Below, piece by piece: positions 1-64,000 of a DNA stretch of 64,000 bases (within the stretch, counting starts at the first letter, position 1; each line of letters begins with the position of its first letter). The DNA is from Echinarachnius parma (lineage: Eukaryota; Echinodermata; Echinoidea; Clypeasteroida; Echinarachniidae): positions 49,905 to 113,904 of the forward strand of contig JBAMJV010005542.1 in assembly GCA_037951105.1 (NCBI GenBank). The letters are read 5' to 3'. The position numbers and the translations under genes are program-made. Under the pieces are notes generated by a model. The model was not told the DNA's origin. It saw only the letters and a program-made list of their open reading frames with translations, and searched no databases.

Positions 1-960
1 CAAATGAAATTTAGTTATGAAAAAAGCGCTCCGTGCGAAGTCACACACGTGACCCATGCCATTTGACCTCTGACATTGAGTTACGTAATCCTTATAAAAT
101 CTTTTGTGTTAAGTTTGAAAGACTACATCATATTCAAGTCACATATGAAGTAAAAAATCATTATAGTCTCATACTTACTGAAATATAAGCATCCCATTTC
201 AAAATTTGTCATGTTTTGGGTCACACACGTGACCAAGAATGGCCCCAATACGCATAAGTCTATTGCTTTGCACTTGATGTCAATATTTTAGCATGTTGCT
301 AATTTCGCGATTCACAAGTGATTCGTGAAATTCAGGACAATAAAACCCTCGCAAAATATATAGCGTAGCCCAGAATGAGTTAGTGATGATGAGATAAATT
401 CAATTAAATTCAATTCAAAGCTGAAATGTAATGTTTCCACATCAGCAGTAGATCACATTTTATATGTTGCTGTTTCTAATGATGGATTTTTAATGTTTTC
501 ATGGATATACACACTTGTGATGTAACAAATATATATTTGTCTGTTTGTATGTTTAAGTGTGTATGTGTATGTACAAGTGTTTTCATATATGTGTGTATGT
601 GCGGGCTTTCATGTGTGTGTGTTTTGATATGTGATTTAACATGTGATTGTTTGTGTGTTTTCATGCATGTGTGTATGTTTGTGTTTCCATAAAGGGGTGT
701 TTGTATATATCACTTGTGAGAATATGTGTGTTTGTATGTGTTTTTTTTAATACATATATGTATGTGTAAGCTTGTTAAAATTGGATTTACACAAAGATAT
801 AACATATCTTGCTCAATTAGATTTAATGAGAAATGTTTCTGGATAACAACCCATTATATGCATTAGTAATGCTCCAGGCTATATAATACTCCCTCTTCCG
901 CTTTTCATCACTATGAGTGGTGTTAAGAACTTTAGACATTCCTTCCTATCTATTTATTTT
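1..960. other. Non-coding start of window
   Basis: No gene is seen. GTCACACACGTGACC occurs twice (about 40-54 and 220-234). A degenerate TG/TATG-rich microsatellite covers about 500-770 and produces spurious short frames on both strands. Confidence 0.5.
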
Positions 961-1010
961 CCCATAGAGTTAATGCACAATACATCATGACCATGTGGGC
1001 AGTGGGTTAA
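961..1010 (-). mobile_element. TTAA micro-element, family 1, partial
   Basis: Reads (plus strand) CCCATAGAGTTAATGCACAA to GGCAGTGGGTTAA, the 3' half of the roughly 80-bp family described at 15847. Confidence 0.6.
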
Positions 1011-1068
1011 CCCGTTCAAGTTAATAGATTGTTGGTATAACATGCATTCTTCATTGAACACAGCAGAT

Positions 1069-1292
1069 GGGTGGAATTCACAAAGGAGGTTTGTACAAAC
1101 CATGGTTTGACAATGGTCTACATCTATGGAATGTTGCTCATATACAAGTAAATTGTACATCCACATTGTTAATAAGTAAGGAGTTTACATTCCTTCTCCA
1201 TCAGTTTACAAATGGCATTCCATAGATGTAAACCATAATAGTCAAACCATGGTTTGTACAAACCTACAAACCTCCTTTATGAATTCCACCCA
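1069..1292. repeat. Inverted repeat (hairpin)
   Basis: Left arm GGGTGGAATTCACAAAGGAG and onward to CTATGGAATG near 1133; right arm from CATTCCATAG near 1215 to GAATTCCACCC at 1292. About 65-80 bp arms with a few differences flank a loop of about 80 bp. Confidence 0.85.
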
Positions 1293-1489
1293 TGTCTTTG
1301 TGAGACCATCCTGAAAGGGTTAAAACATTTGATTGTTGGTGTAACATGCATTCTCCATAGACAACAGCCTAGATGTATGTGCAAGATCAGTCCTGAAAAG
1401 GTGAAGTGGAAAATAGTGCAGGCAGGCAGCCTTCACCTTTCCCTGCACATTTTAAGCCCCCAAAATCAATTTTTAATGTTTAAATGTCT

Positions 1490-2440
1490 GTGTTAATGGA
1501 TTTTCATTGCCTGTTTAATGATGTGTTTTATTGGTTAGCACTAGTTGTTCATCCGTGCATGCTTAGCGAATGTTCGGTTTGGGTAAACATTGCTTTTGTA
1601 TTGCTTTTGTATATCTCAAATTGTGTTTAATGATGTGCTTCATTCGCATTTACATGGAAGTGGTACTAGTTGTTCATCAGTGCATGCATATCGAACGCTC
1701 ACTTTGGGTCGCTGTTGTATATGTGTTTTCATAACCCTAACAGTTAACTCATGATTCGGGACTGGTGCCCAATATACTCAATGTGAGGTAGATGAGAAGA
1801 ATATACATGTACAATATACCTCAATCAAATACTCAGTAGTCTCAAACAGTTTTAATGGCTTTTCATTGTGTGTTTAATGATGTGCTTCATTGGCATTTAC
1901 ATGGAAGCCGGACTAGTTGTTCATCCGTGCATGCATAGCGAATGTTCGGTTTGGGTATAAAACATTGCTATTGTTTTTGCTTTCATAACAGTTAACCCAT
2001 TCAGAACTGGCGCCCAATATACTCAATGTGAGGTTGATGGAGAATATTCGTTATACCATAATCAAATACTTAGTAGTCTCAAACAGCTCTAATGGCTTTT
2101 CATTTTGTGTTTAATGATGTGCTTCATTGGCATTTACATGGAAGCCGGACTAGTTGTTCATCCGTGCATGCATATTGAATGTTCACTTTGGGTATAAAAC
2201 ATTGCTATTGTTTTTGCTTTTATAACTTGAACAGTTAACCCATTCAGAACTGACGTCCAAGATACTCAATGTGAGATCGATGGAAAATACACAATCAAAT
2301 GCTGTACTATTTGCACAGCTTTAATGGCTTTTCATTGTGTGTTTAATTATTTGTTTTTATTGCCATATACATGGAAGTCGCATTAGTTGCACATCCCGTG
2401 CATGCTAATTGCAAAATGAATTTTCGCTTTGGGTAAACAT
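1490..2440 (+). repeat. Tandem repeat, about 235-bp unit
   Basis: About four units marked by TTAATGGCTTTTCATTGTGT near 1851, 2090 and 2319, and a diverged unit from about 1494. Each has ACTAGTTGTTCATCCGTGCA and includes a family-2 type GTTAACCCATTCAGAACTG core. Confidence 0.85.
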
Positions 2441-2577
2441 GTGCAATTTGCTGACTCATTGCTATAGAATTGTACACAGTTAAAACATAATCCTCTCTAA
2501 TTTGTTTTTTCTCCCAATAAAACCATAATTATCTCAATAGCAGAGAGGACATTTGAATTGAAATTATACTTCTATAA

Positions 2578-2770
2578 TAATAGTAATAATAATAATAATA
2601 TAGTTTCTTATATAGCGCTAAATACATAAATTATGTTCCATAGCGCTTTACACTATTATTACCCCGGTCATAGGATACAATGCATACCAGCACACATTGT
2701 GTGCACCATCTCCACTCCCTGGGGAGCATTCCTTCATTACAATGTATTAGTAAGAGAAACCAAACAAAGT
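2578..2770 (-). mobile_element. SINE/LINE 3' tail with (AAT)n, reverse orientation
   Basis: AATAATAATAATA followed by TATATAGCGCTAAATAC and CTATTATTACCCCGGTCAT. The same arrangement recurs at 24925-25100, and in the other orientation at 20259-20410 and 35388-35550, each ending in (ATT)n. Confidence 0.65.
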
Positions 2771-2834
2771 ATGACAGAACCAAGAGGGTTTGAAGTGAGG
2801 TTGTTCAAATGACTCAAATACTAGATTCCTTTAA

Positions 2835-3000
2835 AGCCTTATAGCAGTATGGGAAACAGCCCACACACAAAAATGGAAAATATGCTTTCATCACCTACCA
2901 TGTGAAAGAAACCCCCTTTTATACTATTTCAACAATATTGATTAGTTAGTTTAGCAATTATAGATGCTTTTGGTAACTTTCCTAAAACTGTTATTTGGCT
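2835..3000. mobile_element. TTAA-flanked MITE with AGCC...GGCT ends
   Basis: TTAA copies at 2831-2834 and 3001-3004 bracket an element with imperfect inverted ends (AGCCTTATAGCAGT and ACTGTTATTTGGCT). Half copies lie at about 20836-20930 (left end) and 12540-12615 (right end). Confidence 0.75.
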
Positions 3001-3122
3001 TTAAGCAAGTATGTTTGGGGAATGTCTCATCTGCAATGTGTTGCAAGTATGTTTGGGGCAGACATTACATTTAACATGCTTCAATATGTCTGGTGTGTAA
3101 TAATGCACAGTATTTTGAGACA

Positions 3123-3204
3123 TTAAACCCATGTCTACGGGAACCTGGTGGGGCTATGTACAAGGTCTATGGGAATTCAGAATCTTTAAGGGGATGGGTT
3201 AATA
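3123..3204 (+). mobile_element. TTAA micro-element, family 1
   Basis: ATTAAACCCATGTCTACGGG to GGGATGGGTTAA; about 80 bp with a short inverted terminal match. Confidence 0.7.
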
Positions 3205-3729
3205 ATGCAAGATTCATTACACCTAATCGAGACATAATTATTTTCTTGACATTCGTGCGGTGAATTAAGCAGCGGATGTCAACGCAACATGCTAACATAA
3301 TTACATGATCCATTACATGTTTGCAATTAAGATTCTGTTCAATTCACTTCAGTAATGGAGGTAATTAGTACTACCGGATGTTTGCATTGCTCGGAATAGG
3401 TCGCTGTGACCTTTAATTCTTTGGTTAGGCACATTTTCCACTCCCTTTAGGTCATTCTAGCAAGGCTGGGATATATCGGGTATCATCCTTAGCAGGTTAA
3501 AATCTAGTACGCTATATGATTGTCATAGAGAGGATAATACTTCTAGGATTCGTTATCTCAAGTCCGCTATGTGGACTGTGACATTATGATGTCATCATTC
3601 AATTACCAGACTCATGAATGGCAAAATTCAAAATCTATTGGATAATTTGTCACTGGGATGAGACGATGCAATGATGCATGGGCATGGATCATCATGGCCC
3701 TGTTCACATAGTGGACAAAAAGCCCCCAT

Positions 3730-4910
3730 TTGCTCCATGGCTGACCACTGAAGTACGGACATCATTGAAGTCCCATTGACCATTTTATCAAGAGGAGCAG
3801 TTGACCAGTTCTGCAGCCCGATGATCAGTGCTTGAATTGATGAGCACTTGGCCTCTATAAAGGATTAAGCTCTTCTTTTATTCTGTATCATCTATTTGGC
3901 CCCCAGAAGATCCATATCGGCTGGACTCATGCTAGGCGGCCAAGTAGGCCCCCAACAATATTCAGAGCAAGCTAACTTGTTGTCACACAAGGGCTATTTG
4001 CTCCATGGCTGACCACTGAAGTATGGACGTCATCTAAGTACAATTGACCATTTTATCAAGAGAACAGTTGACCAGTTCTGCAGCCCGATGATCAGTACTT
4101 GAATTGATGAGCACTTGGCCTCTATACATGATAAAGCTCTTTGTTTTTATTCTGTATCATCTATTTGGCCCCCAGAAGATGACACCAACAATGTTCAGGC
4201 AAGCTATTACTTGTTGTCACAGAAGGGCTATTTGCTCCATGGCTGACCACTGAGGTATGGACGTCATACAAGTACAATTGACCATTTGATTAAAGGGGTA
4301 GTTTAGTTTTGGTAAGGCTGAACTTTAGTAACCAAACCTGGACAGTAACACTATAAACTAATGGTTATAACTCTACCATGCTCAAAATGTATACAAAATT
4401 ACAAACGACTAAGTAAAAAGCCCGTTATCATTCAAAAAGAGCCATTAAAACTCAAGAGGGCGCTTTCGTAAAAGGCATTGATTTCAACCATTTTTCACAC
4501 AAAATTATGTATGTGATGTTTTATTGAAATAATGATTAAATAGAGAGATCATCAACAACTATTTTAAAAAAGCTTTTGAAAATTTTTGAAAAAGTTCAAG
4601 CATTTTTTTTATTTTTTGAAAAAAATCATCTAATTATTTGGGCCCCAAATAATTATAAGATCCGACATATTTATTGATATTTCAGCCGTTTCTGGGTCGA
4701 TTTTGACCAAATAAAGTTTATTCTGCCATTAAAATTGCATGTTCTCTCAAATTCGACACTCAGTTTTTCATTACCTCACAAAAAAATTGTGATGTGCAGC
4801 GCCCTCTCTACCAAAACTAAACTACCCCTTTAAGAGAAGTAGTTGACCAGTTCTGCAGCCCGATGATCAGTGCTTGAATTGATGAGCACTAGGCCTCTCA
4901 AAGGGGTCAA
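3730..4910 (+). repeat. Three tandem copies of a ~260-bp unit, the third split by a MITE
   Basis: TTTGCTCCATGGCTGACCAC begins copies near 3730, 3988 and 4229. All contain AGTTGACCAGTTCTGCAGCC and GATCAGTGCTTGAATTGATG. The third is interrupted at 4290 and resumes at 4834 after the element at 4294-4829. Confidence 0.9.
4294..4829 (+). mobile_element. TTAA-flanked MITE, ~540 bp (AGGGGTAGTTTAG family)
   Basis: TTAA at 4290-4293 and 4830-4833. Ends are AGGGGTAGTTTAGTTTTGGT and its complement ACCAAAACTAAACTACCCCT. No coding capacity. Its insertion into a tandem copy gives a clean empty-site comparison. TTAA target and short ends suggest piggyBac- or Kolobok-type mobilisation; which one is not decided. 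Confidence 0.92.
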
Positions 4911-5371
4911 GCTTTTCTTGAATATTCTTTAATACGATGCCTTGAAAAAAACTGGTAAGTTTTGTAATCACAGATTTAAAGGATGCCATAAAATCTAACC
5001 TTTATATTGACTATTGCATTAGAAGGATGAGTTGCTTATTATGAAGTCCATGGCAAGAGATCGATTAAAGGGCAATTGACCTTCATAGAAGGGCAGAATG
5101 AAGCTTAATATGAAGGTCAAATTCATATATTTCCCTCTATTATGTTCAATCCTTTTATATGAGGCATAGGAAAGTACTTTTATTGCCCATAATCATAGTT
5201 ATATTTATAGGATGCCATCAAACAAAGCAGAGTGATTATATTGACTATTGAATTAGGAGGAAAAGTTTTTCATTTCTGAAGTCTATGATTATTGATAAAA
5301 TAAATGGGCACTTGACCTTCTAGAAGGTCAGCTTGAAAGTTAAATTCACATGTCTTTCTTGTCCATATAGG

Positions 5372-5568
5372 CAGGGCTCAACATTAGCACTTGCCCTATT
5401 GCCCGGGGCAAATGAAAATTGATGTCAGGCAAGTAAAATTTCATAGAAGGCCTAGTTTGGTTGCCTGATTGGGCAACTAAATTATTGGTTAACTATGAGA
5501 GAATAATGTAATTTCCTCACGCGTAAATATTATCTAGAAGTAAGAGGGCAAGTATGTAATAGAGCCCT
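5372..5568. mobile_element. hAT-like MITE, CAGGGCTC ends
   Basis: Starts CAGGGCTCAACATTAGCACT, ends AATAGAGCCCT. The interior has TTGCCCGGGGCAA and TTGGGCAACTAA. Related sequences lie at 23745-23850 and 58628-58763. Confidence 0.7.
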
Positions 5569-5849
5569 AGATATTAGACGGGGGTCACTGAAGAATGAAT
5601 GTTATAGCAATTATATCAAATTATCTCCAACCCGATAAAAATAGAAGTCAGCCACTAGGTAAACAAACACCTTTCCTACTTACCAGAAACATGAAGAGTG
5701 CTGGCATTTTGTACCCTTTTAGAAACAAATTGTCACCCATGCTTCCCCCGTACCACCTGAGAAAGATGTAAAATCAATATTGTTCAGCGAGAGTGAGAAT
5801 AATACGTGTGGTTTGCGGTTGCACCATGTGAGATGGGTGGATTGGTGAG

Positions 5850-6168
5850 TCCTGAAAAGGACTATGGTAGTCCTAGAAAGGACTGTTGGTGTAGTCCTGA
5901 AAAGGACTGTTGGTATTCTTACTAGGAGAGTCCTAAAAAGAACTGTTAGTAGTCCTAGAAAGGACTGTTGGTAGTCCTAGAAAGGACTGTTGGTAGTCCT
6001 ATAAAGGACTGTTGGTAGTCCTAGAAAGGACTGTTGGGATAGTCCTGAAAAGGACTGTTGGTATTCTTTCTAGGAGAGTCCTAAAAAGGACAGTTGGTAG
6101 TCCTAGAAAGGACTGTTGGTAGTCCTAGAAAGGAATGTTGGAATAGTCCTGGAAAGGACTGTTGGTAT
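5850..6168 (+). repeat. 22-bp minisatellite with internal dyads
   Basis: About fourteen units of AGTCCTAGAAAGGACTGTTG with variants (GAAAAGG, TAAAAAG). Each unit has the self-complementary AGTCCT...AGGACT, so the block could form repeated small hairpins. Confidence 0.92.
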
Positions 6169-6200
6169 TGCGAGGAGAGGGTGGATGGTAGGAGGGGCTC

Positions 6201-6233
6201 GACGTTTCGAATAGGTTGACTGTCCGTCGTCAG
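6201..6233 (-). other. Penelope-type CTGACGA...GAAACGTC motif
   Basis: On the minus strand CTGACGA (6233-6227) is followed by GAAACGTCGAG (6208-6198). This resembles the conserved ends of Penelope-like elements, which can carry hammerhead ribozymes. Stem pairing here is poor. Confidence 0.35.
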
Positions 6234-6239
6234 AGAGTG

Positions 6240-6990
6240 AGAATGGCATTTAGTTTGGGGCTAAATTGAGTTCTGTATACCATCTTGTACAGTAGATCGA
6301 AGCCTTATATATTTCATGTCATATCTTTAGATGATAATTATTTCACAATTTTAGAATATTTATGAAAAAAGGAAAGAGAGATAAATTTGGTTTTGTCTGT
6401 ACAGTTAGGCTCCCAAACTTTAAACGCAATTATCAGCGAAGTACAAACAATTATTTAGCGCCCTTCTCTTTCTAAGCCAACAATACGCAAGTGCTTTTTG
6501 CATTGCAGGTTATATTCGACTTGGTGAACAGTTTGGTAAACAGGTTGAGCTGCATCCCCCCAAAAAATGCTTCATTTTGTACCACTCAGACAGCTTTGGT
6601 TTTATTTTTTGATAACATTTTCCCCTGGTAAGAATTATACAAGTGTTAGTGTGTGTACCAAGCAATGTCCGTATCAGTCATTGCCCCCAAGGATGTGTAT
6701 AAATAAATTAACATTCATTTCGAATTCTGCCCAGCTTTTCAGCTCTTTGATTTATTGACTACGAGACAGGGAAACGTTGTCAGAGAGAGTGTGAACTTTC
6801 ACAGGAGAGGGCGTTCCAGACCCATAGGTCAACTTTATTATTCAAGCACCTTCTTTGATCAAACTAAAAATTATTTATTTATTAACCAAGAGCATATGGG
6901 ACCCTGTATAGGTTATGAGGATTGCCAAAAGGACTCGAGTTCCTGTAAACGGCTCTCCTCACTAGTCGATGGGTTACAAACAATTATACA
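6240..6990. other. Unassigned repeat-like stretch
   Basis: 6240-6440 is related to 13550-13780 (both have GAGTTCTG, a GTACAAA stretch and similar AT-rich interiors). Short open frames at 6567-6758 and 6755-6994 match no family I know. Confidence 0.35.
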
Positions 6991-7506
6991 TTAACACATC
7001 AAACACATAAAACAAACATTAAAAATACATTGATACCGACCACGGAAGTAATACCACTAAAACAATACCTCGGTAAGAGGAAGAGAAAATAGGTACTAAC
7101 GTAAAGAATATAAGATAGTATTGACAGAAGAATAATAAATAAATCCCTGCAATCTACAGGTTCAGTGTCGCAAAATCGCGTGAATGTATTAAAGCAAGTA
7201 AATTTAAAAGCATGATTTATATATGATATAATACATATTGGTGTCTGAATGATTTATTAACCTAATTTGTATAGGACTCTGTTAGGCATGTACTTTGCAT
7301 ATAGGAACTTGGTGGTCCATATACTTTCTCTATAGAAACAAATACAATCCATAAGTAAACGGGCTAAATGTATTAATATGTTAAATATCGATAATTTAAA
7401 TATTGATATGTTAAATATTAATGAAAATGAGCTAATAACATAGGGCTTCCCCGGGATATTGTCTTTGCTCATTTTCATTTAAATTATATATTTCTGGTCA
7501 GTTTGT

Positions 7507-7720
7507 TTCCAAATAGTAGGTCTAAAAAACAAAAAACGTGAGTGTGCGTCAAATATTGTTCTATGTAGAGTGTGAACGAAGTCCATAGAAAGATGTTTTC
7601 AAATAGAAGGTCTCAAAAAAATGTGAGTGTGTGTCAAATATGAAGAGTGTGAACGAAGTCCACAGAGAGGGGTTTCCAAATAGTACATGTAGGTCTTTTA
7701 AAAACGTGAGTGTGCGTCAA
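7507..7720 (+). repeat. Tandem repeat, ~95-bp unit
   Basis: Two and a half copies containing AAATAGTAGGTCT, CGTGAGTGTGCGTCAA and AGTGTGAACGAAGTCCA. Confidence 0.8.
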
Positions 7721-7830
7721 CTGCAGGTCGCCTGTCCCTGCCCCAAGGACTGAAATCAATATACCGCTTCTGACATCAACGCAAGCGAGACGAGACGCAC
7801 TTGTACTTTTCCTCCTTCATCTGGAATTCT

Positions 7831-8108
7831 GGGGGTGTTTCACAAAGATTCTAAGTTGAAATTATTTCTAAGTTGGACCTAACAATTATGGAAAGCCATG
7901 TGTAGCCTAGGAATGAAAGTATTTGACAATTCCGACAACAATTTGTAACAATTATTTAAAGGGTCCTTGATTATAACAAATATAACTAATTTTTATCAAA
8001 GTGAATGCAAAAGGACTGTTTCAACAATTTTACTAATAAACTATTAAATGGCTTTCCATAATTGTTAGGTCCAACTTAGAGTTAAGTTCATCTTTGTGAA
8101 ACACTCCC
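7831..8108. mobile_element. MITE with GTGTTTCACAAAGAT ends
   Basis: Inverted ends GGGGGTGTTTCACAAAGATT and GATGAACTTAACTC-type complement (plus strand CATCTTTGTGAAACACTCCC). Interior AATTATGGAAAGCCAT is mirrored by ATGGCTTTCCATAATT. Relatives at 43163-43476 and 11540-11665. Confidence 0.85.
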
Positions 8109-8703
8109 GCCCCCCCCCCCCCCCCCCCGCCCCTCACTCTATTACCAAATGCAGAGAAGCCAAGTCTCCCTGGTTATCAGGGTGGCTCCCTGCATTGTGT
8201 TTGTAATATGTCACACGACACAAATGTCAATGCCTCCCTGATTTGTGGAAAGACTATTCCCATTATGCTGCTGTATCCATGCAATTGATAAAACTCTCCC
8301 TGATTTCTGAACAAATCCTCGCTGAAAGCGGGAAAGTAAAGGTTGGCATCTCTGCAAATGGTGTGTGTTACCAGGTATTTGGAGCAGGGGTGTCAGGGTT
8401 GATACTCCTTCCCCCTCCCCCCCAGCCCACAACCAACACCTTTTTTCCCCCGTTTAGTACTGGTCCCCAAAGTGCTCATGAAAAAATGGTGTATTTTCTG
8501 TCTTTCTTGCACTCACCGTTGTATAAACTTACATACATGTACATTAATTGGCATGTCAGACAAGTCTCTTAATGTGAAATTAATTGGTTCTTTGAGGGTG
8601 CCTACTATCTATGGTTGATTGATTGTATTGATTGTTTGAGCTGAAGATATGCTACAGTAGAATATTCACAGCATGTAATTGACTAGAATATCATTGTGAG
8701 TTT

Positions 8704-8801
8704 AATCCATTTATGACTGGTCTTGAACATACCCTGACTGGGTACTATGGAGAATGTATGTGATACAAACATCAAATAGTCTTGACTCTTAAATGGGTTA
8801 A
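8704..8801 (-). mobile_element. TTAA micro-element, family 2
   Basis: TTTAATCCATTTATGACTGG to CTCTTAAATGGGTTAA; a reverse copy of the family best seen at 39061-39154. Confidence 0.65.
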
Positions 8802-9164
8802 AGAGTCAGACATTCACTAACCGACTATTCAGGGTTAGTTTATTGATTGTTTAAACTGACGCAACGCATGAGTAAACTAATTACCACACATGAATTGACT
8901 GAATTATCATTACGAGTTTAATGCGTCCAAAATGTGGCTAACCGACCTTGCGACATTGATTTTTATATTGATTGCTCAAGCTACAATGCAACAGTAACAT
9001 GTATGCAAACACCATTTGCTACATGTATGTATCGAGTAATGTAATGATTACTAAATGTTGCCGACTGACTTTGCAGTAAGACAAGTAATTGATTGAAACG
9101 CAGGAAAATAATCTCCACATATAATTTAATAAATTATCATTATGATTAGTGTGGTCAATAGGAG

Positions 9165-9540
9165 GGAAGAGAGTTTGCTTGACCAGTTATCAATTGGTTA
9201 AAGCTCAAATATGCGTGAACAGATTCGAGGTAAGTGCTTTGTTAGACGGGCCAGAATGGTCAAAGATGGAATTGACCAATTTCGTCACTGCCGACTATTG
9301 CTTGCCTGACCAGTCCGTGTAGTGAAGCACAAACAAAAATGAATTAGGACTGGGGGTTTGCTTGACCAGTGATCACTTGGTTAAAGCTCAATGATGCATA
9401 AACAGATTTGAGGTAAGCGCTTGGCCAGACAGGCCAAATTAGTCAAAGACGGAACTGACCAATCTCTTCACTGCTGACTTTTGCTTGCTTGACCAGTCCA
9501 CGTAGTGAAACAGAAGTGACCAAATGGAATTAGAATTATT
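9165..9540 (+). repeat. Tandem duplication, ~187-bp unit
   Basis: Two diverged copies with GTTTGCTTGACCAGT, TGGTTAAAGCTCAA and CTTGACCAGTCC. Confidence 0.85.
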
Positions 9541-9708
9541 ACCACCTTACTGGATAGAATCAGAAACAAATACTGCAGCTGGGTGGAAATAAAATGGATG
9601 TAGAGAACAACAAGACAAATGTTGTTCCTGTGTAAGTCTTGGAGAAGGAGGTGGGGGTCAAAGTGGATTGTCAATGATTTTACCCATCAAATACTAGATT
9701 TTTCAATT

Positions 9709-9758
9709 TCCATAGAGTTAATACAGGGCCCACCAGGTTCTCATAGGTCATGGGTTAA
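9709..9758 (-). mobile_element. TTAA micro-element, family 1, partial
   Basis: CCATAGAGTTAATACAGGGC to GGTCATGGGTTAA. Confidence 0.65.
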
Positions 9759-9759
9759 G

Positions 9760-10540
9760 AAAGCCGACAGAGATATCATCTGTAGTATGACAGTTCATAT
9801 TTATTTGCTACATGTATTTCATTGAGAAAAAAATATCATGCAAATTTCAATGCTAAACCATTATCGCAAGGACATTATTAAAACCTGTATTATGCTGAAA
9901 TAAAATAAGAGTAATGTATAGATGTTGGTAAGATACATTAATACCCTTTGCTTTGTGTGAATACCCTTTGATTTGTGTTAACCCATAACATGCCAGCAGT
10001 GCATCTCACAATACACATTAATGTATCATTAATGGAGCTGGTATGTACAGACTTATGTGGTACTTTGTTAAAAATGTTTGTGACTATTTTTTTGATTAGA
10101 CCCAAATAACCTCGGGACTAACTACAAAGACCATGCGCACACTTCCACTTCATAACAATTTTATGTGCAGCCATTAGCTACTGACGACTCATTTGCATAA
10201 TCACCAGTTTTATGGTACAACATGATAATAATTTTGTTTTCCGCTATACACTGAGATGTGCTTTGAAGCTCACAGAGACAACGAAAACGGCATAAACTAC
10301 TGATTTATGTATATTTCCATGAACTCTTCAACTGAAAACATAATCACCCCGCTTTATCATCAATTTTGTTGGTACTATTTATTATAATATTCAAAGAGGA
10401 ATCGTTGCAAATTGTAGCCTACGGAAAATGTAATGCTCATGTCTTTGCATACAAACATGGCAAGATTTTAAATGAACTGATTTTGAAAGAAAAATGCCAG
10501 CGTTATCTTTATTTGAATCATCGTAATCCTTCTCTTCATC
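9760..10540. other. No recognisable feature
   Basis: AT-rich sequence. No exon, RNA gene or clear repeat is visible. Confidence 0.4.
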
Positions 10541-10580
10541 AGCAGCAGCAGCATCACCATCATCATCGTCATCGTCATCG

Positions 10581-10623
<43 letters not shown>

Positions 10624-10722
10624 TATGATCATTATTATCACTGTCATCATCATCATCATCATCATGGTCGTCATTGTCATCATCATCGCTATCATCATGG
10701 TCATCATCATCATTATCAATTA
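10536..10722 (+). repeat. CAT/CAG-type trinucleotide repeat
   Basis: Interrupted (CAT)n with CGT variants. It yields a His-run frame on plus and a Met-run frame on minus, neither credible as a protein. Confidence 0.95.
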
Positions 10723-10903
10723 CACAAGTTAATAGGGTGGTTCAAATTGGGGGGAAATTGTCTACTTTTCAACCCTTTTTCAGTATGAAAATAGCACTCT
10801 AAAATGTATTTCGCATTGTATTAAATGATGCAAATTTACTATCCCTGGCACTTTTTCAAATCAAAGATTTTCAGGGGGCTCTTTTAAGCATTTCAGGTGG
10901 TTA

Positions 10904-11250
10904 AATCCGGGGGGGGGGGGGGGGGGCACTCATGTATAATGCATGTAAGACGGGTATGTGCCGCTTAAAAGAACCCCGTTTTCACACCCGATACCCCACG
11001 CCCCCATGTTTTTTCTCACTGTTGAACGGTATCGGATGACAAGACAGTGTCGGAATGGAATATCCGTTTTCCCAAGATGTTGTAGATCGGTACCATTAGA
11101 TTCTGTCAACACACTCAAGGTTAGAAAGGCATCTTCCACATCCCCCATCCAACAAGTGACTTACGACATTCTCCGGTGACATCCGACAGCAAATTTGACT
11201 GTTTTTCCATTAACACCGGACACGACTGTGAACTGCTCCATTGATTTTTG
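10904..11250. mobile_element. Half of a poly(G)-headed repeat
   Basis: A G-run of about 18 is followed by CACTCATGTATAATGCATG and GGGTATGTGCCGC. I take this as the end of a dispersed element by its style. The other end was not found. Confidence 0.35.
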
Positions 11251-11303
11251 AACACAAGCCGTATTTGGTAAAGGTCAGGTGACGTTGCAGTACTATGGAA
11301 CGT

Positions 11304-11382
11304 TAACCCGTAGCATCCTTGAGTGGCTCATTCCCATTGAGTTTATACACAGTATGCTCAGTTCTTGTAAGCGATGGGTTAA
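11304..11382. mobile_element. TTAA micro-element
   Basis: Begins TTAACCCGTAGCATCC and ends GCGATGGGTTAA; diverged member of the TTAACCC...GGGTTAA families. Confidence 0.6.
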
Positions 11383-11593
11383 GAATTAGGCCAAGAACGG
11401 GAGTGAATGGCTCTTGAACTCATGGTCCTCTTTCCCTCATTTCTTGACACAATCTTATCAGCCTCTCTTCTATTGCCTATTTCTATCTATTTATGAAAAG
11501 TCTAAAATTCTTGTTTTTTGTTTGTTAATATATTGTATTCCAAGGCTACAAATGGATTTCCATTATAGTTAGGTACAGCCTAAGCGTAAGTTC

Positions 11594-11637
11594 AACCAAG
11601 GAGGTATAAGAAAGTACTTTCTTATACCTCCTTGGTT
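11594..11637. repeat. Perfect 44-bp palindrome
   Basis: AACCAAGGAGGTATAAGAAA leads to the centre AGT|ACT and then its exact complement, with no spacer. It interrupts a right-half MITE of the GTGTTTCACAAAG family (11540-11665). Confidence 0.95.
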
Positions 11638-11659
11638 CAACTTAGGATCTTTGTGAAAC

Positions 11660-12220
11660 ACCCCCCTGTTCTTGTGGATGTATGTCTGTTACTATTGCAG
11701 TGTTTAACAGTTCAACACAAGTTCCTCTTCTATTTTGTGTCTCTTTGTTCTCGTTCTTTGTTGCTGCTTTTGCAATGTTGTTCTTCTATTCTTCATTCAC
11801 ATTTTGCTCTTTTTTTACCACCTGTTCTTCCCATTCTGCTCTTCTGATTTTAGTTTTTTTCCATCTAATTATGTCTCTCTTCTTTTCCCCTGCTCAATTA
11901 TTTTTAACTGTCACTCTTTATTTTGTTATGACACTTGCCTCTTAAAATAATTCAAAATTTCAGTACTTTCATATCTACTGAAGAGAGGGGTTTACTTTTC
12001 ATATTTTGTCTGTATTTTCTAGATTGTTTTTCCAATCTCATTTCTCTCTCTTCTTTTTCTTCGCTCCGCTCATTTTATCCGTCACTCCTTCGTTATTTTG
12101 TGTCACTTTCCTCTTAAAAATAGTTTGAATTTGCAGTTCTTTCATATCTACTAGAGGGAAGGGTTTTTTCTCTTCATATGCCCTCTTCAACTTTTTTTCA
12201 TCGTGTAACATTAACCTGTT
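11660..12220. other. Pyrimidine-rich, T-rich stretch with a loose tandem duplication
   Basis: No gene. TTTTCATCATCTACTGAAGAG-like blocks recur near 11965 and 12145 (CATATCTACT, AGAGGGGTTTACTTTTC / GGGTTTTTTCTCTTC). Confidence 0.5.
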
Positions 12221-12294
12221 TCTATTAAAGGTGAATGACAGTAGTGAACCGCCTAATAATTGATATATTTGCATAATTATAAAATTGATCTACT

Positions 12295-12490
12295 GTACAT
12301 TGATATCGCCTTCGCGGAATTACCATACGCTACGTGCAAATAAGCTTGTGCGTTACACGTGGACTTCGCTATATACGGGCTATATTGTCCCCGGCTTGTC
12401 GATATCTCCAGCCCAGCGCTAGCGGCGCGAACGGGTGGTGGATTTATAAATTTCACGGGCGGGTATTGGATTTCTTCCGATATTTCTGTA
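12295..12490. other. CpG-rich island of unknown nature
   Basis: Dense CG dinucleotides (CTTCGCGGAATTAC, AGCGGCGCGAACGGG) stand out from the AT-rich surroundings. No protein family recognised. It abuts the right half of the AGCC...GGCT MITE family. Confidence 0.45.
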
Positions 12491-12685
12491 TTCAACGATG
12501 CTTAGGTTCGGATTTTACCACAGAAGCCGTATTTAGATACTTATTCAACAATATTGATCAATTTATATAGATGTTTTCGGGTACTTTCCCAAAACTGGTA
12601 TTGGGCTTTAAACCAAGGGTATATGATTTGATGTAGATTATCATTCATCCAGTCGAAGTTAATGATATCTTGTTATTAATGAAGA

Positions 12686-12730
12686 AGTGTAGCCAGAAGA
12701 AGCCGGTAGTTCACCGGCGAAACGTCGCCT
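12686..12730 (+). other. GAAACGTCG motif with stem (hammerhead-like, degenerate)
   Basis: CAGAAGA, then the hairpin GCCGGTAGTTCACCGGC, then GAAACGTCGCC. Spacing matches a hammerhead core (CUGANGA, stem II, GAAA, NUH) as found in Penelope-like elements, but the CUGANGA box has a U-to-A change. Confidence 0.4.
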
Positions 12731-13059
12731 TACAAATAGTAAGTTTCCAGCTTCTAGATTTATAACAAGATATTATCAACGGTACATGACTATTAGATTT
12801 TGGATGGATTATGTGATTCATTTCAGAAATTGGCAGAAATGTAAGTCAACTGCCTGTGTAAAAAACCTTCAAATTTGTATGAATAGAATAAGGAGGCAGG
12901 AAAGTGATACATCCCCAGCGGCAAGGGAAGTCAATGGCCTCTTTATGCCTCCATTCATATTTCGTCCGCTCTTTTAATCCAGTCAGGACTCGTCCTTAAA
13001 ATACCCGGTGCTTGGGTCTTTAGAGAATGCCTGTTTTACCCAACTCAAATTGTCTTCAA

Positions 13060-13535
13060 CCGGTTTAATTTCCCATTGATATTTGAGGTTTTGGGAAAAG
13101 GGAAAAACCCAGTTTCTTTACGGCCATACAGTAATCATCCATCATTATCCTTGAAGGAGAAGTCTATAAGCCATCTTGTTTGTTATATTAAGCACCTTAT
13201 CTTTCCGGGCATCTGTCAATTGACCGACCATGAGTATGTTTCTTCTTAAGACATGAAAAGTGCACCTCCCAAACATCTTATGTGCAAATTATCTCCAACA
13301 GGTTTAATTTCCCATTGATATTTGAGGTTTTGGGAAAGGGGAAAACCCAGTTTCTTTACGGCCATACAGTAATCATCCATCATTATCTCGTACACAAACC
13401 TTGAAGGAAAGTCTATAAGCCATCTTGTTTGTTATAAGCACCTTATCTTTTCCGGCATCTGTCGATTGACTGACCATGAGTATGTTCTTCTTTAGACATG
13501 AAAAGCTCACCTCCCAAACATCTTATGTGCTATTG
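13060..13535 (+). repeat. Tandem duplication, ~240-bp unit
   Basis: Two copies start at CCCATTGATATTTGAGG (about 13072 and 13312) and share ACGGCCATACAGTAATCATC and AAACATCTTATGTGC. Confidence 0.92.
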
Positions 13536-14411
13536 TATCACCAGCAATGAGAGTGAGAGTGAGAAGGACGTTAAGTTGATTTCTTGCTGAATTGAGTTCT
13601 GCATGCTATCATGCAGGTCAGAGCCTTTTTAGTTCTTTATGTTATGCCAATTTCTTTTTAAGATCATATCTATTTCTAATTTTTGAAATATTAAGGAAAA
13701 ATAAAAGAGAGCTTTATTGGTTTCTACAGAGTGCCGGAACGTTAATAATGATTATATCCAAAGTACAAAAAGTGACTTAGTACCGTAATACCCCTCAATC
13801 GATGTCATGTGTGCTATTGTATCATCAATGTCAAAAGGTGGAGTCTTTTTGCCAGATAATCATCCTTTGATATTATCTAATATACTGTATAAGCCTTGTA
13901 GGGATTGCCACATTTTACGTGCCTTATCATCCCCAGGTATCGCCGATCTTCCATGAATATCTTGTCTCAGAGGTCATGAAATGCACTACATGTGATTGAA
14001 GCTGTATTATGTCATGAGGTGAACTGGTGGACACCGTTTCTTCTGCTTAGAAATAATTATTAGATGTTATCTAAAACATACCGTCAGTAACCATGCGTGC
14101 ATGTACAGTATTAGCATTTCCAGCATTATTGAGGATAGACAAGGGGGGGGGGGGAGTCCCCCATGTCTTTTGACAGGCATTTGGTGTTATCTAAAACATG
14201 ATCCTCAGTAATATCCTTGCTGTCCAAGGTTCCTCGTAATCTCAGGGTATTAGCAGTTCAATGATTTGTTGGGTCATCAAGAAAATGTCGCTCAAAGTTC
14301 AAGTACACTTTTAAGACTTCCAATGTATTATGTGCTTCCATATCTCCAATATCGTAAGGTGGTCGGTTTGGGGCCCTTATTTATGCTTCCAGTACGTAAT
14401 CAATTGATAGT

Positions 14412-14515
14412 ACAGTCAAACCTGTCTTAGTGGCCACATGTCTATCGCAGCTAACCTGCCTATAGTGGCCACTGTATAGAATAACGGTCTCATGGAACCT
14501 GTCTATATATATGTC
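14412..14515 (+). mobile_element. AGTCAAACCTGT MITE, partial
   Basis: Left end with CAGTCAAACCTGTCTTAGTG and GCCTATAGTGGCCAC. Full copies at 15029-15205 and 44995-45172. Confidence 0.7.
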
Positions 14516-14689
14516 ACCTGTATTTCTTGGATCACAGGTTTAAGCATGAAAATCAAAGCTCACGTAGAAAGCGCTGTTCATGCGTTATGTTTCATACAAA
14601 TTTGCAACTTTTTCAAAAGGTCAACGGATGCATTTATTTGTCACATTTTCTTGCACATGCTTTCCACATACCCTTTCATTTTCTAACCC

Positions 14690-14838
14690 CTAGCCTTCAG
14701 GAACCTGCTGGACTATGTATTTACTCTATGGGAATTATGTAAACTAAGAGAAAACAGGTTAACCCCTTGCCTACCGGAACCTGGTGGACCATGTATGAAC
14801 TGTACTGTGATTGCAAAATCTAGCAGGAGATCGGTTAA
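14690..14838 (+). mobile_element. Two head-to-tail TTAA micro-elements, family 1
   Basis: CAGGAACCTGCTGGACTATG to AAACAGGTTAA, then AACCCCTTGCCTACCGG to GATCGGTTAA. Confidence 0.65.
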
Positions 14839-15028
14839 TAACACTTACGTAAAGCTTAGAGGAAGTTATGTGACCTTTGTGTAACAGTCAGAATAATGCG
14901 TAACATGTGAACTGAAGCAGACATTGATGTCAATGTGCGTGAAGAAGTGAGGAGTTTACAGGTTTGCTCTAAGCGTTTATAGAATGAAAAGCTATCAAAC
15001 ATCGCTATCGGGTGAAAGCGTATAATTA

Positions 15029-15205
15029 TAGTCAAACCAGTGTATAGAAATAACCCAAGGGAAACAAGAAAAGTGGCCACTGTAGACAGGTGACCACTGC
15101 AGTCAGGTTTCATAACATAGTTTTTCTCTACAGGGAATTACTTTTGATGGCTACTATGGGCAGGTTTGCTATTGACAGGTTGCCATTATGACAGGCTTGA
15201 CATTT
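15029..15205 (+). mobile_element. AGTCAAACC...GGCTTGACA MITE
   Basis: Inverted ends AGTCAAACCAGTGTATAG and GACAGGCTTGACA, with GGAAACAAGAAAAGTGGCCA inside. Same family at 34515-34700, 38728-38895 and 44995-45172. Confidence 0.8.
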
Positions 15206-15773
15206 CTTTATTTGTTAAAAATTGTATATAAATATAATATTGAGTGCAGTTGGCCATGAAAATGCTGTCCAGAATTGAAAGAGAGATGGGGAAAATGTAA
15301 GTTCTTGAATAGAATCTTTGCAGTCAATCTGTAACATGCGGGGGCCTGGTCCGGGAGCATATGAGATGGGATGGGATTGGGATCCATTGGGACTACATTA
15401 GGTTTGATGAAGCTCAAATTACTTTGCACAAAATCCACACAAATTTCTGCAAAGTCATGACTGCCACGCGAGGCATTATAATATTGCCATTTCCCACACC
15501 TACTGGGAGAGATGTTGTGCGATTAAATTTCACAGTTTCACAGATAGGATGATTCTGTTGTCATGACTTCAGAGGGAATCTAGACGAACAATAAAATCCA
15601 GGGGAGAAGGGGAAGAGGAGGGAGATGGAGATAGAGAAGGAGAGAAATGGAGAGAGATCGAGAGAGGAGAGAAAAGGGGAAGAGATAAGTAAAGAGAAAG
15701 GGGGATACAAAAGTGAGAAATAGCCAAGTATAATGCTCAAGTGTACATCTAGAGATAAGTTAAAAAAGTATCA

Positions 15774-15926
15774 ACCAATTGCCTAGGGGAACCTGGTGGG
15801 CTCTGTATTATCTATATAGGGATGGCAAAATCTAGTAGGGAACAGGTTAACCCATTGCCTACAGGAACCTGGTGAGCACTGTATTAACTCTATGGGGACT
15901 GCAAAATCTAGTAGGGAACAGGTTAA
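15774..15926 (+). mobile_element. Two adjacent TTAA micro-elements, family 1
   Basis: 15774-15850 and 15847-15926 share the central TTAA. The second is a near-consensus 80-bp unit: TTAACCCATTGCCTACAGG to TAGTAGGGAACAGGTTAA, with CCC/GGG next to TTAA at each end. Confidence 0.8.
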
Positions 15927-16439
15927 CAAAGGGAAAAAGAAAAAGAAGGAAATGTTGTTATGTGATGGTGGACATATCAGGGGTATTATAGCCATATATA
16001 ATGCACCTGATTTGTTGTCTATTATGTAAAAGGAATCAATCAGGATTTAATATTTGAGGTTGCTCATGTTAAATTCATCTCTCGCTGGACTGTTTGCATG
16101 AATAATTCACATTGCGGTGACTAGATGAAACTTATAATACTAACAAATATATATTTTGACAAATAAGGATTGGATACGCTTCTCAAGACGTTACAAACAA
16201 AATCATTTTTTCTTTGAGACAGTAGTAACCCGTTGGTAAAAAAATACTTTGTTTATTTTGTTCATGTGTGCAAACTGTAAAGCATGCTTTTTAAAATTGT
16301 TGTATTCACTCCTTTCACATTTTACCTGAGCATTCATGTGACGCAGAGAGGTTTGATGTGAAACAAGAAAATACTTCACCCCTTGCTGACAGGAACCCTG
16401 TTGGCTATGTACAAAGTCTGTACAGATTTCAGAATCTCA

Positions 16440-16920
16440 AAGGGAATTCAGACCGGTATATTAGACGCGTGGATCCATATTGCGCACTTTTACGCACGGT
16501 ACGTAATCCCCATTGGCTCAGTTATAAGTAGCGATCGCAAACTGTCCCACTTCACGAACACCCGAGTCGAAAATGCATCAAAAATAGCCGTGTTCGGAAT
16601 GTTTGTACTAGTCGAATCATGGTCGAATGGAGATCCATCAGAGATGTTACGAGCGAAAATATTACGTAACACGCTCAACCGCACCGACTTCACAGTGCCG
16701 CTGTTTGATCTTATCAGCGATGGTCAGCGATGTATTGCCTCAGGTTACAGCTCGAGCAATTTGCACGGTATATAATAGATACCAGCTGTGTGCTGCATGT
16801 AATTTCATAAGAAGGCCCGTGTTCAGATATTTCGAAGCACCCCTCTTCGATCGATCCAACATATATCGTGATTTTACCTCGGGAGATTACGGTGGAGTGC
16901 GAGTTGGAATTTGCTGACTA
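16440..16920. other. CpG-rich block next to PDE9A exon a
   Basis: Many CG dinucleotides (GTCGAAAATGC, ACGAGCGAAAATATTACG, CGATCGATCC). It begins where a family-1 micro-element (16377-16449) breaks off, which suggests insertion into that repeat. No known protein. Confidence 0.4.
16768..16778 (+). promoter_or_regulatory. Weak TATA-like site in a CpG-rich block before exon a
   Basis: GTATATAATAG sits inside a CpG-rich stretch (about 16450-16920) that ends just before PDE9A exon a. The stretch has an open 130-codon frame (16383-16775) that I do not recognise. An alternative promoter or a young insertion are both possible. Confidence 0.2.
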
Positions 16921-16988
16921 CCCATTTTAACCCACGCATATATGCCTTTAACATTTTCTTTTGTTCTTCCATTTTGTTTTTGCTACAG

Positions 16989-17138
16989 ATGTTTTCCGGT
17001 CAGCGGCAGAGGCTGGTCCCAACGACATTCTCAAGCTTTACAACCAGAAGAACAACCTCGTCAACATCTCACCAAAACTTCTCGAGAACACGCCTGACTC
17101 TCGGTATAAACTCGAGGTCGTCGCGGCACATTATGACG
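16989..17138 (+). CDS. PDE9A: PDE9A exon a (N-terminal region)
   Basis: Acceptor TTTTGCTACAG precedes the exon and donor GTAAGG follows it. It starts with two bases completing a split codon and ends with one base, 150 nt. It encodes DILKLY, then [20 protein letters not shown]. The last part lines up with the human PDE9A stretch around VSIDPTMPANSERTPYKV. A preceding exon must supply one base. It was not found between 1 and 16988, so it may be outside the window or too short to see. Confidence 0.85.
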
Positions 17139-20100
17139 GTAAGGAAGAATCCTGCGCCCATAATAATACTTAAAGTGAAGAGCAGTAAAAATTGAATTGT
17201 GCTGCTGTTATATTTTATTCATAATAGAGGTCACTATCTTTTCACTTTGCTTTACTAAGTTAAGGCTGGTAAGATTGAATTCTGCAACCATTATTATATT
17301 TGTACATAATTCAGGTCGCTATGCATGTACTTCGCTGATTCTAAGTGCAGGAAGGGAAAGTCTTTTGTGAATTCAACTGTCATATTTCCCACTTCTTTTG
17401 TGTCTCAGTGAGACCTGGGAATGGTAGCTAGTCGGCCATCGCTCTCAGTAAGAAGCTTATCACATATCAATTATAATGTGAAAAATAGCTTGAAAATGTG
17501 CCAAGGTTATTTAGTAATCAAACATAAAGAAGATATAGTCGTGAGTGATATGGAATAAAAACACTTGAGTGCTTTAAGTCAGAAACTAGGTCTAAGGAGA
17601 TTGGAGAGGTCGAGAAACGGGGGAGAAAGCAAGAGATTGTTGAACACATTGGAGGATGGAGAAAAGGGGGAGAGGTAGAGATAGACATGTAGAGAGAGAA
17701 GAGAGGATAAGATATTACTCTTTGTATGTATTTAAAGGCCCAAAGCCTTGAATACTAGAAGTGAGAAAATATTGCTAAGTTAAAGATCACAGAAGATGAG
17801 AAAAAGAGGTAGAGATATAGATAAACATAACTCATTGTATGTAGAATCTAGATAAAGATGGGTAGATAGATATTAGGAAGAAGAAGAGTTATAATGAGAG
17901 AGGAGTGGGGTGGTGGAGAGAAAGAGAAACTGACCATTATACAGTATGGGTAGGGACAAATGCTAGAGTCATGAAAGAAAAAAAGGTCATCTTGTAATAA
18001 ATCTCTCAAAGAAAAAAAAAAAACAATTATAAAATGTGTCAGGGACATTTCGATTGGGCAAAAGAAGGCATTTTCTGATTGAAAAGCATTAAAAGGCCCT
18101 TGAGTGTCAGAAGTAAGAAACTGTCTCTGAGGAATCGAAGAAAGGGGTAGATAAGTATGAGAAAGATGCAAGGGGGAAAGTCAGAGAGAGAGAGAGAGAG
18201 TGAGAGAGAAAAGAAAACTTATGTTTGAAGAGTTGGAGATAAAGGTCTAGAGAGACACAGGAATAAAGATGAGCAATTTAGAAGAAGAGAGTGACTGAGA
18301 GAAGGGGGGGGGGAGTAATTGGGAGAAACACATATGAAGAAGGAAGTTAGTAGGAATTTCAGAGTGAGAGAGAGAAAGAGAAAAGAAAATGTATGTTTGA
18401 AGAGATGGAGATAAAGGTTTATAGAGACCAAAGATAAAGAAGGAGCAATTTAGAAACAGAGAGTGACTGAGAGAGGAGGGGGTAGTAATGGAGAGAAACA
18501 CATATGAAGAAGGAAGTTAGTAGGAGTTAGTATAAAGTAGAAAAATGAAAGACGGACAACTTATAAAGCAAAAAGGAAGTCCACTTTCTTCTTCTTCATC
18601 CCCTTTGGCGCACATCCCAGCAAAACAAAATCAATACTTGTAAGCAAACTAGTTTATGTCCTTCTGTATCTTGTATCTCGATCACTTCAAGGGGAGAAAT
18701 AGATAGCATCATCTACAAGGTTACTTGCCTTTTCTTTTTTAAAGGTACCGAGTAGCATTATCGGAGGACAAAATGCAAAACTGTCCACTTCACAATGGAC
18801 AACTGTTCATTTCGGAGGTGAACTATCAGAATTGATACTTATTTGTGTATGTCTGATGACCTAGTTATGCAGACATTTTGGTGAGATTATAAAGATATGG
18901 AAATATCTAATATTTTGTAGTGTTACATGTACTGATTTAGCACCTCCTCTCAACTATTATCATAGTTATTTTCATAGTTACATGTATATACATGTATCTC
19001 TATCTATCCATCCATTCATCCATCCATCCATCCATCTTTCCTTCCATCCATCCATCCATCCATCCATCCATCCATCCATCCATCCATCCATCCATCCATC
19101 CATCCATCCATCCATCCATCCATCCATCCATCCATCCATCCATCCATCCATCCATCCATCCATCCATCCATCCATCCATCCATCCACTCGTTCATCCTTT
19201 TCCTAGCCCTCCCCATCCCCCCCCCCCTCACCCCTCCCACTCCCCCACCTCCCCCTCTCACTCCCTCTCCCCCGTTGCTACTTCATTTGTGATGTATGGA
19301 ACAAGATGTTTCTTCATGTACAATAAACAGAAGTGAGACACATTTTGCTATTGTGTTAAAAAGTCGATCGCTATCTTTCACTTGTGGCATAGCCCTATCT
19401 TGTACTAGCCTGATTTTGTTCAATTGTGTATGACTAATTCTTACCAGTTGTAACATTTTGCAAATTTCAATTGACAATGGATAGCACAATGTGATAAGCA
19501 GAAAGAGGGAAACTATGCCATTGTGTGATACGTGATGGTTATCTTGCTCCTCTGACTTGACACAGTTTTGTCTCAAACTGTGTGAACATGTGCAGTGTGC
19601 ATGGTTGAATTTTGCAAATAATTTATTGAGCAAAAAATTATCATACATGTATGTACTTCATGTTCATGCTTGCGGTGCAGTGAATATAAATCAATTAATT
19701 CAGTTCGTTTTCTCAATATATAAAACAATAAAAGATACATACAAAATTATGACAATATAAAAGTACATTTCATTTACAATTTTAAGAAGGCTGATTGCAC
19801 ATACAAATTAAGAATAATTATTGTAAGAGGGGTAACAACCAAAAAGGTATTTCAGGTAAGAAATACTCGTTGATCAATCCATACTTGTTAATAAGAGTGA
19901 CAAATTAGATACTCTTTTTAAATTCAGGTAAGAAATATTTGGTTTATGCGAGCTTTCGATAATTGCCCAATATGGCAAAGCTTAGGCAAGTTTGAAAATA
20001 CAATGTGTCATTTGTTTGTAAGGTCTGTCAATATTTTGGAGAATGTGCTGTATGCAATAACTGTTTATAATGTAAATTTATTTTGTTTCTTGCCAAACTA

Positions 20101-23100
20101 CAGGAAGCGTTGCAGAGAGACTGGGCTTTGATATACAAAAGATGGAGTCAAGGTAAGGAAAAGAAAATTATGCAATTTATTTCATTTTTTGATCGCAGGT
20201 CATACAACAGTTGGGTACATTTGGTCGGGTGTTAAATAAGCCTGAGCAGCTAGGGCTAGTCTATTATGCTCCCCAGGGAGTTAAGAGGGTGCACAAGATA
20301 ATTGTGTGGGTTTGAATTGTACCTGATGGCCAAGGGTAATACAAATTGATACAGTGCTTAAATAGAAACCCTGTTTTAAGTGCTATATAAATGCAATCTA
20401 TTATTATTTGTATTATTATTACTCTACATGCTGTTTTGCCTGATATTTTTATGGTACAGTGATTATCTATAGTCCTTACCAGTCGACAGTCATTGTTAGT
20501 AAAAAAAAAGGGCCCTGTAGTAAATCTATGGGATTTCAAAATCCAGTAGGGAACATGTTAACCCATGTCCTATGGGAACATGGTGAGCCCTGAAATAAAT
20601 CTATGACATTGCAAATCTAGTAGGGAATAGGTTAAATGAACTGGTAAGAAAAGAAAATGCTTGATAATCTGAAAAATGAATTCCTTTCTTTCTTTCCTCC
20701 CTCGATGTGTTCAGGTTGGAGCTACTGGAGAAAAAGGTGCTAGTCGATGGCGGAGAAATCCCCACGGTCGTCTATGAACTCCGCAATAAAGTAGAAGATT
20801 TCAGGGACAAACTTGAGGTAAGACTATACCAGAAATGAGTTAAAGCCAAATAACGGTATTGGGGAAACGCCTGACACACAAAAAATGAAAAATACGCTTT
20901 TATCACCTACCATGTGAAATAATATATCATATCTTGGCCCCGTTGCAGAAAGACATATAATCGTTTGTAAGTTACAATTAATTGTAAGTCAGATCATGTG
21001 TTCTAAATGCGCAAATCTGATTTGTTGAAACGTGCAAATTTTCTGACTTACAATAAATTGTTAATTACAATCGATTGTATCTCTTTCTGCAACGGGCCCT
21101 TATCTGTTAATGTAAAGATTTGGACAAAAGCTGCTTTGAATTTGACTATTTGAGCAATAAAATGTTAGAAATGAAAAAGTCTTATTACCATAGACTCAAT
21201 TCAACTACACGTATGCTGCTTGCAAAAGCTACGAAGCGCATGTAGCACAGCATGCAGGCTTGTCAACTCTTGAGTGATTTTTGTTAAATTGCACAAAGAT
21301 AATGGATCAAATCAATGTCATTGCCCATGAGTACTTAATTTGGATTAACATGCATTCTTTATAGACCCCAGCCCTGGGCCAGAGTCCTGAATGGGTTAAA
21401 GGGTACCACCATCCAAAAAATAATTTTCTTTTTAACAGGTAACATTTTGAGTAGTCCATTCCTCTAAAAAGTTCAGAAGAAAAGGTTTTTAGAAAAATTA
21501 TATAATTTAAGCAAAAGGCATCACCATACTATAAGATGTGTTCAGGGGTCTGCATACGAAGACTACCTTTTGTCTAGGATGAATGCATCGTCCGTGATTC
21601 TATTGTCTCCAAACGTACGCGTGAATAGAATTGGCGCATTTGCAAATGTTTGGCGCGTACGGAACCATGAAATAATAATGGTTCCGTAAGTGGTGGAAAT
21701 TAATTGCATTGTTTATGAATTACACATCCCTTTGCAAAATTGTGGGTATCTATTTGATATCGCACAACGGTACCAAAACATTATGTGTTGTTCTTTGCCT
21801 GGTGGTCCCCTTTAACTATCTTCCTTGTTCAGCTATCTCAATCCACACTGGGATTGAGTATTGTGTTTCTCACGATTTATTACCCGTCAACACCATCCCA
21901 GGCTTCATTTTCCCTGCCCTCTTGAAAGTGGCGTCATGGGATAAACATGCCTATGCCTTTCAATAACTTTTTGTCCATTTTTTTTCTTTTCTGTCAGACA
22001 TTTTTCGACATTAAAAGTGGCTTCACCATTCATAACTTGTCACTCTTTATCAATTTTCTAAGTGGAAATTTGTGGAACTTTAATCCCAGCATCACTCATG
22101 CTTTTTTCGCCCCTACATTTAAGAATGCCTTTTTAAAGTGAAAGTTTTCCCCATAAAATTCAGCATCACTCATACATGTACATAGCCCTTCATCTTTATG
22201 ATTTTCATTTTCTTTGTCCAACCTGGTATTTTGTTGACCTTGATTCTCACTTCACTCATTCATTACTCTTCGCTGTTCAATATCACTTCTTTTTTTCCCT
22301 TTTTTTATTAAAGTGAAAATTTGTGCTTTTAAAATCCAGCATCACTCATGTATAGCCCTCGTTTTAGATAACTTTTCTCTTTTACCGTCTGTTATGTTTT
22401 GAACTCCTGCAAAAAAAACTCGGGATTCTAGGTTCTAAATATAGACTGTTGATACATTTTGTATACCGGTACATACACATAGATCATTCATTGAAGATTT
22501 CGTGTGTACATGTAACTGTGAACATATTAAAAGTCTCTTTTTACATTTTTTTTTTCATTCCTTTTTACCATCTCTTCACCATTTCTTCATCTCATTTTCC
22601 GATGAGTTTGTGGCCAGCTCACAGAACCTGTTGCATTTTTACTACAAACAAAAAAGAGACTCTACAGTTCATAATGAGAAGGGAAATTTGATGAAGGTAT
22701 TGAGTAGAATTTTGAACATTTTCATTGTCTCTTTAATAACAGAGCGTTGAACATTTCAGCTGGCTGGGACTAACAAAAGAGTTTGTGGCCTGCTCCCAGA
22801 ACTAGTTGCCTTTCTACAAACAAAAAATCATATTCTTACTAGGGATTTTAAAAGGATAAAACATTGATTTAATCAAAATTTGCATGTCGATTTTAAAAAA
22901 GGAGGTTTTACATTTTGATTTCTCTTCTCACAGAGCGTTGAACACTTAAGCTGGCTGGGCCTAACCAAGGAGTTTGTGGCCAGCTCTCAGAACCAGTTGC
23001 CTTTCTACAAACATAAACTCATGTTCTAACTAGGGTCTTTTAAAGGATAAAACATGGATTTAATCAAAATGTGCATGTCGATTTTTAAAAAGGAGGTTTT

Positions 23101-24403
23101 ACATTTTTATTTCTCTTTTCACAGAGCGTTGAACGCTGGCTGGACTTAACCTAGGAGTTTGTGGCCAGCTCTCAGAAATAGTTGCCTTTCTACAAACAGA
23201 AATTCATGTTCTATCTAGGGTTTTTTAAGGATAAAACATGGATTTTATCTAAATTTGCATGCCGATTTTAAACAAGAAGGTTTTACATTTTGATTTCTCT
23301 TCTCACAGAGCGTTGAACACTTAAGCTGGCTGGGCCTAACCAAGGAGTTTGTGGCTAGCTCTCAGAACCAGTTGCCTTTCTACAAACAGAAACTCAGGAA
23401 GACGCAGGATGAGCAGAAGAGAGTCTGGGAGAAGTTCAGCAAGATCTCGTGAGTTGAACCCCCGCGAAACATTTTTAAAAATTGTTTAACTGTTTCTTTC
23501 CTGAACAGAAAACTTGAGTTTTCTTGGCTCAATCGTTGAGCACCGGTCTAGCAATGCCTGTAGATGTCTCTGGTTCGATTCCCGGCGAAGCCTATTTTTC
23601 TTTGCTCATTTTCAATCATAAAAAAAAAATAATGTCAAACAGAAATACAAAATTAATGGCGCTACTAAGCTTGATTCGCTTGACAAATTTCTCACTTGTG
23701 TCCAGCTGAGATTCACACAAGAGGAATTACTTTTTTGTTTTAATTTTAGCTGCCCGATCAGGCAATTAAACTAGACCAATGAACTTTGTCTTGCCCGACA
23801 TCAATTATAAACTAACCTGGACAATCGGGCAAGTGCTAGTGTTGTTAACTAAAGATGTGAAATTGTAAATAATTATGATTATAACTGGAAGAATAGAACT
23901 GCCCGTAGCACTAGAGTAGATCCTCAAGCTATTTCATTTCCATGATCTATTTACCCCCCCCCCCCCCATGAACAATACATTTCAGAAAACCTACATAGTT
24001 ACTTGTAGAGAATATTCTTCCGTTTTTTTCTGCAAATAAAGTGATGGGTCAGATATTAAAGAAGCCTCATTATTAAAAGCTTCGCTAGAAGATTGAGAAT
24101 GACATAGAGATATTCATCAGCTTTAAAAAAAAGGGGAATGATGAATGTTAGACGAAATTACCTACTAAGAGATTAAGGTGATTTTGTTTTAATACAAATA
24201 TTTATTTTTATGGAACGTGATGTTCAGTTGTAGACACAGTGAAGTGAGGGTTGATTGGATAAACTTCTGTCTGCCAGTTTTCCTGGAAGTTGGGTATGAC
24301 GTAGATATGACCAAAATCTTTGAAAGAAACATGTTCAAACGATTGGATTGGGGGCAAGGGGGAGGGCAATGACTCCCTGTCAGACTTTGTAACCTGTCAC
24401 CCC

Positions 24404-24437
<34 letters not shown>

Positions 24438-27400
24438 ACTACCTAGAGAAATTAAAAAGTTCCATTTATAGTTCTGGCAGAGGCTCCCTTCCCCCTTCCC
24501 TTTCCTTCATGGGGTAGTTTTCCAACTCCTCGTCTATGCTGACTTCCTCGACCCCACCCCCCCCCCCCCCCCCAAAAAAAAGCACACACAACTAAACAAA
24601 AGAAAGAAAAAGAGAAATTCAAATTAAATAGGTCCATTTATAGTTTAGACAGAGCCCCTCCCCCGTTCTTGCTCATTTGGGATGTTCCCCCCCCCCCCCC
24701 CCCTCTTTTCCCCTTATCAAGTACACTCCTCCATCTATAATTATAACTATTTATATGTTTTGGGCAAAGTTTCCTCCCTATTGGGACACATACACACTCT
24801 TGACCGCATTTCTAGGTTAACCCCTTTTCCCCACAGCCCCCCCCCCCCCCCCTCCCCTTATTGGGGGGATTCTATTTAGCATTTTGGGGCTAAATTGTCC
24901 AAATCTCCATTACATGTTTTTTTAAATAATAATGTTTACAATTTATATAGCGCCTAGGGTTAATAATCATCTCTAAGTGCTTTACATTATTACCCCGGTC
25001 ATCGTACATACACTCACAATCACTGGGAAGTTGCCCCCACCCCTAATCTCTCTCTTCCCATCAGGGTTGATCCCTGGTATGCCTCTGGTCTTGAGAAGCC
25101 ATTACTGATTTCAAGACAAGTGCACTAGTAATGAAACATTTGTCGAATTGCATGTGCCATGTGTGGTTCATTAGGCATTAAACTTAAAGGGACTTGGTAA
25201 ATTCGCCATCATGTGCAAACACATTGTTTGGATGGGGGTATAGTCGTACATCTGTGTGATTCTTTATGCTTGCAGAAAAGACTGTGAACCTTTCAAGGAA
25301 AATGGATTAATTTGGGCCAAGATTAAAGTGAAAATTCAAAACACCCACAAATAAAAAGAATTTTAGCAATATACATATTAAGCCTTTCAAATCTGATTGC
25401 TTTTGGTATAACATGCAATTGCATCTGATTATGATTTAGCTGTGGCCCTTAATTGCCCCTAATTATTTTTAAGATGAAGTCTCTAATTGGCCTTGATGAG
25501 GCTTATTAGTATTTAGTTGTAGCTAGCAGCTGTTGCTAATTGGCATATTCATTTTGATGTAGCGTGACAATGTTGCTAATTAACGACGATATTGAGGTCT
25601 GGTTGATAGGTTTCAAAAGTACATTTAGTGACATACAAAAATGTGAATAATCCTCAACTCAACCCATTTGTTTGGGTCCCTAGTTCCACACGCACTCACG
25701 CACACACACAAACACACACACACACACACACACAACACAACAACTACATCTACATGTACAACATCAACAACAGCAGCTACAAAACAAAGGTTCTCCTCAA
25801 TGCAGACTTTCCTTAAGGTGTGAATAAGGGTACATAGTGTCTCTGTAAAATGATCTACAAGAATGGAGACAATTTGTCTTTAAGTCTGAAAGGGGCCTCA
25901 GACAGCCGAGGGTAAATCTTGTTTTCTCAGCCCTAATGGTCAGAGCTGGCCGCTAATGCAAGGAAGGGATTTAGAGAGATGGTCCATCAGGTAAATGAGA
26001 TTTGTGGCTTCGGTGAAACGCTCGCAGCAGGCAGATACAGATAGCTACGTAGTCGCTGTTTGACTCAAATGGATGACTTCTTCTTCTTTTTATTGCAATA
26101 AACTTTCCAAACTGATAGTGACCTTGCTGCTTGATTGAGCTCGCTGTTTTGTTGCATGATTTATGAGCGACATATTTTCATACATATTTGTATATGAATG
26201 CATGTGTGCATTTAATAGTGTTATTGTTATTCTTGGCTAGAGTATTGGGGGGCTTGGGGGAGTTGAATAATATGGGAGATCAATAATTCAAGAGGAACTT
26301 TTTATCTCTTAAACTGCCCGAGACAGTTGTTAATTTCTTGCCTCTGGGACCTGGGTGGCCATGTTTTTGCTCAATAGGAATAATGATAGCTATGAGGAAA
26401 GGGTTACATTTAATAGCAATGTAAACATTTAACCCCTTCATGACTGGTGGTCAAAATTACCAGGCTGGAGTCTATGGAGAATGAATGTTGTATCAAAATC
26501 AACTGTTCTTCAATGGGTTAACCAGTGTCTAAGATATTTTGGGGTGAGCTCCCAAAGGAGAATTAATTTTATACCAAAATCAAATCGTCTGGAATAAGTT
26601 AAACATCAACATAAGCTGGAAATGAGAAAGAGATGAGCTCGAAGGAACATAGATGTGTGACACAAGGTGCATGCATTTGTACAGCTTTTTTTATGAAACT
26701 CACGCTGGTTGTGACTCGACTGATAGATTGCTCGCATAACATCTTCATGCATAAACAACATATTTTTGTATATCGGCGATCATTTCTGGTTATGACTGTT
26801 TTTGCTTAGAAAATGGATAGGGATGGTGACTAGGAAGGAAAGGGGAAGGAAAAAGAATTCAAGAGGAATTTTGTATATCATGTTGCTATGGCAGTTGTTG
26901 AAAGAACGTTTTATGCTGATTTCATTATTATAGCCTCTGACGGAGATTCAGCTAGGATCGAAGGCTCAGACCCATAATTGATTCACGAAGAGGAAGAACT
27001 GACAATGTCTATTTGTATGCAGGCCTTCACGTAGTTAATTTTAACGACTGATTTATTACACATCGAAGAGGTCTGCGGTTGCTTAATATAACAAATACAA
27101 CTCTGTGACTATGACGTCAGAAGGCTGGGAGTGAATGTATCTCATGTAGCCATTCATGCGTTCCCATCTATTCTAATTTGTGCAGTTGTTACTCTACGCT
27201 GGCAATGGCATTACCAATAGATTGCCCTTACTCCTTTGTGATTCATATGCAATTTATTAAATATTTTAGGCAATCTTTTATTGTTGCTTTTTTCTTTTTC
27301 TGCTTAGGAAATGGATACGGGTTGTGGCATATTAAGATGAAAGGGGTGGAGGAAGTCATGAAGAATGTATATGCTGTGTTGCTATGTTCGTCAAAAATAA

Positions 27401-30400
27401 CTTTTTAGGTTGATTTTGTTTTAGCCTCTGATGAAGAAAAAAACTTAGGCCCATATTAAAGACTATTTTAGGACGTCAGAGTATGATGTAAATGAACTCA
27501 TACAGACATGCATGTGCCCCAAAACATTCTGATTTTTTGACTGAAACTATAAACTGGGCGTGACTCTGTTGATTGATTGCCATTAAGACATTTTTATTCA
27601 TAATCAAAATATTTGTCTATATTATTTATTTTTGTTGAATAGCAATTGCTGAATATGACATAATTTTGAAAGAAAATGACATGAGCTTGCCCAAATATGA
27701 CATGGGCTTCCCCGAATATGGTATGATTTCCCCCAAATTTGAGGTGAGTTGCCCGAATATGGCCATTTTCAAAACTCCGGGAGATAGAGGACGGAAGAGG
27801 AAGTACCAAGAAGATGAAATTGATGACTTTTGATGACATGTCTGAAAGGTCTGGGTGGGCTTAGTGAAGCAGGCGCAACATTCGATTCGACTATGACGTC
27901 AAGAGAGTAATGTATCTCATGTAGCTGTGCATGTGATTAAAGGACATACATGTAGCCAAGTGTACTAGTTACATTGTCCAAATCCACAAAACTTACTTAG
28001 AAATCTAGTGGTTCTATCATACCTCATTGTATTTGTATTACCAATAGGAGCATGGAACAGGTTTTGGTTATCCGAATTTCTCATTCGTTATAAAGATATG
28101 TATGATTGAAGTGTTGGAATTTGAAAGACTCTAGTGGAGACTTTAAACTGTGTGCAAAGTCAGTGCAATGATTTAGCAAATATCACTTTGCATTTTTGCT
28201 AATTTCTCAGTCATATAACTTTCATTTACTGTGGAATTTTCACACATCACTCAGTGGACATATCAGATTACAGAAATACACATTTCATTAACCCTTGTGC
28301 ACATGTCAACAATGTTACTTTACCCCTTATGAGGGCATAGAGGGAAGGGGGCAAGGTTTGCTTAAACTATCCACTCCTATATTCTCTTTCCTGTACATGG
28401 CGATACCGAACAAATCAAACGTAGAACTCCAACCAATGTTTCATAATAATAGAAAAAATAATAGTAGACCAGCATTTATATTGCACTATCAATCTAGAAA
28501 TTCTATTCTATTCCGAGGCACATTATACTATTTATGGTATAACCCTATTATTACCCTGGTTGAAGCCGAGCTGCCTTGCAGGCACATCACCAATAATTTT
28601 CGAGGTCGAGACCACTGGTTAAAAAGTGGACCCGAGACCGACAAAAATTGGACCTCTCTAAATTTGGGGGGTGCGTACGCCCCCCCCCCCCCCCCCCCCC
28701 CCCCCGGCTATGGGCATGGGATTATATTAAATTGGGATACATGTGACAAACTATCCTGTAATCTTTTTTTTTACCCATTAGAAACGTATCAAGTTGGGTG
28801 ATTACACACATTTCTCTGTATACTCTAGCTTAACTATTTTGGGGACCAATCCTGTATACTTGTATTATATATGTTAATCAGATTGAACTGTGTATTTGAA
28901 AAATGACACTAATTTCATGCATGGGATACAATTATGCATGTAAGATGAGGGTTTACAGTACGTACACATAATGTATGGTATACCTCCTCTAATTAATCTA
29001 CCACTTTGAGGCTAGATTTGTGGGATAAGCCCAGTGTTCTACGGTTTCACTGCTCAAAATAGAAAAATTAGTATTGGCTTCTATTCTTCATATACGATAC
29101 ATTTTTGCAGCGCTGTAGAGTGTATAAAGAACAAAGAAGTGTTCACCACAACCACATATTTCTGTGTCTCTTTGTCTCTTTGTATCAATCCATGCAAATA
29201 TTTTTGTTTTATCTTTGATTGTCAAAAACAAATGCATTTTGATGTGATTTATCATTTTTTTCTGAAGAAACTTTTCAGTTGAATTTTTGTTTATATTTTA
29301 TAATGGTTGCCTTCAAATTCAAACTGAATGAATGTGAAATCAAACATAAAGGCTTTCTTTGTTTCCTGTTTTGTTGATGTGGTTCTATTTGCTTCCCCCC
29401 TTCTTGTATTTGTTGCTGCCACATTTCAGCAGACACCTGCAGCTGACAGACGACATCAGGGAGTACCTCCGGCAGCCGACCTTCGACAACTGGCAGTGGG
29501 AGGACGCCGAGATGATGCTCCTGCTCCAGCAGATGTACCTCGACCTCGACTTCGTGGCCAAGTTCAACATCGAGGTAAAAAAAAGGTGGTGGTAGAGATG
29601 GTACGAGAGTGGTGTTACTGGTGGTGGTGTATGTGGTAGAAGTGATGATGATGATAATGATGATGATGGTGATGATGATGTTGATGGTGATGATGATGCA
29701 GATGATGATAATGATAGTGATGGTGATAATGATGGTGATGATGATGATGATGATGATGGTAATGATGCAGAAGATGACAATGATGTTGATGGTGATGATG
29801 ATGATGATGACGACGACGACGACGACGACGGCAGCGGCTATGATGATGGAGATATGTATGATTATGCTTCTTTGTTTACACATACAACTAGACAAATAAT
29901 GTCTATGTTAACATCTACAAATTGTTGTGGCTCAGTTAGATGTATTGTGATGATATTCTTTTTATTTTCATTTACAGATGCCAATTCTACAGAACTTTCT
30001 CTTTGAAGTGTTCAGGCATTACAACAACGTACCATTCCACAACTTCAAACACTGCTTCTGTGTCTCACAAATGGTAAGAGAAACTAATTATTAACCCATA
30101 TATTAACCCGTTCCCTTCGAGATTCTGAAATCTTCATAGACTTTGTACACAACCCACTTGGTTCCCGTATTCAAGGGGTTAAGACTGTTTGATTTTGTTA
30201 TAACCAGCATTTTCCATAGACCAAAAGCACTAGTAATTTTTTAACCACTCCTAAATTGGTGAAAACTATATATTTTGTATCGATTTCATAATTTCATAAT
30301 TTCATTATTGAAAATGAATAAAACCATATAAGATCAATTCTTCAGTTGCAAGACTGAGAAGCCTCTAGTTTCAAATGGTAACTTGAATCTGACACGTTTA

Positions 30401-33400
30401 TGCTTCAAACTTTTCACAGAATGCAGCTAGACCAATGGTAGCTACTTTGCTAGAAGAACCTGAGATAGGATTTTCTGGCCTAGCTTATGAAGAACAAAAA
30501 ATGCAGAAATAAAACCAAACAAACAAATGTGACTGGATATAGCAAAACCCTGCACTTGTCGGTAATACATGTTTGGAAGAAATAGGCATTTTAAATTCAC
30601 ATAATGTATGTCAAAGACTTATGTTTGTAATATTTAAACAATCATATATTTGCTCAATATTGTTAGATTCTTTAGAAGAAGACATCAAATGAAAACTTAT
30701 GATGAGGCCTTTCTCACGGCCTGAAAATCTACATTTTGATTTTACCGACAAGTGCAGGGGTTTTGCTATATCCGGTCACAAATGTCAGACATCTTTGGAA
30801 TTAAATCCTTCTAATCTATGCTTATTAGTTTCCCTCCTTCCATTCTTTGTAAATGTACCGTATGATCTAGCTGGTAGATTTAACCAATTTAAGCTATTCA
30901 TTTTCACTTTCTTTGTAGATGTACGGTATGATCTAGCTGGTAGATTTTACCCAACTAAAGCTATCTATTTCTTCTCACTTTCTTTGTAGATGAACGGTAT
31001 GATCTGGCTGGTAGATTTTACCCAACTAAAGCTATTTATATTCTTCTCCCTTTCTTTGTAGATGTACGGTATGATCTGGCTGGTAGATTTTACCCAACTA
31101 AAGCTATTTATTTTCTTCTCCCTTTCTTTGTAGATGTACGGTATGATCTGGCTGGTAGATTTTACCCAACTAAAGCTATTTATTTTCTTCTCCCTTTCTT
31201 TGTAGATGTACGGTATGATCTGGCTGGTAGATTTTACCCAACTAAAGCTATTTATTTTCTTCTCACTTTCTCTGTAGATGTACGGTATGATCTTGCTGGT
31301 AGATTTAACCAATACAAGCTATTTATTTTCTTCTCCCTTTCTCTGTAGATGTACGGTATGATCTGGCTGGTGGATCTACCCAAGAAGATTGGCGAATTGG
31401 ATTGTATGGTCATGCTCACGTCGGCCATCTGCCACGATTTGGACCACCCTGGCTACAATAATGCCTACCAGGTATTTAATACTGAAATACAAATCTGCCA
31501 AAAAAAACCAATCAATTAAATCAAGAACAATCAATTAAACTAGATTCAACTATGATTAAACCACCCTGGCTACAATAATGCCTACCAGGTAAGCAGTTGT
31601 ATATTCAAATACAAATCTGCAAAGAACAATCAATTAAATGAAGGGACAAACTTAATGGACAAAAAAACACCAATGAAATAATGCATATTAGGAATACGTT
31701 GAAATACAAATCTGCAAAGAAGAATCAATTAAACAAGATTAAACCCTGATTTGGACCACCCTGGCTACAATGATGCCTATCAGGTATGCAGTTGTATATT
31801 CAAATACAAATCTTCAAAAGAAGAATCAAATAAAACAACATTAAACTATGATTTAGACCACCCTGGCTACAATAATGCCTTGATTTTCATTTGTTTGTAT
31901 CACATCAAAAATAGGTGGAAAATTTGGAATAGAATTAGTGTTCGGCCTATATGTAATATTATCCTGCTGTGGCACACGTATGGTCGCTCACAACAATGGA
32001 ATATAGTCCAAAGGGTCTGTAGTGAACACCTAAGGGGGAAACAAGAACATGAACACATGGGTCCCGTTGCAGGAAAAGATGCAATCAATTGCAAAGTTGA
32101 AATTAATTGCAAGTCAGAAAATGTGCGCATTTGAACCAATGAGATGTGCGCATTTCTTCTTCTTCTTCTTCTTCTGGTGTAGTACAGTCCACCTACTGGT
32201 GTATCGCGTACTGGTTTGGCGGGCACAGTGCAGTATGTACAGTGCAATAATAAAATGACTAAGTTCTATGTGCATTTAAAAAGATGCTCGTCTCCCACTA
32301 ACGAAGCTGGGTTTCCTGTACCTTCTGCCGAAACTGGTCTACAGATGTGCAGTTGACCATGTCCTTTGGCAGAGCATTCCACAGTCGGATGGAGTCGGGG
32401 AAGAATGCTCGTTGGTACAGGAGAGTTCTTGCAAATGGAACAATGAATTTCTGTGTGTGTCCTCTTTGAGATGTTATTGCAGGTTGGAGATGTTCGCGTG
32501 GGATGTCGATGAGACAATGCACTATCCTGTACACCATCACCACCTTAAACTGGGCTCTCCGTTCCTGCAGTGTCGGCCACTGAAGTTGATGAAGCATTGT
32601 TGTGACACTGCTTGTACGTCGGAAGTCGTTGTATATGAACCGAGCGTAACGGCGTTGTATCATCTCCAGTTTGTTGATGTTTTTTTGGGTAGAGGGATCC
32701 CAGACTGTGCAGGCATACTCTACAATGGGGCGAATCAGAGCCTTGTAGCAAAGCACCTTCGTGTTGCGCGGACAAGGTCCGATGTTACGTTGCAGGAAGG
32801 CACTTGCAGAGCTAGCCTTTTTTGCGACAGCATTGGCATGTTGGTTCCAGCTCAGGTCTTTTGCTAGATGCACCCCAAGGTACTTGGCTGAGTCTGGGCT
32901 GTCAAGTGTGTGGTCATGGATTGTGTAGCGGAAGGTTATGGGCTTCTTCTTCTTGGAGACATGAAGTACTTGGCATTTCTTTGGGTTGAAATCCATTAGC
33001 CAATCCTTTTCCCACCTCTCGAGTGAGGTTAGGTCTTCTTGGAGTTGGGTGGCATCGGCTTCTGTCTTTATGTCTCGGTACAACATACAATCATCTGCAA
33101 ACAATCTCACCTTGGTGTTTGGTGATACGTACTCCGGGAGATCGTTAACGAATAGGAGGAAGAGGAGGGGCCCTAGCACACTTCCTTGGGGTACACCGGA
33201 TGTGACTTCTGATGTTTCTGAAGTTACTCCTTCCAAGACAACTTGTTGAGATCTGTCCTTGAGGAAGTTTCTGATCCAGTTATGAGTCGTGCTGGTAATT
33301 CCATAGAAGTCCAATTTATACAAAAGTCTTGCATGGGGAACCTTGTCAAAGGCTTTGGACAGGTCTAAGAGGATGACATCACTCTGTGCTCTGGAGTCAA

Positions 33401-36400
33401 GGCTCTTCGCTAGGTCTTGAATTGCCAGTATCAGTTGTGTCTCACATGAACGTTTCTTTCGAAACCCATGTTGAGCGTCAGAAAGAATCTTGGCCTCCTC
33501 AAGGTGTGACATCATGTTGCTCGTAACTATGTGTTCCATGATCTTGCAGGTGATTGACGTGAGTGAGATAGGCCTGTAATTTGCTGGCTTACACTTCTCA
33601 CCACTTTTGAATATGGGAGCAACATCAGCCTTCCTCCAGTCGTCTGGTATTTCACCCTGGTCAAGTGATGCCTGGAAGAGTAGTTTGAATACCGGGGTGA
33701 TTTCTAAGGCGAGCTCCTTCAGCAGTCTGGGTGGTATTCTGTCTGGCCCAGGTGCTTTGTAGATGTCCAAACAAGAGAGGAGCTTGTATACACCAGCAGC
33801 ACATATGTTGATGTGAGGCATTTCTGGATGTGGGCTCTTACCTTTGTCTTCGATGCTGGTAGCATCTTCATCATGGTTGAAGACAGACGTGAACTGTGAG
33901 TTCAGGATCTTGGCTTTGGTCTTGCTATCAGAAAACACGATTCCCTCGGAGGACTTCAGAGGAGCTACACCTGATGAGTCGCATTTCTTTCCATTTATGA
34001 AGCTCCAGAATCTCTTTGGGTTGCTTTTAGAGTCCGGGCTCACAATGTCGGTAAGGAAGTTGTTGTATGCTTGCTTGCATTCTGACCTACACTGTGACTT
34101 GAGATGCTGGTATCTCTTAAAGTCCTTTGCCTTCTTGGAATTCTTAGCCTTTGCAAAGCTTCTCTTTTTCCGTCTAGTAAGGCGTTTCACAGTTGTGGTG
34201 ATCCACGGCTGGTTAAATCGAGAAGACGTCATCTTGGATGGTACATGTCTGTCGAGAAGGAGGAGGAGGGTAGACTTGATGTCGTCCCACATCTCAGCGA
34301 TCGGGCTGTCTGTTTTGTACTTCTCTACAAATTTCAATTGAAAAGTCTTGCACTCTTCCCTCATGTCTTGCAGTTTTGCTTTTTTCCAGAGGTAGATTTT
34401 ACGTTTCCTTGGTTTGATCCTTCTGGGGGTGATATCAGTATCGACGAACACGATGTCGTGGTCACTGATGCCAGGGAGAGCAGCACAACGGTTGACAAGT
34501 GGTCACATGATCGTCATCATGGACAGGTACCATAAAACTGTTTTCTGTCCAGGGGATCATGTTTGCTGGCCACTATAGGCAGGTTGGCTGCTATAGACAC
34601 TTGACCACTAGGACAGGTTTGACTCTAGGGGTTCACTTTGGTGGCCACTATAGACAGGTTGGCTGCCATAGACATGTGACCACTAAGACAGGTTTGACTG
34701 AACTTGTATATAGCAGGAATTACACTTTCATAATGTGCTTGAAAAAACATTTTGCTTTAGTATAATTGGGGTACCCAACAATTATTTCTCATTAGGACCT
34801 TTATATTGAACTAGAAACTATTCATATCATAAGATACTTTACCTGACAACCCATCTTTCTCTTCTTCCTTCAGGTGAATGCGCAGACAGAGCTGGCGATC
34901 CGGTACAACGACATCTCCCCACTAGAAAACCACCATTGCTCAGTGGCCTTCAAAATCCTAGAGAAGGTAGGTAGAAAAAGCAGTGCCCACTGCTGCATTG
35001 TATGTTGGGTGATCCAGAACCTAATATCAAAGCCCTAACCATCGAGTGATATTGGTAGTCTAGCGTCCAGTAATCAGGAGGTCGTGGGTTCAAACCCCGC
35101 GTGCGTCTGCTTGTGATTATGTTTTTCATGAATTTGTTTCATCTTTGTTTGTCCCATTGCGAATGTTCAAGCCGTTTTCTTTTTTGACACAAACAAATTT
35201 TGAAACATCAATATTTTCAATCATCTTCATTGCACTCACATTATGTGGAAATAAATTGTTGTTAAACAAAACATTTCTTTGTCTCATGGCAGCCACACTG
35301 AAACAACTTGAGGAACCTTTGCCAGCAACATTCAATTCACCATCTTTGAGATATTACCTTTAACATACAAATTTACTTTGGTGCACCTATAGGGTTGCCC
35401 GCCGCTAGTATGCTCCCCGGGGAGTTGAGAATGTGTACAAGATAATTGTGCGGGTCTGAACTGTACCATATGCAGGGGTAATAATGCGCTTAGAGGCTGT
35501 TCTGCATTAGGCGCTATATAAGTGCGATATATTATTATTATTATTATTATATCCCTAAGTTGATGTCATATTCTGACCATCGAGCATTGAAAAGGGTTTC
35601 AGGGAATAGCCACCATTAATAGGGCCTGTGGCTCAATGGTTTATAGAGCACCAGACTAGCGATCCAGAGGTTTCGGGTTTGATTCCCTGCAAAGTCCAAT
35701 TTTCTTTGCTCATTTTTCATGTATATTATATTATATATTTCTGGTCAGTTTCCTCTATCGTTGTATTAAAAACAAAATATGCTATAATATTTTGTCTGTT
35801 AATTTTCTTGCACTAGCTCACACAATGAAAAAACAATTTCCTCACCGATTTATTATACAATACAAAGTTTATTGTTGTACTTTTGTTTACACCTTAACCT
35901 TTTACCTGTAGTTTGTATACATGTTATTGTTTTGAACAAAATATGGATATAAATAAATAAATACATATAAATAAAATAAATAAATACAATTATAATTTTG
36001 TGTTTGTCTCCTTGCAGCCACACTGCAACATCTTCAAGAACCTGAGCCCCGAGATGTTCAAGCAGGTGAGGGAGGGCATCATCCGCTGTATCCTAGCAAC
36101 CGACATGGCCAAGCACAACGAGATCCTCAACGGATTCAAGGACATCATCTCCACCTTCGACTTCAGCAATAAAAAACACAAGCACCTTGTAAGTCAGCAT
36201 GCCAGTTCATCTGCATTGCTATTTCATATAAAGGAATAACAGTTTAAAGGGATAGTTGAGTTTTGGTCAAACTGAATTTTAATAACCAAAAACTGCACCA
36301 TTCCAGTACAAACTAATATTTATAACTCCACATGCTCGAAAGGTATACACAATTACAAACGCCTAAGTAAAAACCCAGTTATCATTCAAAAAGAGCAAAG

Positions 36401-38393
36401 AGGGCACTACCAATACTCAAGTGTACCTTTAAACTGTTGATTTAAATACAAACATTTACCTTTAATTTTTGTTTCTTTCTGCTGTTAGCTCAGTGTTTGT
36501 CAGCATATTGTCACCTTGTAAGATTATATGCAATGCTCTCATCATTAACACTTTTAGGACTTGTCCCAAAACTTCTCAGGCTATGGGAACTATGACAAAA
36601 TTATTGAATGCTGAAATGAAAGTCTTGAACAGGTGGATAATAGACATTCCAAATAAAATGTTTTTCGGGTGGAATTCTTGCACATTTCCCCCCCCCCCCC
36701 CCCCCACTTCTTGTTTTCTCTCTTTTTTAGATTTTACACATCGTCTTCCAACAATTTAAAATTAAATACAAGCTGTAAAAATTGAATAAATTTCCACATT
36801 TTCTTGTAACATAATAGTGAAACAAAGGCACATGTACATAATTATAAATCAAATAAATCATGTATAGATCGAAAGTACAAGTGTAGAAACTGTAACTGTA
36901 GTAGCATGATCAATATCTCTCCTTAAAATAGCTATACCGGCGATGTAGCTCTTATTAGAGCTACAAGCTCCAGAAAAAATACCAACAGTCATTCTCAGCA
37001 CTCTCCAAACCTCCTCTCTCACATGGTGCAACCGCAAACCAAACTTATTATCAATATCTTGTGGATTTGTTTCACTTTTTTTGCATTCATTAGCTGACCA
37101 CCATCTGCATCAAGGTAGCCGACATCTCCAACGAGGCCAGGCCGATGGATGTGGCCGAACCGTGGATCGACTGTCTGCTGCAAGAGTTCTTCAATCAGGT
37201 CAGTCCCACTTATTAACTTTCATGTCGGTAAAAGTGGTTATCAGCAGGCGCCGATTAATAGCTCTACTAGTGCAACAAGGCTACTGCGTTGTCTAATTTC
37301 ACATACTTATTTCATGGACAGAGGGAGAGAGACAAAGCATACATCTCAGAAAAACCTTCATTTTTATAATCAATTTGAAATGGAAATATGAAATTCATCT
37401 GACAATGATATATAAATCAAAATTTGGTTGATTATTTATGCCCTTTTTCGACAGAGTGACATGGAGAATTTAGAAGGTCTCCTTGTGGCTCCCTCCATGG
37501 AAAGGGAGAAGGTGACGAAGCGTACATCCCAGAAAACCTTCATTAATGGAATTGATTATGGATTTGACAATCAATCATACATGTAGATCTGTTAATCAAT
37601 AAATCACTATATTTGTTCACTATAATTATGAAATATATCCATCTATTTTGTGTGTTTCTTGACAGAGTGACATGGAGAAGCTGGAGGGTCTCCCTGTGGC
37701 TCCCTTCATGGACAGGGATAAGGTGACGAAGCATACATCCCAGACGGGCTTCATCAGATTCGTGCTCCTACCACTCTTTGAGGCTCTTGGCGTGCTCTTC
37801 CCAAAACTTGACGTAAGAAACTGATTATATTTCATTCAGTATTTTTAAAGTTAAGTTGCACTGAGATAATCTTGAACCATTTGCAAGTATCAAAATATTA
37901 TTGTATCATTATGATGTGTTTTCTACTTATACAGTGTTTCATTTTAAGGCTTTTTTTTACTCATTTCTTCCCGGACCAGGAACATATCATCGAGCCTGTA
38001 AGGACGGCGCTGAAGTACTACTCCGAGATGGCCACAGCCCTGGAGGAAGAGAAGAAGAGGAGCCACGAGAGGCGAGACTCGCTCACCAACGGCAACAACA
38101 GTGGCAGCAACCCCGCCACAAACTCAGGCAAGAAGAACATTGAGGCAAACACCTCCGCCACATCCTCGGGCTCCAAGAACGGGAAGCGTGTCTCCATAGG
38201 GAGCAGTGGGGGGAGCGGGGTAGGGGTGGGGAACAAACCGGGGGCACAGATGACCCCTAACTCAACGGCGCCTACAACATCACAACCCACCGGCGGAGCA
38301 AAGTTTCCCAACAAAGCGACCACAACTGCCTCTTCGTCGACGTCGACGTCTTCATCTAACCTGGGTGTGAAGTCGACGACGATGACCAAATGA
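16989..38393 (+). CDS. PDE9A: cGMP-specific phosphodiesterase 9 homologue (12 exons seen, 5' end missing)
   Basis: Hydrolyses cGMP to GMP in the cytoplasm or nucleus (family knowledge). Exons: 16989-17138, 20104-20152, 20715-20817, 23309-23448, 29430-29574, 29978-30073, 31349-31471, 34874-34966, 36018-36188, 37094-37198, 37666-37812, 37980-38393. All introns are GT-AG and phases join exactly, giving 578 residues from a split first codon. The PDE catalytic domain covers about residues 150-465. Catalytic and metal-binding residues, numbered from the first visible codon, are H217, H221, H257, D258, H261, D367 and Q418. They match human PDE9A2 H252, H256, H292, D293, H296, D402 and Q453 at a constant offset of 35. 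Residues 1-147 resemble the PDE9 N-terminal region and a helical segment. Residues 467-578 are a Ser/Thr/Gly/Asn-rich tail. The first coding exon, which must end with one base of a split codon, was not recognised. The odd feature is tandem partial duplication of exon edges around three exons. Confidence 0.95.
17139..20103 (+). other. PDE9A intron: polypurine block and ATCC microsatellite
   Basis: 17580-18530 is almost all A and G. Inside it a ~175-bp unit is tandemly duplicated (18185-18356 and 18361-18530, sharing AACACATATGAAGAAGGAAG). 19003-19189 is (ATCC)n with few interruptions, followed by C-rich DNA to 19275. No coding exon was recognised. Confidence 0.8.
19003..19189 (+). repeat. (CATC)n tetranucleotide microsatellite
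   Basis: Over forty CATC units, with a CTTTCCTT break near 19036-19044. Frames give Ile-His-Pro-Ser or Met-Asp-Gly-Trp runs, which are artefacts. Confidence 0.97.
20104..20152 (+). CDS. PDE9A: PDE9A exon b (short helical exon)
   Basis: Very short exon (49 nt) between acceptor AACTACAG and donor GTAAGG. It enters with two bases and leaves with two. It encodes [16 protein letters not shown], the start of the helix preceding the catalytic domain. It is supported only by phase fit and similarity to the human VANHLAVLEKRVE region. Confidence 0.8.
20259..20410 (+). mobile_element. SINE/LINE tail with (ATT)n
   Basis: GCTCCCCAGGGAGTTAAGAG to GTGCTATATAAATGCAATC and TATTATTATT. Homologue at 35388-35550. 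Confidence 0.7.
20512..20637 (+). mobile_element. TTAA micro-elements, family 1 (partial plus full)
   Basis: A 3' half ends ATGTTAA near 20562 and is immediately followed by TTAACCCATGTCCTATGG to GGGAATAGGTTAA. Confidence 0.7.
20715..20817 (+). CDS. PDE9A: PDE9A exon c (coiled-coil-like helix)
   Basis: Acceptor GTGTTCAG and donor GTAAGA; 103 nt, leaves in phase 0. It encodes [15 protein letters not shown] followed by a charged helix ending in FRDKLE. It matches the human LEKRVELEGLKVVEIEK region, which lies just before the catalytic domain. Confidence 0.88.
20936..21099. mobile_element. Palindromic MITE with CCCGTTGCAGAAAGA ends
   Basis: GGCCCCGTTGCAGAAAGA and TCTTTCTGCAACGGGCCC are near-perfect inverted ends. 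The interior halves mirror each other (TTACAATTAATTGTAAGTC / CTTACAATAAATTG). Half copies at 32063-32155 and at 63957-64000. Confidence 0.88.
21330..21399 (+). mobile_element. TTAA micro-element, family 2, partial
   Basis: TTAACATGCATTCTTTATAG to AGTCCTGAATGGGTTAA. Confidence 0.65.
21400..22600. other. PDE9A intron, T-rich, with loose CAGCATCACTCATG repeats
   Basis: Degenerate tandem segments with AGCATCACTCATG near 22087, 22162 and 22337, and AAGTGAAA(A/G)TTT. No exon visible. Confidence 0.5.
22604..23308 (+). pseudogene. Tandem array of partial exon-d copies (decoy acceptors)
   Basis: Copies begin after CAG acceptors at 22743, 22934 and 23125 with a period near 190 bp, and lead into the true exon at 23309. 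A more decayed fragment lies at 22604-22660. Each unit has a pyrimidine tract, an acceptor, about 90 nt of exon and about 95 nt of intron-like spacer. In the exon frame copy 1 stops at codon 21, copy 2 stays open for 31 codons then stops at 23027, and copy 3 has a deletion and an early stop. None keeps the exon's own donor. Confidence 0.9.
23309..23448 (+). CDS. PDE9A: PDE9A exon d (linker; last member of a tandem exon-edge array)
   Basis: Acceptor TCTTCTCACAG, donor GTGAGT, 140 nt, leaves with two bases. It encodes [14 protein letters not shown] through [10 protein letters not shown], the linker before the catalytic domain. It is the only copy of a four-to-five-member array that continues through to a donor and stays open. 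The earlier copies at 22604, 22743, 22934 and 23125 are truncated or carry stops. Confidence 0.92.
23521..23605 (+). mobile_element. tRNA-headed SINE
   Basis: Pol III box A TGGCTCAATCG and box B GGTTCGATTCC are about 45 bp apart, followed by CTTTGCTCATTTTC as in the copies at 35621 and 56566. Not a functional tRNA: the acceptor stem does not close. Confidence 0.75.
23745..23850. mobile_element. Fragment of the CAGGGCTC hAT-like family
   Basis: GCTGCCCGATCAGGCAATTAA and CGGGCAAGTGCTAGTGTTG resemble the element at 5372-5568. Confidence 0.5.
24400..24855 (+). repeat. Cluster of four poly(C) tracts
   Basis: C-runs at about 24403-24437, 24549-24573, 24687-24703 and 24837-24852 in C/T-rich context. 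Confidence 0.95.
24925..25100 (-). mobile_element. SINE/LINE tail with (AAT)n, reverse
   Basis: AATAATAATGTTTACAATTT, ATAGCGCCTAGGG and ACATTATTACCCCGGTCATC; as at 2578. Confidence 0.65.
25695..25745 (+). repeat. (CA)n microsatellite
   Basis: CACACACAAACACACACACA and onward, about 45 bp. Confidence 0.95.
26431..26600. mobile_element. Two adjacent TTAA micro-elements, family 2
   Basis: TTAACCCCTTCATGACTGG to CTTCAATGGGTTAA, then TTAACCAGTGTCTAAG to GGAATAAGTTAA. Confidence 0.65.
27668..27770 (+). repeat. Short tandem repeat, ~21-bp unit
   Basis: About five diverged units of GAATATGACATGGGCTTCCC type. Confidence 0.7.
27955..28320 (+). mobile_element. Relic of the AGGGATCTAGTAAC MITE
   Basis: Aligns by eye with 39155-39517 (ATTGTCCAAATCC, AAAACTTACTT, CAGTGGACATAT). 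The ends are eroded. Confidence 0.7.
28678..28706 (+). repeat. Poly(C) tract
   Basis: About 27 C in a row inside the intron before exon e; it produces a Pro-run frame. Confidence 0.97.
29430..29574 (+). CDS. PDE9A: PDE9A exon e (start of catalytic domain)
   Basis: Encodes [19 protein letters not shown] and the following W-rich helix to FNIE, corresponding to human IEALRKPTFDVWLWEPNEM. Donor is GTAAAA. The acceptor is a tandem CAGCAG (29427-29432). Use of the first AG gives Ser-Arg-His; use of the second drops the Arg without changing frame. Immediately downstream is a GAT-type microsatellite (29640-29850). Confidence 0.94.
29638..29850 (+). repeat. (GAT)n / (GAC)n trinucleotide repeat just after exon e
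   Basis: Interrupted GATGATGGT units ending in a GAC run. Met-run and Ile-run frames through it are artefacts. Confidence 0.96.
29978..30073 (+). CDS. PDE9A: PDE9A exon f (catalytic histidine motif)
   Basis: Acceptor ATTTACAG, donor GTAAGA, 96 nt, phase 0 at both ends. It encodes [21 protein letters not shown]. The motif HNFKH carries the catalytic His (217) and a metal ligand (221), equivalent to human HNFRH. Confidence 0.96.
30104..30182 (-). mobile_element. TTAA micro-element, family 1
   Basis: TTAACCCGTTCCCTTCGAG to TATTCAAGGGGTTAA, reverse orientation; followed directly by a family-2 fragment (TTAAGACTGTTTG). Confidence 0.75.
30853..31348 (+). repeat. 72-bp tandem array of exon-g acceptor plus first codons
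   Basis: Copies start at 30853, 30919, 30990, 31062, 31134, 31206 and 31278, and the true exon is at 31349. Each unit reads [18 protein letters not shown] and further, ending in TAG. That TAG is also the AG of the next acceptor. The pyrimidine tract TTCTTCTCCCTTTCTTTGTAG-like is kept in all but the first. The unit is a multiple of three in the central copies, so any upstream acceptor would add an in-frame stop. Confidence 0.93.
31349..31471 (+). CDS. PDE9A: PDE9A exon g (HD metal-binding motif), flanked by duplicated edges on both sides
   Basis: Acceptor CTCTGTAG, donor GTATTT, 123 nt, phase 0. It encodes [10 protein letters not shown] at its start and [16 protein letters not shown] at its end, the HD metal-site signature (H257, D258, H261). 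Upstream are seven tandem copies of the acceptor plus first codons. Downstream are two copies of the last codons that keep a donor, and a third that is cut short. It is chosen as the true exon because only here do both edges occur together with an open frame. Confidence 0.96.
31550..31880 (+). repeat. Array of exon-g 3' edges with donors
   Basis: Three copies of the segment coding for the end of [13 protein letters not shown] occur after the true donor. Copies at 31559-31588 (followed by GTAAGC) and 31745-31783 (followed by GTATGC) keep a donor; the third (31849-31880) is cut before it. Spacers share AAATACAAATCTGC and AATCAATTAAA. Because the copies lack an acceptor-side half they look like decoy 5' splice sites. 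Confidence 0.9.
32063..32155 (+). mobile_element. Half of the CCCGTTGCAG MITE, cut by the LINE tail
   Basis: GGGTCCCGTTGCAGGAAAAG to ATGTGCGCATTTC, then the LINE (TTC)n tail. The other half is not found past the LINE's 5' end. Confidence 0.7.
32155..34495 (-). mobile_element. 5'-truncated CR1/Rex-like non-LTR retrotransposon
   Basis: Minus-strand LINE inserted in the PDE9A intron between exons g and h. The 5' end is lost inside the endonuclease domain: upstream of the ORF the same frame continues through [20 protein letters not shown] and then meets a stop near 34495, where the sequence changes to an unrelated repeat. The 3' end is a (GAA)n tail (TTC repeat on the plus strand at 32156-32175), as in elements that end in short tandem repeats instead of poly(A). 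Confidence 0.9.
32298..34451 (-). CDS. LINE ORF2 fragment: reverse transcriptase
   Basis: An uninterrupted 717-residue frame. The first residues (FVDTDI) are the end of an apurinic endonuclease domain. Reverse transcriptase motifs follow in order: [10 protein letters not shown] (232-241), NYRPISL (291-297), DLSKAFD (363-369), [13 protein letters not shown] (419-431) and the catalytic FADD (451-454), then the thumb and a C-terminal part with SIRLWNALP. The Met at 34451 is only an internal codon, since the frame extends upstream. The lack of stops implies recent insertion, but without the endonuclease it should not be able to move alone. Lineage (CR1/Rex1-like) is by overall resemblance, not by phylogeny. 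Confidence 0.92.
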   Translation of the reverse strand: MFVDTDITPRRIKPRKRKIYLWKKAKLQDMREECKTFQLKFVEKYKTDSPIAEMWDDIKSTLLLLLDRHVPSKMTSSRFNQPWITTTVKRLTRRKKRSFAKAKNSKKAKDFKRYQHLKSQCRSECKQAYNNFLTDIVSPDSKSNPKRFWSFINGKKCDSSGVAPLKSSEGIVFSDSKTKAKILNSQFTSVFNHDEDATSIEDKGKSPHPEMPHINICAAGVYKLLSCLDIYKAPGPDRIPPRLLKELALEITPVFKLLFQASLDQGEIPDDWRKADVAPIFKSGEKCKPANYRPISLTSITCKIMEHIVTSNMMSHLEEAKILSDAQHGFRKKRSCETQLILAIQDLAKSLDSRAQSDVILLDLSKAFDKVPHARLLYKLDFYGITSTTHNWIRNFLKDRSQQVVLEGVTSETSEVTSGVPQGSVLGPLLFLLFVNDLPEYVSPNTKVRLFADDCMLYRDIKTEADATQLQEDLTSLERWEKDWLMDFNPKKCQVLHVSKKKKPITFRYTIHDHTLDSPDSAKYLGVHLAKDLSWNQHANAVAKKASSASAFLQRNIGPCPRNTKVLCYKALIRPIVEYACTVWDPSTQKNINKLEMIQRRYARFIYNDFRRTSSVTTMLHQLQWPTLQERRAQFKVVMVYRIVHCLIDIPREHLQPAITSQRGHTQKFIVPFARTLLYQRAFFPDSIRLWNALPKDMVNCTSVDQFRQKVQETQLR
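34515..34700 (+). mobile_element. AGTCAAACC MITE with doubled right part
   Basis: GGCCACTATAGGCAGGTTGG and GGCCACTATAGACAGGTTGG lie 74 bp apart, both leading to ACAGGTTTGACT. It borders the 5' end of the LINE. Confidence 0.75.
34874..34966 (+). CDS. PDE9A: PDE9A exon h
   Basis: Acceptor TTCCTTCAG, donor GTAGGT, 93 nt, phase 0. It encodes [21 protein letters not shown], almost identical to human [20 protein letters not shown]. It is separated from exon g by an antisense LINE. Confidence 0.96.
35038..35550 (+). mobile_element. Composite SINE: tRNA-like head and (ATT)n tail
   Basis: Box A-like TGGTAGTCTAGCG and box B GGGTTCAAACCCCG at 35038-35113. A tail at 35388-35550 has GCTCCCCGGGGAGTTGAGAA, GGCGCTATATAAGTGCGATA and (TTA)n. 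Whether head and tail are one unit is uncertain. Confidence 0.6.
35552..35745 (+). mobile_element. tRNA-Ala-like SINE with upstream leader
   Basis: A leader (CCTAAGTTGATGTCATATTC to GGTTTCAGGGAATAGCCACC) precedes a tRNA-like head at 35621-35696 with box A GTGGCTCAATGG, loop CTAGCGA and box B GGGTTTGATTCCC. Then comes TTTTCTTTGCTCATTTTTC. Leader, head and tail recur at 56459-56665. Confidence 0.75.
36018..36188 (+). CDS. PDE9A: PDE9A exon i
   Basis: Acceptor CTCCTTGCAG, donor GTAAGT, 171 nt, phase 0. It encodes [18 protein letters not shown] and [13 protein letters not shown], matching human ILATDMARHAEIM. M330 corresponds to human Met365 of the active-site pocket. Confidence 0.96.
36248..36428 (+). 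mobile_element. Internally deleted copy of the AGGG(G/A)TAGTT MITE
   Basis: TTAA at 36244-36247 and 36429-36432 bracket 181 bp. Both ends match the ~550-bp family (AGGGATAGTTGAGTTTTGGT; CTACCAATACTCAA) but the middle is gone. Confidence 0.85.
36694..36709 (+). repeat. Poly(C) tract
   Basis: About 17 C within the intron between exons i and j. Confidence 0.9.
37094..37198 (+). CDS. PDE9A: PDE9A exon j (ADISNE metal motif)
   Basis: Acceptor CATTCATTAG, donor GTCAGT, 105 nt, phase 0. It encodes [17 protein letters not shown] and [10 protein letters not shown]367 is the distal metal-ligand Asp. F389 occupies the position of human Tyr424, a residue noted for inhibitor binding in PDE9. Confidence 0.95.
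37310..37665 (+). pseudogene. Partial exon-k copies
   Basis: A copy after acceptor TTCGACAG at 37455 reads [20 protein letters not shown] and stays open for 43 codons to TAG at 37584. A shorter remnant matching the middle of the exon lies near 37320-37360. The copy has lost the conserved TGFIRF part and has no obvious donor. Confidence 0.85.
37666..37812 (+). CDS. PDE9A: PDE9A exon k (invariant glutamine)
   Basis: Acceptor TTCTTGACAG, donor GTAAGA, 147 nt, phase 0. It encodes [20 protein letters not shown], then [17 protein letters not shown]418 and F421 are the purine-clamp residues (human Q453 and F456). A diverged copy with its own acceptor lies at 37455. Confidence 0.96.
37980..38393 (+). 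CDS. PDE9A: PDE9A last exon (domain end and low-complexity tail)
   Basis: Acceptor TTCCCGGACCAG; ends at TGA 38391-38393. Residues 442-465 ([17 protein letters not shown] onward) finish the catalytic domain. Then comes a basic/acidic stretch and about 105 residues rich in Ser, Thr, Gly and Asn, unlike human PDE9A. It contains RRDS (Ser 475) and KRVS (Ser 513), which fit PKA/PKG consensus sites. The tail is probably disordered. Confidence 0.93.
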   Translation, partial: EHIIEPVRTALKYYSEMATALEEEKKRSHERRDSLTNGNNSGSNPATNSGKKNIEANTSATSSGSKNGKRVSIGSSGGSGVGVGNKPGAQMTPNSTAPTTSQPTGGAKFPNKATTTASSSTSTSSSNLGVKSTTMTK

Positions 38394-38727
38394 CGGTGGT
38401 GCTGTCTCTGCGGGGGAAGGAATAGATAGAAACGACAAGATCAACAAAGAAAGAACAAAAAGTTAGACTCAACACCTGCAACTTACGGACCGAGTCGAGT
38501 CGACTTGTCTGAGATAACAGGGAATTTACTCCACGATTTTGCTCACTCACTTTAGACATGGCAACAAATGCTTCTTGCTAATTATCTCACGTTTGCCATT
38601 GCGATGCAAACCTGCAATTTATGTTGAGTTGTCTTGTGTGAATGTTGAACTATCACAGTGCCAATGGTGCAAGGTTTCACCATACATATACACATGGTCT
38701 ATATCTAAAGGGGTAAATATGTACATC

Positions 38728-38895
38728 CAAACCTGTGTATAGTGGCCACCTATTAAAGGGAAACAAGAAAAGCAGCCACTGTTAACAGGTAACCCTATTA
38801 TAGCCAGGTTCCATAAGATCCTTTTTTCTCTGCAGCGGATCACTGTTGGTGGCCACTATAGGCAGGTTGGCAGTTATATACAGGTGGCCGATATC
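38728..38895 (+). mobile_element. AGTCAAACC-family MITE, ends worn
   Basis: CCAAACCTGTGTATAGTGGC, GGAAACAAGAAAAGCAGCC and GGTGGCCACTATAGGCAGGT. Confidence 0.75.
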
Positions 38896-39060
38896 AAAGA
38901 CACAGAGAATTAATCCAGTTGTTAGTCAGTCAGCGATATGTCGCATTTACAAAAGTAATTTTTCTAGATTATCCCGCTTCAACTGGATGAAGGATGATAA
39001 ACATCAACTTATTGGATGTGTCTAAAAAAACGTTCATTGCTACATTAGAATTTCAATGTA

Positions 39061-39154
39061 TTAACCTGTTCAGGACTGATTGATTTTTGCTATAACAAGT
39101 ATTGTTCATAGATCCAGGCCTGAGTATTTTGGGGACCAGTCCTGAATGGGTTAA
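39061..39154 (+). mobile_element. TTAA micro-element, family 2 (best copy)
   Basis: TTAACCTGTTCAGGACTGAT to ACCAGTCCTGAATGGGTTAA: inverted ends of about 17 bp with TTAA included, 94 bp in all. The ends plus TTAA would fold into a short hairpin. Confidence 0.85.
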
Positions 39155-39517
39155 AGGGATCTAGTAACATTGTCCAAATCCTCAAAACTTACTTTGGAGC
39201 TCTAGCGGTTCTCTCATACCTTGTTGTATTTGTATTAACAATAGAAGCATGTGACAGGTTTCGGTTTTTCAAATTTCCCTTTCGTTAAGAAGAAATTTAC
39301 GATTTAAGTGTTCAGATTTTAAACTATCCACTGGATAGTAATATCCATGTACAAAGTCAGTGCAATGAGTTAGAGAATATCTCTTTGCACTTTCACTCTT
39401 TATAACATCCATTTAACCTGGAATTTTCACACATTAATCAGTGGACATATTGGATATACACATTTCATCAATCATTCATCACTTTTCATCACGTGTCAAC
39501 AAAGTTACTAGATCCCT
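39155..39517 (+). mobile_element. TTAA MITE, AGGGATCTAGTAAC family
   Basis: Inverted ends AGGGATCTAGTAAC and GTTACTAGATCCCT with TTAA at 39151-39154 and 39518-39521. It sits exactly in the terminal TTAA of the preceding micro-element. Confidence 0.9.
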
Positions 39518-40757
39518 TTAAGAGTTTTGAATAGCTACAATTACACCAGTCTTGCCATTTCCTGAGGTGGGTAGTCTGCTTTAAAACATGGTGGTGGCTG
39601 TTAGAACGGACCAAAGGTAATAAAGGGGAAAAGAGTGAATGTTTATTAGCCGGTTCTGCTTATATGCTTTATTTGCGATGCTATTTAGTTGGTGCCATAA
39701 TTATGATTTATTTTGGGTGTGCTTTTTCTTTTGCTTTTGTGAGTCTCTGGGGAAAAAACAAAAGTTTTGTTATATTTCGCCAGTGTCCTTGTTTTAATTA
39801 GGTACAGTGCGAGCAGCTAAGAGAGATTTATTTGCATTTTGTTTTAATATACAGTTTATGGCAGATTAACAAAGAACATCATTCTATTCGTAGTTCTCAG
39901 GTAAACAATTAATGTTTATATTTTCATTTGTAGGACGTGGATTTGTATCAAATACCAATATGTCTAATGTGTCTCGTTGTCCCATTTGTATGCCTCCGCA
40001 ACACAGAAGCTGGAGACATTCTTTTATTGGAAGTATGTTTAATAGGATTATAAATTATTATGAACACAATCAACATTTTGTATATTATTATGTTATAGAA
40101 ATATGATTTAATTTGAGCAAATCTTTTTTCTCTGACCAAAGCTAATATATTTTCTCATAGCTGTAGCTATGGGTGTATAGTAGTAATTTAGACGTGTACA
40201 AAATATTATTTAGTATTTTTTAAAATCAGTATTATAAAGCTAGCAGCTTTGATTCCTAAATAGTAATTATGCTAACAAATAAATTATGTTTTATGCATAT
40301 ATAGAAACAAATTTGAAGCTATTGACTAAGATTATAGATATGCTATGAAATTAATTAATTGGATCTTCTATCGTAAAATTAGGAATACAGAATTCACCAG
40401 TTACTGCGATCAATAGAATCTAATCTTGGGTATAGTGAAAGCAAATAATTCTGCATTATTTTGTTATTTATAATACATTCTCTAGACACCATGTCAGATA
40501 TATTGAGCTTTATCCAAAGTAGTGTGCACAACAACAAGGACATTTCAAGCATAGGCATATTTTGTTAAGTCTGCCATACATTCACAACAACAAAATGTAT
40601 ATATATTATATATATTATACAAATATATATATCTATAATTTACTGGTATACATTCAAGATTATATCTGATTATACAATACAGTGCTCTGCTCTCAACCAA
40701 ACTGCTTTCAAATGTTCCTGCTTTTGTCATAGGAAGTATGTATGAGGTTCTTAGTTC

Positions 40758-40883
40758 CCCTCCCCCCCCCCCCCCCCCCATTAACCCATATGAGATTATT
40801 TGATTTTGATATATCATCACCATCTTATAACCGTAGTCCGTAGATCCCAGTCCTAAATTTATGGACCAGTACTACATGGGCTA
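40758..40883 (+). mobile_element. Poly(C) tract and TTAA micro-element, family 2
   Basis: C-run of about 18, then TTAACCCATATGAGATTATT to ACTACATGGGCTAA. Confidence 0.65.
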
Positions 40884-41076
40884 ATAATTACTCATTGGGA
40901 ACAAATTTAGGTCATAATTGATAAGTTATTACAAATATATTCTTCTCTTTTTTTCATTTTGAAGAACATTATTTTAAATCTCACCTACTTCATTTATTCA
41001 TATGGTGAAACTTTCATGTCAACAAGCAATTTGTTAGAGTTGGTTCTAAAGATTTTTAATGTAAAATGTAATTTAA

Positions 41077-41781
41077 AGGTATGGTGAAATCCCGGCTTTG
41101 ATTCAGGTTTATAGCTTTAAATATGTGCCTATATTGATATACCACACTCTTTTTTTCAAAGAAATCCTTAAGTTGGGCAAAGAAGGTACATTTCATGCAA
41201 CTTTTTTGCTTGTTTTCGCATCGGCGTTCCATGCTGCTAAAAAAGTTATTTATAGCAGAGCGGGAATGTGCGCACGTGCAACCCGGATCATGACATCACA
41301 AGCAGACCGCAACACGGAGGAACGTGCATGGTTTACATGCAGAGCCTATGACTTGCTAGTAAAACAAACTCGTTTTTGCTTGTAAATTGAGGCTTAACTG
41401 AAAATTCCTAAGAAAGGAATTATAGCAGCTTGCAGCAACACATCTGAGTGTAGATCGTCCATGATATAAACTTTAACAAATGTTTGCAAATATTGAAAAA
41501 AATTGAAATAATATCTCTTTGTCAACGTGAGTATTGCACTCAGCGTGTACGTCTATGACCGAGCTATACTGCGATTGCCTGCATGTGACGTCAGAAAAAT
41601 GACGTCATTTTTCTTCGCCGGGACTCAATTTTTTTACGGGGATTAGAATTTAAAGGTTGATTTTTTTTATTTTACTGGGTTTTCCGACGTGGAAAATATG
41701 TTTTTATTAGTAATCTTCATGAAAATCTACCTTAGATACAGTAAAACACAATTTTTAGGTAGTTTTCTTGTCAGCCAACCT
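41077..41781 (+). mobile_element. Candidate TTAA element, ~705 bp, CpG-rich interior
   Basis: TTAA at 41073-41076 and 41782-41785, with AGGTATGGTGAA facing the complement AGGTTGGCTGAC. Interior with GCACGTGCAACCCGG and GACGTCAGAAAAATGACGTC (itself a dyad). A 95-codon frame (41098-41385) is not recognised. Confidence 0.6.
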
Positions 41782-41785
41782 TTAA

Positions 41786-42995
41786 TATAGGCCATAGATA
41801 TTTTGAAAGTATTTTTATCTCATTTATATGAGTCGTGAAAAGTGTTCAATTCTAAGTGATTTTATTCCAATATCAGTTCCTCTGAATACATCACATGACT
41901 GAAAACATTTAGCGAAGTTTTAGACATCTCATAATAGTATGTATATTTTGAACATTTTATGTGTATTAAGTGTACAATGATTTACATAATGATTTCTACT
42001 TTCAATGCTTGATGCATTACATTTTTTGTTTCAATGTTCAAGTTTGTCGTTAGTGAATAGCCCAGTACAAGTATCAGGAAAGTACACAGTGCGAGTTCTC
42101 TGAACCTATTTTTGTAGTTTCTCTATTTCGGGCACTGGCGTAGATCTGTAAGCGATATCTTTTGATCAGAGGGGGGAGGAGTTGATCTGTTTATTTATCC
42201 CCCCTTGAACAAAAGAACTTTGTGCAGATGTACGCCAGTGATATCAGGATCAAATGGTAATTTGTATCTCTTTCTAAATGTGTGCTGTTTTTATATCGAC
42301 TTTTCTACCACTCTCTGTGGCTAACCTTGGGTTTATGTAAAACGCCTGTAAATGGTGCTGGGCACCGATTAAGCTATCTGTATATACATGTATAAACCAA
42401 AAGAAGAACATATCATTCTTTGTTTGTGTTGGGTATATATATATATAATTATGTATGAATGAGTTTATTTTAATTTTGTTGGTGTTTGTGTCTGTAAAAA
42501 ATGTCCTAAGTTGAACCCGTCACGTATAAAGTGTGTTTAAATTAGCATCATTAATTTTCACTATATCTAATTATTTTCTTTGGTTCAATTTTCCACAATT
42601 ACATGCTTTATTTATAAAGGAGTTGAGAAGCATTATTATTTTCATTTTTTTGCAACAGACAATGCATATTATAATCACAAAGTGTAGGCAATCTAGTTTT
42701 GTTGTCATAGTTGACGTTTATGTTTGATGTTATTTTGGTGTTGTTTATTTATCCATGTGTCGACCATTTAAAGTGTGATTGTTATTATTTTGATATAGAA
42801 CCATGAAGATGGTGATTTATTTAACATTCCTTTTAAACAAATTAAAGGATTAAACTTCCAAACTTGTGTCCACATTGCACATAATTGTATGTTGAATGTT
42901 TTGTCAGTGCACGTAGTAAATATAACGTTTAAATGGTAAAAGCTTTTTAGGAACATCATGTAATTTGCAGAAAGCCTGATTTGTTTGATAAGTTA
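41786..42995. other. No recognisable feature
   Basis: AT-rich; no exon or clear repeat identified. Confidence 0.4.
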
Positions 42996-43080
42996 TTAAC
43001 CCCTTGCCTGCGATAGCCTCATGGTGGGCTTTGTACAAAATCTATAGGAATATCAGAATCTTAAAGGGAATGGCTTAGTT
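42996..43080 (+). mobile_element. TTAA micro-element, family 1
   Basis: TTAACCCCTTGCCTGCGATAG to TAAAGGGAATGGCTTA. Confidence 0.65.
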
Positions 43081-43162
43081 CCATTCAGGCTGGGCATTTG
43101 ACTTTGGTGGGACTTGTACCTGTAACCTCTGCATTGTTAGACTGAATGGGGGGGGGGGGGGG

Positions 43163-43476
43163 GGGTGTTTCACAAATATCCTAGAAAGTTGAACTTAACT
43201 CTTAGTTTGACTTAAACATTATGGTAAGATGTTAGTTTCTTTGAAAAATTGTTGTAACAGTTTTTTTTTTAAGGCATGAAATGTTGATTCAAATCATTAA
43301 TATGTTAAATCATTAATATGTTCTATTATCAAGGAGATTTCATGTTCTTGATTTAAAATTCAGGAAAAGTCTAAAATACTTGAATTTTTGCTTTTGAATA
43401 TAATATATTCCAAGGCTACAAATGGCTTATAATAATGTTAAGTTCAACTTACAATCTTTGTGAAACATCCCCCATC
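43163..43476. mobile_element. MITE with GTGTTTCACAAA ends
   Basis: GGGTGTTTCACAAATATC to ATCTTTGTGAAACATCCCC; G-run before it and C-run after it. Relative of 7831-8108. Confidence 0.82.
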
Positions 43477-43664
43477 CCCCCCCCCCCCTGCACTCTTACC
43501 AACTGACTTTAGCACTGTGTGGGACTAATATGCGACTGGTTGGAATGCTCCCAAGACGAGTTGGAAAATGCACTTTGTGTGCGCAGGAATGATTGACCTC
43601 CACCTCATACATGTATTCCTCATAAAGAAGAAATCAAATCAGGAGAATAAAAATAAATAAGGGG

Positions 43665-43740
43665 TCTTGTAGCTCAGTCGGTAGGAAGGCCGAGTATGTC
43701 AGCCATGAGGTCAAAGGTTCAATGCCCAACACAATAAAAT
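43665..43740 (+). mobile_element. tRNA-headed SINE fragment
   Basis: Box A TAGCTCAGTCGGTAGG is perfect; box B GGTTCAATGCC has one change. The acceptor arm does not pair. Confidence 0.65.
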
Positions 43741-43839
43741 TGTAGTCGCTAACGTTTCTTGTATCTTATTTGCATCCAGTCAGTTTTCCTTTGTTAATAC
43801 TAGTTCATAATATTCTATTTTATTTGAAATGCTGGACAA

Positions 43840-43886
43840 TGTGGAGGGGATGTGCTATTGTTTTTATAGCAATTCCCCTCCACATG
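43840..43886. repeat. Small hairpin
   Basis: TGTGGAGGGGA and TCCCCTCCACA with inner CTAT/ATAG pairs around a T-rich loop. Confidence 0.85.
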
Positions 43887-44305
43887 GTCGCATAATTCAC
43901 AAAAACACGTGCTAAATTTAAAAAGATGTTCATACATGTAGCTGACATTGCTGGGTTTTTGCTGTTGTTTTTTCAACTCAATGTGCTATCAAAAATATTG
44001 TGCATAATTTATAGGACATTGCAACTTTTCCAGTCTTTTTCACAATTATTTTCTGCGCTAAATATGCTAAATTGTTTACTAATGCATAATATGACCGTGT
44101 TTTGACAGTTATTTTGGCAAAATTTGCAGAGATAATGTGTATATCGGGGACCTTAATGCAAAACTAGTTGTGATTAAACCAAACTGCAGAAGAGTCAACA
44201 CATCGATCTGTGATTCATGAGCTACTGCAAAGGTGCGATTGATCTCAACTCGAAATTGTATGCGACTGGCCCCTATCCTTGCAAAGATTTTCTTACAATG
44301 ACGCT

Positions 44306-44606
44306 CAGTGGCGGATCTACGGGGGGGGGGGGGTTAGGGGGTTTAAACCCCCACCCCCCCCCTTGGGCTGCCAAGTGAAAATTGTGATGTGGAAAACATC
44401 ACTTACGGGGGTTCAAAATAGCCAAATAAATCGCCGCTTTGTGGCTCGTGGACGATGCTCCACATCGTCATTGGGTCAAACCCCCCCCTCCCCCCTTAGC
44501 AAAAAGACATCACTTAAGGGGGTTCAAAATAGCAAAAGAAATCGCCGCTTCGCGGCTCGTGGACCAAACCCCCCCCCCCCTTAGCAAAAAGCTAGATCCG
44601 CCCCTG
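44306..44606 (+). mobile_element. hAT-like MITE with an internally duplicated segment
   Basis: Ends CAGTGGCGGATCTA and TAGATCCGCCCCTG; ACGCT flanks both sides (44301-44305, 44607-44611). Inside, CATCACTTACGGGGGTTCAA...CGTGGAC is repeated about 115 bp on. The repeat and C-runs create a spurious plus-strand frame. Confidence 0.88.
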
Positions 44607-44994
44607 ACGCTGGTTACAGCGTCGGGTCCTCATGCATGTAGAGCCGAACACTCACAGAGTCGGATCCACTCAGTGTGCGTTGGCTCACGAAGCTCACGAC
44701 TCTGCTTTTGTCAGTTGGAGGCAAATCGGAAGCCAGTTGAGCCCAAATCTAGCCTGACGAAAAACCATTCGGATCGCATGTGTAGTTGGCTCTGTGTGCA
44801 TGCATTGGACGTAAAGCTACCTCTAGCATGCTGTGGGTTAGAGCAGGGGAAGCATGGTATGGATAAAACGTAACCCAAAGGAAAGGATTTGGAAAGTTTT
44901 GTTTTCGAATGGCAGTTAATGCCACATTTGTGTCACTTTTGATGTATTAAAGGTCGCCATTGTATGATACAATATTCAGCCTTTCAATATACAA

Positions 44995-45172
44995 TTTCAA
45001 ACCTGTGTATAATGACCAGCTAGGGGAAACAAGAAAGGTGACCACTGTAGACGGATTACCTCTACAAACAGGTTCCATTATACTGTTTGTCTCTGTAGGG
45101 GATCACCTTTGGTGGCCACTATAGGCAGGTTGGCTGATATAGACAGGTGGCCGCTAAGACAGGTTTGACTGA
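44995..45172 (+). mobile_element. AGTCAAACC-family MITE
   Basis: TCAAACCTGTGTATAATGAC to AAGACAGGTTTGACTGA; about 175 bp, no coding. Confidence 0.85.
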
Positions 45173-45177
45173 AAAAG

Positions 45178-45900
45178 AATACTTTGCTCATTATATACAT
45201 CAATCATGGGATTTTTGTAAAGTGACTAATACTTTCACAATTTTCTGGTTAGTTTCTTTTAATATACTTCGGTAGTTTCAATCACGTTGCAAATTGACAA
45301 AATTGGAGATTCAGATATTGCGTTTTGCAAGTGATCTTTTCAAATCATTTCCATTAGGTTAAGATTTGTCCACTTGTGAATGATCTATAGGCTGCAGTCC
45401 AATTTTGTTTTTGGGACCAGCCCTGAACAGGTCAATGATCAAACATTCAACCAAATGTGCAAATGTGAAAACTCTATGCAAAGAAATTGCACTCAACAGT
45501 ATGTCCTTTTGAATCAAATGAAAATGATGAATTATTTAAATTATTTTGAGAAGCGCAAGTGAGAGAACAAAATCAGTGAACAAATCTCTGATGATTAGAG
45601 GATGACCCTGCAGAAGATTCTAACATTTGTGTATAGTATTTGACATTGTACAATTTTTATAGTGCGTACTATAAATGTATATAGAACATTATTATTATTA
45701 TTATGTAATGACTGTACTATATAGATCAGATACTAGTAGTGATTGTTATAATTATTATTACAAAAAAGTTATAACCTCTAAAAAAAATCTATTTATTGAA
45801 AATAATTATCCGAATTATCTCTATTTGAACAGAGAATAGTTCTTGATTATGAGAACATGACGAGTAAATATATTGCAGTCATTAGAAACATGTGGTTTAT
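45178..45900. other. AT-rich stretch without gene
   Basis: Contains a family-2 fragment (about 45375-45435: GGGACCAGCCCTGAACAGGT) and short ATT runs. Confidence 0.4.
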
Positions 45901-45914
45901 TATTGAGCATTTTG

Positions 45915-46077
45915 TTCTACCTTTGTATTTGTGTGCTCGTGTGGGCCTTGTTTATGTGTGGTTGACGTTTGTTTGTGTACATGCCTGCGTTTGTTTGCAT
46001 ATATATGTGTTTGTGTGTGTTGTGTGAGTGTATGTTTGTGTGTGAATGTGTGTTTGTGTTTGAGTGTGTTTGTGTGT

Positions 46078-46120
<43 letters not shown>

Positions 46121-46150
46121 TGCTTGCGTGCGTGCATGTGTGTGTTTGTT
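45915..46150 (+). repeat. (GT)n-rich microsatellite
   Basis: Loose TGTTTG/TGTG repeats with a pure GT run at about 46080-46112. Confidence 0.95.
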
Positions 46151-46551
46151 TGATGATAATATGGTGTTCATGGTAGCTTCTAAACAATATATTACAGCTG
46201 GACAATTTCTTTCAAGAAATGTATCAAGTACTACTGACGTTCACTTTTAACAACAAAATTATGTATTTGAAAAAATCAATGACATTTTGATAGATCTAGA
46301 ATTGAAATAGCCAGAAAGCCAGAATAAAAGTAAGAATAAAGTAATTAACTTTTAAACAAATACTTTATATAAACCATTGAAAAGAGTTTGGGCTGGGGCT
46401 GATGCTAAACCAAAATTGAAAAGTTTTGAACTGGTAGATACTAAAAAAAGATAGTTCCTGTATTATCATTTAACAGCAATCAATACTAATCTTGGTTTAT
46501 CAAGTCATCATATCAGACACATTGGTAATTTATTAGGGTAAATAGTATAGT

Positions 46552-46722
46552 AAGCAAATAATTACCGTTGGTGAAGGTGATGGGACAAACTATCACGTCC
46601 GAGGCGATCTGGATGTAGCTATCTTTCCGAAGCGAAGCTGAGGAAAGATAGCGTATACATTCAGATCGCCGAGGAAGTGATAGTTTGCCATCGCCTGAAA
46701 CCAAAAGGTGATTATTTGCTTT
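46552..46722. mobile_element. Palindromic MITE, 171 bp
   Basis: AAGCAAATAATTACCGTTGG and its approximate complement at the far end; inner GGCGATCTGGATGTAGCTAT faces ATACATTCAGATCGCC around a 13-bp loop. Confidence 0.9.
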
Positions 46723-46794
46723 ATATTCCTCATCTTCTAGATCTTCTAGATCTAGTACTAGTCTACTGTAACTGTGTTACTAGGTTTGATCTAC

Positions 46795-47388
46795 TTACCA
46801 ATATGTTATTCCATGACAATTCCATAACAGTTCAACATGCAAATTATTTTCACCCCTGATCGCAAAATTGGTCATAATGTCGATGAAATTGAAAACTTTA
46901 CGTTGTAGTCCACAAGGAGAGTCCTGGACCTGGTCTATAGACTAGACTGTCTTGAATCGTGTTCATGCCGGTTTCACTGACAGGCCGTTTTACATTGGCT
47001 TTCCCCTCTTCCTTGAGTTTCCGAAGAACAGTTTTGAACACTCGACCAGGTTTCGCAAAGTTGGTATCCTTGATAATGTCTATGTCTCGCAAATTCAAAA
47101 AATGTCTCTGCAGACCACATACCTCAAAGCTTGTAGAGATTTCTTACTGTATGACTCACCATTTCGCGATTTCACACCAGCATACAATCTCCCCAACACT
47201 TGGTCTAGCGATTTCAAGTCCATGTCAGACAGTTTGTCAAAATGTATGATTCCCGCATCGCAATAATCTTGGAACACTTTCAGGCTGAACTTAAGTTGTC
47301 GCTTTGTATTTTTACTTTCACTCTCCAGTAAAAACGTGTCCATTTCATCCTCATCCAAAAGCTCAAACCTTATGTTTGTGGCCGCCAT
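46795..47388 (-). pseudogene. Crypton-type tyrosine recombinase relic
   Basis: The start codon at 47388 lies in a good context (AAAATGGCG). Three blocks in three frames together resemble the Crypton / DUF3504 family (related to KIAA1958, ZMYM and QRICH1). Block 1 (47388-47119) has ESKNTKRQLKFSLKVF and LYAGVKSRNGESYSKKSLQ. Block 2 (about 47118-46930) has GLQRHFLNLRDIDIIKD and VFKTVLRKLKEEGKA. Block 3 (46923-46795) has CGLQRKVFNFIDIMTNFAIR. Frameshifts near 47117 and 46925 break it. The C-terminal part with the catalytic Tyr is not visible. It ends at a GTAAGT that could be a splice donor. A weak alternative is a host gene derived from a Crypton, but the frame breaks argue against it. Confidence 0.8.
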
Positions 47389-47444
47389 TTTAGTAGAGTA
47401 CACAGAACGAGCATGCAAACAGTGTATGTACGATACTACAACAG

Positions 47445-47541
47445 GGGCGTCGATCTGTTCGGAAAACACAATGCAATTGTTCACAAACAATGCTCGCCCC
47501 GGCCAATGCATTGTGTTTTCCGAACAGCTGATCGACGCCTC
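47445..47541. repeat. Inverted repeat upstream of the Crypton start
   Basis: Arms of about 32 bp, sharing TTCGGAAAACACAATGCA and its complement, face each other across about 30 bp of GC-rich sequence. The outer ends carry GGCGTCGATC and GATCGACGCC. It lies about 60-150 bp upstream of the recombinase ATG, within a CpG-rich stretch running to about 47790. Confidence 0.8.
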
Positions 47542-47929
47542 TGATGTACAGTGCATAGCGTATGCAGTGTACTACACGTATACCGTATGCACAACGAATA
47601 CAATTAAATTTGTAATTCGCGCGCATAGAGTTATCGCGCCACTTATTGGTATTCAATTCAATGCAACCGCGGAGTGTAGATAGTACTTTTTATCTAGTGA
47701 GTGCAACGCACTTTCACCCAAGATATCTACAGAGTGTAACGATGGGCGAAACTATATTTCATCACGTGATTAACTTTTGACCAATCGTAGAGCAAGATTC
47801 TTAGTATGTGGAATATAAAATGTGATATATGTTTTGCAAACAACTACATATAATCTGCCATAGATGGCAGCATTGACATATTCGATAGTATGCAGGGAGG
47901 ATACATGCTCAAAGGCTTTTAAACAATAC

Positions 47930-48905
47930 TAAAATGTCAAATCATAGCCAGCTGCTAACTGTACCATCCCACCACAAATCAACTTCAACAACTGTTACCA
48001 CCACCCCCGCCAGCCACCACCACCACCAACACCACTATCACACTTATATCGCTATTACAAATACCACTACCATACTATCACCACAAAAAACTGCCATCAC
48101 CACCATCACATCCAAAAACTGCCATATATCACTACCAACACTTCCACTAACAACACTCCCACCATCACCACCACCACCATCAACAACAGCACCACCAACA
48201 CCACTACTGCCACAACCACTACCACCACCACAACCACTCCCGGGCTACTACAACACCAATAACTGTAATTACTACTAACAACACTCCCACCACCACCACT
48301 AACACTTCCACCAAAAACTGGGCTGCGGTATTTTCTTGTCCAGAGGTTGTCGCGTGCAAGATCAACATTCGCTCGAGTTCGATGGTGAGCCAAAAACAGA
48401 ATGAATCTCTCCGAGAGACTGGCATGACTGAGACGAACGTTTGTATTTTTCTAGCCTATAGTATACAGCCTGTACAAATGGGAAGGTTTTACAAGAAGAT
48501 ACCCTTAATTAAGATCAACATATAACATAATCCTCTAATTAACATTCTCACCACCACCACCCTAATATTTCCACCTCTACCACCATCACCACCAATACTC
48601 ATCACTCCAACCACCACCACACCACTCCCACCACTACAAGATAAATCAACAATATCAGAATCACGTTGTCTACCACCACCACCACCACCACTCCCATCAC
48701 CATCACACTCCCATTGCCACCATCCATTATCACCACCACCACCACCACCACCATCCGCCACCACTACCACCTCCACCTCCACCATCACCACCATCACCAC
48801 TACCATAACCACCACCACCACCATCATCATCCACCATCACCACCACCACCACTACCATCATCATCTACCAATACCACCACCATCCACCATCATCACCATC
48901 GGCAT
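47930..48905 (+). repeat. CCA/CAC-rich low-complexity region
   Basis: Two blocks (47990-48310 and 48540-48900) of ACCACCACC and CATCACCA units, separated by ordinary DNA. All long frames here are compositional. Confidence 0.93.
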
Positions 48906-49060
48906 CGCCTTGCACTGTGCCCATTTTACAGGCGTAAATTGACATTGACTGTAATACCTGTGGCATGTCAATCCATATCTATTATCACTTGTCACTTCAT
49001 TCATAGCTTACGGCACGTGCGCACTTCTCTATTCATTCCCCATTATTGAGCTGAGCTGAG

Positions 49061-49481
49061 CTCTATAAAAAGTTCCAGGTCAATGAACCGTGGAGAGAAT
49101 CACTTACGTACTCGACTGCTTTTTGCCTTATAAATTTGGTCAGCAAAGTTGTCGGATTCCTTTATACATGTTTGGGAAACAAAATACAGGATCGGATTAT
49201 TTACATCGCTAAGTTGTTTTGGGACATTCATTTTAGGGGTGCAACCTCGGATATCTTTCTACTAAACTATTGTATACAAAAGTTTGCAAACTCCACTCCG
49301 GGGAAAACCCACTTTTGGGGGTCTTTGCATCGTCAAGTGGACCTAAATCTCTGGCTGCGTGTTTGGCCATCTACCGCCGATCGCTCATCGTTTTCAGACA
49401 CATCGACTGCATTAGAGACTTTTGGGAAAACAATTTACGTTATATCAAGGATGCTGTAGTTTATGTTTCTCAACCGATTCG
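49061..49481 (+). promoter_or_regulatory. Candidate TATA promoter and first exon of an unknown gene
   Basis: CTATAAAAAG at about 49062-49071 follows a GAGCTGAGCTGAGCTC stretch. About 410 bp later, at 49482, a strong donor reads CG|GTAAGT. The sequence between is more mixed in composition than its surroundings and has frames of 107 and 71 codons with no family I recognise. It could be a 5' untranslated exon. No downstream exon of such a gene was recognised in the window. Confidence 0.3.
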
Positions 49482-51520
49482 GTAAGTGGATATGTCGTAT
49501 AAGCCTAAATAAACTCTTAAGACAAGTGCTTAATTATGATTCGTGTGGCAAGGACAAAGTTACCTCACTTCTTTTACTTTCCTGACTTTCTTCCCTTTCT
49601 CTGTAAGTTTTCTATTGGCTTTGACTTTGGGATATAATTGAGAAAGCGGAATAAGACCCCTTTTTGTGAAATGTGGTAGAATTCTGTCTTGCATTTGTTC
49701 TAGCTTTCTGTAAATTTCTTTCAGAACTACTCTTTTAGTAGGCTACTTAATTTAGTGTCCAACTCTTTCTAGTCTTTCATCTTCTATAAACACTCTCTCT
49801 CTCCCTTTTTTATCCTACACTATATCTGTTTCTGTCTTTTTTGCTTGTATTCTTTTATCTTTCTGTCTCTTGACACCGGGGAGGGTGTCACTTCACATTG
49901 GCCATCTGTACGCATGATCGTTCATAATTTCGGAAAAAATGTGGTCACTTTTTGCATGTGTTTGCGAACTAAACAATTCACAGAAAATGGAAAATATGTA
50001 TGAATTTCGTGAATATGTTCGCGGAGACGAGAAAAAGGGTACAAATTTTAAAATGTGAAAAATAACGTACCTTTTCGTGAGGAATTAAACTGGTAGGTAT
50101 GAGCTTGGCTTGAAGTGAATATTAGTTGTTGGATAGTTAGTACAAAACTACAACCCTTCAGTAGGAATCATTGATGCAAATGGAAATAGTTTTAACTTTT
50201 CCCCTCCGTTTAGAATTGGCCTCTGAACAGATAATGTATGAATGTATTTCGATAAAAATCATATTTAATAGTCAAACAGGCTTGTGAAAATATAAACCGT
50301 TGAATATAACTATTCCATATCTTGAACAAAATAGCCTGCATACAAGTAAACATATAAACTCACATACATACATCATGTACTGGTATACCTGAACAAATTC
50401 CCAAATAATTATTGTACATTGAATTATAGCTGACAAGGAAAACAAATATCAGCCATATTTGAGACCTTGTTTTTTGACATAGAATGCCATGCATGCAAAA
50501 CCACAAAATGTAGCTAAGCCAGAGAGTCTGAAGTGAGGAAAGTTTATCAATTGATATATTTATCAAATTCAATAGAATATCTGCATGCATAACCACAAAA
50601 TGTAGCAAAATCAGTCTAATTTGAAGTGGGTATTTACTTATTTCAAATTCAGTAGAGTGTTCTCTATCACTTTTGGGCCCACTCTTTATGTAAATCTCAC
50701 ACCTTTGTTTACAAAACCGTTCTGCAGCCAACTTACTGTGTATATAAAGTAAAACCAGTGGCATAGCCAGGGACATCCCATATTTAGGGGGGGTGGGGGG
50801 TGTGAAAGAGGGAAATAATATTTGCCTTGATGGAGGGATGGGCGTAGAGACTAACCCAGATTCGTGGGGGGGGGGGGGGGGGCTTAAGGATGAGGGCAAG
50901 TTTTGCCATTGGGAGGGGTCAAGGGGTGATCAAGCGGAGGACGAAGAGATGGTCAAATAAAACCAGTTTTGCAAGCTGGGTAACATAAACCCCTCACAAA
51001 AAGTTAAGCAATTCAAGTTTGAGCATTGATAATTCTCTTGCCCCTACATTGTATATTGTCTTACATGAAATTGGTATCATTGAAAAGCCCGTTTATTCCT
51101 CTTTACATTGATACCCCATTTAGTCATCCCTGTGGGAAACAAAATTGTAGGCAATGGGTTAATAATATATGGCAGAAGATTGTTATCTTTCCCCCTCTAT
51201 CACAGATAATGTTGTGAGATGGACATTTAGTGTTGAAAATACATACTTACTGTTCAAAGTCCATGTTTATATTGAAATAACCTGGAATTTATCAATCAAC
51301 ATTTGAAGGGGAAAAAACAAAAAATATAGACTTTGTGATCAGTGAAAGAAATACACTCATAGGACTATGAGGAAGAACACATGTGTGATGAAAAATAACA
51401 TGTTATTCAAGATTTGATTTTAGCATGATTGCACTTGTATTTTCTTTCTATATACCTCTGCCCTTATTGGTAAGGTTAATGTGTTAAGTTGTGTACATTA
51501 TATCAATTAATTCTGCCATA
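49482..51520. other. No recognisable gene
   Basis: AT-rich, G-run at about 50867-50882. The 179-codon minus frame at 50360-50899 runs through C/G tracts and matches nothing known. Confidence 0.45.
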
Positions 51521-51600
51521 TTAACCCATTGCCTGCAATAATCTAGTTGGTCCTATATTAACTCTAAAGGGATGACTGAATCCAACAGGGTAAAGGTTAG
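51521..51600 (+). mobile_element. TTAA micro-element, family 1
   Basis: TTAACCCATTGCCTGCAATA to CAGGGTAAAGGTTA. Confidence 0.7.
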
Positions 51601-52380
51601 TGCCATTTCTAAATTTCTGTATTTAATTGCATTATATTTTACTTTGAATATACATTGCTCATACCAGTATGGAATACAGTGTGTAATTACATTTAACCGA
51701 ACACATATTATGCTAAGTACTATGGATTCAAATTTCAGATTCTTGTTTGTCTTCAGAAAACAAATACAATTTTCATGGCATACCATTTACAACATAACCT
51801 AATAAATACAAGTAGTTGTACAAATTGTTCACTGCATGTGTAACTATAGAAATGAATTATCCAACCACTATATAAAAATGATTACAGCCCATGTCAAATA
51901 ATTCCTTGAACGACCGCATGCACGGTATGTGCAGTGCTATACTCTTTAGACCATGAACGAAGCAAAATGGGAAAAAACCCTTTGAAGGTTTAATCGGCTT
52001 TGCGGTGAGAAGAAATAATACCCATTTTGAATAAGATCTGGGCATTATTTCATAGGCCATGAATTCTGAATAGTGGCTATTTACCATGGGCTGAAAGCTG
52101 CTGATAGAAGGCAACTCGCAGAACTCTGATTATAATGAGACCTTCAATGTACATATTAATGCACAATTGTAGTTGTTCACAAAGTGTTTGACCTTAATTC
52201 AATAGTTTGTTGTTTAGTTTCTGTGGAAATTGAAGCTTTATGTAAATACAGATAGTTACAACTATTGTATGACTTATAAAATGAACAATCTATTTTGTTA
52301 ATTTAATATTTATGCACATGTTGTAGTCATTGACAAAGTGGTTGACCTTAAAGTGATCCATTAACTTTGTCAGATTCACC

Positions 52381-52690
52381 TACACAGTAAAACAAAATTA
52401 AACAACTTTTTAAACAACCAAAAACGCTGTTTAAGCCGGTCCCTCTAACAACGTTGTTTAAAATTTTGAACAACCAAGATCTGGTTGTTCAAAATGTTAA
52501 ACAATGTTGTGAGAGGGACCGGCTTAAAAAGCCAAAAATGCTGTTTAAGCCAGTCCCTCTAACAACATTGTTTAGAATTTTGAACAACCAACATCTTGGT
52601 TGTTCAAAATTTTAAACAACGTTAGAGGGACCGGCTTAAACAGCGTTTTTGGTTGTTTAAAAAGTTTTTTTTTTTTTTTTTTACTGTGTA
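52381..52690. mobile_element. Nested double palindrome with TACACAGTAAAA ends
   Basis: Perfect 12-bp inverted ends TACACAGTAAAA / TTTTACTGTGTA. Inside are two hairpins in tandem, each with GTCCCTCTAACAAC and its complement around GAACAACCA...TGGTTGTTC. The outer halves also pair (AACCAAAAACGCTGTTTAAG / CTTAAACAGCGTTTTTGGTT). Confidence 0.93.
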
Positions 52691-53760
52691 TCAATTGGAG
52701 CTTTCACACTTCTCTTGTATCTTGTTGTTTGGCTATTAAAAGGTAACAGAATAATAAGATAGTTTTTGATTTTCACATACATTCTCCCTAATTATGGAGA
52801 TATTTATGATGGAATTGAAAAGTGTCCTGGATCTATTTTCAAATGGAGTCAAAATCAATAGGCAGTAGGTGATACAATCAGACATTTTTAATTTGTCACT
52901 AGTTAGGTAGATAGTTTTGTTTTCGTATGAAACTTTCACATATCATTAAAAAGGATCTTACAATGATAAAATTGGTGTATGAGTGGAATCTTAAATATCA
53001 CTTTTGGAAAATATTCACAAAGTCAATGGATTACTTTAAAATAGTACCTAGGGTTGTAGTTCTTTATAATTACAATATGATATCCTACAGGTTTTACCTC
53101 TCTCCCTTATTGACATAAATCATGAAATTTCTGCAAATTAGCATGATTGTCATTGGTAATGTTCATTATAAATTGGTGATTATTTCAAGAAGTAGCTCAC
53201 TCTTCATCAAAAGTAATATTTTGTCTCTATTGATATATATAATCTTCCTCAATTTACCATATATTAAACAATTATTTTGAAAGAATATGAACATTCAATC
53301 CATTTGATTATTCAGTATTGTACTGTAAAACATTATCCGCATTATGTATGTAATTTACATTGTACCTCTTGCATGCTACAGTACTAACATGTATCATCAC
53401 AGACTCAAACGTAGTACACAATTGTGAATTATTGTGTACAAACACTGATCAACTCCCCCCCCCCCCCCCCCCAAAAAAAAAAAGGAGAAGAAAACAGAGA
53501 AGGAAAAAAAGAGGAGTTAGATAAAGAAAAACTGTCAACAAGAATGTGGAGTCTCAATAATAAATTGTACTAAAACTCGCTGCAATGAATTGTTAATCAC
53601 AGGTCACAAGTATCCATCAAAATACTTGTTCCTTTATTCACCCATGGAAGACTAACATGAAATCTACAAATATATTGGAGACCGTTTTTATCCAGTTTTT
53701 ATGTGGCATTGTAAACCCATTGCACTTATTCTTTAAATCCTCACCTTCCCTTCATTGTTT
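52691..53760. other. No recognisable feature
   Basis: AT-rich; C-run at about 53455-53472. Confidence 0.4.
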
Positions 53761-53764
53761 CGAG

Positions 53765-54445
53765 GCAGTTTACAATTAGCTTCTCTCTCTTTCTTTTCTC
53801 TCTACGTCCTCCATGTACTCCTCATCCACCCCCTCCACCACCCCCTCCTCCCAGTTATCCTGTGAATGATGGTTTCATGTCTACAGTTGTTCCTCCTTCT
53901 TTTCCTTATCTACTTCTTCACCTCCGGTTCCTACATTGTATGTTCTGTTTTGTGCTGTCCTTTCTATTATCTTCCACCTCTTCATCCACCTTATTAGCAT
54001 AATCCTTTCCTTCTTTTCATCCTACTTTTTCCCCTCTTCTTCTCTCTCTCTTCCCTTTCCTCTTCAACGGCTGCAACGTCTACCCCTCATCCATTCTACC
54101 CCCTCCACCTCTCCCTCTTTCTCCTCCTCATCTCTCTTCCTCTTCCCTCTTGCTCCTCATCCCTCTTCCTCCTCCCTCTTTATCCCTGCTCCCCTCTTCA
54201 ACCTCCTCCTCATCCTCGTCCTCCCCTACCTCCTCCTCCTCCATTCCACCTCTTCCTATCCCTGTCCCCCCTCCTCCACTTCATCTTCTTCTTCCTCATC
54301 CCTATTTCTCTTTCCTCATTATCTCCCTCTTCTTATCCACCACCTCTTCCACCTCCTCCTCCTACTCCTTCCTTCTCCCCCTCCTTGACCTCCTCGACCT
54401 CCATCACTTCTTCCCCCTCTACCTCATTCTTCCCTTTATCCTGTA
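53765..54445 (+). repeat. Polypyrimidine block
   Basis: CTC/TCC/TTC-rich for about 680 bp. Produces Ser/Pro/Leu-rich frames with no domain. Confidence 0.93.
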
Positions 54446-54478
54446 AAATAGGACAGATTTGTCTTCTGTTTCCATTAA

Positions 54479-55031
54479 AGGGATAGTTGAGTTCTGGTAA
54501 GGAGAGTACAGTTTTGGTGAAACTGAATTTTAGTAACCAAAACCTGCATCATTACATTACAAACTAATAGTTATAACTAGAAAGGAACACAAAATTACAA
54601 ATGACGTAGTAAAGATCATGTTATCATTAAAAAAGCCGTTAAAATGTAAGAGGGCGCTCTCTTAACACTCATCGGTTTCAACCATTTTGAATAAAATATT
54701 GTGCATGTGATGTTTTGTTGAAATAGTGATTAAATAGAGAAATAACCAACAACTATTTAAATACTTATTTTGTAACTTTTTAAAAAGAGGAAGCATTTTT
54801 TAAAATTTGTAACGGCTGGTTCAAAATTCTCTAATAAACCTGGGGCCCCAGCTTTATTACAAATTGTTATATTTATGGATATTTTAGCCGTCTCTGAACC
54901 GATTTTGATCAAACAAAGATGATTTTATTATTTAAATATTATGCTCTTTCAAATTTTAAACTCAGTTTTTCATTACCTCACAAAAAAAATAAGAAGTCTC
55001 GCGCCCTCTCTACCAAAACTCAACTATCCCT
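54479..55031 (+). mobile_element. TTAA MITE (AGGGATAGTTGAG family)
   Basis: TTAA at 54475-54478 and 55032-55035. Left end AGGGATAGTTGAGTTCTGGT has a small duplication; right end CTACCAAAACTCAACTATCCCT. Confidence 0.92.
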
Positions 55032-55209
55032 TTAACTGATATTTAAAATAGATAACATTGTACTTTACCCTCAATTCTCAAGTACATGTTTACAAAAACA
55101 ACCCTGTACATGGAAGTCATTGGCAAGCTCCCAAAATGAACAACATTTGTAAAGGTACCGTTAAGTACCTATTGGTATTTCCCAAAGTGCCCCCCCCCCC
55201 CCCCCCGAT

Positions 55210-55722
55210 ATTTTTTTGTGAGATAATAAAAAACTGACTGTCAAAATTGAAAGATCATACAATTTTAATGACAGAATAAACTTTATTTGATCAAAATCGG
55301 TTCAGAAACGGCTGAAATATCCATAAGTGTATATTTATTCAAAAGGTTCTTCAGGGGGGGGGGGGGGGGGGGGGGGATATTTAGACTTTTTAGAAAAAAA
55401 ATTTAAAATGCTTAAAGACTACTTGGAAAAAAATCTGAAAAGGTTATTAAAAAGTCGTTGATGATATCTCTATTGAATCATTATTTTAACAAAACATTAA
55501 ATGCACAATTTTGTATGAAAAATGGCAAAAACCAGTGATTTTTTTTTAATAGCGCCCTCTTGAGTTGTAATGGCTCTTTTTGAATGATAACAGGGGTTTT
55601 ACTTAGTCGTTTGTAATTGTGTATACTTTTCGAGTATGGTGAAATTATAACTATTACTTTGTACCGTAATGGTGCAGGTTTTGGTTACTAAAGTTAAGTT
55701 TGACCAATACTCAACTATCCCT
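55210..55722 (-). mobile_element. Same MITE family in opposite orientation
   Basis: Ends at TTAA 55723-55726 with ACTCAACTATCCCT. Reads backwards through the same landmarks (CAAAATCGGTTCAGAAACGG, AGCGCCCTCTTGAG). The other end is eroded by a C-run near 55192. Confidence 0.87.
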
Positions 55723-56138
55723 TTAATGTTAAGTTTGATTATAAACACACAATTATTCTTTGTTCTGTCTACATTTATAAAAACTTTTTTCATGAACACG
55801 AACTATTTGACAACGCTTCCTGCTGGTGTGTATACAGGAGCTATGCACATCCTAGCATTAATTTTCCGCTGGCACATGAACACATTAACATACAATGCGC
55901 TATGTTCTTAAAGTTGTCCTTACTTGAATTCAGCATCTACCTCATTACTAATTTATGCTTCATGTGGAATTTAGTGGTTGATTTATGAGCAAAAAACAAG
56001 AAGAAAATCAGGTGCATTTATACTAAACGTGTGTAATACATGACAAACACTTTAAAACATTCTTATTAAAACTACATGGAAATTAGCTGCTGTTACGGTG
56101 GACAAATATTCACCTTTTTTTCTGCCTTTCTAAAAAAA

Positions 56139-56424
56139 TAATACAGTTAATTCAAACATAAAGTATGATGACATAAACGGTACCCCGGGGTACCAGACGA
56201 AAATCCACCATTTTGTTTAATTATTTATTTTATTTTTAAGGCTGTACTGTGGGTATAGCGTGCATACAATCGCGCGCTGCACTACATGCACAACGCAATA
56301 GCTGCGGTACGGTTGGACGCAAGGTGGCGCAGGATACCGGGGTACAACGGTACCCCGGGGTACTGCGTGTGTCATCATATAAAGAAACTGACCAGTTTCT
56401 TTATATGTTTGAATTAATTATTAT
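56139..56424. mobile_element. Inverted-repeat element with GGTACCCCGGGGTAC blocks
   Basis: Outer arms AGTTAATTCAAACATA and TATGTTTGAATTAATT, then TATGATGACA / TGTCATCATA, then ACGGTACCCCGGGGTAC on both sides (this block is itself a palindrome). CpG-rich interior. Confidence 0.85.
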
Positions 56425-56458
56425 AAAAAGCTGTATCGCTTCGGTGATCCCTCGCATA

Positions 56459-56665
56459 TATCCCCAAGTTGATTTGTATCCTTCGGGTTTATGTCAGGTT
56501 CATAATAGCTTCTGACCATTCAGGCAATGAGAATTAAGGGGTTTCAGGGACGAGCACCGTCTAGGGTTTTCTATAGCTCAGTCGGAAGAGCACCAGTCTA
56601 GCAATCTGGAGGTCTCGGGTTCGAATCCTGTTGGAATCCCATTTTCTTTGCCTTCTTTTAATCAA
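56459..56665 (+). mobile_element. tRNA-Ala-like SINE with upstream leader
   Basis: Leader CCCAAGTTGATTTGTATCC to GGGGTTTCAGGGACGAGCACC; tRNA-like head 56566-56641 with TATAGCTCAGTCGG, CTAGCAA loop (anticodon AGC) and GGGTTCGAATCC; then TTTTCTTTGCC. The anticodon and T arms pair; the acceptor arm is imperfect. Confidence 0.78.
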
Positions 56666-56885
56666 AATAATACAGTGAATGATTTGAATGTATATCATAC
56701 ATAATGTATATTACAGTATAAACTGTTTGCACTAACTCTATTCACTTCGTATATGTAAGCTTCAAAGTGCATTTGAAGTGGTTATATACATGTAACTCCA
56801 ACTCATCACAAGTAAAGAGATTCACTAATAAATGTAAATTAATGAGACATATACAGTACGTGTACTCTATACAGATCAATCCACA

Positions 56886-56898
56886 GACAGAACCCCCC

Positions 56899-56915
<17 letters not shown>
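56886..56915 (+). repeat. Poly(C) tract followed by CA run
   Basis: About 28 C then CACACACACACAC. Confidence 0.95.
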
Positions 56916-56930
<15 letters not shown>

Positions 56931-57068
56931 TTAAAAACAAAAAAATTATGATTTTTAAAATGATTTTTAAATGACTTGAAGAGACATTGCATTATTGAAT
57001 ATGTAGCTTATTCAGGACATCTAGTATCCCTAAATAATCAAGTTGGGATCAGCAGAGGATTGATTTAA

Positions 57069-57631
57069 AGGGGTATTCCGGGCCTGACAAAACCATTCGT
57101 TATTTGAATAAGCAGAATAAGAGGCATAATTGGTGAAAATTTGATCAAAATCGGACAAGAAACCCGGGAGTTATACCTATTTGAACATCATGTAGTAATG
57201 AGCGATCGTTTCAAAATTGCCGCCATATGCAACATCATTGACTAGCAACTCGCCATGGCTTTAGTACATGAAAATGCACTTATTTCTCATTTTCGTTGCA
57301 AAAAATTAATTTTTCTCTGCTTGTTTTCACGAATTCATAGAAGAATATCGATGGGCCAACCTCTTCGGAATTTGTAAGCTCATAAATTTGCTTTGTTATG
57401 AAGAGAAAATTTAAATTTTGTAAAATTTCCATGTAGAAGTCAAAATGGCTGCAGCTCGCAAGTGACGTCACGATCGATAGCAATTGCGAACGATACTAAA
57501 AATCGGAGCAAAGTTCATCCTGTCATAACTTTTTTATTGCTCTTACCGTTTTGGCTCAGATTTTCGATCAAGATTCTTCATATTCACTTTATTTTATAGC
57601 AAACATCACATTTCTGGGGTGGAATTCCCCT
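57069..57631 (+). mobile_element. TTAA MITE, AGGGGTATTCCGG family
   Basis: TTAA at 57065-57068 and 57632-57635; ends AGGGGTATTCCGG and TGGAATTCCCCT. 563 bp, no coding. Confidence 0.88.
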
Positions 57632-57805
57632 TTAAATATCAAGATTCAACCATCTTCAGTGGCTGGGTTGAAAGGGAATATAGGAATCCCTAACAAAGTG
57701 GTGACTCACTCAGGACAGTTTAACATAAATTAATGAGACATATTATTTACTCTAGACCAAGAGAAAACACCAACAGAAAATCCACCTTGATAATATCCTT
57801 AGTCT

Positions 57806-57890
57806 TTAACCCCTTGACTACGGGAGCCAGGTGGGTTGTGTACAAAGTCTATGGAGATTTCAGAAACTCGGAGGGAACGGGTTTTTTAGA
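57806..57890 (+). mobile_element. TTAA micro-element, family 1
   Basis: TTTAACCCCTTGACTACGGG to GGAACGGGTTTT. Confidence 0.65.
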
Positions 57891-58109
57891 GTCATTGAAC
57901 TATTGAATATTTTAATATTAAAACTTATTCAGGTCTGGTCCACAAAATACTAAAGTCTAGGATTCATAGAGAATGTTAATTACAAGTGGGTTTAAATTAA
58001 TAATTGGAAAATATATCTCCAACAGTGTAGTGATTCACCCTAGACGTATATTAATGAGGCATATTATTTACTCTCGACCCAGAACAATAAACCCACAGAA
58101 AAACCCCTC

Positions 58110-58250
58110 TTAACCCATTCAGGACGGACTGATTTTACTACAACGTATATTCTCCATCTAGACCTAAGTTGACATTCTCTATGAAGATATTAGATTATAT
58201 TCAGAGCTGGTCCCCAGAATACACAGGCTTGGACCAACAAAAAAAGTTGA
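58110..58250 (+). mobile_element. TTAA micro-element, family 2, diverged
   Basis: TTAACCCATTCAGGACGGAC to AGAGCTGGTCCCCAG; the end is lost. The region 57700-58400 also has three loose repeats of AATGAGACATATTATTTACT. Confidence 0.55.
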
Positions 58251-58536
58251 TTTCATCCATATTAAACCATGTTAAATTGGTTTGAAGGAAATATCCCAAA
58301 CAATTATGCAGTGATTCACCCTAGATAAATGTAAATTAACGAGACATATTATTTACTCTCAACCTAGGGCAATAAACAAACAGAAAGCAAACAGTTACTC
58401 ATGCGTGAATTCCATTTCCTTTGACTGTCTCGTTACCCTGTATTGTATTGGAGACTGTTAAATCCATGCAATAAACCAGGGTGTGTTGCATAAAACTTTG
58501 ATTTGCAATCACTCCAATCTGGCGCAGTCTTGCAAT

Positions 58537-58627
58537 TAACCCATTCAACACTGACTGATTTTGGTATAACATGCATTCTCCATAGACCACAACCTAAGTA
58601 TTTTGGGGACCAGTCATGAATGGGTTT
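58537..58627 (+). mobile_element. TTAA micro-element, family 2, interrupted
   Basis: TTAACCCATTCAACACTGAC to CAGTCATGAATGGGTT; the terminal TTAA is split by the element at 58628. Confidence 0.8.
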
Positions 58628-58763
58628 CAGGGCTCCACACTTACCTTTTTTTGTCAGTGGCTCGGTCGGGCCAGTGAAATATAACTTTAAACCATTTTTT
58701 GCTGGCCCGAAGTGCAATTTCACTGGCCCCGGGCCAGCGGGCTAGTGCGAGTGTTGAGCCCTG
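58628..58763. mobile_element. hAT-like MITE, CAGGGCTC ends
   Basis: CAGGGCTCCACAC and GTGTTGAGCCCTG; TTTTTGCTGGCCCGAAGTGC inside. Inserted at the end of a family-2 micro-element. Confidence 0.82.
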
Positions 58764-59596
58764 GGTTAAATCCACCTTTGCTATTGGATGCAACTGTCAA
58801 TTGCATTTAAGTTGTATTTGATTTCAAATCCAACTTATACATGTACTCTAGCTTATGGATCAAAATCAACTTGCGCTTGAAATCGAATGCAACATTTATG
58901 CAATGGATTTGCATTAAAATGCAAATTTGCGATTTATTTAGCTGTGTTTAATGGCAGCTCTTTATGCAATATCCCAAGGGCCCATATTTTTGAGAGCCAG
59001 CTTTAATAGTTTGATGCTAAATGTATTTTGAAATAGTAATTACATTTTGATGAGGTCCAGTAGTACAGTGTGGTAAAAATAAACATTTACACATAAAATG
59101 ATTCTTAACATATATTATATTCTATGAGATATTCTGTGATAATCTGAACTAGTTAAGAACTAGAGTTTCCTTGCCCAGATTTGTGAAAGTAATATTTATC
59201 ATAACTTGTTACTTTCACTGCTGTTATCCTAGACATGTATAAATGTCAATGGATCTCAAATGGGGTAAAAGAAAACATTTATTTACACTGTCAAGAAAAT
59301 TTGTTGTGTGTTTCTGAATGAATTTAAAAAAATGACTTAGGAAATTATTTTGTGGCACTTTTATTAGCCAAATCTAACTTGAAAGGGTATCTACAGTAGT
59401 TACTTTGTGGACATGTTAAAAAAAAATGAAGGAGGGTTGATACAATGTGTATTTCTGTGATCTGATATGAGTGAAAATTCCCATGTGGTAAATGGATGTT
59501 GTATGAACTACCGAGTAATGAGCAAAAATGCCAGGTGATATTCAATCTCTCATTGCACTGAATTGTTTAAACAGTTATACTTATCCAGTAGATAGT
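58764..59596. other. No recognisable feature
   Basis: AT-rich. TTGCATT/AATGCAA-type short repeats at 58780-58930 only. Confidence 0.4.
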
Positions 59597-61280
59597 TATA
59601 AATCTGAACACTTCAATCATACATATCTTTATAACGGAAGGGAAATTTGAAAAACCAAAAACTGTTCCAAGTTTCTATTGGTAATTTAAATACATTATAT
59701 TTGACTAGCTGTACCCGCGGAAATCCGCGGGTTTTTGTGAGAGAAAGGCGATGATGACATAACGATACTTTAAATCTTTACTATTCCCAGAGTCATAATT
59801 TGAATAGTATAAGACAAAATAAACACGGGCGACTCAATCCCGCCCCACAACCCGTCGTTGGACGGGGCCCCGACGCATTAGGGTCCCGTCCAACGATATC
59901 GGGCCAATGTATAACAAAATCATAATGGTTTAGTGCCCATGGAAAGTTATTCAATTATCCCCCATATTTTATAGAGTCCATAATTTGTTCCGCTTGTATT
60001 AAATTAGATACAGTACACTATGTTCGTGTACTTGCTAATATACAGTAGCTTCGCCGTTGAACCCCCCCCCCCCCCCCCCCCCCCCCCCGCGACTCCAATT
60101 GCCTGCATGACACATAACCCGTCGTGTCCCATGAACGTTTCATATCCAATCTAAGTTCTCCGGCGTATACATTTTGTCATATTCTTGTGAAACCCGATGA
60201 TATATTCCTTTGAAGGGAATAGTAGCCGTCTATGCATCCCATAAACTTTTCATATCCAATCTAAGTTCTCCGGCGTATACATTTTGTCATATTCTTGTGA
60301 AACCCGATGATATATTCCGTTGAAGCAAGGATATGGGAGTTCCATGGTTGAAGGGAATAGTAGCTGTCGAAACATGCATTGCATAATAAATGAGCAGATA
60401 CCCCCCCCCCCCCCCACCCCCAGGCGTCTTCTCTTCGCGGATGGCATAATACAATCATCTTACCGCAAGTTGTCGAGATTATATAAAACTCCCCTGCTCC
60501 ACCATTGTCCATCCCGCTTTATTCACTTCAATGCACTTTGCACGCCCACTCAGCTGTGTACAAAGCATGTGAGCTCGCGGACTTAATACATCTTACCATA
60601 AGCTGGCGCTATTATAGTATCGTGTACGGTAGGGCGAATATATAGTGACCAGAGACGATGGTCAGCAGGTCAGTGAGCTATGCAAATAAACTACGGTTCG
60701 GTGGGGTAATTAGATGACTGCGCGACGTGTATACACGGCTGTACAGCCATTGCGCGTTGTATAACCGCAGCTAAATTGAAGTTGTCGCATTTTGTCGTCG
60801 ATGCACTTACAAACACGATGCCAATCGGCAATAGCGATCATTACCATACCATCCGCGTAATATAAATATTGATATTTATCAAAACCTGGGTAGTTTCGCA
60901 ACGTGTTATATCTAAAATGGTTTCTCGATATATTATTTGTTTTATCTACTCCAATTTATATTCTTACAAATACTTTTACGGCGATAAATCGTTAGTCAAT
61001 GTTCGGCGTCTTAAACGGGCAATTGACATTGCTGACTTTCCCTTTTCTTCGATCTGGACGACGACCACGGGGCGGGAGCGACTCGGGAATGCCTTATTGT
61101 CCTCCGCAAAACGTATATCCTTCGATCGCGACGGTCGGGAAGTCGCCGAATCCTCGGGGTGAGGATATCTCGAGTGGGAACCATTTCGGGGTTTGAAGCT
61201 TACCGTATTAATATAATAGATAGCCACTAGAGTTCAAATTAAGTTTTGAGGGTTTTGACAATTTTACTAAATCCCTTTAA
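59597..61280 (-). mobile_element. AGGGATCTAGTAAC MITE split by a 1.5-kb insertion
   Basis: 59597-59703 and 61222-61280 match, in reverse, adjoining parts of the MITE at 39155-39517 (TTCTATTGGTAATTTAAATAC; then AAGTTTTGAGG, ending AATCCCTTTAA). The DNA between is the insertion described at 59704. Confidence 0.75.
59704..61221. mobile_element. Unclassified CpG-rich insertion, ~1.5 kb
   Basis: Begins CTAGCTGTACCCGCGGAAAT and ends near TATTAATATAATAGATA. CpG density is far above the surroundings. It holds a ~110-bp tandem duplication (60124-60232 and 60233-60340, sharing TTTCATATCCAATCTAAGTT), two C-runs, and open frames of up to 97 codons (60869-61162) with no recognised family. A non-autonomous retroelement is possible. 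Confidence 0.6.
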
Positions 61281-61462
61281 CAAATCAAAAACCGTTTGAT
61301 TGATGGACAATTCTGCTTGATATAACTTATCCACATTTGTCTTCATTAGTGGGTACCATTGTAGAAATTAAAGATCATAAGTATGTCTAAACAAAACCCG
61401 AAACCAAATTACAATCTATTATTGGGTAATGTACGTATATGATTGAGTAATTAAACCAATTG

Positions 61463-61534
61463 AATAATATTTGATGTTGATACAATATGCATTCTCCATT
61501 GACCCCTACCCGAGTATTTTCGAATGAGTTTAAC
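61463..61534 (+). mobile_element. TTAA micro-element, family 2, worn
   Basis: TGTTGATACAATATGCATTC to TTTTCGAATGAGTTTAA. Confidence 0.55.
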
Positions 61535-61557
61535 CCTAGGAAGACGGTTTGAATTAA

Positions 61558-62315
61558 TGCTACTCTCACACTTTGGCGAGTTGTAATTACGATAGGGCGA
61601 GTTGAAGCAAGTGTCAACTCGCATGCAACTCTTGGACACCTGGGAAAGTTGATGAGTGCTTTACAAGCCCGAAGTCGAGTTTATCGTGATAATAGTATGA
61701 GTTGAACCAAGCACAATTCGAGTAGAGAAGATCTTCGTACAAGTTAACCTAGTGCGGCACGAGTTGTGATGATCTAATGTACATGTATGTACCCAAGCTT
61801 TGCTTTGTCAAGTTTGTGCAGGTGTTGTGGCACAATCGGATAAGCACTTGACTCCAAATCACGGGATCCGACTTTGAAACCGATCGATGCATCGGCATTG
61901 CTGATTTTTACCCAGGAGTGATAAATGGGAACTTGATCGGAAGTTAACTAGCCTGTAAAACTCTGAACAACTCAACCTTACTCGTACAGCGCTCTTCTTA
62001 TTATTAATACGAGTTAAGACGACTTATGACGAGTTCGAGCATAATATGAGTTAATACGAGTTTCAGCAAGTTAAGTACGAGTTGCACCAATTCAAGCTGG
62101 TCGAAATTTCAAACATGTTTGCAATTTGTCTGACCACTTCCCCGAATTTACGCCGATTTTTGGAGAGTTTGTCGAGTTATGCCGAGTTGACCCAAGCTGT
62201 CCCAATTTGTCATGAGTCTTACTGCGAGTTCTGCACAAATTATCACGAGTTACATGTATATTACATGTAGTTGGAAATGTTCAGACATGAGCACTCGGCT
62301 TAGTGTGAGAGATGC
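61558..62315 (+). mobile_element. TTAA element with many CGAGTT motifs
   Basis: TTAA at 61554-61557 and 62316-62319. Ends TGCTACTCTCACACTTTGG and AGTGTGAGAGATGC are inverted repeats. Inside, CGAGTT/TGAGTT/AACTCG recurs some twenty times at irregular spacing. A tRNA-like stretch (GTGGCACAATCGGATAAGC, 61818) may be a SINE insertion. Confidence 0.75.
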
Positions 62316-62373
62316 TTAAGCGTAATGTACAATCTTCATCATAGACACAAGGCCAAATATTTGTATTGCCTAT

Positions 62374-62453
62374 TTAACCTGTTCCCTACTAAATGTTGCA
62401 ATCCCCACAGAGTTAATACAGGGCCCACAAGATTCTTGTATGGAATGGGTTAA
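62374..62453 (-). mobile_element. TTAA micro-element, family 1
   Basis: TTAACCTGTTCCCTACTAAA to TATGGAATGGGTTAA, 80 bp. Confidence 0.82.
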
Positions 62454-62514
62454 TAGCAAAAAAGGGCTTCAAAGAGGGCGCAATAACCAGAGTGAGTGAG
62501 AAATTATAAATACA

Positions 62515-62612
62515 TACCGTATTTGTCGGTGTATTAACCGCTCCGGTGTATTAACCGCACCCCCTAAAAAGAAAAAAAAAAGTGCGGTTAATACGGTCGT
62601 GTATTAACCGCA

Positions 62613-62647
<35 letters not shown>

Positions 62648-62676
62648 GTGCGGTTAATACACCAGCAAATACGGTA
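62515..62676. mobile_element. Palindromic element with TACCGTATTTG ends
   Basis: TACCGTATTTGTCGGTGTAT and its complement at the far end. GTGTATTAACCGCAC occurs repeatedly in both directions around A- and T-runs. Confidence 0.9.
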
Positions 62677-63192
62677 GTTAAAAATATTCTTGAGTAATGG
62701 TTCTTTCAGAAAAATTGTAGGTGAGGCTCTTGCTTGGTTTAGAATTCATGTGAAAGTACACAATTGCGCTTGACAACGGAATGGCATGTAAACGCTACCA
62801 GGCTTGAAGCGGCATCTGCGTATTGAATGCACAGTCCAAAAAATGGCTTTAATTGTTTATTCTAGAAAAATTCTTTTATTGAATAACCTTTTGAATTTAC
62901 ATTTCAACCATACTTTCATGTTCTAGGCTGTACAGCATATTAAGTCCACTGATCTCAAAATCTAATTAAATCCAACTCTTGTAAGCAGAAGTGTATTTGT
63001 ATTGCAACTCCAACTGCAAGTTACATTAAAGCTATATGGCGCCCTCTATGCTTCAATGTTAGAAAACTGCCTATTTTACTTTTGGGTCTGTTTGAAGTGG
63101 GGAAATGTGAAATAGCACCATCTAGCCATAATCAAGCCTAAATTTACATTTCAAGTTTTCCTACAGGAAAAAATATAAATCATGTTCAATAG
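62677..63192. other. No recognisable feature
   Basis: Ordinary AT-rich DNA, no exon or repeat identified. Confidence 0.4.
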
Positions 63193-63196
63193 TTAA

Positions 63197-63733
63197 AGGG
63201 GTAGTACAGTTTTGGTAAGGCTGAACTTTAGTAACCAAACCTGGACAGTAACATTATAAACTAATAGTTATTACTCCACCATGCTCGAAAGGTATACAAA
63301 AATTACAAACGACTAAGTAAAAAGCCTGTTATCATTAAAAAAGAGCCATTAAAACACAAGAGGGCGCTTTCTAAAAAGGCATTGGTTTCAACCATTTTTC
63401 ATACAAAATAATGCATGTGATGTTGTATTGAAATAATGATTAAGTAGATAGATCATCAACAACTATTTAAAAAAACGCTTTTGAAAATTTTTGAAAAAGT
63501 GTAAGCATTTTTTCAATTTTTTGAAAAAATCATCTAATTATTTGGGCCCCAAATAATTATAAGATCAAATATATTTATTGATATTTCAGCCGTTTATGGA
63601 CCGATTTTGACCAAATAAACTTTATTCTGCCATTAAAATTGCATGTTCTCTCAAATTCGACACTCAGTTTTTCATTATCTCACAAAAAAATTGTGATTTG
63701 CAGCGCCCTCTCTACCAAAACTAAACTACTCCT
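63197..63733 (+). mobile_element. TTAA MITE (AGGGGTAGT family)
   Basis: TTAA at 63193-63196 and 63734-63737; 537 bp. Nearly the same sequence as 4294-4829 (for example AATTATAAGATC, TTTATTGATATTTCAGCCGT), which implies recent spread. Confidence 0.92.
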
Positions 63734-63893
63734 TTAAATCACAAACAAGGCATTTTACAAGTGTATACGAAACAAAAACAGTGGCACCTCATTATAATGA
63801 GCACCTTTGGACTATGACAAATTACCATGTAAATATATTGGTAAAAGAACAACATAATACAAAAAGCATGCACCAGCAAAATTGCCTTGTTTT

Positions 63894-64000
63894 AACCCAT
63901 TCGGGACTGGTCCCAAAAATACTTGGGTCCATGGAAAATACATGTCAGCCCTGGGTCCCGTTGCAGAAAGAGAAATCAATAGTAACTTACAATCAATTGT
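63894..64000 (+). mobile_element. Family-2 micro-element running into a CCCGTTGCAG MITE, cut by window end
   Basis: TTAACCCATTCGGGACTGG to ACATGTCAGCCCT, then GGGTCCCGTTGCAGAAAGAG to the last base. Confidence 0.7.

Follow-up and report, generated by a model that had tools for sequence, protein, structure and literature searches.

Why is a coding exon of a PDE9A gene preceded by a row of partial copies of its own beginning, and do these copies act on splicing or are they simply tolerated in the intron? The window, i.e., the whole stretch of 64,000 nucleotides that was analyzed, was searched for the gene, for further copies of its exons, and for the corresponding region elsewhere in the same genome.

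Eight PDE9A exons were placed between positions 29430 and ~38396 of the window by a tblastn search with human PDE9A as the query. When the eight predicted exons were joined at AG/GT borders, they gave a single open frame up to the stop, and this frame matched the PDEase_I domain (PF00233, E = 4e-88). In a comparison of a 102-residue piece with PDB, the best eight rows were all PDE9A (9.3e-47 to 2.4e-46), with the next family following at 1.3e-20. The gene had been called PDE9A in the first-pass annotation of this DNA, and these results show that the call was right.

The Tandem Repeats Finder analysis revealed a repeat with a period of 72 at 30843–31383 (7.6 copies, 93% matches, score 863), the downstream end of which is the beginning of a PDE9A coding exon. 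Seven partial copies, each comprising the 3′ splice site and ~35 nt of the exon, occupy positions 30853–31348 and precede the true exon. The repeat unit crosses the intron–exon border, as it takes in ~30 nt of the intron end and ~35–42 nt of the exon start, and the homology between the units and the exon extends ~35 nt beyond the splice site (31349–31383). The exon-start motif is found at the first position of each unit and of the true exon in Table 1, with spacings of 66, 71, 72, 72, 72, 72, and 71. The seven copies of the first-pass annotation were found together with all the junctions it had given, but its length of 72 bp applies to only four of the seven spacings. Neither do seven decoys stand in a row, as it had claimed: AG is kept in six of the seven upstream units, and the first unit reads GTAA, so that six intact decoy acceptors are accompanied by a dead one. 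The middle units are homogenised and the border units diverged. Namely, units 4 and 5 are identical over 72 aligned nt, unit 3 is 98% like both (98–100% among units 3–5), and the identity of unit 0 to the other units of the window is 66–75%. The decoys of units 3, 4, and 5 match the true exon exactly for 23 nt past the junction; therefore, short junction overhangs cannot separate them from it.

Table 1. Partial exon copies and the exon they adjoin in the window.
Feature	Positions	Strand	Remark
Unit 0, oldest partial exon copy	30853–30918	+	Acceptor lost (GTAA for GTAG); no AG on the other allele either
Unit 1, decoy acceptor and exon start	30919–30989	+	Stop 5 codons in, if used
Unit 2, decoy acceptor and exon start	30990–31061	+	TAG stop is the next acceptor
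Unit 3, decoy	31062–31133	+	Built like unit 2
Unit 4, decoy	31134–31205	+	Built like unit 2; same sequence as unit 5
Unit 5, decoy	31206–31277	+	Built like unit 2; same sequence as unit 4
Unit 6, 71-nt decoy	31278–31348	+	Frame shift, then TGA 31359, if used
True PDE9A exon, 123 nt	31349–31471	+	Phase 0, 41 codons, ending ...NNAYQ
Donor-side copy 1, exon end	31553–31588	+	Decoy donor CAG/GTAAGC, 12.0
Donor-side copy 2	31748–31783	+	Decoy donor CAG/GTATGC, 9.1
Donor-side copy 3	31850–31880	+	Ends short of the donor
Weak upstream copy, acceptor region of exon 36018–36188	35278–35318	+	85%, 41 nt
Weaker second upstream copy of exon 37666–37812	37311–37350	+	80%, 40 nt
Upstream copy of the start of exon 37666–37812	37444–37533	+	88%, 90 nt; own AG; on the other allele too

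The splice sites were scored with a matrix of human splice-site frequencies. On this human matrix, the six decoy acceptors scored 10.7–13.4 and the true site 13.6, and because these scores are nearly equal, local strength does not tell the decoys and the true acceptor apart. The donors inside the units are weak on the same matrix (4.2–5.7) and reach into the range of the true donors of this gene (4.8–9.9). Each of the seven upstream starts, were it used, would lead to a premature stop. In units 2–5, which read openly for 23 codons, the stop is the TAG of the next acceptor; in units 0 and 1, an internal TAG stops the frame after five codons, and unit 6 is out of the frame of the exon. The description of every unit as open until a TAG that is both the stop and the next acceptor thus holds for four of the seven units. 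Likewise, the expectation that any decoy use would give a premature stop in a defined place stands for all seven units with respect to the stop and for these four with respect to the place. It should be noted that with a TAG acceptor, a phase-0 exon, and repeat units of 3n nt, the TAG must fall in frame; that one triplet serves as both stop and acceptor would need no selection. We also weighed recursive splicing via the units and rejected it, since AG never directly abuts a donor GT in them.

The 3′ end of this exon, together with its donor, recurs at 31560 and 31755 and, in a shortened form, at 31857. These donor-side copies were absent from the first-pass annotation, and with them the same exon is repeated at both edges. 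GT is kept in two of the three copies. According to the human frequencies, the true donor CAG/GTATTT scores 4.8, the lowest value among the seven true donors scored, and is surpassed by the decoy donor at 31588. Splicing at the donor of 31588 or 31783 would bring a stop into the frame.

Upstream copies, likewise missing from the first-pass annotation, also adjoin two further exons of the PDE9A gene. Enrichment of copies at splice borders within the window was not significant, as 4 of the 15 splice points were spanned by a local direct copy versus 119 of the 1116 comparison points (10.7%, P = 0.068) lying more than 700 nt from the splice sites of this gene. Local direct repeats are, by the same count, common in the window also off the exons of this gene. 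The window is rich in local duplications; the array itself is beyond doubt, and that it sits on a splice border is less remarkable.

Several other features of the window were recorded. Tandem repeats of 237 bp × 2.8 (1621–2293) and 191 bp × 3.5 (22739–23396) have no exon identified nearby. Tandem units of ~22 bp at 5842–6167 match, on the minus strand, the histone 3′ stem-loop RF00032 four times, all below the gathering score (best 20.3 bits vs 34, E = 0.006). A tRNA-like match (RF00005, 44.7 bits) is located on the plus strand at 56569–56636.

The search of the genome (1.2 Gb, 14,790 contigs) showed that contig C3120 carries the PDE9A region too. It is collinear with the window from 20.6 to 42.9 kb, with an identity of 95.5% and 97.4% in two outer 6-kb blocks and of 82 to 92% nearer the array, and we read it as the putative other allele. 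With the true exon counted, the array has four units on C3120 and eight in the window (three versus seven upstream copies), and the donor-side copies differ from those of the window in number and sequence. The copy number of the array is polymorphic in this genome. Meanwhile, unit 0 of C3120 also lacks AG and is 97% identical to unit 0 of the window. The homogenised middle units, the conserved unit 0, and the difference between eight and four units make up the pattern that unequal exchange leaves in the central part of an array. The retention of at least two intact decoy acceptors on both alleles was counted against a neutral reading. The first-pass annotation had reasoned that an array absent or highly variable in other genomes, with no reads ever joined to the upstream acceptors, would be a neutral minisatellite; of this, variability was seen in part, as the eight versus four units of the two alleles, next to the abundance of similar copies across the genome. 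Another difference between the alleles concerns a PDE9A intron, the minus strand of which bears a reverse-transcriptase element with a 734-aa open frame (PF00078) at 32156–34500. The aligned part of the other allele jumps from ~32155 to 34500, and the insertion appears heterozygous.

Similar copies were found in other genes of the genome. With human ADH5 as the query, five partial upstream copies were detected at the Adh3 exon for residues 189–228 and two at the last Adh3 exon, in each case on both of two contigs. An allelic copy-number difference at the exon for residues 189–228 was rejected, as the five copies are present on both contigs. Three contigs bear Adh3 versions (C7084, C1748, and C2442; L032–L036). 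On C2442, the end of the exon for residues 115–161 is copied downstream, and tblastn showed no such copy in the other two.

A PDEase_I search of the genome gave 57 matches, the best 30 of which were analyzed; after merging by eye, they represented 21 distinct exons. A copy was considered local when it lay within 1.5 kb, and the controls were length-matched segments of the same loci avoiding the exon and its copies. Local partial copies were found at 13 of the 21 PDE exons and at 142 of the 525 control segments (P = 0.0011). With at least 85% identity over 40 nt, the counts were 10/21 versus 61/525 (P = 8e-5), and with 90% identity over 40 nt, 6/21 versus 38/525 (P = 0.004). Leaving out the two exons of the window gene gave 11/19 (P = 0.0054, with the controls of those two loci still included). 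A first count of 19/30 loci versus 181/600 controls was superseded when allele-like loci were merged and the controls overlapping exon copies were dropped. One copy, that of L059, was assigned by the local-copy count only. Two of the loci, L042 and L044 (C9183), represent a second PDE9-like gene with upstream copies at its exons, L044 having a donor-side copy as well. Local copies were seen at 3/6 chaperonin exons (upstream of two and downstream of the third) in a sample of 8 of the 63 matches analyzed with no matched control. That similar partial exon copies are common in the genome is as expected of a by-product.

The copies at the PDE exons are distributed unevenly between the two exon edges. 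An upstream copy starting at or before the acceptor was seen at 12 of the 21 exons versus a downstream copy with the donor at 2 of the 21 (P = 0.0025). Under a stricter criterion, by which copies had to reach 8 nt to either side of the border, 8 of those 12 remained, giving 8/21 versus 2/21 (P = 0.067). The borders of L041, L044, and L046 were off AG in the automated count and were judged from the alignments. The acceptor bias may thus be taken as a lead, not as a result. Together with the excess at exon edges, it is not predicted by plain random duplication, and both were counted against a neutral reading.

For 16 exon–copy pairs, we also compared the differences per site that change the protein with the silent ones. 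A neutral copy set against a constrained exon is expected, by our own estimate, to show a ratio of roughly 0.4 to 0.5. The ratio was 0.25 overall, including the three copies of L058 (0.06, 0.07, and 0.29), and 0.52 for the copy of exon 7 in the window. The majority of the copies appear to fit neutral relics, and L058 does not. At this locus (C2689:26706–29831), copies at locus positions 995, 1140, and 1325 precede the exon at 1513 and are without a proper exon end. Two of the three show 11 synonymous versus 2 changing differences, which is not predicted for a neutral relic and was counted against the neutral reading. The units of the window array, with 2 silent and 0 to 3 changing differences per unit, are too few in their differences to judge constraint. 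A comparison of intron flanks was mixed, as the similarity of some flanks, but not of others, falls below that expected from twice the divergence of the exons.

In our judgment, the array is very likely a tolerated minisatellite spanning an intron–exon border, of the kind called mirages in amphioxus, for which no regulatory role is needed. The difference in unit number between the alleles, the middle units being most alike and the edge units most diverged, and the intact frame given by the true sites all support this reading. A local duplication would have copied the intron end and ~35 nt of the exon; unequal exchange or slippage would then have multiplied the middle units, and the unit number would drift. 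Judging from the open reading frame, splicing would pair the innermost acceptor and donor, i.e., would define the shortest exon, and with this pair in use the spare copies would stay intronic and cost little. If a decoy were used by leakage, a premature stop would follow, and the product would presumably be degraded. The first-pass annotation had instead suggested that decoy use could lower the output by nonsense-mediated decay or slow splicing. In such a device, the upstream acceptors would attract splicing factors or undergo low-level splicing, and either premature stops and decay would reduce the output of PDE9A or the intron would be removed slowly, as with a decoy or poison exon. The stops predicted from all seven units, the acceptors near the strength of the true site, and the decoy donor stronger than the true one, both on human frequencies, agree with it. 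Decoy exons that promote intron retention do exist in human genes, OGT and others (PMC12017769, in excerpt), and there, as here, intronic splice signals are able to compete with the true sites and the product has a premature stop. The decoy exons of that excerpt, however, are recognised via their own 5′ splice sites, whereas the units of the window consist of an acceptor and a truncated exon and, with only weak inner donors, would hardly be complete exons. A decoy or poison exon would also be conserved in sequence and number, but the units number eight and four on the two alleles. Moreover, the stops come about in three different ways, and similar copies stand beside many unrelated exons; a tuned device is made less credible by the allelic difference and by the many copies in other genes, and we consider it improbable. 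No positive support for lowered output or slow splicing emerged from the analysis.

Still less probable is that the copies are coding exons used alternatively or in a mutually exclusive manner in place of the true exon start. Such exons are also tandem copies of exon sequence, units 2–5 are open over their 23 codons, and the copies of L058 differ mostly at synonymous sites. Mutually exclusive exons are of full length, though, and the units have ~35 of the 123 nt, end in a stop, and possess no proper donor; the copy of exon 7, with the ratio given above, reads into a stop. We regard this as the weakest of the explanations, next to which stands a hardly more plausible one, an assembly artefact in the form of a wrong repeat number or an array made by the assembler. 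Short near-identical tandem units are indeed hard to assemble, and the two contigs differ in their number. Nevertheless, the units are set apart by substitutions as well as by differences in length, some of 1 nt and some larger, the other contig has the same array with variants of its own, and the copies of exon 7 and Adh3 occur on both alleles. A stronger competitor, although we still hold it to be rather unlikely, is copying directed to 3′ splice sites, in which duplication would begin in the pyrimidine tract and proceed into the exon (e.g., by template switching there), with upstream copies of exon starts far outnumbering downstream copies of exon ends. The acceptor-side excess among the PDE exons and the excess over controls that persists at 85% identity or more suggest it. 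In spite of this, the significance of the bias is lost under the 8-nt rule, some exon borders were set by eye, and the loci are paralogues, two of them from the gene of the window itself. Copies of a constrained exon also stay recognisable for a longer time than those of introns, and an unequal tolerance of acceptor and donor copies would give the same picture. The broader proposition, that exon starts with their 3′ splice sites are copied into the preceding introns at a large share of exons, with transcripts routinely carrying several strong decoy acceptors from which the innermost pair is chosen, is a tentative one, to which we give slightly more credence than to directed copying but which we still doubt. 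As for the array, it is a real and variable exon-border minisatellite, probably a neutral one, and as a single locus it is most likely ordinary.

The systematic position of the host was derived from its mitochondrial genes. COX1 was found on contig C14600 (19,741 bp), where it has AAA at the second Asn of PRMNNMSFW, AGA at Ser positions, and TGA as Trp. ATA occurs at 18 COX1 sites, many of which we take to be conserved as Ile. On the same contig, Pfam matches were obtained for ND4L, COX2, ATP6, COX3, ND4, ND5, cytochrome b, ND1, ND2, and ND3, and ND6 was recognised by eye on the opposite strand. The order on the minus strand is 12S, a tRNA cluster, ND1, ND2, a gap of ~1.5 kb, COX1, tRNA-Arg, ND4L, COX2, ATP6, COX3, ND3, ND4, ND5, (ND6), and cytochrome b; the gap between ND2 and COX1 fits as a candidate for 16S. 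AAA as Asn is specific to echinoderms among deuterostomes and ATA as Ile is common to hemichordates too, and ND4L and ND4 are adjacent in cephalochordates and separate in echinoderms (PMC2697986, in excerpt). Echinoids and holothuroids have one common gene order, from which asteroids differ by an ND1/16S exchange (PMC7947835, in excerpt). The code and gene order of C14600 are those of an echinoderm, with the order of echinoids and holothuroids; the COX1 residues have, tentatively, a holothuroid look. Amphioxus, suspected as the source at first on account of the mirage papers, was rejected on the AAA, ATA, and AGA readings and on the run COX1, tRNA-Arg, ND4L, COX2. A search for the GFP family gave no match, which carried no weight, as the controls were negative too. 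The high end of the contig repeats the part from cytochrome b to ND4 with broken frames, as if the circle had been assembled past its start from noisier reads.

Mirages are minisatellite-like duplications of intron–exon borders described in the amphioxus globin genes BflGb6 and BflGb9 (PMC3087553, in excerpt). A further one is known in PGBD5 (PMC3902484, in excerpt), and those of Adh3 (Canestro 2002) and troponin C are cited in the excerpts of the same two papers, where undisturbed splicing is reported or cited for amphioxus mirages. The units of BflGb6 number six and three on different haplotypes (PMC3087553, in excerpt). As far as these excerpts go, the array of the window resembles the mirages in several respects. 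The tandem units consist of an intron end with an exon start or of an exon end with an intron start, and either exon edge can be affected; many units, though not all, keep AG or GT (here 6/7 upstream and 2/3 downstream); the haplotypes vary in unit number; the middle units are homogenised and the border units excluded from this; and Adh3 bears such copies in this genome as in amphioxus. The differences are that the host belongs to the echinoderms and not to the cephalochordates, that both edges of one exon are repeated, and that copies stand beside a large share of the sampled exons, mostly on the acceptor side. In addition, RT-PCR is reported for the amphioxus globins in the excerpts, whereas splicing in the window is predicted from DNA. 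Intron gain by the tandem duplication of AG/GT sites, an idea cited in PMC3087553 (in excerpt), shares with our case the duplication of exon-border sequence, from which new introns would be made. It differs in that no new intron has arisen here and the frame uses the original borders. No echinoderm mirage was found among the listed results of a literature search of open-licence papers, and the array of the window adds a probable PDE9A mirage in an echinoderm, a lineage for which this search gave no report.

Exon-border repeats of this kind set equal splice sites in competition within one natural transcript, and should splicing in many genes keep to the innermost pair alone, this would be direct natural evidence for exon definition. 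As the individual is heterozygous for eight and four units, the effect of decoy number would be measurable between two alleles in one cell. An echinoderm rich in mirages would show that the phenomenon known from amphioxus is not confined to cephalochordates. The acceptor bias, if it holds, would ask for a mechanism. Should the widespread acceptor-biased copying of exon starts prove true, it would suggest that 3′ splice sites have a mutational mechanism, or a rule of tolerance, of their own, and this genome would be a natural test bed for exon definition.
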